A DNA stretch of 64,000 bases. Source: Blepharisma japonicum. Lineage: Eukaryota; Ciliophora; Heterotrichea; Heterotrichida; Blepharismidae. The stretch lies in the NCBI GenBank assembly GCA_949751835.1, contig CATKHK010000094.1, positions 62,001 through 126,000 on the forward strand, given 5' to 3'. The translations under genes were made by a program, and so were the position numbers. Shown in pieces: positions 1 through 64,000 of the stretch. Below the pieces are notes generated by a model. That model was not told the DNA's origin. It was given only the letters and a program-made list of their open reading frames with translations, and made no database searches. How positions within the stretch are numbered: position 1 is the first letter of the stretch; the number at the start of each line of letters is the position of its first letter.

Positions 1-205
1 AAAGCAACCTTAATAAATCGAGAAATTAAATGGGAATTCAAGATAAGAATCGTGGATTACGAGTATTTTTTGGATCATTTGTTGCTTTAGTTATTTGACA
101 GCATAATATATACCTCGAGATAGAACCATTTACCAAGATGAGATCTAAGAAAGAATGCTATCATTTCTTAACTGATGATTACTTCATTAGTTTACTTGTA
201 TTTTC
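1..205. repeat. Left copy of a duplicated flank (other copy about 2385-2590)
   Basis: This stretch aligns almost end to end with about 2385-2590; both contain 'accaagatgagatc' and 'aatgctatcatttctta' in the same order. It marks the left edge of a tandem segmental duplication: the same flank precedes a GDT1b copy in both units. No intact reading frame is shared by both copies, because the left copy has TAA or TAG where the right copy is open. It therefore looks like duplicated non-coding or decayed sequence. The duplication may start outside the window. Confidence 0.75.
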
Positions 206-257
206 TTAAAGAAACAGTTGCAATGATTAGTTAGATAAATACTATTAGAATAAAATG

Positions 258-735
258 TTAAATTTGATAAATTAAAAAGGAAAAGTGCAATTACTCCAAA
301 GCCAAAACACTGACCCTGGAAGAAATTTCTTCTAAGTCTTCCTATACTCACGGCGCATAAAGCACATAGAAAAAAATGGATTTGTGACATTGATATTGTT
401 AATGTTTTCAGAGCAAAAGAACACAAATGCAATCGTTTTTTAAAAAGTCGCAAATTATGAATATTCGAAAAGCTTCCGAAAAATAAACTCTAGCAAAAAT
501 GAAAAATAAAACATTTGACGTAATTTAATAAAAATTTTGTTAATTAAAGCTGAGCTCCATATTCAATGCTTGAAGCTAATAATATCATAAAAGTCATTAA
601 TAGTTGATTTCCAACAAAAACAGCACTTGGACTTCTAATCATAGCTTAAAAAAATAACAAATAATTTTAACTGTTTAGTTAAATAAAATAGGGGTTAAAA
701 ATGCACCAAATATGGAGTTTTTTGTATCTGAATTT
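258..735 (-). pseudogene. Decayed copy of the GDT1b (TMEM165-family) gene
   Basis: The minus strand resembles the intact gene at 2618-3256. Blocks such as 'gcattaagcactt'-type sequence around the second EGD motif region, the 'CALCAVSIGRL' segment and the 'aacaaaaacagcacttggacttcta' area are recognisable in order. The frame is broken many times, several internal stretches are missing (about 478 bp against 639 bp), and the start region has diverged. It lies in the left copy of the tandem duplication, immediately downstream (on the minus strand) of an intact GDT1a paralog, exactly as GDT1b does in the right copy. It is a host gene duplicate that has lost coding capacity. The limits are approximate. 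Confidence 0.75.
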
Positions 736-870
736 TAAAATTATTTTATTTAACTCTTGATTAATTAAAGTCTTTACAAGTCTTTCTAGCAAATTATATT
801 TAACAGTTTTTCATAAATAAATATTAATTTTAAATTAACTTAATAAATATCTAAAGCATTGGCAATATCT

Positions 871-1509
871 TTAGATCTCGTAAAAAATAGATAAAATTGT
901 TAGTCCTCCAAAAATTATAAAAACAATTCCTGCAAGAATTTTCATAAACTTTTCAGGCATATACTTGCTTGTCAATTTTCCAATTAAAACTGAGCAAACA
1001 CTGCATAACCCAATTCCAAAGAAAGCACCAATAATCGTAAAAATTGGATCTATGACTGAGGCTATTGCTACAATACTTAGCTGAGAGATGCCACCCCATT
1101 CTGCAAAAAATACCAGCACTATGGTTTTCCAAAATGTTTTAAATCAACTTGGTGCTGAAATAAGATTTTCATGCAAGTCTTCACTATCAGTGCCAAAATC
1201 ATTATGATTTTGGAAAGCTTCGTAGAAAGATAGCCCTGCAAACATAAAAAAGAACACTGATGACATAATAGTTATATAGATACGGTCTATCAGAAGTTGT
1301 GCAGCGTAGCCAATGTAAGCTGAAATTATAATCATTAACGTCATGATAACTTGATTTCCGACTAAAACTGCGCTTGGTGAGTATTCCATTGACAGAACAA
1401 TCAGAACGAAAAAAGATCTGTCACCTATTTCTGATAGAAAAACAGCTAAAAATGAACTTAAAATTGCACCTAAAGGAGATTCGTCATATATTGGTGTACG
1501 TTCACCCAT
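871..1509 (-). CDS. GDT1/TMEM165-family membrane cation transporter, left copy
   Basis: A 212-residue protein of the UPF0016 (GDT1/TMEM165) family, which moves Ca2+/Mn2+ across Golgi-type membranes. The first hallmark motif is present as SEIGDRS near residue 26. The second reads AEWGGIS, so the acidic Asp of the E-x-G-D-(K/R)-(S/T) consensus is missing. About six hydrophobic segments are visible, with an acidic loop (residues about 105-120) between the two halves. One in-frame TGA (1144-1146) falls where the paralog at 3464-4102 has TGG, so it is read as Trp. Length equals both intact paralogs. It is the left-hand twin of the 3464 gene and shares nearly identical 3' flank. The lost motif Asp suggests relaxed selection or altered function. 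Confidence 0.85.
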
Positions 1510-1540
1510 TTATTTTATTAAGATGTCATTAAATTACCAA

Positions 1541-2050
1541 TTATTCCTTTTTAGCCTTAATGATGAACCCAATAAATCTCTATAAAAAATTCTGGGATAA
1601 TACCTTTCTTATTGACGTTAAGCGGTTTTTGCACAAAATTTTTGTCATCCTTGACTATTTCTTCAAGAATTGTCCTGTCTTGCCTTATTTCAGCTATTTC
1701 TTTTTCCTTTGTAATAAGCAATCGTTTTTTGAAGGTTTATAATAAGGGGTTTTGTTAATTAATTCATTTTCATGCTCAATTGGGATTGGATATGATGTTG
1801 GCAATGAGCCTCAAGACATCATCAAGATTAAGATGAATGAAGCGACACAAATATTGCAGAGGCTTTGATGTCCTAATGGCCACGCATAAGTGGCGAGGGC
1901 TTTAGGCTGCACAGTTAAAGTTTCAACGTTTTCTTTGGTAGGATTGTATATTAAGTGCTTGGGTTGATTGGACTTCATTTTGGATGTCACAAGAATATAG
2001 ACAATTGTGTTGAGAAAGCTAATTTCTAGGCCTTGGCTGCTATTTTTCAT
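1541..2050 (-). pseudogene. Truncated, decayed copy of the TMEM161-family gene
   Basis: The minus strand matches the 3' half of the intact gene at 4136-5623, beginning at the same place relative to the neighbouring GDT1 gene (31 nt from its start, against 33 nt in the right copy). Recognisable blocks include the region encoding 'ATYAWPLGHQSLCNIC' and the C-terminal 'FVQKLL' region. The frame is interrupted, there are internal deletions, and the upstream two thirds of the gene is absent: about 510 bp remain of 1488. Homology stops near 2050, where unrelated sequence begins. It is part of the left unit of the segmental duplication. Confidence 0.8.
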
Positions 2051-2081
2051 CCAAAGAACAGTATGATTCTACAGGAAAATC

Positions 2082-2351
2082 TTGCAAATACTCCAAACCT
2101 TTTGGAAGCTGAATTTCTGTATATCCGAAGTTTCAGTAATATCTTTAACCCGTATTTGCATTGTATATTCTCCATCTACATTGATTAATTTAAAAGAGGT
2201 GGAAATGAGATTAAGATCAGGTAAATTGATGGGTAAAAAAGAGTTACCAACTTTTGCAGACAGAATTAGAGATAGACTTAGAAATTTAAAAGAATTGCTT
2301 AGAAAATTAAATGTTGGTAATCAAAATTACAAAGGTAGCAATGAAAGCTAA
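2082..2351 (+). other. Orphan open frame of unknown status between the two duplication units
   Basis: An 89-residue frame with a basic, leucine-rich second half (around 'FADRIRDRLRNLKELL'). After its TAA the same frame stays open for about 75 more codons, including a hydrophobic stretch (GSLVVLLIG) that lies in the duplicated flank. No 15-16 nt intron that would remove the stop was found. It sits in the only unduplicated stretch between the left and right units. It may be a remnant gene or chance; no family was recognised. Confidence 0.25.
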
Positions 2352-2617
2352 AATTTTGATTCAAACAATAAAATAGAGCTTATAATTAAATGAGCAGGAA
2401 TTCAAGATGAGAATCAAGGATTAGGAGTAACTTTTGGGTCACTAGTTGTATTACTTATTGGGCAGCATGACATATACCTTGGGCCAAAATGCATTTACCA
2501 AGATGAGATCAAAGAAAATGCTATCATTTCTTAAATGGTGATTACTTAGTTTACTTGTCTTTTCTTAAAGAAATAGTCCACAATGAATAATTATATTAAT
2601 ATTTTTAGAATAAAATG

Positions 2618-3256
2618 TTAAATTTGATAAATTAAAAGCAAAAGTGCAATTACTCCAAAGCCAAAAAATACTGATCCTGCTAGTATTTTCATACATTTTT
2701 CAGGTAGAAAATTTCTTGTAAGTCTTCCTATACTCACAGCGCATAAAGCACATACTAAAATTCCAAAGAAAGCCCCTACAATAGTAAAAAATGGATTTGT
2801 GACTGCAGATATTGTGATTGTGCTCAGTTGAGATTTATCCCCCCACTCAGCAAAAAATACAAGTGCAATCGTTTTTCAAAATGTCCCAAATCATGAATAT
2901 TGATTTGATAGTAAATTTTCTCTGATTTCTTCGTTTTCTGCTTCCTCTTCACTTTTCATAAAAGCTTCCCAAAAATAAACCCCAGCAAAAATAAAAAATA
3001 AAACACTTGATGCCATGGTAATAAAAATTTTGTCAATTAAAAGCTGAGCGCCATATCCAATGCTTGCAGCCAATATTATCATAAAAGTCATTATTAGTTG
3101 ATTTCCAACAAAAACAGCACTTGGACTTCTAGTCATGGCTAAAAAAACAAGAACGAAGAATGTTCGATCACCTAGTTCAGATAAAATAGTGGCCAAAAAT
3201 GCACCAAGCACAGAACTGATTGGCGATTTTTTGTAGTCTGAATTTCAATCTGACAT
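2618..3256 (-). CDS. GDT1/TMEM165-family cation transporter (GDT1b)
   Basis: A 212-residue UPF0016 protein. Both signature motifs are canonical: SELGDRT in the first half and AEWGDKS in the second. That makes it the best candidate in this cluster for a working Ca2+/Mn2+ transporter. Six or so hydrophobic helices are arranged as two repeats separated by an acidic linker (EEEAENEE). Three in-frame TGA codons are read as Trp, one near the N-terminus and two just before the second repeat; the latter region aligns to 'NWFKTFW' in the paralog, with TGG there. The start is the ATG at 3254-3256, giving the same length as the other two copies. It lies 207 nt downstream of the GDT1a start-to-end block on the same strand. 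Confidence 0.88.
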
Positions 3257-3463
3257 TTTGCGGTATATTAATTCATCAGAATTTAAAATAAATTAATAAT
3301 CACCATAATTATTTTAATTTTATCTAATTAACAATTTTTTTTAAATTAACTATTGATTATTTAAAGTCTTTTCAAACTTTCATTGCTAAATATATATGAT
3401 TTTTCATAAATAAATATTAATTTTAAATTGACTTAATAAATATCTAAAGCATTGGCAATATCT

Positions 3464-4102
3464 TTAGATCTCGTAAAAAATAGATAAAATTGTTAGTCCT
3501 CCAAAGATTATAAAAACAATTCCTGCAAGAATTTTCATATACTTTTCAGGCATATACTTACTTGTCAATTTTCCAATTAAAACTGAGCAAACGCTGCATA
3601 ACCCAATTCCAAAGAAAGCGCCAATAATCGTAAAAATTGGATCAGTGACTGCAGATATCGTTATAATGCTGAGCTGAGAGATATCACCCCATTCTGCAAA
3701 AAATACGAGTACTATTGTTTTCCAAAAAGTTTTAAACCAGTTTGGCGCTGAAATAAGATTTTCATGCAAGTCTTCACTATCGCTGTCAGAATCATCATCT
3801 TTTTTGAAAGCTTCATAGAAAGATAATCCAGCGAATATAAAAAAAAGCACTGATGATATAATAGTTATATAGATTTGGTTTATCAGTAGTTGTGCAGCGT
3901 AGCCAATGTAAGCTGAAATTATTATCATTACCGTCATGATAACTTGATTTCCGACTAAAACTGCGCTTGGAGAGTATGTCATTGAGAGAACAATCAGTAT
4001 AAAGAAAGTTCTGTCGCCTATTTCTGATAGAAAAATAGCTAAAAACGAACTTAAAATTGCGCCTAAAGGAGATTCGTCATATATAGGTGTATTTTCACCC
4101 AT
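3464..4102 (-). CDS. GDT1/TMEM165-family cation transporter (GDT1a)
   Basis: A 212-residue membrane protein with the duplicated GDT1 fold. Motif 1 is SEIGDRT (residues 26-32). Motif 2 is AEWGDIS: it keeps the acidic pair but has Ile at the usual Lys/Arg. The linker is very acidic (DDDSDSDSEDLHE). It uses TGG, not TGA, at the Trp of 'NWFKTFW', which calibrates the code for its twin at 871-1509. It starts 33 nt after the stop of the TMEM161-family gene on the same strand, and that spacing is preserved in the other unit. It probably acts in an endomembrane compartment, by family analogy. Confidence 0.9.
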   Translation of the reverse strand: MGENTPIYDESPLGAILSSFLAIFLSEIGDRTFFILIVLSMTYSPSAVLVGNQVIMTVMIIISAYIGYAAQLLINQIYITIISSVLFFIFAGLSFYEAFKKDDDSDSDSEDLHENLISAPNWFKTFWKTIVLVFFAEWGDISQLSIITISAVTDPIFTIIGAFFGIGLCSVCSVLIGKLTSKYMPEKYMKILAGIVFIIFGGLTILSIFYEI

Positions 4103-4135
4103 TTATATATTATCAAGATATTTATAAACTACTTA

Positions 4136-5623
4136 TTATTCCTTTTTAGCCTTATTTGTAAATCTTCTTGTATACAGCAAAGACATGACTGTTGCCAAAC
4201 TCCATGTCACTGCTTGCCACCATATAATAAACCCAAATAAATCTCTATAAAAAAATGCTGGGATAAGTCCTTTCTTATTGACGCTAAGCAGCTTTTGCAC
4301 AAAATTTTTGTCATCTTTGACTGTTTCTTCAAGGGTTGTTCTATTTTGCCTTAATTCAGCTATTTCTTTTTCCATTTGTCTGATTTCATTATAATAAACA
4401 GTCGTTCTTGAAGGTGTAATAATAGGATACGTTGGGATATCTTTTATAATGAATTCTTCTTCATCATAAAATTCAGGGGTTTTGTTGATTATTTCATTTT
4501 TATGCTCAATTGGGACTGGATATGATGTTGACAATGAGCCTCGAGAAATCATCAAAATTAAGATGAATAAAGTGACACATATATTGCAGAGGCTTTGATG
4601 TCCTAATGGCCACGCATAAGTGGCAAGAGCTTTAGCCTGCATAGTTGAGGTTTCAACGTTTTCTTTGGTAGGATTGAGAAGAATGCCATATATTAAGTGC
4701 TTGGATTGGTTAAGTAAAGCTTGGACTTCATTTCGGATGTTAAATAGTCTTAATAAAATAACTCCAACGACAACTGCTATTCTAAATATTTCGTATCCCC
4801 ATTCAGACATGAGATTAGGGACAAGATGATTTTTCAGCATAGGTTTGATCCACATAATCATAACAATTAGAGGAGAAATGATAACTAGTGTGTATTGCAA
4901 TCTGTTTTCTTTGACACCTTTGACATCAAAAGGGGTTTCTCTTGTTGAGTAATAATTCATTGTTGCTCTAAAAATGTACTTGAAGAAAGGGAAAATGCAT
5001 GTGGCAAAAATCCCTGCTAGTGTTATACTGAAAACCATGTGATCAATCTCAATTGAGGCTGGCCAAAATATTTGTAAAGCTGCTGTAAGCTGCAAGGAGA
5101 GCAGCTTCAAAGTCAAGTGAAAATTAAAATCAAATACTGCTTGATGATCAAGGTAGATTAATAAAGAGCCCATAAAGAAGATCAATAAAGTAAAAAATAA
5201 GCCAATCATATTGTCTGGGTTTTTAAAGCCTGATGCCATCGCCTGTGAATACGCTCCACTAATTGCTATAAACACAACTAGTAAGCACATATAAAAACTT
5301 AGATTTTGCTCCATTGATATATAAAAATCTTCTGTAAATACACTACATACAGCAATTAAAGTTCCTGCTATTGTAGCCATAAGTACCAATAAGTCAGCAT
5401 CTGCGAAAAAAGGAGACGCTCTTGAAAATTCATCATCGATTCTTACGCAATTCAGATAGAATTTTTCTGGATGCTTTTGAGCACTTTGAATCAGCTTCTC
5501 ATCAGGAGGGATATATATCACGAGCCCTTTTAGCAGCTTTTCTGTGGATAATCTTCGACGAAGCCTTGTTGTGATAAAAATTAAGATGCAAAGGATCACA
5601 AATTCCCCTGTAAAAAATTGCAT
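4136..5623 (-). CDS. TMEM161-family multipass membrane protein
   Basis: A 495-residue protein with about eight to nine hydrophobic segments. It resembles animal TMEM161A/B: a short N-terminal anchor followed by 'YIPPDEKL' (compare YIHPSEEEL in the animal proteins), then a run of helices, a 'MIMWIKPMLK' segment matching the family's 'VLLWVKPI' region, and 'FRIAVVVGVILLRL' followed by 'VQALLNQSK'. The C-terminal third has an extended hydrophilic loop (about residues 370-440) before a final helix. The molecular role of TMEM161 proteins is poorly defined; the animal members affect membrane excitability. A truncated relative lies at 1541-2050. No TGA codons are needed. The name rests on remembered family sequence. 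Confidence 0.72.
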   Translation of the reverse strand: MQFFTGEFVILCILIFITTRLRRRLSTEKLLKGLVIYIPPDEKLIQSAQKHPEKFYLNCVRIDDEFSRASPFFADADLLVLMATIAGTLIAVCSVFTEDFYISMEQNLSFYMCLLVVFIAISGAYSQAMASGFKNPDNMIGLFFTLLIFFMGSLLIYLDHQAVFDFNFHLTLKLLSLQLTAALQIFWPASIEIDHMVFSITLAGIFATCIFPFFKYIFRATMNYYSTRETPFDVKGVKENRLQYTLVIISPLIVMIMWIKPMLKNHLVPNLMSEWGYEIFRIAVVVGVILLRLFNIRNEVQALLNQSKHLIYGILLNPTKENVETSTMQAKALATYAWPLGHQSLCNICVTLFILILMISRGSLSTSYPVPIEHKNEIINKTPEFYDEEEFIIKDIPTYPIITPSRTTVYYNEIRQMEKEIAELRQNRTTLEETVKDDKNFVQKLLSVNKKGLIPAFFYRDLFGFIIWWQAVTWSLATVMSLLYTRRFTNKAKKE

Positions 5624-5687
5624 ATTAAAATTAGATAAAATTAATGAATATTAAATTCTAGGTAATTTAATACCCTGGAAATATCTT

Positions 5688-7076
5688 TTAAATATGATAA
5701 TGTTGAGTGTCTAATAAACTATCAGAATTTTGTTCTTGTAGCTGGCTTAGAGTTTCAAGTTCATGTAGTTTAGCAGAAAGTTTTTGTAAAGTATTTATCT
5801 GATCTAGTAAAATAGCTTTTATTTGAATTCGATAATTAACCTTCTTTACTTATTACTGCTGCAAAATTCCTGAAATTAAGAGAATCGTTCAAAACTTTCT
5901 GGTCTTCTTCAATTGAAGTTGGAAAATCCATCAATTTGTGATGAATGATAATTAAGGCCGCATTAATGGCATTTCTTTCTCCCTCAAAATTTGATAAATG
6001 AGTATTTAAACTTTTCAATAAAAAAATCAGTTCTATTTATTTGTTTTACCCTTGCATAATTCATTTTTCTTGACAATAAATGAATACTTTTCTTTATTTG
6101 TCCAACGTTTTAAAAACAGATCTTCTGATATATCATCAATTGCAAAATTAATTATTGCATAATCGTAAATATTTTCACTCAAAGAAAATCCATAGTCCAA
6201 AAGTAATATCCTGTTTGGATATTTCCCATATGATAAAAATAGTTCTTCGCCAGTCTCAACAGTACAGTTTGGATCTGTTTTTATCACTAAACTATAATTA
6301 TTATTTGCCAGCTGCTGATCAGCAATCAAATTTTCATTAGTGTCTAAATTCTGCACTATATGGTTTAGGCTATTTGAGGATGATTTCATTAGTTTATCAC
6401 TTAATTTTGACTCTTCTTTATACCAATTATACGAAGCACAATTGTTTCTATGATTTAACAATTCAGCAACTGGAATAAGAACAGGCTCTCCAGCTGGGTC
6501 TTTAAAGCACCGAGTCTTCACAAGTTTATAAGCTCAGTCAAAAATTTTATATTTAGTCATGCCAACAGAAAAATATTGAGGATAATTTCTAATAGCTCTT
6601 TTTCATTGAGAATAAGTTTTCATTTCACTTGCCATCCTTTGCTTTGCCTAACTAATATCTACCATCTTTGCAAGATCTTCATCTTGAAGCTCTTTCAGCT
6701 CTTCCCCAGATCAATCTTGAATTAACTTAAAAGCTTTGGGTTGAGAACTAATATAATAATATCATTTTGAGTTATTTTCTTTGAATTTTTCTCAAATTAA
6801 GAAAGTTACCAATATTAGAATTTGCAATTCTTCATTATTTTTTGTGAAGATGCCCTCATTTTCTATAAAAATTTGCCCAATTTCACTATTCATCGCAATT
6901 TCTTTGCTTATCATGCATGAACTTGGGACTAAAATTATGTCTTCTCCAGGCTGAATTTCTGCAATTGCTCTTATCCCCACATTCTTATTATTAAAAAACC
7001 ACTCGACTTTATTCCATTTCACTCCTTCCCCTCTTGCTCAGTCAAAATATTCAAAAATCTTTCCTTCTGAGTCCAT
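5688..7076 (-). CDS. SET-domain protein methyltransferase, SETD3/RuBisCO-LSMT type
   Basis: The N-terminal part has the class signature 'GVKWNKVEWFF...VGIRAIAEIQPGEDIILVP'-type arrangement (G-x-x-A, I-x-x-G-E, VPSS). The core holds PVAELLNHR (the 'P-x-x-D-x-x-NH' SET motif) and 'ELFLSYGKYPN...LLLDYGF' (the S-Y-G catalytic strand and the YGF post-motif). The C-terminus is the helical substrate-binding region. Members methylate lysine or histidine in proteins such as ribosomal proteins and actin. Two introns are needed: 15 nt at 6648-6662 and 16 nt at 5841-5856. Removing them restores one frame, with several TGA=Trp codons, from the ATG at 7074-7076 to the TAA at 5688-5690. The start lies only 21 bp from the divergent gene at 7098. 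Confidence 0.85.
5841..5856 (-). other. 16-nt intron in the SET-domain gene
   Basis: On the minus strand it reads GTAATAAGTAAAGAAG. Removing it joins 'GCA GCA' to 'GTT AAT TAT' and opens about 50 further codons that otherwise follow a TAA. Position 10 is A. Confidence 0.85.
6648..6662 (-). other. 15-nt intron in the SET-domain gene
   Basis: On the minus strand it reads GTAGATATTAGTTAG. It contains the only in-frame TAG between the N-terminal and core SET segments; its removal keeps the frame (AAG ATG | GCA AAG). Position 10 is A. Confidence 0.88.
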
Positions 7077-7097
7077 ATTTTTACAAAAATATAACAT

Positions 7098-7667
7098 ATG
7101 GGAGCATGCTTTGCAAAAGACCCAATTAAGGCTAAAACGCCCAGGAATTCTATAAACTTTGACATTTTCAAAGCTGAAAAATTTTTAATAAAAGACTACA
7201 GCCATTCAATAGGCAACCCAAGTAGCATTTTCGACTTAAAAACGAAAATTCATAACTACAGACCAAGTGATATACGTTGCATTAAAAGGCCAAAGGAAGG
7301 CGTAGATGTTCACAATCATGTACTTGTGATACTTAAGATGGAGGTGAAAAAAGGCTTCATTGAAGAACTTTCTTTGTTTGTGGAATACAACATTAATGGA
7401 TTCGAGATCTCAATAGGCTCATTAGAAAAGATTAAACTAATGTGCAATCTTCAAGAGTTTAGTGTAGAAAAAATCGAATTCGCAAGATCTGATTTGTCAT
7501 GCACAGGAGGACTCCATCAAATCATAGAATGGGCCTATGAAAACCGAAACCAAGAATTTGTTAGTCCAGAAAGTTATCCAGAAATGAACATGGGGAATAA
7601 GCTCCATGACTATATTTTGAGTTTGTTTAGACCAATTGCATATAATAAGAAAATATCAATTGTGTAA
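7098..7667 (+). CDS. Unknown protein with an N-terminal myristoylation signal
   Basis: A 189-residue protein beginning MGACFAKD: Gly2 and a nearby Cys fit N-myristoylation plus palmitoylation and predict membrane attachment. The rest is mixed alpha/beta-like, with no transmembrane helix and no motif I recognise. It is transcribed divergently from the SET-domain gene, with 21 bp between start codons. Its TAA is only 7 nt before the ATG of the TPR gene. I looked for a 15-16 nt intron that would fuse it to the TPR gene and found none, so they are called as two genes. Confidence 0.75.
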   Translation: MGACFAKDPIKAKTPRNSINFDIFKAEKFLIKDYSHSIGNPSSIFDLKTKIHNYRPSDIRCIKRPKEGVDVHNHVLVILKMEVKKGFIEELSLFVEYNINGFEISIGSLEKIKLMCNLQEFSVEKIEFARSDLSCTGGLHQIIEWAYENRNQEFVSPESYPEMNMGNKLHDYILSLFRPIAYNKKISIV

Positions 7668-7674
7668 ATATTAA

Positions 7675-8868
7675 ATGGATTTAGAAAAGATTGATGAAAG
7701 AGTGCAAGAGCTCAGGAAGAATGGAAGCAACCTAGAAGCTTTAGAGCTGATAGAACAAAGCTTAGAAATAAGAAAAGAAGTATTTGGGCTTGAAAGTGCT
7801 GAGGTAAAAAAGTGTTATCGTCAGTTATGCGAAATGTGCAATCAATTAGCCACTGAATATTTACAAAGGGAAAATTTTCATTTAGCTCTTGATTTATTAA
7901 AAAGAGCTGAAGCTTTGTGTGGAAAAGATGAAGTAGCTAAGGTAAAAACACTAAATAACCTAGCGTGCTATTATCGGCAGTCTGGAAAGCTACGAATAGC
8001 TCAAAACTATCTCCAAAAAGCTTTGGAAATCCCTAAAAATCTCGCTGTTACACATCTAAATATGTGTGCTGTGCTTTCACAAATACTAAAGCATGAGGAA
8101 GCATTAAGTCACGCCATGCAAGCTGTGATTATTTTGCAAGATGAATTAATTGGCACCTTACAAGCACCTTCTAAAAGTTTTGAAGAGCAAGCTCCAATGC
8201 TATCGATTGCTTATCACAATATGGGAGTAGAGCTGGAATTCCTTAAGAGAACACGAGAGGCCATAACAATTTATAAAAAAGCTGAAAAATTTGCCAAAGA
8301 TAACCTATCTAATGATCATCCATTAGCGAAAAATGCGAGATCAGAGTTAGCTGCAGCGATCCAAAAGCAGAAAATGTCGAAGTCAAGACAAGCAAGTAAG
8401 AAAAATTTAAAAATCGCAAATAGGAAAGATATTAAAATTAGCCCTGCATATCTGTCAGAGGAAGATTTGAAATTGATAAACAGAGCTTGAAAAACAGTAG
8501 AGTCGAATAAATCTCAGAAAAAACTCCAAAATATTGAGACTTATAAGGAATCTAGCTCAGAAAGTGAAACTGAAATCCAAAAACCCAAAACAAGCTCCAC
8601 AATTAGGCATGAAAGCGATGAAGAAATCGAAAATATTCCTCATGATGAAGAAGAAGAAGAAGTAGGAGAAGAACAAGAACAAGAACAAGAAGGAGAAGAA
8701 CAAGAAGAACAAGAAGAACAAGAAGAGCAAGAAGCCAGAAAAAGCGACAAAGAATTCGATGAATTACTGAAATCTGAAAGCGAGATCCAAAACCTCCCAG
8801 AATCAGAAGTCACTAATGAAGCTGAAAATCCTCCAGACTCAAGTCCAAAATCTACTACTATAAGTTAA
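7675..8868 (+). CDS. TPR-repeat protein with acidic tail
   Basis: A 397-residue protein. The first about 270 residues are TPR helices of kinesin-light-chain style ('TLNNLACYYRQSGKL', 'AVTHLNMCAVL', 'IAYHNMGVELEFLKR'), expected to bind partner peptides. A TGA at 8488-8490 is read as Trp and the frame continues through a highly acidic Glu/Gln tail (GEEQEEQEEQEEQ-type) to the TAA at 8866-8868. Reading TGA as a stop would cut off 126 residues. The tail composition resembles the low-complexity segments of the 42971 gene. The specific partner is unknown. Confidence 0.8.
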
Positions 8869-8908
8869 TTATAATGCAATGTAAATTCTTAATTATTATA
8901 AAAATCAA

Positions 8909-9301
8909 ATGGTGCGCATGAATGTTCTTGCAGACTGTTTGAAGAGCATAATTAACGCAGAAAAGCGAGGAAAGAGACAAGTTCTTATTAGACCATCTTC
9001 AAAAGTTGTTATTAGGTTCCTACGCTTGATGCAGAAGCATGGCTACATTGGAGAGTTTGAAGTCATAGATGACCACAGATCAGGCAAAATTGTTGTCGAC
9101 CTTGTTGGGAGACTTAACAAATGTGGAGTCATTTCTCCTCGTTTTGACATTGCTTTGACCGATATTGAGCAAGTGGCTACAGATTTACTCCCTTCAAGAC
9201 AATTCGGATATGTAGTTTTGACCACAACTTTCGGAATTTTGGACCATGAAGAAGCTCGTAAAAGACACACTGGAGGAAAACTTCTGGGATACTTCTTTTA
9301 A
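8909..9301 (+). CDS. RPS15A: 40S ribosomal protein uS8 (RPS15A)
   Basis: A 130-residue protein, exactly the usual eukaryotic length, matching uS8 throughout: '[14 protein letters not shown]', '[18 protein letters not shown]', '[16 protein letters not shown]' and the C-terminal '[18 protein letters not shown]'-type ending (here [19 protein letters not shown]). It is a component of the small subunit, near the platform and central domain of 18S rRNA. It contains no introns and no TGA codons. Codon choice is richer in G/C-ending codons than in the flanking unknown genes, as expected for high expression. Confidence 0.97.
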
Positions 9302-9397
9302 CTAAAATAGAATAGTTATTTAAGCATGACTTCATAATGATAACAAGTAATTATTGAAATAAAACTATTTAAGGCTGATTAATTAAGCATAGACAAA

Positions 9398-10372
9398 TTA
9401 TGTTTGCATTCTCTGCATTTTTGATAATTTGGCTCGAATTGTAGGTAAAACCCAAGTTTCGCTCTCTGGTTTAAAAGATTTCTTGGGTTCTTGCAAGTTT
9501 AGCACAAGGTTCTGTTTGTAAAGCACCTTAGTTTTGGCTGAATCATCATTAGTTTTTTCTGGCATTCTTTTCTTTTTAGGGGTCGAGGGCTTTGTCAAGG
9601 AAATTTTATCAGATTTAATAAATTGGTCAATCAAAATTTCAGGTTTACTTGGCGAGCTATGGATTTGTTTTTCAGCTTCTTTGGATAAGATCTTTAATAA
9701 ATCACTAACCCATAGTGCTTTTCCTCTAGATTTGCTATATTGAGATTGAAGATTGCGTTCCACAGATGATCCTTGGTGATAAGAATTTAAATAAGTATAA
9801 GAATTGACTCTTGGTAAATCTACAAATTTTTGTGTTAAAGAAACCTGTGAAGATCGATTAAACTGCTGTTGTAATTTGGTTTTTTTTGTAGTTGAACTGT
9901 GTTCTGTAGATATAGAATCAGCAGAAATAAGCATCGAAGGATACTCTATATAATTACCTTCAGTTTTCATTATTTTTCTCTCATCTAAGCCTTGATAAAT
10001 TCTTATCCTGTCATTTGTTTTTGATTTATTTAAATTTTCTCTTTTCAGATTCAAAGATATCGGTGATAACTTTTTATTTCGTTTAGTAGCTTGAGAAATA
10101 GAGCCTGTTCTACTGTGAATTTTCCTTTCAGTTTTATTTGTTTCAGCTGGAGAACTGGCATTTGCAATGCTATCTTTTGGGATGTTTTGAGTCGCATCTT
10201 TGAGTTTTATTTTTTGGAATTGGTCATAAACTCCTCCAAATCAAGGCGAAAGCTCAAAATCGCTGCCTTGATGGCTTTCTACTTTTAAATTTTCAAATTC
10301 TAGATGTGCATTAATTCTTTCACTTTCTAAAGCTAATGCAGTTGCTGAGTCAAAATTTGTAAAATTATCCAT
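9398..10372 (-). CDS. Unknown basic, low-complexity protein
   Basis: A 324-residue protein starting at the ATG at 10370-10372, with one TGA=Trp ('LSPWFGG'). It is rich in Ser, Lys, Gln and Asn, with no transmembrane segment. There is a short acidic-hydrophobic N-terminal helix (ALALESERINAHLEFENLK) and a basic Pro-rich stretch ('PSTPKKKRMPEKT') that could be a nuclear localisation or phosphorylation region. It is probably largely disordered. No family was recognised. Confidence 0.65.
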
Positions 10373-10417
10373 AATAAAATATTAACTTATGTTATTAGCA
10401 CAGCTTTTTAGCAAATT

Positions 10418-10930
10418 CTAAGGCAGCTTATAAATCGGCTTTCTCATCTTGAGAAAAGTTTGCCAAATAATTACAAATACTAGAATAACCAACGCGTACA
10501 TTGGCAAGTTATAAGTTGCTTTTTCATAAAATAGCAGCTTCCTTGATGTCCCTGAAGAAGAATCAGATGCTGAATTAAAATGCAAAGTACAGGCAATTAT
10601 AAGGCCCACCGACATAGTATAAAGTGATAAATTTGAATTGCCTTTCATCTTATTTCGCTCTCTTTCTTTGAAAAGATTCTCTCTGAAAGTATCAATACTT
10701 TGTTTTATAGCTTGGTTTTCTGCTTTTAGCCTTTCGTTATCTGTTCTTAAGAATGTAATCTCTTTTTTTAACTGAGCGATCTTTTGCTCTTTTGCTTCTA
10801 TAGCTTTTTTTGAGATTTTGCGGGGCAAAATGTTCAGGTTAACTTGAGCTTTGTTATTTTCAATGGATTTGTCGTCAAAGCAGTAGTCTGGAGAACTAGC
10901 AGTCGTGGTAAACTCCCAATCTTCTGTCAT
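10418..10930 (-). CDS. Coiled-coil protein with C-terminal membrane anchor
   Basis: A 170-residue protein. Residues about 40-95 form a basic heptad-rich coiled coil (KEQKIAQLKKEITFLRTDNE...), followed by a weak hydrophobic segment (TMSVGLIIACTL). A strong transmembrane helix lies near the C-terminus (MYALVILVFVIIWQTFL), followed by a short basic tail. The layout, a cytosolic coiled coil with a tail anchor, is typical of tethering or organelle-shape proteins. The early part has bZIP-like spacing, but no clear basic-region signature was seen. Identity unknown. Confidence 0.7.
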   Translation of the reverse strand: MTEDWEFTTTASSPDYCFDDKSIENNKAQVNLNILPRKISKKAIEAKEQKIAQLKKEITFLRTDNERLKAENQAIKQSIDTFRENLFKERERNKMKGNSNLSLYTMSVGLIIACTLHFNSASDSSSGTSRKLLFYEKATYNLPMYALVILVFVIIWQTFLKMRKPIYKLP

Positions 10931-11451
10931 TTTCTGAGTCAGATAATATATGTTAATATGCCATTACTTATAGGATACATCAATAGATGAAAGAAAATGG
11001 TCAATAATACTAAAAGATGAACTTTTATTCGGACTTGTAATAAGAAATAGATACATAATTGCTAAGATATTGTTTTGAGAGAGAATAATAAAATATTAAT
11101 AAAAATAAAGCATTTCAAGCTTCATTTCGCTAAAGTTTATTACAAAATAACTATATATAATCCTGATATAATGCATTTTAGATTAATAAATAAACTTCTT
11201 TACTCTAATTGCTATGCATATCTTCTCAATCTTATTTTTCTAAGTATTATTTACTGACCTTAATATTTTTAAATTTATACAAAAATCCCCTCACATTTAC
11301 TTAAAAATCGTATGATGCATATTTCCTGAATGTTCCCTGCTCATATTATCCCAATCTTTATTCCTATCCATCCTTCTAATAAATTTGATCTAAGCTTTAA
11401 TTGATTCAGAAATTTCTATTAGATCATCTATAAATGGTGTATAATAATTAA
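10931..11451. other. AT-rich intergenic region upstream of aldolase
   Basis: About 520 bp between the divergent 10930 start and the aldolase start. Short open frames here are rich in Ile, Tyr, Phe and Lys and look like chance in AT-rich DNA. It probably holds the promoter of the highly expressed aldolase gene. No conserved element was recognised. Confidence 0.5.
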
Positions 11452-12531
11452 ATGGCCCACCGCACCAATCCATTCACTCAAGAGCTCATTGAAACAGCTA
11501 GAAGAATTGCTACCCCAGGTAAAGGAATTTTGGCTGCTGATGAGTCCACCGGAACAATTGGTCAGCGCTTTTCCAAGATCAACGTAGAAAACAACTACGA
11601 GAATCGCCAAGCTTACAGATCTCTCTTATTCACAACCCCTGGCATTGGCCAATACATCAGTGGGGTCATCCAATACGAGGAAACTCTTGATAATAAACTC
11701 GAAGACGGCACTTCCTTACAAGTAGTCTTACAAAGAGAAGGCATCGTCCCTGGCATCAAAGTCGACAAAGGGACTGTCATCATTCCAGGCACTGATGGAG
11801 AAACAGCCACCCAAGGCCTCGACGGTCTTGCTGAAAGATGCAAAACTTACTACGAAAAGGGCTGCAGATTTTCAAAATGGAGAGCAGTCTTAAAGATCGG
11901 CCCAAACACTCCTTCTGAAAGAGCTATTGAAGAAAACGCCCATACCCTTGCTAGATATGCAGCAATTTCTCAAGCTAATGGACTTGTCCCAATTGTGGAG
12001 CCAGAAGTGCTTGCAGACGGAACTCACACCATTGAGGAATGTGCTGAGAAAAGCCAAAGAGTTTTTGCAGCTGTGATGAACGCTCTTCATATCCACGGAA
12101 TTTTGTTTGAAGGGATGCTATTTAAGCCAAATATGATTACCCCAGGCATTTCATCACCTGAAAAAGTCAGCGCTGGAGACGTTGCATGGAGAACTATTCA
12201 AGTTTTATCAAGAACCTTGCCAGCAGCTGTACCTGGAGTTATGTTCTTGTCTGGAGGACAAAGTGAAGAGGAAGCTTCATTGGAATTGAATGCCATTAAT
12301 GCACTACCTGATGTAAAAAGACCTTGGACCTTGAGCTTTTCGTTCGGAAGAGCCTTACAAGCTTCTTGTTTAAAGGCTTGGCAAGGGAAACATGAGAACG
12401 TGCAAGCTGGACAAGAGGCATTTATATCAAGAGCCCAGGCTAACTCACAAGCAACTCTTGGACAATATCAAGGCGGAGCAGGCGGAGAAGGAGCCAGCCA
12501 AAGCTTATACGTGAGCAATTACGTTTATTAA
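11452..12531 (+). CDS. FBA: Class I fructose-bisphosphate aldolase
   Basis: A 359-residue enzyme that cleaves fructose 1,6-bisphosphate to DHAP and glyceraldehyde 3-phosphate in glycolysis. Class I landmarks: '[18 protein letters not shown]' near the N-terminus, '[13 protein letters not shown]' (substrate lysine region), '[11 protein letters not shown]', '[17 protein letters not shown]' (Schiff-base lysine in LFKPNM) and '[17 protein letters not shown]'. It ends in Tyr (VSNYVY), as in many class I enzymes whose C-terminal Tyr shapes activity. All Trp codons are TGG and codon use favours C-ending codons, consistent with high expression. Its stop is 5 bp from the stop of the convergent gene at 12537. 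Confidence 0.97.
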
Positions 12532-12536
12532 GTAAG

Positions 12537-13440
12537 CTAACAGTTAGTTACTAAATTAATGTGTCTAGGAAAAATTTTATATGAATCCCTGATAAACTTG
12601 AACCGAGGGTTTGAGTGTGCTTTAGATATAGTAGGGATAGGAGTATTCCTTGGCATTCTTGATGACAAAAGAGGAGTATGGTCTCTTGATGAGTTCGCAT
12701 CAGTTCTTAAAGAGTTTACCTCAGCCCTAGAAGAGTTAATTTCAGCCCTTGAAGAATTGATTTCAGCTCTTGACGAATTTGCTTCTGATGGTGTAATAGC
12801 TCGTGGGTTTTTAGCAAGATACTGTGATATCAGCTTACTAGCCAACGGAGATTTAGATCTTGAGCCAACTATATTGTGTAGGGTAATTGGCGGAACTAGA
12901 TGTTTGGGCTGAGGAGGGAGGATTTTTGTGTTTGATCTTTGCATTTTTTGAGGATTCGCAGTGCATCTTCCTGATGGAGGATTTTGTCTTGATACTTCAA
13001 ATCTTGGCCGAGCTGAATCCTTGCTTCTCAGCTTGTTCCGAAGAAAAACTGGGATTTCTTTTATAAGCATTCTTGTCACTTTTTTTGTTTTTCTCTCTTC
13101 TTTTGCCTTTTCTATTTGAAATCATGCAAGTTGATTATTTTCTATTTTACCTGTATAGTGGTTGGAAGAGCTTTTGTACTTCCCATCAATTTGAGTGTTT
13201 TTTTCGAACATCTATAGAGAATATTACTTCTTTGGCTACCGCTTCAAGCTCGTCTACCATCATTTTAGCTCTTGAAACGTTTTCTTTATAAGAGTTAATG
13301 TTTTTTGAGTCATCAAACTGTTTAAAAAATACTTCAAAAACTTCAACTAAATTGTTGAAATCTACATACCCTGATGAATCTTTTGTTAAGTCTGCTTCGA
13401 GTACTAAATAATAATGTGAGGTGTTCTCTTTATTTTCCAT
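12537..13440 (-). CDS. EF-hand-like N-terminus with a basic, repeat-bearing tail; unknown role
   Basis: Two exons joined by a 16-nt intron at 13212-13227: residues 1-71 end '...EAVAKE' and exon 2 continues 'MFEKNTQIDG'. The N-terminal part carries a degenerate EF-hand-like loop (TKDSSGYVDF) between helices. Exon 2 has a helical segment containing a TGA-coded Trp (LAWFQIEKAKEERK), then a long basic Pro/Ser-rich disordered tail. That tail has a seven-residue repeat, NSSRAEI, three times in near-tandem plus two diverged units. Without the intron the upstream frame runs 65 bp into the downstream one, which would look like overlapping genes. The function is not recognised. Confidence 0.72.
13212..13227 (-). 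other. 16-nt intron in the EF-hand-like gene
   Basis: On the minus strand it reads GTAATATTCTCTATAG. Removing it fuses the 13440 frame to the frame ending at 12537 and resolves an apparent overlap. Unlike the other introns here, it lacks A at position 10. Confidence 0.8.
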
Positions 13441-13465
13441 TATTTTTTAATTTAGGTATTATTAG

Positions 13466-13630
13466 TTAAAGTTCGAATGAGTTCCAATGACTTGTTGACG
13501 CTCCATATGTATGTTCATCTTCAATTAATTTATGACTACGCCCATTACCAGTGTAATGACCTTCTGGATCATGAAATGATGATACAAAATAAATCAGAAG
13601 CAAAAGTAATAAAATTCAACTCAAACCCAT
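13466..13630 (-). CDS. Small secreted peptide precursor
   Basis: A 54-residue frame visible only when TGA is read as Trp (MGLSWILLLLLL...). Residues 2-18 form a textbook signal peptide (ILLLLLLIYFVSS), followed by a His/Gly/Ser-rich mature part of about 35 residues with no Cys (EGHYTGNGRSHK, HTYGASTSHWN). It lies on the minus strand between the 13690 and 13440 genes, with about 25-60 bp on either side. Heterotrichs use secreted gamones and other peptides, but nothing here identifies a role. Chance cannot be excluded for so short a frame, although the signal-peptide architecture argues against it. Confidence 0.55.
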
Positions 13631-13689
13631 TTTATTATAAATTACTCCTTTTGATCTTTTAGTAAGATTTTCTAAAATATTCTATGCAA

Positions 13690-14562
13690 CTATGTTTTAT
13701 TTTCATTTTTCTTATACAAAACAAAATATCTCTGCTCGATTTCTTCTTTTCCTTGCTGTTGTGTGTCAATGAAAATCCCATTCAATGCGTTAATAAGAAC
13801 CTCTCTGTTTACATATTTAGGCTTCTTCGGAAGCATTAAAAATGACCATCAGCTTATCCACTTCGCAAATGCAATCCTTTCCATTGAGCTTGTTTCACTA
13901 TATGTTTTAAGGTCATCAGGAAATTCATACACATTCCATATCATAAATGCATCTCCTTTTGGCTCTTTAAAAGAGCTGATATCTATTGTTTTTGTTCTTG
14001 GTAAGAGCTTAAATCTCCTATAATTCACTTTAATTTGTTTACCGTCCTTAGTGAGGAAAATTTTATCAACAATTAAGCATCGGCTGAGAGCTAGAAAAGG
14101 CAATGATAAAGCTGTAAAAATGTGAATGGTTGGATATGCAAAAGGTTGATAAGCTATGCCTAATCCAAAGAATGCCAGAATTGAAATTCTTCAACAATAT
14201 TTCAGTTTTTCTGGTCAATAAAATCGAGATGAGCTATCAAATATGAGAGCTAGCCCAGATTCGTCAAATTCAAGAACTTTACCTGGGGAGTATATGTACT
14301 GGACTTCTTTAGTATCTTCAAGGAAAAACGCAGTTGTGTCTTCTTCGTCTGATTTTCCAAAGAGACTAGGCAGATCGTCTTTATATTCTGGTCTAAGGGC
14401 ATTTTCTTTTGGGACACTGGGAAAAAGAATTTCTCAATCGAGTTTTTCATTTTCTATTCTTTCTGCATGAATTTTTTCTTTAGCAGCTAACTCTTCTTCT
14501 TCAAAGGTTTTAGGCGCAGGCAACTTTTCGCTAAAGCGCCTAATGAGCCTAAGTGCTCTCAT
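13690..14562 (-). CDS. Probable mitochondrial membrane protein, unknown
   Basis: A 290-residue frame that includes four or more TGA=Trp codons. The N-terminus (MRALRLIRRFSEKLPAP) is basic and amphipathic, like a mitochondrial presequence. The middle has two hydrophobic segments (residues about 124-155: 'ISILAFFGLGIAYQPF' and 'IHIFTALSLPFLAL') followed by a basic beta-rich region. This layout resembles the TMEM70/TMEM186/TMEM223 group of inner-membrane assembly factors, but I cannot assign it to one. The start is the first ATG after the intergenic gap; the stop is TAG. Confidence 0.68.
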
Positions 14563-14608
14563 ATTTTATTTATTAATATATTTTGCAAATTTTTAGTTAT
14601 AATTTCAA

Positions 14609-17600
14609 TTATTTGTCTTCAGAATTGTTATTTTTTGATTTCTTCACAGTTATTTTTACTGCTTTTTCTTTATAAGGAGTGACAGTTGCTAAATATCTCT
14701 TACTTCTTGTGCTTTTAATTCCATAATTTTTATAAGAAAATCTGTATTTTTCGTCTTGAGTCATTTCTCTTATTTCTTCTAAAGAATTTCTGGCTCTAAA
14801 TGTATATTACATCAATAAACTTCCATCTTTATTAATAAAAAACGGACTCCCACTTATTGGAGTTGTATTTCCATCCATATCGATTCACCTTTCATTAATT
14901 AAATCTACCCTTGCAAACGCATAAACATAAGAAACAAGACAAACTTGTAGGTATTTTTCACTTAAGCTGTAAATGTTTGCAATTTGCTTCCCTAGCTCAT
15001 CAATTCTTGCTTTTCTGTTTATAACAAACTCTATTGGCAATGACAGTTCCCATGTGGAAGGAGACCATATTCTAGTCATAACAATCATATGCTCATTTTG
15101 AAGGATTTCAGGCTGAGCAAGTATTTGTATCGCCAAGGTAATTTTTTCTATTCCATGAAAGTCACTTAATACGTCATTTTCTGTCATGACCCTTAAAAGA
15201 TGGTTCAAATTTCGTTCTCTAACCCTGATTAGCTCAGGGACTAATTCTAAAGAAGGATACAAGCTGTTTGTGTGTTTGCAAATAATTTCTTTGAGTTCTG
15301 AAGTTGAAGAATTTTTTGGGGCTTTAAAGTCTTGCAATGAAAAAAATCGAAAACATTCAGAGTCTAGGTCATCACTTTTGGAAAATTCAGCCAAAGATAA
15401 AATTACTTGGATTTCTTCTGGCCTTGATGGCTTGCCAAGCTCAACATGTACAATACTTCCATTGCTAAGATGAGCTGCAGATAAGGTAGCGTTCATATCT
15501 TTTAATTCATGCCCATGGATACTACCTCGTTTAATCAAAAAGAGATCTTCTGGGATATTTATTGTGCTTGATATATAGCTCTTCAAATTTTTGAGCAGCT
15601 GCCTTTTGTCCATGATAATTTCATTTTCATATTTCCCACCATTGACCGAATTGAATTTTAATATGATTTTGTATGATTCCTTTTCCATCTCTTTTTTCCA
15701 ATTAGATTCGTCTTGAGATTTTTCTTCTAAAAGTAGTGCTGTACCTTCAACTACCTTTAAGCTCATAAGCACTTTATTATAGAGCTGAAGAATCGATATT
15801 TCTTCTAATGCGAAATTGTTTTTTACATTACTTTTTCTATACAAAAGTTGTCTTTCTATTGGAATTCCAAAAACACTTTGCACAAGAGCCATAAGTTCAC
15901 TTAATTTCCCTGATTTTTCTATTTGAAGCCTTGTAGGGTTTCTGTATTTTTGTTCAAAAGTCTTATAATTTATGTCAGCTAAAAGAGGATTTCATCTATA
16001 AACTTTAACAGCAAATTGGTTTGGGCTATAATCAACAAAAATCTCATCAGGTTCTTTTGTTTCTAACACAAGACTATAATAATTCAAAATCATCAATGAC
16101 TCTATTGTACAGTTTTCTTTGCCAGTATATGTATTTAAATACACATCTTGTAGGGCATTATAATTTCTTATTCTTGTGTCTTCATCTCTTAAATCCTCCA
16201 CATGAAATTCTTCCATTACTTTTCTTTTGAGGTCATGCAATGTTGCATCTTTTCTAATAATGATACTTTTCTCTTCAGATAAATAATAGACTTTTAACTG
16301 TAATTGCATTAATTTTTCTTCCCTTTCTCGTTGTTCCTTAAGTTTTTGTTCTGTTTCACTCTTTAGTTCTTGAAGTAAATAGTCAGGAATTTGAATTTCC
16401 ATAGCGTTTGTAATATTAGCTGGATGGACTTTTCTATACATTAAAAGATAAGCATTCGCTCCATAATGGCCTCCCCATGATGGTGAAGAAGTTCCTCCGT
16501 AGACTTTTTCTATATCTTTTTCATCAATTTCTTTGACTTGTGTATCATTAAAATTGAACCATCTTTGTGAGTCAAATGATTTTATATAAGCATAATAATG
16601 TCCTCCCAGTGCAGATCCTGCATGAATCATAATAGAAAACAATTCATATACATCTTCTCCTTGTTCCAAATACTGATTTACTAGTTTTTCTCTATTTTTG
16701 GCTCTGATTTCGACAGCCATTTGTCTATGTCTTTCAACAGCAATGGCATCTAATTTTTGGCTATATTTTTCTCTATCATAAGCAATATTTTCAGTCCCTG
16801 CTATTTTTTTGATTTGTAGGACTCTATCATCTATATTTAAAGGAGCTATAGTACTCACGTTTTCTTCTTCTGATTCTTCAATATCCATAGATTCTGTTTC
16901 AGCTATCTCTTCTTCTCCAGGTATTTCCCCTTTCATAAAAGGGTTCATATTTAGAATTTGTGGAAATGTGACTTTATCATTCAATTTTTTTCTCTGTAAA
17001 GTTGTATAGTCTAAATCAAATCTTTTCAGCTGAAGTACCAAAATATAAGGCAATTTCATAAATTTCAGCCCTTTTACTGCGTCTGTTCTAGCTTGGCATT
17101 TTTCGCATAAGTACTTATTATCCCCACTTAGGACTTCTGGCTTTAAATAGCTATTAAAAGCTTTTTCTACACTGTCGTTATAAACTTGGTCAAACTCATT
17201 TTTTACAGTCAAGCTGAGGTCGAGGAATTTATCTTCTTTTTTTGATTCATTGCCACACTGTGAGCATCTGACGTAATCTAATATTGTCCCTTCATACAGC
17301 TCAGTTATCATCTTGGCTTGGTCAGTCCCTTTCACGCTTTCTTCAACAGCATCAAACAGAACTCGGCAGAATTCTTGAACGTCGTGTTGCTGCAAGCTTT
17401 CACGGATTGACCATTGGAAGCTTTTAGTAAGTCCTGTTGTTTCTACATAGCTTGATTCTTTAAGCTGAAGCTTGGCAAATAGCAATTGGAGTTGATATGG
17501 GATACAATCCTCCTTGCTCTGATGCTTTTCTGCGTCATATTTCCACTGATATAGCCTTAAGCAGAATTCAGGAGTCATAAAAAGTGTTTGCAATAAACTG

Positions 17601-17671
17601 TTCATATAGCAAGTGGCACCTTGGTTCGATAAACCTATGTATGGTTGGAGTGTAGAATTCAGCCCAGGCAT
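14609..17671 (-). CDS. Ubiquitin-specific protease, USP47-like
   Basis: A 1015-residue deubiquitinase. The Cys box is GLSNQGATCYMNSLLQTLF with catalytic Cys21. Paired zinc-binding cysteines are at 136/139 and 189/192. The His box is HAGSALGGHYYAYIK with His358, and the Asn/Asp is in FNFNDTQV (Asp376). An acidic insert (SMDIEESEEE) sits before the His box, and the long C-terminal part carries ubiquitin-like regions, as in USP47 and USP7. Several TGA=Trp codons and one 15-nt intron (14796-14810) unite what look like separate frames. It is divergent from the 17698 gene with 26 bp between starts. USP47 proteins act in DNA repair and signalling; the exact orthology is inferred. Confidence 0.87.
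14796..14810 (-). other. 15-nt intron near the 3' end of the USP gene
   Basis: On the minus strand it reads GTAATATACATTTAG and contains an in-frame TAA. Removing it gives TTA TTG AT|A GCC AGA and about 60 more codons. Position 10 is A. Confidence 0.87.
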
Positions 17672-17697
17672 TTATCTAATATCAAAATTTTAAGTAA

Positions 17698-18240
17698 ATG
17701 TCCACTGAATATGTACTCAAAAGAATTAACCTTTTAAAGCAGGAAAAAAAATCGTTGGAAAGCTTACTGCAAAACACAGAAGAAGAAGTTTTGAGAATTA
17801 TGAAAAAAAATGCTGAAGAAAGCAGAAGAGTAAAACAGCTGCTTGAATCAGCGTTGCCACTTCGAAATGAAATTAATATAAAAAATCTGGGCGAAACCAT
17901 TGAAAATTCTACTCAAACGGAAAATAATTTATCGAAATTTTATCATGCTGTAGCGTTAGAAGAAGAAATAGTCAGCATTAAGGAAGCACTTCTTAATGCG
18001 ATGACAAATTATCGGATTATGAAGAATAAACTCGAAAGGAGAAAGAAGAAAAATAAAGTGATGGAAGATTTAATTAGGCAGTATCAAGAAAGAATAGAGT
18101 CTTTAAATAAGGAGAAAATAAATTTAAGAAGTAAATGTGAAGCAAGTAGAGAAGAACAGAAAACGATGGTTACTCATATCATATATGGAGATTTAATAGC
18201 CGATCCAGCACCCTACGTGTTTAAGATACAGAAAGAGTAG
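17698..18240 (+). CDS. Coiled-coil protein, unknown
   Basis: A 180-residue protein that is almost wholly alpha-helical and heptad-rich (residues 5-60 and 85-155, e.g. KRINLLKQEKKSLESLLQ), with strongly basic patches (KLERRKKKNK). It ends in a short non-helical tail. The size and style recall ciliary or basal-body coiled-coil proteins, but no family motif was seen. It shares a 26-bp start-to-start region with the USP gene. Confidence 0.72.
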   Translation: MSTEYVLKRINLLKQEKKSLESLLQNTEEEVLRIMKKNAEESRRVKQLLESALPLRNEINIKNLGETIENSTQTENNLSKFYHAVALEEEIVSIKEALLNAMTNYRIMKNKLERRKKKNKVMEDLIRQYQERIESLNKEKINLRSKCEASREEQKTMVTHIIYGDLIADPAPYVFKIQKE

Positions 18241-18592
18241 CAATTTTGGAATTATTTCTCATATTACTCACCAAGCCCATTTATAAGATAAATGCGTTGT
18301 TGACGGATTTATATTTTTATTATTAAATTACCCAGCTCATCTAATGTTAAAAATGTAATTTTATCAATTATAAAATAGCCTCATAAACGCATATTTTACT
18401 GGATGAAAATTTAAGACAGAAAAATAAAAAATAAATCAATAGAAGCATCTATCGTCGTCAGTATATCCTTATTATCAGCTGCCAAAATAATTTTTATAGT
18501 AAATTCTCCAAAACTTCACTATTTATAAAATCTCTTATAATATTTTTATTAATACCTTTTACAACCACGATAAATCATTAAATATACCATTT
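18241..18592. other. Intergenic region, nothing recognised
   Basis: About 350 bp of AT-rich DNA between two plus-strand genes. A 26-codon hydrophobic minus-strand frame exists but is too short to support. No repeats or RNA gene were seen. Confidence 0.4.
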
Positions 18593-19174
18593 ATGCTGAA
18601 ACAGCCTTTAGCACCCATTTCTATTCTAAAAGAAAAACCAGCTAAGAAACACACTCTACCCCACGTCAAAGGAAAACCTCAAATTCTCTACAAATACAAG
18701 TCCTCTGCCCAAAAAACTATTCTTCAAAAAGAGCTTAGTCCCGAAACTTTTTACATAAAAAGTATTGACTACAAAACTCTTTCAAAATCTCTCCAAGCTT
18801 ACCTTGAGATTTCACACAAAAAGAACAGCATCAGACCCGATAAATTCGCGTACCAAGAAAAACAATTTCCAAACCTCAACGAAAAGCCCCAAACGACCAA
18901 TGAAAATCAAAATGCAGTCGTGGAGAATACTGACGGCTCAGACTTATACTGTATCTGTAAGAGACCGTATGTCCAAGGTGAAATCATGTTCAAATGTGAA
19001 GGTTTCTGTGGGAATTGGTATCACCCAGAATGCATCAACTTACACAATAGTGAAATTGAGAGGCAGTTGAATAGTTCGGAAAGATGGTATTGTCCTAATT
19101 GTATGCAGGCTGCGCTAGAAGTAGTCGATGACTCAGGTTTATCGAGAGAAAATAGGAAATCTAGATTTAAATAA
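18593..19174 (+). CDS. PHD-finger protein
   Basis: A 193-residue protein. The C-terminal third is a PHD zinc finger with the full C4-H-C3 ligand set: C120, C122, C135, C139, H144, C147, C167 and C170 ('YCICKRPY', 'FCGNWYHPECI', 'RWYCPNC'). The Trp two residues before the seventh ligand is typical. PHD fingers read histone H3 tails, often H3K4me3; the N-terminal 110 residues are basic and disordered. This is probably a chromatin-associated factor, comparable to the small CXXC1/Spp1-type or ING-type subunits, but the subfamily is not clear. Confidence 0.87.
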   Translation: MLKQPLAPISILKEKPAKKHTLPHVKGKPQILYKYKSSAQKTILQKELSPETFYIKSIDYKTLSKSLQAYLEISHKKNSIRPDKFAYQEKQFPNLNEKPQTTNENQNAVVENTDGSDLYCICKRPYVQGEIMFKCEGFCGNWYHPECINLHNSEIERQLNSSERWYCPNCMQAALEVVDDSGLSRENRKSRFK

Positions 19175-19303
19175 CTGGATTTATCTTTTAATTATTCTAA
19201 TTTTTTTTCTGGCTTTTAAAAAATTCAGTCACTTTTGTGTGACCTTATTAAAATTCACCAGTTGTTTTCTAATAAAATTGCCCGGGCTGGCCATATTTAT
19301 TAT

Positions 19304-20638
19304 ATGCAAACCCCAAAGAAATCTTTTAACACTCCTCCTCACTTCAGATTGGCGAAATCCACAGGATCCAAAAGTTCTCCTATGGTAGACGACGGTGGCC
19401 GCTTCATTCCTAACCGAATCGCTTCGAATTTAAAGCAAGCTTTTGAAAAAGCTGATAGGGAGTCAGACGAAAATATTCAAAATGATGAGCGATCCCAAAT
19501 CTACTCAGGCTTAGTCTACAACCAGCTTTTCGGTATGAATCTCGAAAACCTCGATACCCAGCACAAAGTATTCCGATACAAACCAAGTGTTACAGCTAGC
19601 CCCGAAAACAAAGAAAACATGCCTCTATTTCCTATGTTTCAACCCCAGGAAATAATTTCAGAGTCCCCTCGGAAGTTATCGAAAGATCCTTATAAAATTC
19701 TAGATGCCCCTCGTCTAAAAGACGATTTTTATAATGATGTTGTAGACTGGTCTAGTCTAGATTTGTTAGCGGTAGGACTTGAATCTCAAGTTTATATATG
19801 GAATGCGGCGAGTTGTAAAGTGTCTGTTTTAACAGATATTCGGCCTGATAATGTGACATCCTTGAACTGGGATGCCAGTGGTAAGCATATCGCTGTAGGA
19901 ACTGATACAGGGAAATTGAAAATATATGATATACAGAGAGCTTCACTAGTACAAGATATACCCACCCAAGACTCAAGGATTGGGACAATTAATTGGAATT
20001 TAAATGTAGTGACTGTAGGAGCAAGGGATGGATTCATTATACATAGAGATGTCAGATCTAATGAAGCTTGCTCAAGATTCCAAGCCCACAGACAAGAAGT
20101 ATGTGGAATCAGATGGTCACCAGATGGACAGTATCTTGCATCAGGTGGAAATGATAACAGACTTATGATATGGACGCCTCTTAGTGCAAATCCGATTGGA
20201 TCACTCAGAGGACATCAAGCAGCAGTCAAAGCTATTGACTGGTCTCCTCATCAACAAGGGATTCTTGCCTCAGGAGGCGGGACATCAGATAAAACATTAA
20301 GGTTTTGGAATACTTTTACAATGGAGCAGCTTTCTTGTACAGACACCAACTCTCAGGTCTGTAACATGAAATTTTCAAAAAATTCCCAAGAACTTGTAAC
20401 AACCCATGGATTTTCGCAAAATCAAATTATCGTGTGGAAATACCCACATCTGCAACAAGTTGGAGTCCTGACTGGACACTCAAGCAGAGTTTTGTACCTT
20501 TCAATGTCGCCGAATCATGAAAATATTGTGACTGGAGCTGGAGATGAAACCTTAAGGTTCTGGAAACTATTTCCAAAACATGAGGAAAGTGAACAATCAA
20601 GCAATTTGATGATTTTGAATGTGAATAACCTAAGATAA
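19304..20638 (+). CDS. APC/C activator, CDC20/CDH1 (Fizzy) family
   Basis: A 444-residue protein. The N-terminal region has a C-box-like DGGRFIPNR (residues 30-38) for binding the anaphase-promoting complex and a KEN box (103-105). Next come the family's pre-propeller signature ('DDFYNDVVDWSSLDLLAVGL') and a seven-bladed WD40 propeller ('RWSPDGQYLASGGNDN', 'LRGHQAAVKAIDWSP', 'LTGHSSRVLYLSMSP'). The protein ends LR, close to the usual IR tail. The C-box favours the CDH1/FZR side. All Trp codons are TGG. An upstream ATG at 19235 is in frame but adds atypical sequence; the ATG at 19304 is preferred. Confidence 0.93.
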   Translation: MQTPKKSFNTPPHFRLAKSTGSKSSPMVDDGGRFIPNRIASNLKQAFEKADRESDENIQNDERSQIYSGLVYNQLFGMNLENLDTQHKVFRYKPSVTASPENKENMPLFPMFQPQEIISESPRKLSKDPYKILDAPRLKDDFYNDVVDWSSLDLLAVGLESQVYIWNAASCKVSVLTDIRPDNVTSLNWDASGKHIAVGTDTGKLKIYDIQRASLVQDIPTQDSRIGTINWNLNVVTVGARDGFIIHRDVRSNEACSRFQAHRQEVCGIRWSPDGQYLASGGNDNRLMIWTPLSANPIGSLRGHQAAVKAIDWSPHQQGILASGGGTSDKTLRFWNTFTMEQLSCTDTNSQVCNMKFSKNSQELVTTHGFSQNQIIVWKYPHLQQVGVLTGHSSRVLYLSMSPNHENIVTGAGDETLRFWKLFPKHEESEQSSNLMILNVNNLR

Positions 20639-20653
20639 TTTATGAAATTAATT

Positions 20654-21253
20654 TTAGCATATTGGAGGAAGTTTAAAAGCTCTTCTAACAGGGAATAGTT
20701 CTTTTCTAGGAGAAATAAAGTGTATCCCTTTGCTATCATAAATGTAATGGGGAATATTTTCTTCAATTTTTAGATAGCTTTGGTCCTCTTTTATGCCAGA
20801 AAATTTTTCCTTGATTATTTTTGTAACACCTAATTCCATAATTTGCTGCTGGATTTCTAATAAGTTGTGCCTTGCAAAATCGTTTTTATTTGTGAGAAGC
20901 TCTAATTTTTGGAAATCTGATTCAAAGGAATCTGTTGATAGAGATATTTGAATTTGTTTTGGAGAAAATGGCTCTTGAGAGCTGCAGGAGATTTTTGGAA
21001 ACTTTTGGGGCTCAGTTGATTTAGTTTCATTTCTTAAAAAATTTAAATCTTCTCGTTTTTTGAGGACTGAAAAACTTCTTGAGGATGGAGTTTGCAGTGG
21101 AAATGTCATTTGTCGCTTAATTTTGCTTTGACTCCCTTCTAAGTGTCTTTCTTGCTTTGGGTACTCTTGAAAGTGCTTATTAGCTATTCAAGCTATTTTT
21201 CGCTTTGCATTCGACTTTTCTGTGGAACTAGAATGCTTAAGCGATGATTTCAT
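20654..21253 (-). CDS. Unknown basic/serine-rich protein
   Basis: A 199-residue frame from the ATG at 21251-21253, including one TGA=Trp (KIAWIANKHF). It is rich in Ser, Lys, Gln and Phe, with no transmembrane helix or recognisable domain, and is probably disordered. It is convergent with the CDC20/CDH1 gene, with 15 bp between stops. Confidence 0.62.
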
Positions 21254-21643
21254 TATTTGTTAGGAGATAAACATGATAAACACTTATAGTCTTTTAAGAT
21301 TTGAAATCAGAAGATTGAATTTTAAAATTATTTAAATTATTAGTTTTTTATTATTATAAAATAAGAGCCGCAAATAGGGCTTATTTTTGAATTCTAAGAT
21401 GATTAGGCTCAGTTAACCTAAGATAATATGTTATCCATTTTATCACTTTAAATGCCTATATGTTGTGCAATATTATATGCTTTTGTCTATATAAGTTATA
21501 TTTTTTATATATAATATTAAATAAAATATCAAAGATCTTCTATTGCAAATTCTGCGTTAATTTTTCTCTAATAAATCCTATAATATAATTATTTTCTGTT
21601 TGTACCTCTATATGTAAATAAATATTGTATTAAAAAACAACAA
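21254..21643. other. AT-rich intergenic region
   Basis: About 390 bp between divergent starts. It contains long A/T runs (e.g. 'tatattttttatatataa' near 21500). No gene or conserved element was recognised; presumably it is a bidirectional promoter region. Confidence 0.4.
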
Positions 21644-22381
21644 ATGGACAACACTTTGGATGAAAATAATATAAGTATTTCTATCAGTAATGACACAGAA
21701 ATAACACCTTATGATCCTTCAAGCACAGTTACACCTAGAAAAGACCATTGGAATTTACTTCGAAACGTACTCAGGGCTGTTACACTTTTCAGATGCCATG
21801 ATGTAATTTCTAGTCAAGACCCTGAACAGCTTGTAGGGGAAATTCAAAAAATCCCAACAGACTATGAGTATAGAAAAATACAATCAGAAAGGCGAGGGTC
21901 TTCAGCTTATTCAGTAGCACTAAATGATCTAAGAAGAGAACAGCGCTGATTTAATTGTCTTGAAAGAGGGACTCCTGAAGATATTGAGCATTTGAAAGAA
22001 GAAATTCAAAATGATCCATATAGATATTTAAGGATGAGTAATCATCCGCTATCATTATTAAATAAGAGAAACCGCCAAGGAATGACACCACTTTATTTAT
22101 CAAGTATGAACGGGAATTATGACATAGTAAAATTATTACTTGATAACGGTGCAGATCATCTTATTACATCAAGTATTGGAAGCGAAGAAGTTACATGTAT
22201 TGAAGTAGCAGCAAGATGGAGGCATGCACGAATAGTTGAACTATTAGCAACTAAAGAGTGGTCTAGCAACACACTCGACAAAGTTCTAAAAGAAAGTAAA
22301 TCACCTAGCGTGGAAAATATTGTAAGAAAAAGTACCAAAAATAAACCTTGCAAAAAAGCATGCTGCTTTGGCAAGTTTTAA
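21644..22381 (+). CDS. Ankyrin-repeat protein with C-terminal Cys cluster
   Basis: A 245-residue protein with one TGA=Trp (21947-21949) joining the halves. Residues about 135-200 form two ankyrin repeats ('RQGMTPLYLSSMNGNYDIVKLLLDNGAD', read in two blocks: G-x-T-P-L and V-x-L-L-L-x-x-G-A-D). The C-terminus ends KPCKKACCFGKF; the adjacent Cys residues next to Lys could be S-acylated and anchor the protein to membrane. The N-terminal 60 residues are Ser/Thr-rich and disordered. Specific role unknown. Confidence 0.78.
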
Positions 22382-22457
22382 ATATTTTTAATATGAAATA
22401 TAACAATCTGTGCAAATTTTAAATATTTTAATCTTGAAATATAAAATTCTGTAAAAA

Positions 22458-24371
22458 TTACATATCGTTTTTCGTTTCTGAATCTTGGTTTTTTATTATT
22501 GTTTTTTTAGGTTGTGAACGATATCTTGAAACTTCTCCTTCTTTTTGCTTGAGCTGAGTTTGCTGGCTTCTCACCATATCTTTTAAAATTGCTATCTCAT
22601 TATCTTTCATTTCTAGCTGTGCATTAACTGCTTTAAGCTCATCAGCTACAATGCTTCTTATTTTTGCATGCAGCTCCTGATGCTTCTTTTTCAATTCTTC
22701 TATTTCTTGTGACATTTTCATTTTTTCACCTTCTTTCCTTAGTAATTCAGTATCACGATTTCAGATATCAGCTTCTTGTGCTTTCATTTTAAATAAAATT
22801 TCTTTTAATTTTTCGTCTTTTTGAAGCATGGAAGTTTCCCAATCACTTTTTTCTTTTTCTAATGATGCTAATTTTTGTTTTGATGCTTTACCAGATGCTT
22901 CTAGCTGCCCATTTCTTTGGATATAAACTTCTTGCATGCTTTTGAGTTCATCTATTCTATGAGATAAGGATACAGATTGAGCTTGGGATTTGGATAATTC
23001 AAGCTCTCGGCTTTGGAGGGATTTTTTTAATTCAGATTGTTTTTGTTTGCTATTTCTTAATTCATCTTCGAGCTCTTTTATTTTAGAGTTCAGCTGATTT
23101 TCATTGATGATACTGGATTTTTTGTTTGAATCTAAATCATTTTCTAAATTTGCTATTCTGCCTTTTAAAGTGCCTTCTTGTGCTTTCATAAATTTATGTT
23201 CTCTTTCGGCATCTCTCAACTTTTCTTCCAGATTTCTTATATTTGTTTGAGCTTCTCTTAACCTATCAGCTTTTTCTTGTTCTTCTTGAATTTCTCTAGC
23301 TTGCAATTGTTTTTTTACTCTTTCAAGCTCTGCTAAAGTCATTTCCAGTGCTTTTTGTATGCTCTGAAGTTCTCCTTGATATGAAAATTCAGTTGTGTGA
23401 AGTTTATTCTCCAATTGCAGACATTTTTCTATTTCTCTTCTTAGTCTTTCTTCAATATCTTCAATTTTTATTCCTTGATCAGATATAAGCGTTTCCAACT
23501 TATTCTTGCTTGCTTGAGTTATTTCTAGCTCTTTTGTAACTAATTTAAGCTCTTTTTTTAGTTCAGAATTTTCTGCTGCCAATTCATCCAAATCTCCCTG
23601 GATTTCATCCATTTGCTGAGTTTTCAAGCGAGCTTGGAAAGACTCTTTATTAGATGCATCTAGCTGAGTGTGCAAAATATCTAATTTTTCATTTAAATCT
23701 GTATTAAGTTTCGACATTTCACTGATAATACTTGCAAGTCTTTTAGCATCTGTCTTTAAATCGTTTAGTTGGCCATCTTTTTGAAGAATTTCAGTTTTTC
23801 CAGCTTCAATAGATTCACTTAAGTTTTCATTATTCAATAAAAGCTGCTCTTTTTCTTTATATCATTTATTTTGTTCATCCTTCAGCACATTTTCTCCAAG
23901 TCTTATTTTTTCTTCAGCATTTTCTATCTCTATTTGAAGTTTCTTCCTTTCATCTTGAAGTTTTTCTATTAGCTGATCTTTCTGGCTGCTAGAAGTTTGA
24001 GAGCCAAATTCTTTTACTTTGGCATCTAGTACAATAACTCTATCATTTAAAACTTCAATTTGCCGATCTCTTACATAGATTTCGTCTTCAAGTCGTTTTA
24101 ATTTTTCTTGGATTTCTGACTCTCCAGGTTTATCTGATAGCTGTGATATTAATCTTTGTCTTGATCTTATTTCTGCTTTTAGTCCAGCTAGAGCACTTTC
24201 TTTTTCTTTTATCTCAAATTCCAATCTTGAATTATAATCCCGCTGCCTATCTGGGAGCTGAATTCTAGGCTTTTCATCAATTAATCTTTCAGAGGCACAC
24301 TCTTCTAAGGTTGAATTTTCTTCTGATTCTCTATGGACTGGAGTTTTAGATGTAATTTTGCCTCTTCTCAT
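22458..24371 (-). CDS. Long coiled-coil protein
   Basis: A 637-residue protein; two TGA=Trp codons join three blocks into one frame. From about residue 45 to 600 it is continuous heptad coiled coil (Leu, Glu, Lys, Gln rich; e.g. LEEKLRDAEREHKFM), with a short basic head (MRRGKITSKTPVHRESEE) and a basic tail. Such proteins in ciliates are commonly cytoskeletal, basal-body or Golgi-tethering. No family-specific motif was seen. A similar but longer protein is encoded at 33618-36839. Confidence 0.78.
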
Positions 24372-24516
24372 GATTTATTTCAAAATAGAAATTATTTAAT
24401 TACCAATATATCTATTTATATATAATTTTGGAGACTAAATATTAGAAGAGGGCTCTCTTTCACAATGGTTTTCTGGAGTTCATTAAATAAAAAATTCAAA
24501 AATAAAATAAAAATAC

Positions 24517-26797
24517 ATGGTCGATCATTTCATTAAAGAACTAAAAGAAAAAGAATCTCTACTAGACACACGTAAGAAATATCCAGGACTTCTTGAGTGG
24601 GTTAAAAAAATCCACCCTGCAAACCAATATGTTAGAAAAAACTTTACAGATCCCAATTATGAAAGCCAAGTCTTAAACAGAGTAACACTTATGGAAGAAC
24701 AATAAAATGGCTGCATATCGCAAGAATCTTGTCTCAGATATTCTTGGAAAAAGCCAAACCCCCTCGCTAGTTTCATCTTCTGCTAAAGTGAAGAGAACTT
24801 GAATTTCCAAATCTAAATCAGGAAAAGAAGTAATTAAGCAGAGAGAAATGGAAATAATTCAGCAAATAAAATTTGATGCAAACTCCAACCCTTCTTCCCT
24901 ACTGCAAACAGGATTGTATTCATATAAAGGAATCGCTGAAATTGCATCACATAGTAAAATCTATACAAATATGCCTGAAACACTTATCTTTGGATATGGC
25001 TTTGAAAGTCCTACGCTGTTATACACAAATGATGAAGGGGTGCTTCAAGTTCAGCAAAGGCTACTACCTCCTCAAATTGATATACTTATACAAATTTTGG
25101 AAACATGGAGATTTAGTAACCATAGTGGTGTTGTTTGCCCTTTATGCATAATTATTGCTCCTAATAGCCAATTTAATAGAATTTTAATGAGAGAAAGTGA
25201 GCTGAAATATGAAATAAAAAATGCACATAAAACGGATTTAATTGTACAGAGGTATGTTTTACCAAAAGGGAGAAAATCATGCAAAATCAGAATAGTGTGA
25301 ACTGATAAAGAAACAAAAGTGTACAAAATTACAAATATTGAAAGGCTTGATGGAAAAAAGGAGCACAATCCTTTAGATAGTGTTTATTATTATACCAAAG
25401 TGAATGATATAAGAAAAAAGTATGGAAACGAGAGAGTTCCGCTTACAAACCATATAAAAGTTAGCGTAAAAAATCAAGAGCAGTACAATAAAGCATTAGA
25501 AAATGTAGAGATATTGATAATGAATGAAAAAAACCATGAAATGAGAGTAAAATCAATGACCCATTTAAATGATCAAAAAACAAAAGATTTAGAAAAATTG
25601 GAACTTGACTTTGACATCACAGATGATAAATCGAAAAAAATATCATCAAAATTTCTTGATACTTCTATGGGATTTTATGACCATTTTAAATGAGATCATT
25701 CATCAACCCCAAAAGTTCCAATTAAGCCATCTAGTGCTATTTACGCTGAAAAAAATGCTGATGAAGATTTAATTACTTATATAAAAGAGTCACTACCTAG
25801 CTCTCCTCCTCAAGTTCCTTTAAAAAAACTTTATCACAGCTTATCAAAAGTAACTCGCAATGAAGACGAAGAAGATTTTCCATTTGATGGAAGCCAATTA
25901 TCTAATTATTTTGCAAATAAATTAAGAAACATGTATTGCACTGATTTCAGCAACCCTGAAAAGTCAGTAATATATGAGATGAAAACTCTCAAAAGCTATG
26001 ACAAAGCTATAAAGCAGCTTCACGAAATAAGAAAAGGAATCAACGCCTCTTTATTATCCAAAGAAAATCAAAGGCTTAACCAGCTCGTCCTGGATTTCGC
26101 TGAAGACCAATTCAATAATTTTTATTTTTTAAAAATAAAAGCTTTTCATTGTGAACAAAAAATCCATAAAAGCTTGCAGCTGAAAGGGAAAAGTTTAAAT
26201 TTTATTTGTCAAGGTGAGCATTGCTCTAATTTAATTTCAGATTCTCAGTCTGATTCCTTCAATATCCCAGGTGACCAAGATAAAAGTGGGAAATTCATGA
26301 TTTTGCGAGGAGCGATGATAGAAGATAAAAATGAAGAAAAAGAATTATCAAGTATGCTAAATCCTAGGCTTTATGAAAGAGTCCCTGTGTGTCGAAATTG
26401 CTATAAAACTTATACATTAAAAGATAAAGGAAATTTATCTCAGTATCAAAAAGCAGTTAGAGCAGCTAAGCATAAAGAAATGAAGCAAAAGCAAATTGAT
26501 GATTTATTGGAAGAAATTAATCCACAAGCAGCTCCAAAAATCTCAGAGAACTTGACACATAGTTTTTTACTGAAAAGAAGTGAATCGATGCCATTTAGAA
26601 ATCAAACTGCAACTTTAAAACGTGATTTTTCACAGCCTAAATTGCGACCTAAAATTAGAAAAAGGAAAACAGTGAAATCAACACCGTCTTCAACTAAAAG
26701 CAGCTTCCTCAAAAAGAAAATGATTGAAATCAATAATATTACAAGTGAGCTAGGCTTTTTAGATTCTTCGCATCTTAATAAAACATCTGTAATATAA
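24517..26797 (+). CDS. Large ciliate-type protein of unknown function, two exons
   Basis: A 754-residue protein. Taken as written, a 62-residue frame ends 1 nt before the next ATG. A 16-nt intron at 24682-24697 joins them in frame instead (AACAGA | AACAAT), which is preferred. TGA=Trp codons join the rest. There is no transmembrane segment. The C-terminal half has a possible zinc-binding set (ICQGEHC near residue 480, VCRNC near 560), then Lys/Arg-rich disorder (KIRKRKTVKSTPSS). The N-terminal half contains a globular region (MPETLIFGYGFESPTLLY). The layout, with paired CxxC-like elements, suggests a scaffold or axonemal protein, but I recognise no family. Confidence 0.68.
24682..24697 (+). 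other. 16-nt intron joining the small first exon to the large frame
   Basis: It reads GTAACACTTATGGAAG. Excision moves the frame by one, past the TAA at 24703-24705, and merges two frames otherwise separated by 1 nt. Position 10 is A. It is less certain than the others because both frames are open without it. Confidence 0.68.
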
Positions 26798-26878
26798 ATA
26801 AAATTAGGAATTTTTTTTTTAAATTTGCTACTTACTAAAAATTATTAAAAATTCATTAGAATTAATATTTAACAAAAA

Positions 26879-27451
26879 ATGATATTAAGAAGGGCATTTG
26901 TATTCACATATCCATGCCCTCGAAAAATGAGAGAAATTGTGAAACTTTCACTTATTGAGAAGGAAGAGCCTTCAGAAATTAAAAGAATATGAAATGAATA
27001 TCATCTAAATCGTCAAAATAATGTGTCTACAGTAATTACAGCTCATCAATATGATTTACTTATTAGAAGGTCCAAGGCTTCACCAATTTTTATTTTCCCA
27101 CTAAAAAGAAAAGCAGGCCACTTTGTTCTAGTTTCACAAGCACAAGAAAAGTCTAATTTATTAACGTATTTAGAAGATTTTAAGAAAAATCCAGCCACAG
27201 CAACTCCTTACTTTGTATTGACATTATTTGACGAGCTTTTGCCAAAGAAAGGAATAGTTCCAGTAAGAGGCGACATTGTGGATTTTTTAATTTCAAAGCC
27301 TGAGGCTGATCTGCTGTTAAAAGCATTTTTAGCACATTATATAGAAGGAGGATTATATGAAGAAACTGTGCAAATTTTTAATCATGATCCCAACAATTTC
27401 AATCATCAAAAATACGTTGATAATTTCTTTAATAGATTTTCAACACAATAA
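26879..27451 (+). CDS. ATP11: F1-ATPase assembly factor ATP11/ATPAF1
   Basis: A 190-residue protein, including one TGA=Trp (RIWNEYH). It matches the ATP11 family: the start of the conserved core 'IKRIWNEYH', 'TVITAHQYDLL', 'SPIFIFPLKRKAGHFVLVSQ' and 'ATPYFVLTLFDEL', followed by the 'GIVPVRGDI' segment. Family members bind free F1 beta subunit in the mitochondrial matrix and prevent its aggregation. The N-terminus (MILRRAFVFTYPCPRK) is short, basic and hydrophobic, and could serve as a presequence. The shortness against yeast Atp11 reflects a missing N-terminal extension. Confidence 0.85.
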
Positions 27452-27567
27452 ATAATAGCTAATCTACTATAAGGAGTTTATTTCGGGCTTTGCAATAATA
27501 TATTTCAGGATATATTTAATAGTTTTCAAATCTTAATTTAATGAAGCTCTTAATTAATTTGACCATT

Positions 27568-28596
27568 TTAAACTGATGTAAGAACTGTCCTAAGCATAGA
27601 TAAAGCGATTTTCACTTCATTTCTTGAGCCATGTTTCGCGTCTATTTCTTGCAAAATATTTATTAGCCCCGTATTTCTTAATAGATGTATAGATTGTGTA
27701 TTCATTTGATCATCATCAAGCTAAATAATTATTACCAAAATTAAATCCATCATTCCTTGCAATATTTCCAAAATTCCTGTGGGATCCGACTCGCATTTTT
27801 TAATTAATCTCAATAAAGCCTCAACATACCCTTTAGCTATAAATTCTCTTTGTGCAGCAAAGTTTTTAAAATAAATATTCCTACATATTCTTGCTGCAGT
27901 AGAAGCTCTTATCGTTTTCGCATCATAAATACATTTTCTTAAAGCATCAAATGCATATTTTCTTAATAGATGTTTGCGAATTTTTTTGCTTTTTTCAGAT
28001 AGAAATGACAAGGCTAGTAAACAATTATCAATTTGTGCTGGCTCAATAGTTTTGACTCCATCTAACAAGATGTCTAGAATTTTGCTTTTAATGATTTCTT
28101 TATAGTCTTCTTCAGTAAATTTATTTTCTGAAGAGATCATGCCAATCCTCATAGCTGTCAAAGAACTCATTGTTGTTGGATTTGTGGCCCATGGATGAAT
28201 TTCAGCTTCACCTACACTTATAGGAATATTAGTTTCTAATAAGATTTCAAGTTCTTTTATACTTTTGGCTTCTGAAATTTTATCTATAGATGTGCTTAAT
28301 CCTTTATTGCCTGCGCCACCTGATTTTATCTTTTCAAAGCCTTTTTTTATGTCATTTAATAATACAGGCTCAGAAATATAAAATAAACCTATTGTTCTAA
28401 TAAAATAATACCCAAAACTCCGAGCGAAGTTTGGGTATAGGTTTCTTTCAAGGAAAGTCAAAATTCCTAAATTCATTCAATAAATCAGCCACTTTCGTTT
28501 GTATTCTTTCCAAGCAATCATGGTATTCCTTATTGGACGAACCCAAACAATGATAAGTCCACTGATTATGAATAAAACTAGGAAAATCTCTTCCAT
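27568..28596 (-). CDS. Membrane-anchored helical-repeat (ARM-like) protein
   Basis: A 337-residue protein with a hydrophobic N-terminal signal-anchor (EEIFLVLFIISGLIIVWV). A soluble, helix-rich part follows, resembling armadillo/HEAT repeats ('DNCLLALSFLSEKSKKIRKH', 'VEALLRLIKKCESDPTGIL'). Trp codons include TGA. A 15-nt intron at 27721-27735 removes an in-frame TAG and adds a 50-residue last exon. It is convergent with the ATP11 gene, 116 bp between stops. No specific family; a role as an outer-membrane adaptor is inferred from layout only. Confidence 0.7.
27721..27735 (-). other. 15-nt intron in the ARM-like gene
   Basis: On the minus strand it reads GTAATAATTATTTAG. It includes the in-frame TAG; joining gives ATT TTG | CTT GAT and opens about 50 codons. 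Position 10 is A. Confidence 0.85.
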
Positions 28597-28963
28597 TTTA
28601 TTATCTTATTTTAGAATTTAATGCGAAGCTTCTATGAATTCATTTTGAAAGTGAGAATTTAAAAATTTTTAGATAAGTAATTTTTTATAATCCAAATAGC
28701 AATTTATTGGTTTTAAACAATAAGATTATTTTTTTGTTCAATAAAAAAGAATTTTATTGTGACCTCTATAACTAAGTTTAAACTTAGTTCTTAAGCTAAG
28801 CTTAATTTTTGAAATTGCAGCTTTCTCCTTATTCAGTATCCTTATTCTTTATATTTCACGTATTTTCTAAATTTCTCATTAATTTGCGATCACAGAAACT
28901 TCATTTTTTTATGATTTCTGTTAATAGAGAAATATAGAATAATAAGGTTTTATCTGTAAAAAT
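28597..28963. other. Intergenic region with palindromes
   Basis: About 370 bp between two divergent genes. It contains a perfect 20-bp palindrome (28770-28789) followed at once by a second inverted repeat, TTAAGC-TAA-GCTTAA. Otherwise it is AT-rich, with a run of Ts and no recognisable gene. Confidence 0.55.
28770..28789. promoter_or_regulatory. Perfect 20-bp palindrome, possible regulatory site
   Basis: It reads aactaagtttaaacttagtt, a perfect inverted repeat, followed by TTAAGC-TAA-GCTTAA. It lies between divergent promoters, a place where a dimeric transcription factor could bind. AT-rich composition raises the chance of random palindromes, so the role is speculative. Confidence 0.35.
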
Positions 28964-29902
28964 ATGCTTAGTGAAGAGACTTCAACCTGCTCTGAAACCT
29001 GTTCAGACAAATCATCCCCTATCACTCAATGTATTGAAATGGACCAAGAATTCAATACATCATTCATCATGATTCCATCCCCAATGAGCCAAATTGACTC
29101 CCTATCAATTTCCTCAATCGAAAATTCCGCCTGTGGTAAAAAGAAAGCTGGAAGAAAAACCTCAGAAGACACTCTCATTTTAGGCTCTTTCTTGAGGATT
29201 CAAGGCAAAAAGCCACCCAAAAAAGAGTACCTGAGATGTCAGCTCATCCGAGGACACAAAAGAATAATCAGGAATATCGCGAACAATATAATCCCAAAGA
29301 AAACTTTAAACCAAATTCACACCTCAAGAGAAAGCTTTAATTCCTACGACAAATTGAAACAATGCTACGATAAAAACAAAGAAGTGCTTCAAATAGTCTG
29401 CAAAACGGAGCAAGGACCTAAGACAGATGGTCAAACAAAAAGACAAAAATTGGAAGAAAAAAATCAAGATCTCAGTAAAAGTTTCAATAATACCTACTGC
29501 AAGTCCTATTTCGAAAGCAATGAAGTGCGAGAATCCTATCAGTTGTACATAGATTATTTATTTTCAACCGACAGCCCAAGTGAGCTTTGTAAAAAGTTCA
29601 AGTTCAGCTGCTGTCAAACAATGCACACTACTGAATGTATCATTAAGTGGAACACACTACGATATTATATCAGTAACAAAATGCTAGTTGATTTAGGAGT
29701 TAGGCCATGGGAATACAGAAAAGTTACACTTATAAGTGAAGAACCAGAAGTAATTGAAAAACCACCTCATGTTCGACAAATAGAGCGAGAAATATTAGAG
29801 CGATCAAAGCAGTTAGAATTAGCAAAGCCAATAGAAATTGACAGCCAAATAGCTAACCCTCATTGGTTTCGTCCAGTGTTAATTAATAGAACAATTTTTT
29901 AA
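28964..29902 (+). CDS. Unknown nuclear-type protein
   Basis: A 312-residue protein. The N-terminal 60 residues are Ser/Thr/Cys-rich and acidic. A GKKKAGRKTSED segment resembles an AT-hook or nuclear localisation signal. The region about residues 185-265 looks globular, with several Cys (CKKFKFSCCQTMHTTECI) that might bind metal. No family was identified. A single exon, with no TGA needed; its stop lies 12 nt before the start of the channel gene at 29915. Confidence 0.65.
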   Translation: MLSEETSTCSETCSDKSSPITQCIEMDQEFNTSFIMIPSPMSQIDSLSISSIENSACGKKKAGRKTSEDTLILGSFLRIQGKKPPKKEYLRCQLIRGHKRIIRNIANNIIPKKTLNQIHTSRESFNSYDKLKQCYDKNKEVLQIVCKTEQGPKTDGQTKRQKLEEKNQDLSKSFNNTYCKSYFESNEVRESYQLYIDYLFSTDSPSELCKKFKFSCCQTMHTTECIIKWNTLRYYISNKMLVDLGVRPWEYRKVTLISEEPEVIEKPPHVRQIEREILERSKQLELAKPIEIDSQIANPHWFRPVLINRTIF

Positions 29903-29914
29903 ACAAATTAAGAT

Positions 29915-31198
29915 ATGGACTCGGAAAAGGAAAATTTATCACTTAGGAGAAAAAATAGGAGGATTGATATTTCTCAAGAATTATTTTCGAAGTGAAGAGC
30001 ATGTGAAACAGTTCACGCAATATTTGCAATTATTGGTATTGTAGTAGTAACATTGGATTATGAGTATAGTTATTGTAATGATAGAAATGCAACAAATTGC
30101 TCAATAAGCACTCGAAGAACTGACTTATATTTAATTTTGAATTTACTGACGACGTTTATATCTTTATGATTTTTGCTGCTGAGATATTATATTAAAAATC
30201 GGCGAGAATCTTATTTATCTGAAAAAGAAATTTACATACCTGTAACAATGTCATTATCAAAATTCCCTGTTGAGCAGGTTTATGATAAGAAACGTTTCTT
30301 CACCAAATTAAGAATAGTAGAAATTGTTACTTTACTTATCATTCCTTATCCTTATATTGATTGAAAAATTTATATCCCATTAAGGCACCAATATGAAACT
30401 ATATGAACTTGTTACACCTTCGCAGAAGTCACATATTTCTTCATGTTCGCCAGATTTATGTTCCTAATTCGAGCACTTGCAAACTATACACCATATGAAA
30501 ATTATATAGCAAGAAGATATTGCCAAAAAAATCATGTCTCTGCAAACTTAAGATTTTCATTTAAATGTATGATGAAAAAGTCTCCCGTTATCAAAACTAT
30601 AACGTTTTTAGCAATCCCATCACTTTTTATTTTGTCACAAATGCTAAGAATTTTCGAAAGACCTCTTGATGAAATAACAGGCCAAGATTTTCAGAACCCA
30701 TTAAACGCATTATGATGTATGTTTGCAAGCATGTCAACTGTAGGGTACGGCGATTTTTATCCAATCAGCTTTTTTGGAAGAACAGCTGTGGTATTAGGAT
30801 ACATTATGGGAGCACTAAGCTTAACAATCGTTATTGTTAGATTTGGTAGCTATGTCAGTTTAAACGAAAAGCAAAATAAAGCCTTCATGAGTATTTTGAT
30901 GACTTCTGCAGCTGCCATAACAATCCAAGCCGGAATGAAATATTTTGTTTCAAAAATAAAAAGAGGTAAAGGTCACCCGGTATCAGTGTCCTTGTATGGG
31001 AAATATAAAGAGGCAGTATATGATTTTCAACTTAAAAAAGGAGAACTTAACGAAATTGTGGGACAAAAAGAAAAAGCTATAAAAGAAGCAAGGACGCGCT
31101 GCGCAAATATTGATGCAGAAGTAAATAGACTTTTGAAAAAGGCTGACAACTTGTCAAAGATGATTAGAAACATGAATAATGATACTTCATTAACGTAA
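29915..31198 (+). CDS. Potassium channel, six-TM SK-like
   Basis: A 427-residue protein; several TGA=Trp codons are needed, one of them just before the pore. Hydrophobic segments fit S1-S6. The pore carries STVGYGDFYP (TVGYGD at residues 275-280), the canonical K+ selectivity filter. A 'FLIRALANYTPYENYIARRYC' region (S4-S5 linker) and a post-S6 helical segment with basic patches (KRGKGHPVS, then a coiled coil) resemble small-conductance Ca2+-activated (SK/KCNN) channels, whose S4 has few charges and whose C-terminus binds calmodulin. The similarity to SK is inferred, not proven. It is followed within 10 nt by a paralog. Confidence 0.85.
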
Positions 31199-31208
31199 TT
31201 AATAATAT

Positions 31209-32501
31209 ATGAAAAGTCGTCGATTTGACCCAAGAGCATCGATTGTAAAAAATAAAAGAAATTTATTTTCACAAAAATTATTTCAGCAATGAAGAGCATG
31301 TGAAACTACCCAAGCATTTTTCGCTATTTTTGGACTTATAGTTACAGGATTTGACTATGAGATTAATTACTCCTCTTATAGAACTCCTACAAATTGCCTT
31401 GAAAATAATGACGCAGATGAGCTTTTTAGGCTAATAATACTGTTTACATCATTACTATCAGTTTTCTTTTCAGTTTTGAGACACATCATCAAATATAAAT
31501 GAGAGAACCATCTTGAAGAAGAAAAGTTCAATCTTCCCATAAGCTATTCAGAAATATCAGTTATTCAAGGAGAAGAAGCTCTTTATAAAAATTCGTTTAT
31601 GCAAATATCTACACTGCTCGAAATTGCATATCTCATGATTTTTCCATATCCAAACACTTATTGGAAGTTTTATGTCCCATTAAGGATTAATTTTGAAGCC
31701 TATGAAACATGCTATACATTACTTGAGGTCACTTACTTCATAATGTACTTTAGATTCATATTTCTCCTCAGAGCGTTAGCTAACTATACTCCATATGAAA
31801 ATTATTTAGCGCGACTTTATTGCAAAAAACATAATGTTATTCCTGATATTTATTTTTCTTTTAAATGCATGTTTAGAAGGACCCCAATCTTTTGAACACT
31901 CATAACAATCCAGCTCCCAACAATTTTTTTCCTAGGCACCACTCTTCGTATTTTTGAAAGGCCTCTTGCATCACAAAGTGAACAAGATTTTGCGAATCCA
32001 TGAAATGGATGGTACCTCATTTTTTGCATGATGTCAATACTTGGGTTTGGGCCAATTTATCCATTCACTTATTATGGAAGATTTATAGGATGTGTCCTTG
32101 GGTATGCAATTGGTAGATTTGGATATACCATTTTGTTTTACAAGTCAGAAAAATCAATTGCTTTTGATCAAAAGCAACATCAAGCTTTTATCAGTATTTT
32201 AGGCACTTCTGTGGCTGCATCTGTTATACAAAATGGTATGAAATATTTAATTTCAAGAGGAAAAAGGGGCTCAGGTCATCCAGTGACAATTGATTTATTT
32301 AGAAAATTAAAAATTGCAATAATTGAATTTAAAGAGAAAAAAATTGAAGTAAATACACTCGATAATACTCAAGGCAAAATCACAAGAAATCTTAAGCAGT
32401 CTATAAACAAAATTGATGCTAAGCTTAATAAATCAATTAAGCAAGCAGAAAATATTTTAAAAGCTGTATTAGAATGGAAGAAAGCTCTTGCAAATGCTTA
32501 G
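31209..32501 (+). CDS. SK-like channel paralog with an altered selectivity filter
   Basis: A 430-residue paralog of the gene 10 nt upstream, sharing 'QWRACET' near the N-terminus, 'LRALANYTPYENYLARLYC', 'LRIFERPL' and the post-S6 'KRGSGHPVT' block. The frame is intact and uses TGA for Trp. At the pore, STVGYGD is replaced by SILGFGP (residues 276-282): Thr, Tyr and the filter Asp are lost. It may be a non-conducting or differently selective subunit that joins the upstream channel, or a channel with unusual permeation. Strong conservation elsewhere argues against a decaying pseudogene. Confidence 0.83.
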
Positions 32502-32611
32502 AGGCTTGTTATATGCCTTGCTAAATAGTTGGGAAACATTAATTATGCTTATAGCTTATTAAAATAGTTAATTATATTGCTGGCTAATACTATAAATAAT
32601 TTAAAAACTGA

Positions 32612-32902
32612 TTAAATATTAATATTTTCATTCAATTTTTGTATTTTTCGTGGGGGTGGCTCTAAAATCTTGGAGGTACGAGAACTTATGCAAAAGTCAA
32701 ATGTAGTCAGCGGATGATGCAAAACGATGTTTTCCCCTACTTTATCGCTATAGTCTGCTATTTTGGCCCCCAAACTTGAAATTTTTACTCTTATTTTTAC
32801 AAGGCCATAAACTTTTCTATTCCTTTTCTTCTCATTTAAATTCCGATTTTTTTGTAAGCCATCAGCTTGCCACGGCAAAATCCTCCTTGGTTTTTCTGGC
32901 AT
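32612..32902 (-). CDS. Small basic protein, unknown
   Basis: A 96-residue frame rich in Lys and Arg (PEKPRRILPWQADGLQ, EKKRNRKVYGLVK), with a beta-like middle and no transmembrane segment. It ends with TAA. It is plausible as a gene because it is an ATG-started frame in an otherwise gene-free gap, but no homolog was recognised. Confidence 0.5.
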   Translation of the reverse strand: MPEKPRRILPWQADGLQKNRNLNEKKRNRKVYGLVKIRVKISSLGAKIADYSDKVGENIVLHHPLTTFDFCISSRTSKILEPPPRKIQKLNENINI

Positions 32903-33074
32903 TTATAATTATAAATTAAAAAATATTTAGCCTTTTCTATTTATTTCTGATTTAAAAATTTTTATCGATTGGCTTTATAAGCAAGTTATTAAATAATTTA
33001 TAAAATAAAATATGCATTGCCTTACTATATTTATCAAATTTCATCTAAATCAATATATTTGATTAAATTAGCCT

Positions 33075-33530
33075 TTATTCAATCAATGTCTTTTCAAATA
33101 AATATGAGAACTTTACACACTTCTTACATTTGATTTTACTCTGATTTTTGTATATTTTTGGGAAAATTGCATCAGTCATTTTGCTATAGCTCAGATTTTC
33201 CATGCTTTTTCCTCTTTTATTGGAGTGCCTCAAACGATTTTTTCGAGTAGGCCTTTCATTGAGAGTTTGATAGGCTATATTTGATGTAGAAACAGGAGTA
33301 TATGAAGATATCGAAGAATTTTCTTCGAAACGTGACGGAGTCTCTATTAGTCTTCTGATTTGTGGAAGTAACTGTTCGTCAAAATTAGAGAGAATTTTAT
33401 AATTTTTCTTTTGGGGTGTTAAATATATAGGGACGTCATATATGCTAATTATTTCTTGAGCTTGACTTCTATTAATAGGGCTAAGTGAAGAATTTGTAAT
33501 GTGTTTTGAGCTTGAATGAGTTCTGTACAT
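33075..33530 (-). CDS. Unknown small basic protein
   Basis: A 151-residue protein starting MYRTHSSSKH; an in-frame stop lies upstream. Ser/Arg/Lys-rich, with a CKKC pair near the C-terminus (KIKCKKCVKFSYLF). Probably disordered apart from a central helix. No family was recognised. Confidence 0.6.
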   Translation of the reverse strand: MYRTHSSSKHITNSSLSPINRSQAQEIISIYDVPIYLTPQKKNYKILSNFDEQLLPQIRRLIETPSRFEENSSISSYTPVSTSNIAYQTLNERPTRKNRLRHSNKRGKSMENLSYSKMTDAIFPKIYKNQSKIKCKKCVKFSYLFEKTLIE

Positions 33531-33617
33531 TTTAGTCAAAAGAATTTCTGATTGTTGAGCTAAATGTTATGAAAAATTAATAATTAAAAAATATGTTAAG
33601 CAAATAATTTACTTAAA

Positions 33618-36600
33618 TTAAAAGTTAGTGAATTTTCCACTTGTTGATCTCTCATGCTTTACAGGAGGGCTGTCTGAGTATTTTGATACTGGAGGGCTGT
33701 TATCTTTATAGCTGTCTTGAGATCGCTCACTTCTGGCTAAAGGACTAGTGCCTCTTTTTACTCTTATAGTTTGAGGCCTTATATTATAAGTTGGATCTCT
33801 GTAGTTTTGAATATTTTGTAGGTTCATCGACATTCCAAGATTTAAATTTCTATTTTTATAAGGACTCTGGTTCCCTTCATCCTTTTCAGTCTCCTCAAAT
33901 GACATGGACATAGCTCCTGAGTTTTGTCTATAATGTTCTTTTTTCATAAGAACTCCAGTTGCATGCCTTTTAGCACCTCTTTCAACCTTCAGTTTCTCAT
34001 TATCTTTCAGCAGTAAATCTTTCTTTTTCTCAAGTCTGTCAATAACTTCTAATGAATCTGAATTTTTTGCGACTAAAATATCTCTTTCCAAGTTTCATTT
34101 AGCTTTTTCTTTTTCATGATCTAAAAATTGCTGAGCTTTTTGCAGTTCAAGCTCTTTCATCCTTTTTTCGCAGTCAAACAACTTTGTCTTTAGCCTATCT
34201 TTTTCATATGAAAAGCTCTCATGAAGATCTGAGCTATATTTTTCTTTATTTTTTTTCAAAAATTCTATTTCATTGATAAGCTTATTTTCATTTTCAAGCA
34301 AATCTTGGATTTTTTTTTCAAAAGAAGAAATATCAATAAGCCTGCCTCTTTTTTCCATTTCTAAATGTTCGCGTAGTAATCTTCCATCTTTTTCCAACAG
34401 CTTGTTACGATCATTCATTTCCATGAGTACTTGTTGATGAGCTTCTTGCAAATCTCTGATCTGAGATGTGTATCGGGACTCTATTGAGGCAATTAAAGAA
34501 TTTGTGGCACCTTCAAGCTTTTCTTTATCACTTGCTCCTCTCTTTTGGAGCTGCTCTAAAGTAATGTCGAACTTTTTCTGGGTTTCCATCAAATCTTGTC
34601 TTGCTTTTTCTCTTTGTTGAAGTAGAAAATTAAATTTATTTTCCCATAGTATCCTTTCTCTATCTCTCGTAGCGTCTTTTTCTCCATTTTCTTTTTGGAT
34701 TTCTTGCAGCATTGTTTTAAGTCTTTCATTCTCTAATTTTAATCCGAATTTTTCGCTACCGTCTTCATCTTTTTTTTCTTTAATCTGATTCATCAATTGG
34801 TCGATCTCAGCTCTAAATCGGTTTTCAAGCTCCAGTTTTTTAGAGTCTAAGTTCAATACTTTTTCAGCCAAAACAGCTCTTTCTTTTTCAAGTGACGCTA
34901 TTTGTTTGTTGCTAGAAGTTAATAATTCTTTAAAGGATTTTCTTTTTTCCTCTAATTTTTTCTGCAATTTTTCATTTGTCAGAGTCAACTCTCTCATTTT
35001 TTCAGGAATATCAATTCCAGTCTGGTCTCTCCAGCTAATAAGAGTATCCCTATATTTTTCTTCAGATAGCTGCAAATTTTTTTCTAATTCTTCAATTCTT
35101 TTCGCTTTAAATTCCATATCTTGATTAGCAAGTGCCATCTCTCTTTTAAAGTCATTGCTTTTTAGAGAGTATTCTTCAATTGTTTTATTTAAAATATCCT
35201 TGGTGTTTTCTAGTTTAATGAACAAATTTTCTTTTTCTTTTTGAAGCTGAATCTTAGTCTCTTCCCATTCAATTTCTTTATTTTCCAGCGCCGACATAAG
35301 CTGCTCGTGTTTAAATGTTAATGATGAGAGTTCTTTGTCTTTCTGTGAAATTTCCAAGGCAAGTTTTTCGATTTTTTCGTTTAAAGTTGTTCTTTCTTTT
35401 GTATTTAAATCATGCATTTGTTCAGTGTTTTTTAGATGAGATTTTTGCAAAGAATCTAGCTGATCTCTGGATTCTTTTAACTGTTTTTCTAAGGACTGAA
35501 TCTTTTGGTCGCTGAGTCCAAGTTGATGCTTTAGGTTATTTGTTTCTTCATTAAGGTAAATTTCATACTGCTGCAGTTCTTCATCTCTTTGAAGAATTTC
35601 AGCTTCAGCTTCATCAGCTTGAGATTTCAGCCTCTCCTCATATTCTTTGCAAACATCATTAAGCTTCCTTTCACAACGTTCGTTTTCATCAATTACTTTT
35701 TTCTCTAATCTTGATTTTTCAGATTCATAAAAATCTTTTAACTGTTTATAAGTCATTTCAGCATTAACTTTCGCAGAGTTCAATTCTTCTTTATGCTTCG
35801 TTTTAGATTCTTCGATCTGATATTCAAGAAGCTTTACTTTTTTTTCATATTTAGCTTGCAGTTCCATTCTGGACTGGGAATTTTCATTTTGATTATTTTT
35901 CAAATCTTCGCTTAGTTTCTTGTTTTCCTCTCCTAAATTTTCAATTTCTTGCATCAAAGATTCCTTTTGAGCGTCCCATTCATTTTTACTGAGCTTTAAC
36001 TGAAACTCAATCTCATTTTTTTCCTTTGTCAAGATTTCTACTTGACTTTCCAGACTTTTTTTAGTTGCTGAAAATTCAATTTCTCTCTTTCTTAAGTCTT
36101 CTTGAAATTGGTTATTTAATCGATGTACAATTAATTCAACATTCTCTAATGGGCTATTTATTGTTTCAGCTATAGAAATATTTCTAGTTTTGTAGCTCTC
36201 CAGCTCCTTTTGTGCATCACTTACTTCTTGCTCTGCAAATTCCAGCTTTTGTTTTAATAAAGCTTCATCTCTTTTTCAAATTGCCTGAACCTCTTTTAAG
36301 CTCTTATCTGCTTCCTTATACTTTGCCTCACTTTCTATGATTTTATTTCTAAATTGTTTAGCATTTGTTTCATTTTCTTTCATAAGCTCAGCAATTTTTT
36401 TCTTATAATCGTTTTCTTTTCTTTCATTCTTTAGAATAATTCCTTCAATTTGTTGGTTTAGTTCAGTTATGGTTATTTTTATTTTCATTGTTTCTTCTTC
36501 TAATTTTGATTTTTCTCGTTCATAGTTGTTTTCTTTTTCATCAATTTGCCTTTCAAGATCTGATACTCTTTCTGCTTCTATATCAAGCTTGCTTTGCAAA

Positions 36601-36839
36601 TCTTTTATTTTTAAATCATTGCGAGAATAAATATCTTTAATTGACTGGTTGTGCTCCTTTTTTAAGGATTTCAGATCATTTAAGTAAGATTTTTCTCTAC
36701 TTCTTGATTCTTCTAGGAGCTGCTCTAAGTGCTTTGTTTTTCTTTCATGAAGGTCTTTTTCTTGGTTGAGATCAGATTCGAGTTTTGAATACTGTCGCTC
36801 TAATTCAATTATTTTTTCTTCTGAGTCTGTAATTTTCGT
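33618..36839 (-). CDS. Very long coiled-coil protein; start codon not resolved
   Basis: The open frame of about 1074 codons is interrupted only by TGA=Trp codons. Nearly all of it is heptad coiled coil with high Glu/Lys/Gln/Leu; the last about 150 residues are a Ser/Pro/Arg-rich disordered tail (SPLARSERSQDSYK). The 5' end is odd: the frame is open to just after a TAA at 36840-36842, but it holds no ATG until about 36486-36488, deep inside the coiled coil. No GT...AG intron of 15-16 nt supplies an upstream exon. The start may be non-ATG, lost, or hidden by an assembly error. A role in the cytoskeleton or basal body is typical for the style. Confidence 0.72.
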
Positions 36840-37026
36840 TTAATTATTAAATATATTGAGCCATTTTTATTTGTTTGCCAAAAAATCAAACTCATGAAAA
36901 AAATATTATAAGATATATCCCCTAAAAGATGAAATCTAAATTGAAATTGATAAGCAAGAAATTATTGAAAATTATAATAAAAATAAGAAACTTAATTAGT
37001 TAGCTAATTTATTATTCTAAATATTA

Positions 37027-38082
37027 TCACAAAATTCTCCTTTTTTCAGATCTTGCTCTAGGTGTTTGGATTTTTGGTATACTTTCAATTGGCATTATGC
37101 ATGCTTTTAATTTTTTTTGAATTCCAATAAGATCACTTTTATTATGGTTGGAGGGACTTAATAAATTTTCAATCTGCATACTAAGAGTTTTCATCAATGG
37201 CTTTGTTTCCAACGACAAAAATACACTTTTCCTGTGCATTTTTTTCATCTTTTTTAATCTAGCATGGCTACGATTAATGAAAATTGGGATTTCCATATTT
37301 CTAGACGTGAGAAATTCTCCTGGCTCCTTATCATCATTTAATTCTTGGGTTTGAATTTCTATATCTCTAGTAATTGACTTATTTCTCTCTGACCACTCTG
37401 GCTTTTCTATATCTTTCCTACAGTCAATTATAAGACTATTTTCTGTCTCATATGCAACCAATTTTCTTTTAAGATTATTATATTTTTTACCAGATGATTT
37501 AAAAGCAAGATAAGATTCAAGAAAATGCCTGGCTGAGTCAGAGATATTTGAATTTGTTATATCACTTTTATTTAATGATTCAGTAATATCAATTTTTGGA
37601 ATAATTAAATTTCTTTTTGTGAAATATGAGCAGTCTTTGCTTTTAATGGTTGTTTCATTGCTAGTATAATCAAGGGAAGTTGATTTTCTATGAGAGTGGT
37701 GAGTTCTACTTTTAGCATTCGTCTTAAAAGTCAAGAGATGAGGCCTTTTAATTGTTTTATTGTCAAAGCCTATCATCAATAAAGGCTTTGATTCTATTGA
37801 AATTGGTGATGACAATATAATTCTGCTTTTTTCAGGAGGATCAGACACAATTTCCTTTATTTCTTTCTTTATAAGGACAGGGTGAGGCATTTTTTCGTCA
37901 GATTGAAAATCCATCCTTTTATGGATTTCTCTACTTAATCCTTTTAAATAGTTTTTCCTAATCCAGGAAAATTTCTTATTAAGCACAGTTTCCATATTAT
38001 TTGCTTGGTTTTGCTTGATTTTTATGCTCTCATATCCTTCTCCTTCTGATAAAGCTGCTTTATGCTGAGGAGTATTAATCAT
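37027..38082 (-). CDS. Unknown basic Ser/Lys-rich protein
   Basis: A 351-residue frame taken from the ATG at 38080-38082 (MINTPQHKAALSEG); an in-frame extension to 38139 has no ATG. It is rich in Lys, Ser and Ile, with proline-flanked Ser/Thr sites (SDPPEKSRIILSSP) and no transmembrane helix. Probably disordered with short helices. No family recognised. Confidence 0.63.
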   Translation of the reverse strand: MINTPQHKAALSEGEGYESIKIKQNQANNMETVLNKKFSWIRKNYLKGLSREIHKRMDFQSDEKMPHPVLIKKEIKEIVSDPPEKSRIILSSPISIESKPLLMIGFDNKTIKRPHLLTFKTNAKSRTHHSHRKSTSLDYTSNETTIKSKDCSYFTKRNLIIPKIDITESLNKSDITNSNISDSARHFLESYLAFKSSGKKYNNLKRKLVAYETENSLIIDCRKDIEKPEWSERNKSITRDIEIQTQELNDDKEPGEFLTSRNMEIPIFINRSHARLKKMKKMHRKSVFLSLETKPLMKTLSMQIENLLSPSNHNKSDLIGIQKKLKACIMPIESIPKIQTPRARSEKRRIL

Positions 38083-38264
38083 ATAATTATGATGCCATCT
38101 TGGTGAAACTGAAATGAATATTAAGTGTAAATCAATCAATCTAATTTTAAAAAGTTTCTCCTAGTTTGATTTATAAGAAATTCTCTAAATGATTTAATAA
38201 TTTGCAATATGATAATTTTTTAGCATTGTTAGATATTCAGAATGAAATGCCGGAAAATTAAAAA

Positions 38265-40004
38265 ATGGAAACTCAGCATAGCTATTGAAAGCTTAAATAT
38301 CAAGGTCTGGAAAAAGAATTTATTCAATTAAAATCAGAGCATATTCAATTAAAACTTCTCTACGAACAAGCAATTGAAGGAAGTTTGCATGACATCAATC
38401 AAATGAATATGCTTCGTCTTGAAAATGAGCAGCTGAAAAATACAATTTTAGAACTTAGAGGAAGCCCTATAACAAAAAAGAGCGAGGAAATAATCACACT
38501 TGAGCCAAATCTCAAAAAAACTCAATGCACCTTGTCCCATCTCAATCTTTTTTCACCTCAAAAAAGAACATTTTATTCAAATGATGATTGATATCCCTTA
38601 GAATCAGTTGAAATCAATACTGACAGCTGTGTAAAACAAGCCCTGCCTGATCAAAGTATTTCTTTTGAGTGTAATGACCCAAACTTATATATTTCATTTT
38701 TGATTATAAGCGTTTCTGCTGATAAGCTTGGGAATGGATTGAATTTCCCTCCAGAAATCATATATGAGTATCCTGAAAGTAGTTTTCAATTATCTTCAGA
38801 TATAAGAAAAATACTTGCAGACTGCTGCTTTCCTTCTGGAGTTGATGTCCGCCCTATGAAACTCTCAAGTTCTGCATCAGAATTGAACTCTTTGCTATAT
38901 GGCCAAACTCAGAATAAAAGAGGAAATAACTGCTACATCTTCACTTTAAAATCAACTCAGCTTGAAAAAGAGCACGGAGAGCTTCCCAACTCTAACCAAG
39001 AAGTAATGTACATGATTTGTTTACAAATTGAAGACTTATCAATGCAGTCCGACAAGCAAGTGGAGTGGGTCGTCCCTAAAGTCTACTGCTTTGTAAGTTT
39101 TGTCCCTATTTTTGAGCTACATTATGAGATGATATTTAGCATGCTTTCATTAAAAAGAATCAATAGAATGAAATCACTAATAAACGAAGAAGATTTAGGA
39201 AAAGAAGAATTGTTGTGTAAAGATGAAAGAAGAGCACTGTCAGCTTATGCTGAAATTGAGCTTGTACAAGACGCTGAATCGATAGAAATTTCTATTGAAA
39301 ATTTAGATACAATTATATATGAATTCCCTGAAGATATGAGTATGATTGATATTCCTTGGCTTTGTGGGCCACTTTTTTCAATGCTTGAGTTTAATGATTT
39401 TTTTTGGCTTTTCTGTGCAATTTTGCAAGAAAAGTCAGTTGTGCTAGTATCAAGCAATAAAGGGCTGCTAACTTCTTGTGTGCTTGGGTTTACAGCACTT
39501 TTGAGACCTTTTAGGTGGCCAAATTTATTAATTCCAATAGTTCCAAATTCAGTTATAGATTTATTGGATGCCCCTGTACCGCTGCTAGCTGGGATTTGTC
39601 AAAGGCCAACAAATAAAGAAAATATAATATGAGTAATGCTTGATGAACCTATGATAAGTGCAAGAATTCAAGGAGATACAACAACTGTGCAAACTGTTAT
39701 AGAGCCAGCTGCTTCCCAGCTAAAACAAAGAATACAAAATATATTTGGCTTATTGCCTAAGAAAACTGCATGCTTTAATCCAAACCCCCAAGAAAAAATG
39801 ATTATTTTGGAAATTGCGACAGCCATTAAAGAGTATTTTTCGTATATTACAGCAGAAATTGAAATAAATCGATATATTGGAGCTGATGGGCTGCCGAAAA
39901 AAATATTAAGTCAGTTTCCAAAGGAAGATCACGCATTTATTAATGCTGTAATGCAAACTCAACTCTTCAGTAATATGCGTGATGAATTAATATTGATTTC
40001 ATAG
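38265..40004 (+). CDS. DENN-domain protein (Rab guanine nucleotide exchange factor)
   Basis: A 579-residue protein. After a short coiled coil (residues 10-60) comes a tripartite DENN module. The uDENN has 'FPPEIIYEYP' and 'CFPSGVDVRP'. The core has 'YCFVSFVPIFELHYEMI', 'IPWLCGPLFSML', 'EKSVVLVSSNKGLLTSCVL' and the signature 'LLRPFRWPNLLIPIVPNSV' followed by 'LLDAPVPLLAGI'. The dDENN is C-terminal. DENN proteins load GTP onto Rabs to direct membrane traffic. TGA=Trp codons lie at the N-terminal coiled coil, near residue 110 and at the start of the dDENN part. The stop is TAG. Confidence 0.92.
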
Positions 40005-40169
40005 TATAATATGACTAGATTTATATAAATATTGTTATTTTTCTGTTTATAATAGTAAATTAAACTTTAAAAATGCATACAAAATTTTAAAATAAAGATT
40101 CATAATTTAAAGCTAAAAATATGCATTCTTATCTTTTGTTAAACTAATTTGATTCTTACATTCAAATAA

Positions 40170-41060
40170 ATGGATTGGCGGGAAATTGCGACAGGCCTAC
40201 TTCTTTCTCAAGGTTCTCTCTCTGTGAGCTATTTTGCGAAAAAATATAATTTATCGCTTGTAGAGTCAGCACAAGAATTATCATTATTGATAAATAATTA
40301 TGAAGTTTATGGAGTGTATATAGACTATCATACTGACAAGATAAAACTTATATACAGTCCAAATCAAACACAAAATAAAACTTTATTTGGGATTACCCTT
40401 AGAAATACCAACAATTTTTTCTTAACTGATCATGAATTCAAACTTCAATTATTAAGAAATCAAGGATTAACGTATTTTCCAGCATCTTTAAATAATCTTC
40501 CTCAAGCTGAAAGGCAATTTATGAAATTTAATGAAAATAATGAAGATATGAAACTTGAAATTGATGAAACAGCTTCACAAGGATTGAAAGGAATATTAAA
40601 TAACAAAACAAATAACACTCAAAGATCGGTGGCTTTTACACCAGTTAAAGGAGAACCTGAAGAAAAAAAGAAAATTGTGTCAACCCCTCATCCTGTGAAA
40701 ATAAAAAAGACATTGAAAGAAAATAAACAAAAAAATGAAATTAGCGATATTTTTTCAAATAAATTGTATACTATTGAAGAAAATACAGAAGTCAGAGGGC
40801 CAATGGATAACTTAATCAAGAGAAAGCTAGATCATATAGAAGATCAGCACCCTACAAAAAAGCTAAAAATGCAAACTACCCTTTTCCCAGCTGGCGAAAA
40901 TAATAGGTTCAAGCAATCATCAATACAAGTAAAACATGAGACTATTTCTAAGCAAGCAAATAGTAATAAACACAATAAAGAAATAACTGAAGATGAAAAG
41001 GATGAATGTCAAAAACCTGCCCAAATGACAATGATGTCTTTTATAATTAAAAACAAATAA
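40170..41060 (+). CDS. DNA polymerase delta subunit 3 (POLD3/Cdc27)-like
   Basis: A 296-residue protein. Residues 1-105 look like the POLD3 winged-helix region that binds the B subunit (LLSQGSLSVSYFAKKYNLS, then beta strands ending 'LTYFPASL'). A long charged Lys/Glu linker follows, with a KRKLDH-type nuclear signal. The C-terminus, QMTMMSFIIKNK, is a near PIP box (Q-x-x-M-x-x-F-I) of the kind used to bind PCNA, and its position at the very end matches POLD3. Sequence similarity is weak, as in all divergent POLD3 proteins; another PCNA-binding protein is possible. Confidence 0.55.
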   Translation: MDWREIATGLLLSQGSLSVSYFAKKYNLSLVESAQELSLLINNYEVYGVYIDYHTDKIKLIYSPNQTQNKTLFGITLRNTNNFFLTDHEFKLQLLRNQGLTYFPASLNNLPQAERQFMKFNENNEDMKLEIDETASQGLKGILNNKTNNTQRSVAFTPVKGEPEEKKKIVSTPHPVKIKKTLKENKQKNEISDIFSNKLYTIEENTEVRGPMDNLIKRKLDHIEDQHPTKKLKMQTTLFPAGENNRFKQSSIQVKHETISKQANSNKHNKEITEDEKDECQKPAQMTMMSFIIKNK

Positions 41061-41186
41061 TTTTGTTAATTTTATTCCTTTCATCAATTCTAATACTCTA
41101 TCCCCAAAAAAGCTTTAAAATTCATTCCAGTCACATGTATTTCGTCATATTTAAATCTCTGATATTTATCTACGTCATTAATAAAA

Positions 41187-41867
41187 ATGGACAAGCTTAT
41201 TGTGTTCAGCAATAAAACAGAAGGCCGAGACAAGTTCTGTAAAGTATTACAATATGGCAGCAGAATGCTAAAAGCCCTTCTTTCCAATCCAGCTACAAAA
41301 GAAAGGCTTAACGGACTTTTCACTGCAAGTAGAGATGCCAGAAAAATGTTTCGTCTTTGGAAAAGTGTTCACGAATATGATGCAATGGTGAAGCTTCTTC
41401 AAAATGTTGGCATTGACAACCCCCAGCGAGCCCTTCAATTTTTGTCGCGTTTGGCTTTCTTTTTCTATTGGCTTTTTGATAACTTAGCAATTCTATCTGC
41501 AATCAAATTTATAAAGAGAGACACTCAAAAACTGACGAAATCTGCTATGACTTGCTGGTTTATTGCTTTGATTTTTACTCTGATCAATTTATTGAGAAAT
41601 TTGGTAATAAATTTGTCGAAGGATGCAAAATTAAAGCGTCCATCAACTGATTCAAATGCCCAATCCACTAAACAGACACTTGATGCCTTGAAAGGTGCAA
41701 GGACTCAGATCTATATTAACCTTGTAAAAACACTAGGTGATATGATCCCTGCCGCCGGTGGGGCACAAATTGCACTCAAGATTTTCGGTAAAAACTTCTC
41801 AGAAAAATGGATTGGGCTTGGAGGGCTGATTTCTGCTCTTATTTCTTGTTACCAAGCATGGCCTTAA
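41187..41867 (+). CDS. PEX11: Peroxisomal membrane protein PEX11
   Basis: A 226-residue protein of typical PEX11 size. The N-terminal amphipathic region (DKFCKVLQYGSRMLKALL) matches the family's membrane-bending helix. 'ASRDARKMFRLWKSV', 'SRLAFFFYWLFDNL' and the C-terminal hydrophobic stretch 'GLGGLISALISCYQAW' also fit. PEX11 elongates peroxisomes for fission. All Trp codons are TGG and there is no intron. Confidence 0.88.
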   Translation: MDKLIVFSNKTEGRDKFCKVLQYGSRMLKALLSNPATKERLNGLFTASRDARKMFRLWKSVHEYDAMVKLLQNVGIDNPQRALQFLSRLAFFFYWLFDNLAILSAIKFIKRDTQKLTKSAMTCWFIALIFTLINLLRNLVINLSKDAKLKRPSTDSNAQSTKQTLDALKGARTQIYINLVKTLGDMIPAAGGAQIALKIFGKNFSEKWIGLGGLISALISCYQAWP

Positions 41868-41923
41868 CTAATTAGATAGCTAAAAAATTATTCTTGTAAG
41901 CCTGTCTTTATTAATAAATCTAG

Positions 41924-42886
41924 TTACATTAATAAGCATTTTTTAGGTGCTTGGCCATTTTCCAAAGAATTTCTCATATCTCTCACATCATCAATAATTG
42001 ATCTTCTTTCAGGCAAACTCAATGTACTTTGTGTTGGATCATCAAAACTTGGATCATCCACTCTATTCTGATACGCAACATTTACTTTATCTTTACATCT
42101 CGCACATAGCAGCTTACTAACTTCTTCTAAATTCATACTATTTCTGATCCGCAAGTTAATTTTTTCTATTTCATTTTTCATTTCTTCAGTGGTTGTATGA
42201 ATTGTGATAGCTTGAGCTCTTAACTCTTCTAAGTCAGCCTCAGATTTCACACATTTTTCTGAGAGGTTTTTTTCGGCCTCTTTGGAAGTCTCTACTGCTT
42301 TGCGTAATTTTTCAAGCTCGGCTGAAAGTGTATTTTTCTTTCATTGCTGTTCTTTGAGAAGTTTCTGTGTCAGCTCGATTTTTTCTTTGTGCTCGATCTC
42401 GGCACCTTCAATTTCCATTTCTAGCATGTTCACTGCTGCAGTTTTATCGAAATATTCACGATTTAGCCTTTCATTTGCAGCTTTGGCCGTTTGTAACTCT
42501 TCACTCATTTTTGAAATTTCGTCCTCAATCTCAAGTTTTATTTCTTTTTTGGTGGCTTCATTGTCGCATTGGTCGCATACTCTATAGGTTTTCTCGCCAT
42601 TTGTTTTTTCTTTGGAGTGGTCTGCGCAGACAGCGTTTAAACATTTTTTGCAAATGAATTTTCGCTTTAGCATAAACCCTTTGTTGCAAATGTAACAGAT
42701 TTTACTTTCTTTGGCTTTTGCAAGATCCTCAGAATTTGCACTAGAAAATGAGCTTTTTTCAGAAGATTGCTTTGATTTTTCAAGTATTGAATCACGAGAA
42801 CTCTGTGTTTCTAGCAAAGAAGATGAGTCAGTGTTGAAGATAGAAGAAGATCGGTAGACGGTACTAGCTGCAGTGTTGGAGATCAT
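41924..42886 (-). CDS. FYVE-like zinc-finger coiled-coil protein with CaaX box
   Basis: A 320-residue protein with one TGA=Trp. Residues about 60-105 form a FYVE/RING-like zinc finger of the 4 x (Cys pair) type: CYICNKGF, FICKKCLNAVCADHS, VCDQC. The (R/K)(R/K)HHCR lipid-binding patch of true FYVE domains is absent, so PI3P binding is doubtful. A long coiled coil follows. The protein ends KKCLLM, a C-a-a-X box with preceding Lys; M in the last place predicts farnesylation. It is probably a membrane-bound trafficking or Rab-effector-like adaptor, inferred from layout. Confidence 0.77.
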
Positions 42887-42970
42887 TTTTACACAGAATA
42901 AATTATTATCAAAAATTAATAACTAAATAAATCTAATGAAATCAGTTATACTTATAGTAAATAATAAATA

Positions 42971-45900
42971 ATGACTACAGCAAAACCAAAAGATGCATTT
43001 GTAATAGGAATTCAAAAATGAATCAGAGGAACTTTAACCCGAAAATCTTTATTCGTAACTATGCCTGAGTATTCAGCGTTCGTTTTCCGACAAAGAAATA
43101 GAAAAAATATTAAACAAGGAATTATATATGATTCCAATCTCATTTCAGACGATTTTGTAAATGAATTAAAAAAGCACAAATTAAATTACACAAAATCCCA
43201 GAATTTATCACAAAATGACACTCAGCAGAAATCCCAAGTATTTATTGAAGAAATAGAAAAAAAATCAGATAAAAGTGCTGGAAAAAACCCCGAAATAGAT
43301 GAGCAGCAGGATAGTAAACCGAACAATGAAATCGAAGCTGTTAATCAAATGGATAAGGAAGATATAAATACTAATATAAATGAAAATATCAAGGAAATTG
43401 ATGAAGAAAGCAAAATTGTCGTTTCTGAAAATCCTGAGAGTAAAGATGAAGATCAGAAGACTATTGAAAACTGTAAAGTGCAAAGCGAAGAGTTTCAAAA
43501 TCTGGATAAAGCGAACAAAATTGATGAAAACCCTTCTAAAAATGTAGACGAAAAAGTTGAGATAAGCAAGAACCCTCCACAAAATGGCAATCAAGCTGAC
43601 ATTGTTAGTCCTGAGCTTAGCAAAGATATGAGTATTGACAAAAATAATAGCTCACATGATAAAGAGCATTTTGATCATAAAGATATTTTTGGGAGCGACT
43701 TAGAAGGAATCAGTGATATTGAGAAAGCAGAATCATTGACCCATGACAATTTGCATGGCCAAGATGAAAATGCCGCAGAAGGAATTAAAAGAACTGAAGA
43801 AAATTCTATTATCTCTCGAAAACAATCTTTAAAAAGTATAGAAAATAATGAAAATATACTCAAAAATGAGAATGAGGATAAAACTATTGAAGATAAAGAT
43901 GGAAATCTTGATAAAGCAAATGGAGAAACTGCAAATGCTGAGAGTAAAGACCAGAATGAGCTAGAAATTCATAAGAATATAGAAGAGCAAAATGAAATAG
44001 ATACAATGAAAGAAACTGATACAAAAGAAGTTGAAAACCTACAAAATGAAAATTTCCAACAACAAGAAGAAGCTCAAGCAAATGCTGAACAAATTCAGAG
44101 TCAGGAGTGTAAAAATGAAGAAAGCAATGGAGTTCATGAAGAACCAAGAATTGTAAATGAAATAGCTTTATTGGAAGCTAAAGTTGATTCTAATATCAAA
44201 TCTGAAGACATGATTAAAGACATTGATCTTAAACTCAATGAAAAAGCAGAAGAAGAAAAATCAGAAATAGAAGAAAAAGAAGAGAAAAAAGAGGAAATAG
44301 AAGAAAAAGAAGATAAAAAGGAGGAGCTAAAAGAAAAGAAAGAAGAATTAGAAGAGCAAGAACAAGAACAAGAAAAACAAGAGGAACAAGAAAAACAAGA
44401 AGAACAAGAAGAACAAGAAGAAAAAGAAGAGCAAGAAGAAGAAAAAGAAGAAAAAGATAAAAAAGATGAAAAAGAAGGAAATGAAAAAGAAAAAAAAGAA
44501 AACGAGGGAAAAAAAGAAGCACAAGAACAAGAACAAGAAAAAAAGCAAGAAGAAAATACAGAAGAAATTCATGATAAAAGCAATATGGTAATTCCTGAAA
44601 TAAAGTCAAGTAAGAAAGAAATAGATAAAGAAACACCAAAAGCACTGAATATCACTACAGAATTACCATGTAAAATGTTGAATGAAGCTATTGGCAATAA
44701 GGCAGAAAAATCAAATGAGGTCACTAATGGCATTGACAAAAATAACGGAGATTTTGGCACAAAAGAGGTAGGAGTAATAAATTCAGGTGCAGAAGATGAA
44801 AATAGAGTAAGCCCAGATATCCAAAATGAAGTCTATGAAAAAAAGAATACTCTGAATAAAGAGGATGAAAATGAAAATTTAGCTATGAAGACAGAGTCTG
44901 AAAAGAATATAGAAAATAATAAAAATGCCCATTCTGGAACAGACTCGGATATAGGCAAAGAGATGAATAGCATTTATGAGCAGGCACAAGGTCCAAGAGA
45001 AGAAGCAGAAGAGGAAAAATTAAAGAAAAGTCAAACAGATAGTGTTGAAGGCAAAATCGATGAAAGTAGCAATAAAAGAACTGAAATAGAAACGAAAATA
45101 GCCTTAGAAGCTCAACCAGAAGAAAAGAAACATGAAAATGAGAAAATCAGCAATGCTTATAAACCAGATTTAAATCACAATATTTCTAGTGAAAATGAAA
45201 ATAAAAAACCCAATGAAAAAATAAATAATCAAAAGGAAGAGGAAACGAGAAATGCTTCTAGCTTTAATGAAGAATATAGTCAGCTAGAAAACAAAAAAGA
45301 AAACGAAGACCCTAAAACACAAGAAAAAGATGTAGAAATTGAGAGTAAAGAGGATTTAAATATGCAAAAGGAAAAGAGCGAAGAAATTTACAGTGAAACG
45401 CTTCAAAAAAAGAGCGATTCGGAAATTCAATTACAAAAAAATAATCCAAAACTATCTATTGAGCATCCAGAAGTAAGCAATAAAAAACTTCAAGAAAATG
45501 AAAATAAATCAAAAGAAGTTTTAGGTGTGCCAATCCCAATCGATCAAGAGAATTTTGGAATTCAACAAATCTCGAAGAAGACGGAAGAAGAAGAAGAAGA
45601 AGTTAAGAATAATCAAGTAGAAACTAATAATATCACAAAAGAATTGACAATAAAGGAAGTAAATACTTTAAAATCCTCAAAGATCATAATGAATGACCCT
45701 AAGCCCATAGAATCTAACAAAAATCAAGAAATTCAACCAAATATTTTAAAATTGGATCCAATTCAAAATACTCCTGAAACAAATCCTAAGGATGGCCATC
45801 AAATAAAAGATAAGAAAGAAATATCCAAAATTCCAAAGGAAAATCCTGATAAACTAATAAACAGCAAATCGATCCACTCGCATAAAACTTCTTTAGCAAA

Positions 45901-47788
45901 TGCAATCGACCAAAATTCAGCTTCCTTAAGAAAAAATAGTGACACTCCAAAAGTCGCACAAAGCGAGGTTAAAGAAAGTAAGAAAGAAGCAATTTCTTTG
46001 ACTAATAAAGCATTAGAAATCCCTCATAACTCTGAAATAGAAATTAAAAACAAAATACTACCAGCTTTAAAAAGCAAAGAGCCTGAAATTAAAAACCCAC
46101 CCGAGTTAAATTTAAGTGAAATGCCACAGAAAATTTTGAAAAAAGTTGAAAGCCCAAAACTTCCTAAATTAAGCATAGAAAAATCAAATATTACTGAAAA
46201 AGAATCACCACCAGAAAATAAAAATAATTCCAAGAGCACAGAAAAAGCAAAAGAAGAAATTGAAAATCCAGTTAGTGAAAAAAGAAATAAAAATGCAGAA
46301 CAGCAATATACTGATAGAAATAAAAATTCAGAAGAGAGAAAAAAATCAGTCGCAAAAGTAGAAAATAAGAAAGAAGATGAAGGGAAAAATAAAGAAATAA
46401 AAATTGATTCAAATACTAAAAGAAAAAATAGTAAAGCCAATGATGCAACGCCAAAGCTGGAAAAGAATGAGAACCATAGCCAAGATCTTATGCTAGATAA
46501 TAAAGAAAAAAAAATAAAGACTATAAAGAATGAAGAAACACTTGTGGATACTAAAGCAATGCCTTTAGAAATAAAAACACCAAGAAGAGGCAAGATAGAA
46601 GAAAACACAAAAGACTTTAATAAAAATTTAGAAAATTCCCAAAAACACATCCCACCTAAAATTAAGCATGAAGATAAAAGAAATGAGCATATTACAGAGA
46701 ATGCAGTAAGAAAAGAGGCAAATCAAAATAAGCTACATACTCAACCGACTAGACCTATAGATTCATCTGAATTGGAAGAAGTAAAAGAGCTTCATTCAGA
46801 AGAAATGACATGCAACGACACTCAAAAATCATTAACAAATGTCACCTCAAATGAGTATATTTCTATTGACCCATATTCTCTAATTCAGAGCCCAACTCTT
46901 AATTATGAGTTGAAGAATGTGAAAGATGCTCTACTCACTGAAACAAAAGAGTCATCATTTGAAAGAGAGCTCAAAGAACTCAAGAAAATCCCATCAAATA
47001 AAATGAAGTACACCCCTGCGCTTTCTTTGTATTCAGATGGAGGTTCTATTTTTTCAGATAAGACCTTAAAACCTACTTCCAGTGGGTTAACATCAATACA
47101 AAGTACAATAAAATCAAATGATCCTATTTGAAGCCAATCGCCGAATGATAGGGTTTTAAATGATGTGATACTCAGAAAAAATTTTTACGAGCATAATCAA
47201 GAAATAAGAGGAGGTAAAAATCCAATTCTTCCTCATATTCAACAAAACCCAAATTTTAATAAAAAGAGAAATCAACAAAGCCAAGGAATATTTAATAGTG
47301 GTCAGATACAAAGCACAACAGATTCAATAAATTTTTCAAGCGTCCCTGCAAAACTCAAATCAAAATCTTTAAATCCAACAAATGTCCAATCAAGAAATAA
47401 ATATACCCACGAAGTAGCTGATGTAAATGTTGGATCAGACTCACATAGGACAAAGAAATCAAGAACTAAAACTAGTGATGAGTTGGATGACACCACTAAC
47501 CCAAAAACTGCTTCACAGTCTAAAAAGTCAACTTCTTATGGAAGATATAGGGCTTCATATGGTGTTCCACCTCAAACCAGCTCAAATGCTATGATTTTTG
47601 ATAAAGGAAGTCCTTACGAGTTTGAAAAAGGAATGAAAATGCTGCAGAACTTTTTTGGGGTAAAAGTTGATATTATTGATAATAATCATAAAAAGAAAAT
47701 AAAAATCACGAAACCTAAGCTTCAAGATATCAGATTACCCTCTATTAAGAGCAAAAAAGCCCCGAAAAAGGAAAATTATATATTCTAA
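42971..47788 (+). CDS. Giant charged, disordered protein with N-terminal IQ motif
   Basis: A 1605-residue protein. The start at 42971 adds 30 residues containing an IQ motif, IGIQKWIRGTLTRKSLF, whose Trp is TGA; it should bind calmodulin or a centrin-like protein. The rest is very rich in Glu, Lys, Asn and Gln and has no globular region. Residues about 423-537 are a Glu/Lys/Gln repeat (EEQEEQEEKEEQEEE-type). Near residue 1387 a second TGA=Trp (PIWSQSP) carries the frame on for about 220 residues to the TAA at 47786-47788. Such charged proteins in ciliates may belong to the cortical cytoskeleton. The minus-strand open frames are shadows of the Glu/Lys codons. Confidence 0.8.
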
Positions 47789-48016
47789 TTGGTAATTATA
47801 ATAAAATCATTTTTGAAGAAATTTTTAGCTGATATTAATACTTTTTGAAAATGCAGAAATAGCTAAGAACCATTTTTTAAATTTTATGATTTTTATTATA
47901 TTATTGCTTATATTATTTTATTGCTAATTAATTTTTTAGACATAATTTATTTTTTTATATATATTATAAAAATTTTATTATCAATTCTTATAAAATTATT
48001 TTGTGGGGGCTAACTA

Positions 48017-48949
48017 ATGCAAAAACAAGCCATCAGACTTTTATACATAACTTTGAAATTTCTTGTTTGCAAAGAATTATTTAACTATAAATTGCATATG
48101 GTTCCTCAATCTCTTATTTCTCTCAGCACTAAATCTTCAAGAAATCCTATTTCTGTAAAACGAAATCTCACAACTCCAAGTCCATCTCTCAAGACAAAAA
48201 AGAGAAGCACAAAAAAGCCTCAAAATGAAAACACTATAACTGAAAACAATATCAATGAAGAGCTACGAAAAATTGAAGAATTGAAAAAATTGAAACCATT
48301 AAAATCTGAATTGAAAAAATCGAAACCATTAAAATCCGAATTAAAAGAAAACAACACAAAAATAGCAAAAGACACTGTTAACGTCAATTCTTCAACAAAT
48401 AAAAATAAAAAAAGAATTTTTGACAGCTCTGAAGAGAAAGAAGACGAAGAAGAAGAGGATGTAGAAATCGACTCATCAATATATAGGCTAATTGATTATC
48501 AAGATATTGAAGAAGACAGAGAATTCCTAAAAGAATATGCAAAAATTTATAAGCAGAGAATCCAAACTGTTCCTAAAAAACGAAAAGCAGAAACTATGTA
48601 TCAAAAATCAGCTCCTAGAAAAATTGGTAAAGAAAGAGAGATTTTCAAAGCCTTAGGGAAAGAAATAAATCTATATAAGCAAACCCAGTTTCTTGAAGAA
48701 TATGATACTTCTAAAATCATTTTAGAAGAGTACGATTTCGATGCAACTTTAGATGGGGTGAAAAATAAAAAAATGGTTCGATTTGCGATTGATGAGCCAA
48801 AAACTGGTTATGTAGCAACACCAATATGGAGATTTACAGTGAGAGCTGAGCCAGACAGCTATGAAAAAGTTTTACAAGATTTATCACAAAGAAATATCAA
48901 AGGAGTTGAAATTATTAGTGATAATCCTTCTGATAATTCTTTAGTTTAA
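48017..48949 (+). CDS. Unknown charged protein with a tandem decapeptide
   Basis: Up to 310 residues; the ATG at 48098 (MVPQSLISLST) may be the true start, because the first 27 residues look like translated AT-rich leader. A perfect-looking tandem unit KPLKSELK occurs twice (LKKLKPLKSELKK, SKPLKSELKE), a 30-bp duplication. An acidic run (EEKEDEEEEDVEID) follows, then a more ordered C-terminal 130 residues ('RFTVRAEPDSYEKVLQDLSQ'). A nuclear or chromatin-associated protein is possible; no family recognised. Confidence 0.62.
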   Translation: MQKQAIRLLYITLKFLVCKELFNYKLHMVPQSLISLSTKSSRNPISVKRNLTTPSPSLKTKKRSTKKPQNENTITENNINEELRKIEELKKLKPLKSELKKSKPLKSELKENNTKIAKDTVNVNSSTNKNKKRIFDSSEEKEDEEEEDVEIDSSIYRLIDYQDIEEDREFLKEYAKIYKQRIQTVPKKRKAETMYQKSAPRKIGKEREIFKALGKEINLYKQTQFLEEYDTSKIILEEYDFDATLDGVKNKKMVRFAIDEPKTGYVATPIWRFTVRAEPDSYEKVLQDLSQRNIKGVEIISDNPSDNSLV

Positions 48950-49061
48950 TGATAAAATAAAAAATAATTTCAGCAATTATTATTGTTTTAGCCCTAAATT
49001 TCTTATACTATTTGGACATCCTATGATATTATTTAAAATTAAAAACAATTTTAAATCATTA

Positions 49062-51482
49062 TTACAGCTCAGCCAATTTTTGTTTGGCTTTAAATTTCTC
49101 ATACAGCATTGATTGGACAAGTTCCCTTCTTTCTTGAGATTTCTGCTTAAATTCGCTGACTTTCATATTAATTTCATTCTGTGTTTTAAATTTCCACCTA
49201 TCTAAATCGCTCTTTTTCATTAATTTTTGTATCATATTTTTGGCTTGGGCAAAATTATTGATAAAGGCCCTCTGCTCATCAGCGTATTTTTTCATTTCAA
49301 TTTGTTTTCTTACGAAATTTCTTTTCAGTATTTTTTCTTTAAATTCTAAGGACTCCTTAATAGTGATCAAGCTTTGGGTTCTTTCCTTATTTTCTTTAGA
49401 AGCCATAATTTTCGCTTCATTTTCGACATCTTTGGCTAGCTTTGCTTCAGTTTGTCTTCTTCTTGTTTCTTCACGGCAACGCTTAACTCTGTCTTGAATT
49501 AGCTCTTTATAAGAGATTTCTGGGAGAGAGACAGGGGATATTGATTCTTGTGTTTCTGATTCTTTGGTTTCTAAAATAATAGGCTGAGATTCTGGTGATG
49601 GTGGCTCTGGAACTCTTACATAATCCGTTTCTATAACTGGATAAAGGGCTTTTTCTAGAATTGTAATAGCAGGGCATGGCTTTTTGTGATCTATATTCCT
49701 TGCTTTCCAAACTTTCCTAAGTCTCGACATCAAGAAAGAACGCTCAAGTGCTTTTTTTGATAAGAAGGGAATATAAGTATTTGATCTATGATCTAAAGTT
49801 TTTAAAAATATAATAGCAGTCCTCAGCCTTGCCTCTGCAACAGAGTTGTATTCAACTTTCAAAAACTTCAAATATGCATCAGTTACATACGGTTTCTCTG
49901 AAACTTCACTATACAGACTCACAATTTCTACTTTAGCACCGCTTAAAACTACAGCTTGAAGCGTTTTTTCTTCTGAGGAAATTAATGTCCCTCCATATTG
50001 GTCATAATAAGCTTTAACACCTAATCATTCTGGCAAAAATTTTCTCATTCATTGAGTTGTCACATATACTCTATCTCCTGCACAATAAAAAGTAAAATTT
50101 TGTTCTAAAATTGTAAATGCTAAATCTGCAGGATTTAAAAATTGAAAAAAATGCTCTTCAAGGTAAACTGTTGCTGAATTTATTTCAGAAAGTAATGATT
50201 TTAGCTCAACTAAGCATTGAAATCTTCTGGAAAATTTTAAAAATCTCCACCATCTTTGAATAGTATAAACGCAGCGCCTTACGACTATATCTCTTCCTAT
50301 TTTTATTTGTGATCTTTCTTTATAGCCTCTTCAGCATGCTTGAATTGTGCAAGCTGCTTTTACTCTTAAAACAAGTGATTCATATAAAGGCAAAAATATC
50401 GGGAGGTCTTTATCGTGGACATGCTGATTATATTTTAGTGTCAAAATAAAAAGCTCTTTAGAAAACTCTTTAGAAGGCATCTCAAATTCAATTAAGTCTA
50501 GATATGAGTCTAAGGACAATTTTAGATCTTTTAACTTTTCGATTTCTTGTGAAGTCAAATTGCAGCCTCTTATTCTAAGTTTTTTTAATAGTGGTAAATC
50601 CTCTTTATTTTGATATTTACTCACTACACTAACATTAGTGATCGACTTATGCTCTCAGCTATTAGCCATTTTTGCATATGGGAGCCATGTTATAAACTGC
50701 ACCAAAGGTATTGAAGAGTATTTCAAATTTTCTATATCAGGAAATCTAATAACCTTTATTGTAGAACAGTCTTTAATTCGTTTAAACAAATCAGTAAAAT
50801 TGTATCCAGAATTTATTTTTAAATTTTGGAAAAATTCAGGTGCCATTCTATCTCTTACAGAATTGGCAGGGTGATACTGATTTTCATCAAAGTTTGATAA
50901 AGCTCTTAGCATGCATATAAGAGTTCTTTGTTGGCTCTTTAATATATAGATTTTTCTATCATTAATAAACGGCAGCTCATATCTGCTGATTCTTCATGAT
51001 TTGAATTTTGATTGAATTTTTACAGCTGATTTACTTTTTAGGTTTTTCCAAGCTTTATTTTTCTTATAAACGTTAATGTAATAGTCTTCAATTTTTCGTA
51101 TTGCAATATACTGCTGATATTCTTCAGGAGAAAACAGTAAATGATCATTGTGGGTTTCTTTTAAAAGGTTTTCTAAATCTCTTTTAAGTTTCAGCCTTAG
51201 TAGAAAGCCTCGAACATGTTTTTGAATAAGTGTCGCATATTTGCTTCGCTCCCCTATATGCTTTCCAACTGTTTTTCTTACTCAGTATCCTCTTCATAAA
51301 CTTTGAATTAGAATTGCTGCAGAATTCTTTCCTCAGATTCGCTTAAATTTGTGTGAGTCAGCTTTTGAGGATTCATAAGATTCTTGTATTCTTACTCTTA
51401 TTTTATCTCTATCAAGACTTGTGGGGCCAGTTCTTCCTAATTGGACTGTAACTGGAGGTCCTGCTCCATGAGTATCGTTCAT
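49062..51482 (-). CDS. Multi-IQ-motif calmodulin-binding protein
   Basis: An 806-residue protein from the ATG at 51480-51482. At least five IQ motifs are visible: AAILIQSLWRGYWVRK, ATLIQKHVRGFLLR, AVKIQSKFKSWRIS, ACTIQACWRGYKER and YTIQRWWRFLKFSR. Several of the motif tryptophans are TGA, exactly where the I-Q-x-x-W-R-G consensus demands Trp. The C-terminal 290 residues are a basic helical/coiled-coil region (RVKRCREETRRRQTE). Multi-IQ proteins bind calmodulin or centrin at cilia and contractile cortex fibres; heterotrichs are highly contractile, so a cortical role is attractive but inferred. If TGA were a stop the gene would fall into many fragments. Confidence 0.85.
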
Positions 51483-51538
51483 CATATAAATATGGAATTA
51501 AATAATTATCAATAAATTTATGTTTTAATTATTAAAAG

Positions 51539-54223
51539 TTAAAAATCAGCGAGTGTAAGCAGCCTTTGTTTGTTTTTGCTTAGCCACTTTTTAGCTTTCA
51601 TAACAACAAGCTCCCATAGACACTTGTAATCTTCGCACTTTTGATTAAGTAATGCAACAATTAAAGCTGTAGTTAGCTTTTCATCTAGTTTTGACCAATA
51701 GCTAGTAACTCTTTTATCATAACCAATCAAATTATTTACAATCTCTGATAAGTTTGTGGAAGATTCCCAAAAACCATCAGGATTTTGTAGATGCATTATT
51801 TTTTCAACTTCGTATCCAATGTCAATGCATCTCACTTCTTTGTTTTCTTGGGGCCTTGGAGCATAAATAGCTTCTTTTTCCTTATTTTCTATTTGCTGTA
51901 TTTCAATCTTTTCTATTTTAGCCTCAGTTTTTTCTACTTTAGCTTTTTTACGAGGAGGAATTACTTTTGCTTGTTTAGTCCTTCCTCTTTTGGTCTGTAA
52001 TTCTACATCTGCTAACTTTGAGGCGCTTCTAGTTCTTGGAGTATTGATTTGTGTCGCAATTATAACAGATGCATTTTTTTTAGGAGTTATCTGCCTCATA
52101 CTTTTTGGTGCAGAATTTTTAGCAGCCTGTTTAGATTGAGGTTTAGCCTGTTCTGCAGGTTTGGGTTTCACTTTCCCTGATCTTGTTCTTCCTTGACTGA
52201 TGTTTGCTGACTGATTTTGAGCTTTTTGCTGTATATCAATTGCAGCTTGCTGCATATCTTCAGGCCTAATAGTTGCCCTTTTATGATTCGCAGAAGTATT
52301 AGCCGATTCTTTAAAAATCTCTACAATATACGCTTCAGCAGCTTCCTGAAATGCTTGAATTGCTTCTTTTCTGAATCTCATGTCAGGAATTATACCATCA
52401 CTTATAGTTCGAATAATATTTTTAAATTTTGTTTTTGGAATAAGCAACTCTGTAGTATTTTCCACTGTTTTTATTTCTCTGTCTGAAAGCTTCCCTTGCT
52501 TTTCTTTCTTTGGTTTCTCAATTTTAATAGTCGGAACAATATTTCTTGCTTGTACAGTCTTTTTCTTAGGTGTAAAAACAGCTTTAACTGCATTTTTTAT
52601 CTCAACTGGCAATTCTTCTTTTTCATATCTTTCTATGTCAAATGCTGTGAATTGTCCTTCAACTTGGTACTCTTTGGATTTCGTAACTGATGTTTCTCGA
52701 TCACATCTATTTAAATATTCTTTAGTTTCTAATAGAAAAACTGAACTAGAAGCTGGAATACAATCTTGGTTTATTTCTAACTCAATATTTTGAGAAAATC
52801 CTTCTTTTTCATATTGCAATTTTATGCTATCAGGGAGTTTTCGGTTCTTGAAAACTCCTGAAATTTCAACTTTCTCACCTGAAAAAATACTAAAAGGGTC
52901 TTTTGGGAGCACAAAGTCAAATGGCTCATAGTCTGCGAGCTGAATATTAGAAAGCTCAGGAACTAATGCTTGCTTTAATGAGCTCAAAATTGCAGGTTTT
53001 ATCTGGTTTTCACTATTGATTTGTTGAGAAGTGCCGTTGCCTAATTTAGCAAGCTCATCAATAAAAGGTTGATTTGTGTTAATTCCGATAGTGCTTATTT
53101 TTGCATCATTTTTATGTTTTTTGACCAATGTAGTTATTTCATTTTTATTCATCCATACATTCCCATCAGTCACTACAAAGATATGTAATGCATATCCTGG
53201 AATTCTGGGGCACCCAAAAGCATATTCCAAAGGAGCAAGGAGCTTTGTTCCTGCCAAGTCACTTTTATATCCGAGAACCAAACGGTGCGCTTCATCAGCC
53301 GAGCTTTTATCATATTTTTTACTTATATTGAACATGATTTCAAACCTGCTTCCAAAGCTTACTACATTAAAATAGCAGTTTGCAGGAAGAGAACGAATAA
53401 ATAATGCAACTGCTTCTGTGGCTAATTTTATCCTGCTCGCCATTGAGCCACTTCTGTCTAGTAAAATCACAAACTCTCCATCATTTCCTCTTTCATTTAA
53501 GTCAGGTAATTCTTTATAAGGTGTATAGGACAAATTAAAGGCGTATCTATCAACTCTTGGATCTTTTTGGACTATTAGTAAAGGCTCTTTTGGGATTTTA
53601 AAATAATAAATAAGCTCAATATCATAATTAGGGTCAAAGTTTCTGAAGGTTGCCATGTTTTGCTTTTCATCAAGCGTTATCGAATTTCCCTTTTTTAAAA
53701 TAAAATTCCCATGTTCTTTAGGGAAATCTTTTCATACTATAAAAGCTTCTGCTGAGTGTGCGATGTTTTCTAATTTATTAGGCAAAAGATCTTTGGGGAT
53801 TTTGAATTTCCAATAGTTTTCAGGAGATATTTGCTCGGTTTTGCAGACGTAAACTGCTTTAATTGCAATTTGAGAATTTGCTAAAACATTTCCAACTCCA
53901 TAAGACATCATATTAGTTTCTCTTAATTTTTCAAGCGTGTAAACGCTTTCCCCTGCATTTTTAGCGTCTTCATATAATTTTAAAGGCTTTTGGCACTCTT
54001 CAATTTTAATTTGAAACTCAGTTTTATCTGTAAAAATTGAGAGATTTGATAAATGTATGCCAGAAATGCTCGGAAAAACGTATTTTGTTTGCATTGTGGC
54101 ATTAGAAGTGTTGGTGTATCATGATTCAATGTAAAACTCTCCGTAATTATAATGAATTCCAATACGACAATGGAATTTTGTCAAGATAAGCTGCTCATTT
54201 TTGGTGCCAACTAAGCAGGACAT
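51539..54223 (-). CDS. VIT-vWA protein with internal histone-H3-like domain
   Basis: An 894-residue protein; two TGA=Trp codons are needed near the N-terminus. Residues about 1-150 form a VIT domain (inter-alpha-trypsin/PARP4 style). A vWA domain carries the MIDAS motif DRSGSM at 256-261, with later TDG ('VVTDGNVW'). Residues 591-668 align with the histone H3 fold (TELLIPKTKF, DMRFRKEAIQAF, QEAAEAYIVEIF, HKRATIRPEDMQQA). A basic Lys/Arg/Pro/Gln-rich linker follows, and residues about 800-894 (LQNPDGFWES... WELVVMKAKKWL) resemble the C-terminal domain shared by VWA5A and PARP4. It has no PARP catalytic motif. VIT-vWA proteins occur in the vault particle context; the H3-like insert is unexpected. 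Confidence 0.82.
52220..52453 (-). other. Histone-H3-like fold embedded in the VIT-vWA protein
   Basis: This segment encodes residues 591-668. Against the H3 core: ELLIPKTKF matches H3 ELLIRKLPF, DMRFRKEAIQAF matches DLRFQSSAVMAL, QEAAEAYIVEIF matches QEACEAYLVGLF, and HKRATIRPEDMQQA matches HAKRVTIMPKDIQLA. It covers alpha-1 to alpha-3. No H3 N-terminal tail (ARTKQT...) precedes it. A surface loop differs (SANTSANHKR). The comparison rests on remembered H3 sequence. Confidence 0.8.
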
Positions 54224-54500
54224 TTGTATTATATATAAAAATGGAAATATAAAATATATCATAATATATTATATTTTGTAATTAACTTATGATATAAACG
54301 TTAATATTGCAAAATACTTTAGCTTAATTTTACATGGACATCACCCCAATATTTTTAAAGAAAAAGACAGTGTTTTGAATTAAAGTTTTGCAATATGATA
54401 AGATCAAGGAGAATTAGAAGCTAATTGGGATAAATTAAACTAATGATAGTTTTATTTTCATTTTTTATTCAAATCTATATAAGTAAATTTTAATTAAGAA

Positions 54501-55586
54501 ATGATTAATTCAGAAGATATAGGAAATAGAATCCTCAAAGTAGCATTCAATCAAACTAACGATCTTCTCTTTGTTGGAACCACAAAAGGATTTAGAATTA
54601 TAAGAATTGATGATTGCAAAATTATATCTCGCAGGGATAATGAAGCAACTACTTACTTTACAGGCGGGTTTACTTGCATTTCTCCAATGTTTTCCACACA
54701 ATTGTTATGTTTAGTTGGGAGCCCTGGAAATAGTATATACCCTCCAAATATTGTTTATTTTTGAGATAATCAGCAAGAAGATATCAAAGGAGAAATACGA
54801 TTTCGATCGGAAGTAAAAAATGTGCTGCTAAGAAAAGATAAAGCTGTAATTGTTTTGGAAAAAATTACTTATGTGTATGACTTGTTAATACTTAAAGCTA
54901 CTGATTCAATACCCACTATCGAAAATGAAAACGGTGTTGCTGCTGTCTCATATGATAGAGATCAATTCATCTTAGCAACTTTGCAAACAACTCATGGGCA
55001 TATAAAAATTACAAATTATTATGATGGAGAAGTCAAATCTGGTCTAATACACGAAAATCCAATAACTATATTAGCATTGAATTTTTCTGGGACCATTGGA
55101 GCTAGTGCTAGCGAACAAGGGACAATTATCAGAGTTTTTGATACTAAAACCCTTCAACTATTACATGAGCTAAGAAGAGGAACTAACCCAGCACAAGTCT
55201 CGTCGATTGCTTTTAGTCCTAATTGCCATCATTTATTAGCATCAAGTAATCGATCAACCGTCCACGTTTGGAATCTAAAAACACCACCTCCTCAATCAGG
55301 AGGTAGATTTAGCCGATTTTTGCCAAATTATTTTCAATATAACAGATCTCTAGCAAAATTAAGCTTAAAGCCTGAACTGGGCTGGACTTGCCCATATACA
55401 GTCAATGTAGGGCCGATAGGATGCTTTATTGATGAAACTAATTTTATTTTGGCACATCTTGATGGAAATTTGTATAGATGCAAAATCAGAGATGAGTCTG
55501 CTTTGATTATTCAAGAAACTAAAGCATTTCTTGATTTTAATGAAACAATAATAGAGGGAAACAGAGAGTGGGAATCTTTTACATAG
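54501..55586 (+). CDS. PROPPIN (Atg18/WIPI family) autophagy WD40 protein
   Basis: A 361-residue beta-propeller. It has the family L/F-R-R-G phosphoinositide motif (LRRG, residues 224-227, in 'HELRRGTNPAQVSSIAF') followed by the usual 'SSIAFSPNCHHLLASS' blade and 'GTTKGFRIIRID' near the N-terminus. PROPPINs bind PI3P/PI(3,5)P2 and act in autophagosome formation. One TGA=Trp (YFWDNQ). It is divergent from the vWA gene across 277 bp. Confidence 0.88.
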
Positions 55587-55648
55587 TTTTTTTAGTCTTA
55601 AACATATTGGCTGTTAATTATTTATTAAATGTATAAAAATTATTAATT

Positions 55649-56884
55649 TTATGCTATAATCCAGTCTAATGATGACCTACAAATCGGGCATTGCCTCTTT
55701 AATTTAGACCATTCGACAATGCAATTATTATGAAAAGTATGGCCACAAGAAGTTTGAACTGGTGCCCATATTTCTACGTTTTCTAAACTCGTTTCTTTTG
55801 TGTATAAAGGAATCATGCAAATAACGCACTCAGCAGTTTGCACTTCTTCAGAGATCCTGAAAAACAGCCCAGTCTCTCCTTCCTCTCTATAATAAAAAGG
55901 AAGAAACCACCAGTACCATTTCTGCCCTAAAGCTTCTTTTAAATTATTATAAATTCCTCTATCATAGGGTGAAACTTCAAATTTTTTCAGTTTCTGCGCA
56001 AATCATTTTTTTTCCCAAAATTCCAGTCACGTATAATTTCCTGAAATTATTTTGATATTTAAAGTTAAAAATATTGCGGTTGATAGTGAAAACAGACAAG
56101 CCATTGTATAACTAAAAACTACTAAAAAACATATAAAAGTTGACGATTCTGAGTCATTAAGCACTACAATAACAGTTTCCCAAAAAGTCGCTACAATTAA
56201 TATTGCTGACAATTCTCCATATAGCATCATCAAGAAAAAGTACTTATAATTGAAATACCCTATACAGTTAGGAATTCATTCACAATGATGATGAAGTTTT
56301 AATACACATCTTCCACAAAATTTGCAATGATGACATCTATCAGGTTTACATAAATTGCATCATTTGCAGATTCTTGCTTTTCCATCATGTCTCTTTTCAA
56401 CCAAGCCAACGCGTTCTAAATTTGCATCTTTTTTCAATTCTGCAGGAACTTGTCAATCTGGAGGAATAGTCCCAGGGTCTGTTATATAAGCTCGAAAATA
56501 GCTTATAAGTATAATTGAAAACCAAAAGGTGCAGATGCTGAAACAGATTCATCCTCGCAGTTTTGCATTTTCTTTCTCACTTTCACTGTGCCAGAAATAA
56601 ATTTCTGGCCTATCATCTGTGTCACCAACTAGGTAATAAATATAAAGCCAAATATAAAGAGCATATGCGCTTATAATAGTTCCTAATGTTGATGCTATAG
56701 GTAGAGAAGCTCCAATTTTATAATAAATTATTGCCAATTTTTGTTTTTTATCAGCTTCTGGCCATGGCGGAAGATATCTCTCAGGGATTTCTACTGGCCC
56801 CTCTTGCATTGAAAACTTTGCTTTTTGGTTTTCTTCTTCAGCAGTATTTAGCAAATTCTTCGATTCTGGGTCGTCTTCTTCCAT
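55649..56884 (-). CDS. DHHC-type palmitoyltransferase fused to a RING-H2 finger
   Basis: A 411-residue protein. Four hydrophobic helices are arranged as in S-acyltransferases, with a cysteine-rich domain between them: ARICKWCNLCKPDRCHHCKF, then the active-site region LKLHHHCEWIPNCIGYFN. The first Asp of the DHHC tetrad is His (HHHC, residues 198-201); the essential Cys201 is kept. The Trp after it is TGA, at the invariant position of 'HHCPWINNC'. The post-TM4 'SPYDRGIYNNLKEALG' and 'WWFLPFYY' match the family C-terminal region. Residues 352-404 form a RING-H2 finger (CVICMIPLY, SCGHTFHNNCIVEW, CPICRSS), so the same protein could be a ubiquitin ligase. Both domains lie in one frame, with no stop between them. 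Confidence 0.87.
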
Positions 56885-56976
56885 TTAATAATAAGATAAT
56901 TTAATAAAAATTGAAACTGTACTATATATTCTATCATTATACCTAAATTACCTATACAAAAATAGGCTGATTAATA

Positions 56977-58215
56977 TTAGCCAAGCTTTTTGTGGATTAT
57001 CATTGCAATAGACTCAGTGTATTCACTTTCCAAAGCGAAATTCGCCACAATTTCTTCAGCAACACCTTCAGGAGTGTCTGATTCTATATTGTATAAAAAA
57101 TCCAATTTTCTTCTCACAATTTTCCCAGTCCTTCGGTCTAAAACTCCTATCTTTATAGAGAGTTGAATATCCTTGGGAGAATAAAATCTATCATCTTTTA
57201 TATTGAGTAAGTCTCGCTGTGGAGAATCACTTGAACCTTGTGACTTGTCGTCTATGAGCTCTAGAGTTGGCACTCAAGGAACTTCTATAAGCTTTATTAT
57301 TCCGTGGATTTTTTCATCACTTTCGTCAATCATTAAAAATGGGTGATTGAGCAGATCCTCTGCTGAAGGTCTTTGGTCCATATCAGTCATGCATAATTTA
57401 ATAAATTCTTTTATGTCTGTGTCTCCAATTTTTTCTAAAGCAAATGGCTTGATTCTTCGTGAGACCCTTTGATAGATTTCTCTTTCGTTTTTACATTCTG
57501 AATATGGTATTTCACCTGTGCACATTTCAAGTACACAAAGGCCAAAAGAATATATATCGGCGTTAGTTCCATATCTTTCTTCAAATAGTTCAGGTGCCAT
57601 ATATTGAGGAGTCCCAACAACTGATTTATTGTATGAACTTTTCATAAATGTCGACAAACCCAAATCTCCGATTCTAATTTCCCCAGTTCTTGCGCTTACA
57701 AAAATATTTTCACATTTTAGATCCCGATGGATGATCGGAAACGGTTTTTGGGAATGCAAATAATTTAAGCCTTCTAAAATAAATTTGCATCACCTTTTGA
57801 TAACTTTTAACCTTGGAGTTTTAATTTTTTTTAGATACTGCCTGAGAGACCCACCAGTCATAATTTCAGTAATGAAAACGACTTCCTCTCTGCCTTTGTT
57901 ATGCCAGGCTTTTATAAAATGTAAAATATTTGGATGTTTTAGTTTCTGGATGATCATGATTTCATCCCTGACTCTTTCCTTTTCCATTTTACTCATCCCG
58001 TGAGTTCTTACTATATTTCAGGCTACTTCGCAGCCTGTATCGTTATCAATTGCTTTGTAGACAGTCTTGTAAGATCCACATCCGATTTCTTCGTCAAACC
58101 TACTAAACCTGCTTGTAGGTGAGATTTCGACTAATTGAGGAAGCGCTTTACTAAAGTTGAGATCTCCTTCTTCAGAAATCTCGTTACCTATCCCTTCGTG
58201 TTCTTTTATATTCAT
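56977..58215 (-). CDS. WNK-type (With-No-lysine) protein kinase
   Basis: A 412-residue kinase. The glycine loop is GCGSYKTVYK with the WNK-specific Lys in the loop (Lys50). The usual catalytic Lys of subdomain II is absent and the site reads EVAW (Trp66, TGA-coded), exactly as in WNKs. HRDLK is at 163-167, DLG (184-186) replaces DFG as in WNKs, and TPQYMAPELFEE follows. A C-terminal PF2-like domain (residues about 330-412: 'DIQLSIKIGVLDRRTGKI', 'EEIVANFALESEY') resembles the OSR1/SPAK-binding region of WNKs. WNKs control ion and volume homeostasis. Confidence 0.92.
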
Positions 58216-58601
58216 CCTGCAAGTATTTTGGATTAATTGATGTTATATATTACCAATTTGGCTGTAAAATTCGTCATCTTTTTATCAGATTTAATCTATA
58301 TGAATTTTTTAAACAGCATCAAGCTAGGTTTTCAGTTTTATGAATTTATTTTTATAAAAGGCATATGCAATTTAAAAAATACTTGAGACACTGAACAAAG
58401 ATGGTATTAATTGTAGAGAAAATTTTGGATATTGAGATTGCAAAAGCTATGCTATTAAATTGTATAATAAATATGAAGATATTAAGGCTTATTCCAGTTT
58501 TTAATTTTCTAAAATTTTTTGTAAAATCTAAATATTATTACTTATAAATATTTTTGGATTTTATGATGAAAATATGCTAATAATTAATCGAAAATCAGAT
58601 T
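58216..58601. other. AT-rich intergenic region
   Basis: About 385 bp between the divergent WNK and 58602 starts. No gene, repeat or recognisable element was seen. Confidence 0.4.
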
Positions 58602-59414
58602 ATGCTTAAAATTAGGCCTGAACTGAATGTTCATGATGTTATTTCTGAAATGCAAAACTGCAAAGAAAAAGATATTGAAAACAGTAAAAATGATGTGCCT
58701 TTTCCTTATATAGAATTATATTCCAAGCATAAAAAATTTTGAGGAAGGAAAGAATCCCCAAAATGCTTAGACAGTTATGGTGAAATGCTATTTAAAACCC
58801 AAACGAAAATTTTGGGTAGAGAGAGGACACATATACACAATTACACTTTAAGATTTCTTGACTCTGATTATACTCAAGAAAAATCGATAAAAAAACCAAA
58901 TAATTATGATTTGCCAAGCTATATTGGAAAACCAGCCTTTGGGAAACCTCGGAATAAATCTGAAGTTACAGAAAAGCCTCAAAATAGAAGGAATACCCCA
59001 GTAAATTGAAAAACCATGCTAAAACAAACTGAAATTTTATTATGTGATGACTCCAGATTACCCTCATCAAGCCCTATTGTTAAGCAGAAATTCATGTTTC
59101 CAGTAATTCAATTCCAAAAAAACGAAAATCAAAGAAGAGCATCTCCAAGTCTCTGCAAGTCGCCTTTGCAGCATACTTCTAGGAGATCAGATACCTACTC
59201 ATTATCTCCTCATGAAAGAACTATTAAAAATCCCAATAGTCCTTTAGCTCCTGAAATTCCCACATTTTCCACAAGTTCTACACCAATTGGCAAAACAATC
59301 ATTCCACTCTCAAAAATCGGGATGAATCAATCTTTCCAAACCAAAACCGATATCAGTCAAAATCCAATAATTTTAAAAACCGATGCAACAAACGACACTG
59401 AAGATTTATATTAA
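58602..59414 (+). CDS. Unknown disordered protein
   Basis: A 270-residue frame from the ATG at 58602, including two TGA=Trp codons (KKFWGRKES, VNWKTML). Pro/Ser/Lys/Thr-rich, with several Ser-Pro and Thr-Pro sites (SPSLCKSPLQ, SLSPHERT, NSPLAP), suggesting phosphorylation. No transmembrane segment, and no homolog recognised. Followed 72 bp later by a similarly styled gene. Confidence 0.62.
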
Positions 59415-59486
59415 AGAGTCTTCTCAAAATTAGCTGCTTAATGAGAATTGAAATAAAAAATCCTTAATAACTTATTAATTTCTTTA

Positions 59487-60278
59487 ATGGAAAGCAGCCT
59501 AGCTTCAGCACATTCAACAAACACATCTTTTAAAAGGCCAAAACCAACAATTCTAAAAAGAGTGGATCCTTTGAAAAAAGTTCCAGCACAAGAAGCATTG
59601 CCTGATAAAAAGAAAAGGTTTAAATTGTCTATAACTTTTCAAGATGAGATAGAAAAATCTTTTAATGACCAGCTTGAAAGCACAAAAGTTACCTCACAAA
59701 CTCCTATATCTGAAACAACACTAATAAACCTTAACAAAAATGAATCTTTCATTTCTAGTGCTAACGTTATCTCTCCAAAAATCCGTCCGAAATCAGCCAG
59801 ACGACTTAAAACTACTTCAAAAGAAAAAGAGCCAAGAATCCCAATTACTGTATTATCTAACCACAAATACTTAAAAGAATCCACAAAAAACCGACTAGTC
59901 TATATGGTTGCCGAAGCTCTTCATTTTTCTCCAATTTCAACTGGAAAGAGATCAGTTTCAGTTCCTAGAAAATCTTCTCAAAATGAATACAATATTCCAG
60001 CTGTTGAATCTGAGCTTGATGTAGCACTACGCCAAATTAAAGAAAAAGAAAGGATTTTACGTCAAGAAAATCATTTTGGAAGTAAAGTAAGGAATCTTCA
60101 AATGAAGATTGAGAAGAGAATTTACAGAAATGAAATCACTGAGCAGAAACCTAAAAAAAGAATTTTCAGAGTAAAAAGAAATGTTCCATTTGTGCTCAGT
60201 GAAGCAGGAAGAACTATTGATTATAAATCATGCAATATATTGCCATCTGGAATACTTATTGAGCCTACATTTATATAA
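59487..60278 (+). CDS. Unknown basic protein
   Basis: A 263-residue protein without TGA codons. Lys/Arg/Ser-rich N-terminal half (FKRPKPTILKRVDPLKK), then a short coiled-coil segment (VALRQIKEKERILRQE) and a basic helix (RNLQMKIEKRIYRNEI) near the C-terminus. No family recognised; the composition suits a microtubule- or nucleic-acid-associated protein. Confidence 0.62.
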   Translation: MESSLASAHSTNTSFKRPKPTILKRVDPLKKVPAQEALPDKKKRFKLSITFQDEIEKSFNDQLESTKVTSQTPISETTLINLNKNESFISSANVISPKIRPKSARRLKTTSKEKEPRIPITVLSNHKYLKESTKNRLVYMVAEALHFSPISTGKRSVSVPRKSSQNEYNIPAVESELDVALRQIKEKERILRQENHFGSKVRNLQMKIEKRIYRNEITEQKPKKRIFRVKRNVPFVLSEAGRTIDYKSCNILPSGILIEPTFI

Positions 60279-60872
60279 TTAATCGGTTTAACAATTTTTT
60301 ATTTGATATGCTTTTAATATTATTAAATAATTTCCATGCATATTCAATTTTTATATTAAAACAACTATTATTTAAATTTTATATTAATTATAGATCTTTA
60401 ATTTATGAAATCTATTCATTTTTCTCAAATCTTTGATTGGAAAAATATAAGAAAAGTCTAAAATTTAAATTAAAAAGCGTTTTGGATTTAAACAAAGCTA
60501 ATATTTTCAATAAAATTTTTAATTTGAATTCTAAAATAATAGCTCTTATTATTGTTTTTGGAGCGCCGAGCATTGACTGAATTTAGCATAATTGATATCA
60601 ATTTATATTACTCATTTTGCTCTTCAAGAGAATAAATTGTGAGATAAAATAATTATTTAAACGATATTCATTTTTATCAGAATTTAACTTTAATTCAAAA
60701 ATTCAATCCATCTACAGCAAAGTAATAAAAATATTAACCACCGTTTGAACGACTTATAAAAATCTTTCCATCATCTTCTATAATATTAATTATTCTTTGA
60801 AATATCTTCCCATTAAATATCTAATAAGCTCAGATTTATTTTGAAACTAATGATTCCATTATAAATTTAATA
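60279..60872. other. Long AT-rich intergenic region
   Basis: About 590 bp, one of the longest gene-free stretches here. Very AT-rich with A/T runs; only short chance frames. It presumably contains the promoter of the 60873 gene. No element recognised. Confidence 0.4.
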
Positions 60873-62738
60873 ATGGGTGCATGCTGCGGAAAACAAACAA
60901 CAATCATCGTCAACTTCAACGGCCAAACAGCCCAGCTCAGCAACATCACTTCCTTAGATATGATTATCCGAAAATGTAAAGCTACGTTCAAAGAAACTGG
61001 AAAAGGCCCATATGTTCTTTTCCTCAATACAAAGAAATTAACTTCAGACAATGAGCTCGCCCAAGCCTGCAGGGTTTCAAGTAAAGTCACTTTAAACTTC
61101 GTCAAAGAAGAAGTCCCTACAATTACAAGCTCCGACCCTCTATTTTCGCTTTCCCAAAACGTTTGTCGTGTAATTCGAGGCGATATCTATTTTTCAGCAA
61201 TTCTTCTGACCCCTGAGTATGTATTGATAGCTAAAAACGCTTGTCCCAGTAAATCTGACATAACTTCACTTGCAATAGTGATTCCAGGGATCAAAAAGCC
61301 TCAAAAATTCAGTTTAAAAATTTATGCCGCAATAATGGACGTAGCTGTCATATTGAAACTTGAGCTTGAAGAAAAAGATGTAGAAGCATTAGGTAAAAGA
61401 AGCAAAATTAGATTTAATACAGATGATATTGCGAAAAATGAAGAAATCAATGCTCTATTTTATGGCAAGGAAAGTGCAATAGATAAAAGCAAATCAAACG
61501 CAATTCCATTTGACCAATTCCATTTCCAACTCCCTATTACTTTAAATAAAGAAGCTCAAGGAGGTTTGATATGTGGTAAAAAAGGGATTATGAAAGGAAT
61601 TATTCTGGAAAATCAAGGCGGAAAAGGACTTTGCTTGTCCAGCAAAGCTATTGTTGATGAGCTACAGAAACTTGCAAAAGAAGGAAAATCAAGAAATAAG
61701 AAAGTCTGCCAAGGACTATGTGCTTATTTCAATATTGAATTTGAAGATGAAGCTGAAGCTGAGGCTGAAATTGAAGTTGAGCCACCAAAAGAAGTAGTCA
61801 CGGTAAAAGTTGAAGAAAAAGAAGTAATGGAGGAAGGATTTGATGATTTGCAAATGTTTAGCAATACGAAAAAGAATACACAAGAGGCTGAGGATGGCAA
61901 AGAAGAAAACCCTCAATTAGAATTCAATTTAGACCTCCAAGTTCCTCCTCAACAGAAAGAATTGATATACTCTGAAGCTGGATTCTATATTAATCCACTC
62001 AGCAATCAGCTTGTGTCATATCATCCAAAAGAGTGCTCAGTAACTCACCATGAAGTTACAATAGGCATAAAGACAGGTTACAGCTTAACGCAAACATCAA
62101 TTGGTCTAATTATAGTCAGCGGCAATAAAGCTTGGCTTTGGGACACTTATTCATTTTCACCTATAAGCAATTTAAGTTTTTCTCATAAGAATCATACTGC
62201 TTGTCTCCACAATGACTCTCTTGTAGTTATTAGTGGGAAAGATACAGTAGAAGTTGAAGCATTGAGCTTAAGATCTATGTCTTGGAAAACACTGGAACCA
62301 TTAGAAAAGCCACGAGAATTCGCTGCTTCTTTTTCAGTAGGGAATGATTTATACGTAGTTGGAGGAATAAAATCAGGAAAACCTTGCAGATCAGTTATCA
62401 GACTTAATAGAAGATGGGATAAATTATCATTTAAACTACCTCAAAGATTGTCAAGTCTCGGAGCAATCGGATTTGAAGATAATTTCTTAATTTTTGGAGG
62501 ACTTAATGAAGAAGGTGAAGAGAACCCTAATGCTTGGAGTATCACTTTTGAAGGAAAAATAAAAGAATTAGGACAAACTCCAGTAAAAGGCACGTTTTGG
62601 GGACATCAGCCAGGTAAATGTGAAAACGAGTATACCTACTGCACTAGAAATGCTCGTATCTTGTCCTATGATTCCAGAAGAAGAAAGTTCTATTTAGTAT
62701 CCATTGGCAACAATGATGAGAGCTTTATAATAAGCTAA
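60873..62738 (+). CDS. Myristoylated protein: Ubl-like, degenerate trypsin-like and kelch-like regions
   Basis: A 621-residue protein starting MGACCGKQ, a strong dual N-myristoyl/palmitoyl signal. Residues about 9-76 look like a ubiquitin-like beta-grasp. Residues about 100-250 resemble a trypsin-fold protease that has lost its catalytic residues: 'ILLTPEYVLIAKNAC' replaces the usual 'LLTPEYVLTAAHC', 'DVAVILKLE' keeps the Asp-strand, and 'AQGGLICGKKG' stands where G-x-S-G-G-P is expected. An acidic linker (EAEAEAEIEVEPP) and a C-terminal kelch-type propeller follow ('GNDLYVVGGIKSGKP', 'EDNFLIFGGLNEEGEE'). No TGA. An adaptor that uses a pseudoprotease is inferred. Confidence 0.7.
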   Translation: MGACCGKQTTIIVNFNGQTAQLSNITSLDMIIRKCKATFKETGKGPYVLFLNTKKLTSDNELAQACRVSSKVTLNFVKEEVPTITSSDPLFSLSQNVCRVIRGDIYFSAILLTPEYVLIAKNACPSKSDITSLAIVIPGIKKPQKFSLKIYAAIMDVAVILKLELEEKDVEALGKRSKIRFNTDDIAKNEEINALFYGKESAIDKSKSNAIPFDQFHFQLPITLNKEAQGGLICGKKGIMKGIILENQGGKGLCLSSKAIVDELQKLAKEGKSRNKKVCQGLCAYFNIEFEDEAEAEAEIEVEPPKEVVTVKVEEKEVMEEGFDDLQMFSNTKKNTQEAEDGKEENPQLEFNLDLQVPPQQKELIYSEAGFYINPLSNQLVSYHPKECSVTHHEVTIGIKTGYSLTQTSIGLIIVSGNKAWLWDTYSFSPISNLSFSHKNHTACLHNDSLVVISGKDTVEVEALSLRSMSWKTLEPLEKPREFAASFSVGNDLYVVGGIKSGKPCRSVIRLNRRWDKLSFKLPQRLSSLGAIGFEDNFLIFGGLNEEGEENPNAWSITFEGKIKELGQTPVKGTFWGHQPGKCENEYTYCTRNARILSYDSRRRKFYLVSIGNNDESFIIS

Positions 62739-62770
62739 ATATTTCTTATCAAACACTCCATATTTTAAAT

Positions 62771-63208
62771 ATGCCTATTAACATCATTGACGCTTTGGAG
62801 AGCGACAAACAAGTAGATGAGTTTATTGTAAGGAGAGAGGAGTCATCACAAGGGATCATTTCACATTATAAAGGAGATAACATTGAAAAAGAAATTTTAA
62901 AGCTACCAACTAGCGATCATGAAGGGGTATTGAAAAAAGTAAGACTCAGGGAAATGAGAAAATTGAAGAAATATAGAGATATTTTTGAAGTCAAATTAAA
63001 AGATATGAAAGCGTGCATGAAATTTTGTGAGAAAAAGAAGGAGCCGTGGGGAGATGTGTTTGAGAGAGGCAGCAAGGCTGGCTTATTCAAAGATACTGAG
63101 AGTAAAGTGATAAGTTTGAAGGGTGGAGAAAAAGAAAAGAAATCGAGTAGAGTAGAGAAATTAGAAGATCCTCTTGGATTTTTGGGATGTTATAGTCAAA
63201 ATAATTAA
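62771..63208 (+). CDS. Unknown small helical protein
   Basis: A 145-residue protein rich in Lys and Glu, mostly helical (VLKKVRLREMRKLKKYRDI), with no transmembrane segment and no Trp encoded by TGA. It follows the 60873 gene by 32 bp on the same strand. No family recognised. Confidence 0.65.
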   Translation: MPINIIDALESDKQVDEFIVRREESSQGIISHYKGDNIEKEILKLPTSDHEGVLKKVRLREMRKLKKYRDIFEVKLKDMKACMKFCEKKKEPWGDVFERGSKAGLFKDTESKVISLKGGEKEKKSSRVEKLEDPLGFLGCYSQNN

Positions 63209-63675
63209 TTCGTTTTCTAGTTTTAAAATTTAAAAAAAGATGGTAAATTTAGATATAAGTAAATATTAATAGCTGATGTGAATTAAATATAAATAAAAAG
63301 TAAATTCTTAAAGAGTAGTTTACCAAATAATTTTTTTAAATTTCAGTTAATTTAAATTCTGCCTATACAATAATAAGTATCTATTATTTCTAACAGAGGT
63401 TAAATGGGGTAAAAGCTTATTTGTTTTAATATTTGCTGTTTTCTATAATCACAATTGATATTTCCATAATTTTCCATCAAATATGATATAATAACATTTC
63501 GTTAATTTTTTTACTACTAGTGCCTATTTAAAAGACTTAACTTTATATCCAATTTAAAATAATTAATTTATCTCTAATTTTCTATATTAGCAAGAGCAGC
63601 TATTTTTAACAGCAAGCGTTACTTTATCCTAAAAAACCCAGGAGAAATGGCTTGCTGCTCTTCGATAAAATATAA
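63209..63675. other. AT-rich intergenic region
   Basis: About 465 bp between two plus-strand genes. An ATG at 63647 is out of frame with the kinase and is judged not to be the start. No element recognised. Confidence 0.4.
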
Positions 63676-64000
63676 ATGGGCAACTGCAATTTTCGAACCG
63701 AAAACACTGACCCTACAATATGTAAGCCTTAATCAGCTCTTAACCATCATCAATTTCAGTTTCACTACCCAATTGGCAAAGGAGGCTTTGGCAAAGTTTG
63801 GCGTGTTGTACACAAAAAAACAAAAGTTTCTTATGCTATGAAAGAAATGCAAAAAAGGCGAATTATCTGCAAAAAAAGCGTTCATTCAGTAATGAACGAA
63901 AGAAGGCTACTAGCTATATTGCGTCATCCATTTATCGTTAATATGAGATTTGCTTTTCAAGACCGAGAAAACTTGTACTTGGCTATGGATTTGATGCCTG
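63676..64000 (+). CDS. AGC-family protein kinase, STK32/YANK-like (5' part only)
   Basis: The gene runs off the window. The start MGNCNFRTENTDP fits N-myristoylation, as in YANK-type kinases. After a 15-nt intron (63722-63736) the frame continues into the catalytic domain: 'YPIGKGGFGKVWRVV' (glycine loop), AMKEM (catalytic Lys), 'SVMNERRLLAILRHPFIVN' and 'AFQDRENLYLAMDLMP'. These N-lobe features match AGC kinases of the STK32 type, which are abundant in ciliates. The active site itself lies outside the window. Confidence 0.88.
63722..63736 (+). other. 15-nt intron in the AGC kinase gene
   Basis: It reads GTAAGCCTTAATCAG and contains an in-frame TAA. Removal gives ACA ATA T|CT CTT AAC and an unbroken kinase frame. 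Position 10 is A. Confidence 0.88.

Follow-up and report, generated by a model that had tools for sequence, protein, structure and literature searches.

A VIT–vWA protein with an embedded H3-type histone domain

Introduction

It is rare for a core histone to form part of another protein. In macroH2A, a true nucleosomal variant, a core-histone fold and a non-histone (macro) domain are joined in one eukaryotic protein; the fold there is that of H2A, whereas in the gene described here an H3-type fold lies within a VIT–vWA protein. Excerpts of a review on histones mention an archaeal fusion of a histone with a Roadblock domain. In the yeast Pol I factor UAF, according to excerpts of PMC9020658, H3 functions outside nucleosomes as part of a histone-fold complex; an ordinary H3 is borrowed there, whereas in the present protein an H3-like fold is built into another polypeptide.

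VWA5A/BCSC-1 and Dictyostelium Vwa1 are intracellular VIT–vWFA proteins. According to excerpts of PMC10539598, the layout of Vwa1, defined by comparison with ITIH1, runs from VIT through Hyb-1a, vWFA, Hyb-1b, a three-helix bundle, VITpt2 and a long disordered loop to a C-terminal domain (CTD), which is common to Vwa1 and VWA5A and is predicted to bind the vWFA domain. The present protein shares with these the VIT domain, hybrid-like halves, a MIDAS-bearing vWA domain and a VITpt2-like strand, with what is probably a CTD-like end, but its pre-CTD loop is filled by an H3-type domain and a very basic tail. The known VIT–vWA adaptor relatives are not described as having a histone domain, and no such fusion is named in open-licence PMC titles and abstract openings, among the matches listed, or in excerpts of PMC11441545, PMC2964712, PMC2939574 and PMC9942856.

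Coding frame and genetic code

The gene lies in a 64,000-nucleotide stretch of Blepharisma japonicum DNA (the window), with a G+C content of 32.0%. An initial sequence-only reading had described one fused frame with the coordinates given in Table 1. Both points hold: profile searches place the VIT, vWA and histone domains in that order in a single 894-residue frame. The frame is on the minus strand, and it stays open only when TGA is read as tryptophan. Two in-frame TGA codons, W35 and W164, would be stops under the standard code, and an alternative in-frame ATG at 54262, 13 codons upstream of the start, is likewise open. In 22 selected ORFs (of 78 listed), 48 in-frame TGA codons were counted against 82 TGG codons, a count to be read as consistent with this decoding, since TGA had been treated as open in calling them. 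Stronger evidence is given by the VIT match, which spans W35, and by an alignment with bacterial VIT–vWA proteins that continues across W164.

Table 1 Features of the VIT–vWA–H3 gene (window coordinates)
Feature	Residues	Position	Strand	Evidence
Whole coding region, 894 aa + TAA		51539..54223	-	open with TGA=Trp
VIT domain	14–125	53849..54184	-	Pfam PF08487, E 1.6e-11
vWA domain	250–400	53024..53476	-	Pfam VWA_3, E 2.8e-20
Hybrid-1b-like segment after vWA	411–478	52790..52993	-	ITIH1, TIGR03788 and bacterial alignments
VITpt2-like strand (VEGQFTAFDIERYEK)	521–535	52619..52663	-	alignment with two bacterial VIT–vWA proteins
H3-type histone domain (Pfam extent)	554–661	52241..52564	-	PF00125, E 1.5e-19
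αN region of H3-type domain		52451–52519	-	
Histone fold of H3-type domain		52244–52450	-	
Very basic low-complexity tail	680–790	51854..52186	-	composition, motif scans
C-terminal segment, tentative VWA5A/Vwa1-type CTD	800–894	51542..51826	-	weak VWA5A match

Excerpts of PMC9942806 report for Blepharisma stoltei that UGA encodes tryptophan, that introns are mostly 15 and 16 bp long and that genes are densely packed; they also mention a histone, BSTOLATCC_MAC21995, whose upregulation is specific to development. Elsewhere in the window, a SET-domain-like gene (6033–7097, minus strand, recognized by eye) becomes one 356-residue open stretch once the 15-nt GTAGATATTAGTTAG is removed; the three other regions tried for short introns gave nothing convincing, leaving one positive region of four. 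The code, the 15-nt intron and the composition fit a Blepharisma-type heterotrich.

The reported introns bear on whether the fusion could be an artefact, either a misassembly or two genes read as one, as the gene contains 15 GT..AG stretches of the lengths reported in excerpts of PMC9942806 (6 of 15 nt and 9 of 16 nt). Excision of one 16-nt stretch would, however, disrupt the frame, and the absence of TAA and TAG over 894 codons has a probability of about 1.6e-17 by window composition, so that so long an open frame is not due to chance. Codon usage is alike in six segments of the gene: codon fit ranges from 0.22 to 0.37, with 0.272 for the histone segment against 0.261 for the whole gene. The other genes in the window range from 0.116 to 0.342, an interval that includes five of the segments and excludes the basic tail (0.369). 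The frame also runs on beyond the histone domain into the CTD-like segment, so a chimera would require two in-frame joins. An artefact of either kind is hardly credible, and a split gene was rejected on the counts of GT..AG stretches together with the stop-free frame and the codon usage.

The VIT–vWA core

The VIT and vWA domains, both named in the sequence-only reading, exceed their curated Pfam cut-offs, the former with 44.8 bits against 26.5 and the latter, as VWA_3, with 73.4 bits against 27. The DRSGS motif at residues 256–260 (53444–53458) is present as that reading had stated, accompanied by AGT and TDG, and we take the three to be the elements of a MIDAS. A PDB search with the first 544 residues gave two matches at E up to 1e-3, PARP4 (E 4.3e-9) and ITIH1 (4.5e-5); a weak PARP4 stretch of 14.0 bits falls in the VIT region.

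Beyond the vWA domain, the ITIH1 alignment extends to residue 479, and the TIGR03788 model aligns to residue 483 with 92.6 bits, under that model's cut-off. The Hybrid-1b-like segment defined in this way also aligned with two distant bacterial VIT–vWA proteins that were found in a plasmid scan (2 of 72,556 records) and used solely for checking the core layout. The VITpt2-like strand, assigned by the layout in excerpts of PMC10539598, was taken as the end of the core, which is complete to about residue 535 in the alignment with these two proteins. Compared with the two bacterial proteins, the helical stretch preceding the strand is shorter by 11 residues, and the shortness of this stretch also sets the protein apart from VWA5A and Vwa1.

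The VIT–vWA unit is shared with PARP4, the vault PARP, from which the present protein differs in having an added histone domain and no PARP catalytic or BRCT domain in Pfam searches up to E 10. In the earlier label 'vault-type/VIT', 'vault-type' is loose, given the absence of a PARP catalytic domain and a layout that fits the intracellular VWA5A/Vwa1 kind (excerpts of PMC10539598).

The histone domain

The histone domain begins approximately 20 residues past the end of the core; with the core complete to about residue 535 and the histone match starting at 554, the domain sits in the pre-CTD loop. It scored 70.9 bits against the Histone model (PF00125), whose curated cut-off is 26.4. The proposed match to the H3 core from α1 to α3 is significant, and every motif quoted for it is present in the translation. 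Its extent had been placed at residues 591–668, whereas the match is further N-terminal, at 554–661, and includes the H3 αN region. The histone-like family CBFD_NFYB_HMF also matched, slightly below its cut-off (E 3.3e-4).

When the whole protein was searched against the PDB with phmmer, 178 distinct sequences were matched up to E 0.1, and the best 60 of the 178 were all H3s, with H3.Y the best among the matches listed (E 1.2e-19). The alignment to H3 covers 94 columns, including loop 1 and the αN region, and contains no gaps; 37 columns are identical to H3.3 and 40 to H3.Y. Identity is 30/69 in the fold proper (H3 residues 59–127) and 7/23 in H3 residues 36–58. In contrast to H3 and H3.Y, the domain has no free N-terminal tail and forms an internal part of a large protein.

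When single histone sequences were set among 12,000 shuffles in a local test, H3 scored 69.4 bits and CENP-A 35.5 bits, H4, H2A and H2B gave no match at E up to 1, and one shuffled H3 reached 15.8 bits as background. Alignment with the one CENP-A used, which shares the H3 kind of histone fold, requires two extra residues in loop 1, whereas alignment with H3 requires none. A cenH3 identity was rejected on these grounds, CENP-A scoring half as much as H3 and loop 1 having the H3 length. Judged by these alignments, the domain is of H3 type and not of cenH3 type.

Structure prediction modestly supports a histone fold. AlphaFold2 (AF2), run in single-sequence mode on a 124-residue construct, gave a model with a pLDDT of 59.6 for which none of 20 Foldseek matches was a histone. 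An 84-residue core, picked after that construct had failed, gave a pLDDT of 72.0 and a pTM of 0.34, with three helices at H3 positions 64–78, 85–113 and 121–137, borders that we take to be near those of the H3 helices. Among the best 5 of its 26 Foldseek matches, four were nucleosome entries and the other was from UAF, the matched chains being presumably H3 (E 0.025–0.051, prob 0.93–0.97, 39–42% identity, TM 0.44–0.47 by query length, rmsd 5.5–5.7); none of the 26 reached E 0.001. Because Foldseek also uses sequence, these matches are not independent of the sequence match. The structural comparison suggested at the outset gave weak histone matches for the shorter construct and no histone match for the longer one.

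Basic tail and C-terminal segment

The histone domain is followed by the very basic tail that had been noted in the sequence, residues 666–790 containing 31 K/R against 10 D/E. Motifs within it include TPKK, TPRTR and PPRKKAKV (51935–51958), the last of which we take to resemble a nuclear signal.

The C-terminal segment matched one VWA5A C-terminus with 21.2 bits (E 1.7e-4). It had no match in Pfam, and PARP4 was absent from the two PDB matches found with it up to E 10. In view of these results the segment is probably a CTD of the VWA5A/Vwa1 type, and support for the VWA5A/PARP4 assignment made earlier is weak.

Retained and altered H3 surfaces

Seven classes of H3 residues, given in H3 numbering, were compared with the domain, similarity being scored by BLOSUM62 and P values obtained from random draws of positions; without correction for seven comparisons, the values serve as hints. 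In the handshake core, 18 of 22 residues are similar (P 0.029). The loop-1/loop-2 motif residues are similar at 9 of 9 positions (P 0.012), in a class that was defined after the alignment had been seen. DNA contacts (9/13 similar, 7/13 identical), core modification sites (5/7 similar, 3/7 identical) and the loop-1 pair (2/2 similar) are unremarkable against random draws. The H3–H3′ bundle is similar at 5 of 10 positions and identical at 3 (low-tail P 0.29), and the small set of ASF1 contacts is similar at 1 of 5 (low-tail P 0.061). This pattern hints that the handshake may be kept and ASF1 binding lost.

Among individual residues, D81, R83, F84, K115, R116, T118, I119, P121 and D123 are retained, as are R49, K64 and R72. 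None of the positions K36, K56, K79 and K122 is lysine in the domain. On the H3–H3′ side, L126Q, R129I, I130D and H113N are altered, and these single changes make a normal H3–H3′ contact doubtful; taken together, however, the positions of this class are no more altered than the rest of the domain, so the case against tetramer formation rests on individual residues. Several H3–H3′ and ASF1 residues thus distinguish the domain from H3 and H3.Y.

Searches for relatives

No relative carrying the fusion was found in viral, plasmid and prokaryote collections, an absence that means little given that the collections consist of viruses, plasmids and prokaryotes. Viral scans with the vWA stretch, with H3.3 and with the H3/query alignment gave no match; the failure of even the H3.3 query to match anything shows that the scans have low sensitivity, and little can be read into their negative outcome. 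Two scans of prokaryote contigs were likewise without a match. One viral match, located in a phage-type structural gene and sharing a short ISDGIIPDM-like string, was taken as chance and rejected.

Possible role

Histone folds as a rule need a partner, and the kept handshake core suggests that H4 or an H4-like histone-fold protein would be the partner of this one. Considered together with the basic tail, its nuclear-signal-like motif and the MIDAS-bearing vWA domain, this points most simply to an adaptor that docks to chromatin or to a histone-fold complex. We tentatively prefer this reading, at a little short of even confidence: a VWA5A/Vwa1-like adaptor would carry the H3-type domain in its loop, pair through it with H4 or an H4-like protein and so be docked on chromatin or a histone-fold complex, and would not serve as a bulk nucleosomal histone. 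The lysine-rich tail would carry the protein to the nucleus and contact DNA, the MIDAS side of the vWA domain would bind a client protein, and the C-terminal domain may gate that binding, as proposed for Vwa1. An F-box protein and components of SCF are recovered when Vwa1 is purified (excerpts of PMC10539598), which by analogy makes a ubiquitin-linked client one possibility. The core-shrinking changes I112A and V117A count against the preferred reading, as do R63P and R69N, which remove DNA contacts.

The kept handshake core, combined with the loss of ASF1 positions (1/5) and of some DNA contacts (7/13 identical), would also suit an H3-like fold acting purely as a dimerisation module, with a dedicated non-H4 histone-fold partner in a non-nucleosomal complex of the kind represented by UAF or TFIID and no role on chromatin. 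A generic dimeriser would not need such closeness to H3 proper, loops 1 and 2 included, nor the basic tail, and we regard this as unlikely. Incorporation into nucleosomes as a true H3 variant, with the VIT–vWA body on its N-terminal side, would agree with the alignable αN region, with R49, K64, R72, R83, K115, R116 and T118 and with H3–H3′ positions no more altered than the rest (P 0.29); it is nevertheless rather improbable in the face of 3/10 identity in the H3–H3′ class, with L126Q, R129I and I130D, of R63P and R69N, and of the missing lysines at 36, 56, 79 and 122. The same four positions speak against mimicry of H3 for the capture of a modifying enzyme or of an H3 chaperone, the latter raised at the outset; the surface, H3-like from αN to α3, speaks for it. 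With 1 of 5 ASF1 contacts kept (P 0.06, a small set), capture of ASF1 looks less likely, and mimicry in general is very improbable.

In a wider form of the docked-adaptor reading, which is conceivable and held with less assurance, an H3-type core histone is a permanent part of a MIDAS adaptor, so that handshake docking on H4 or chromatin would be coupled to ligand binding by the vWA domain, possibly in macronuclear development. If true, a MIDAS adaptor with a built-in H3 would constitute a new class of histone-containing scaffold. Occurring in organisms whose nuclei are of two kinds, an H3-type fold within a VIT–vWA protein would provide the poorly understood VWA5A/Vwa1 family with its first concrete histone link.

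Other genes in the window

A gene at 55649–56884 (minus strand) combines in one frame a DHHC palmitoyltransferase (E 2e-28) and, near its C-terminus, a RING-H2 finger (E 4.1e-9), possibly another unusual fusion. Between 871 and 5623 (minus strand) lie three similar GDT1-like ORFs, with a Pfam match for 3464–4102 and the others recognized by eye, and an ORF at 1694–2050 that looks like a shortened version of the TMEM161-like gene (4136–5623); the region is probably a local duplication. Two alike neighbouring genes occupy 29915–32501 (plus strand), an ion-channel domain being found in the first (E 6.8e-10) and the second being read by eye. A small PHD-finger protein (E 4.1e-7), encoded at 18593–19174 on the plus strand, adds another chromatin-type domain to the window.
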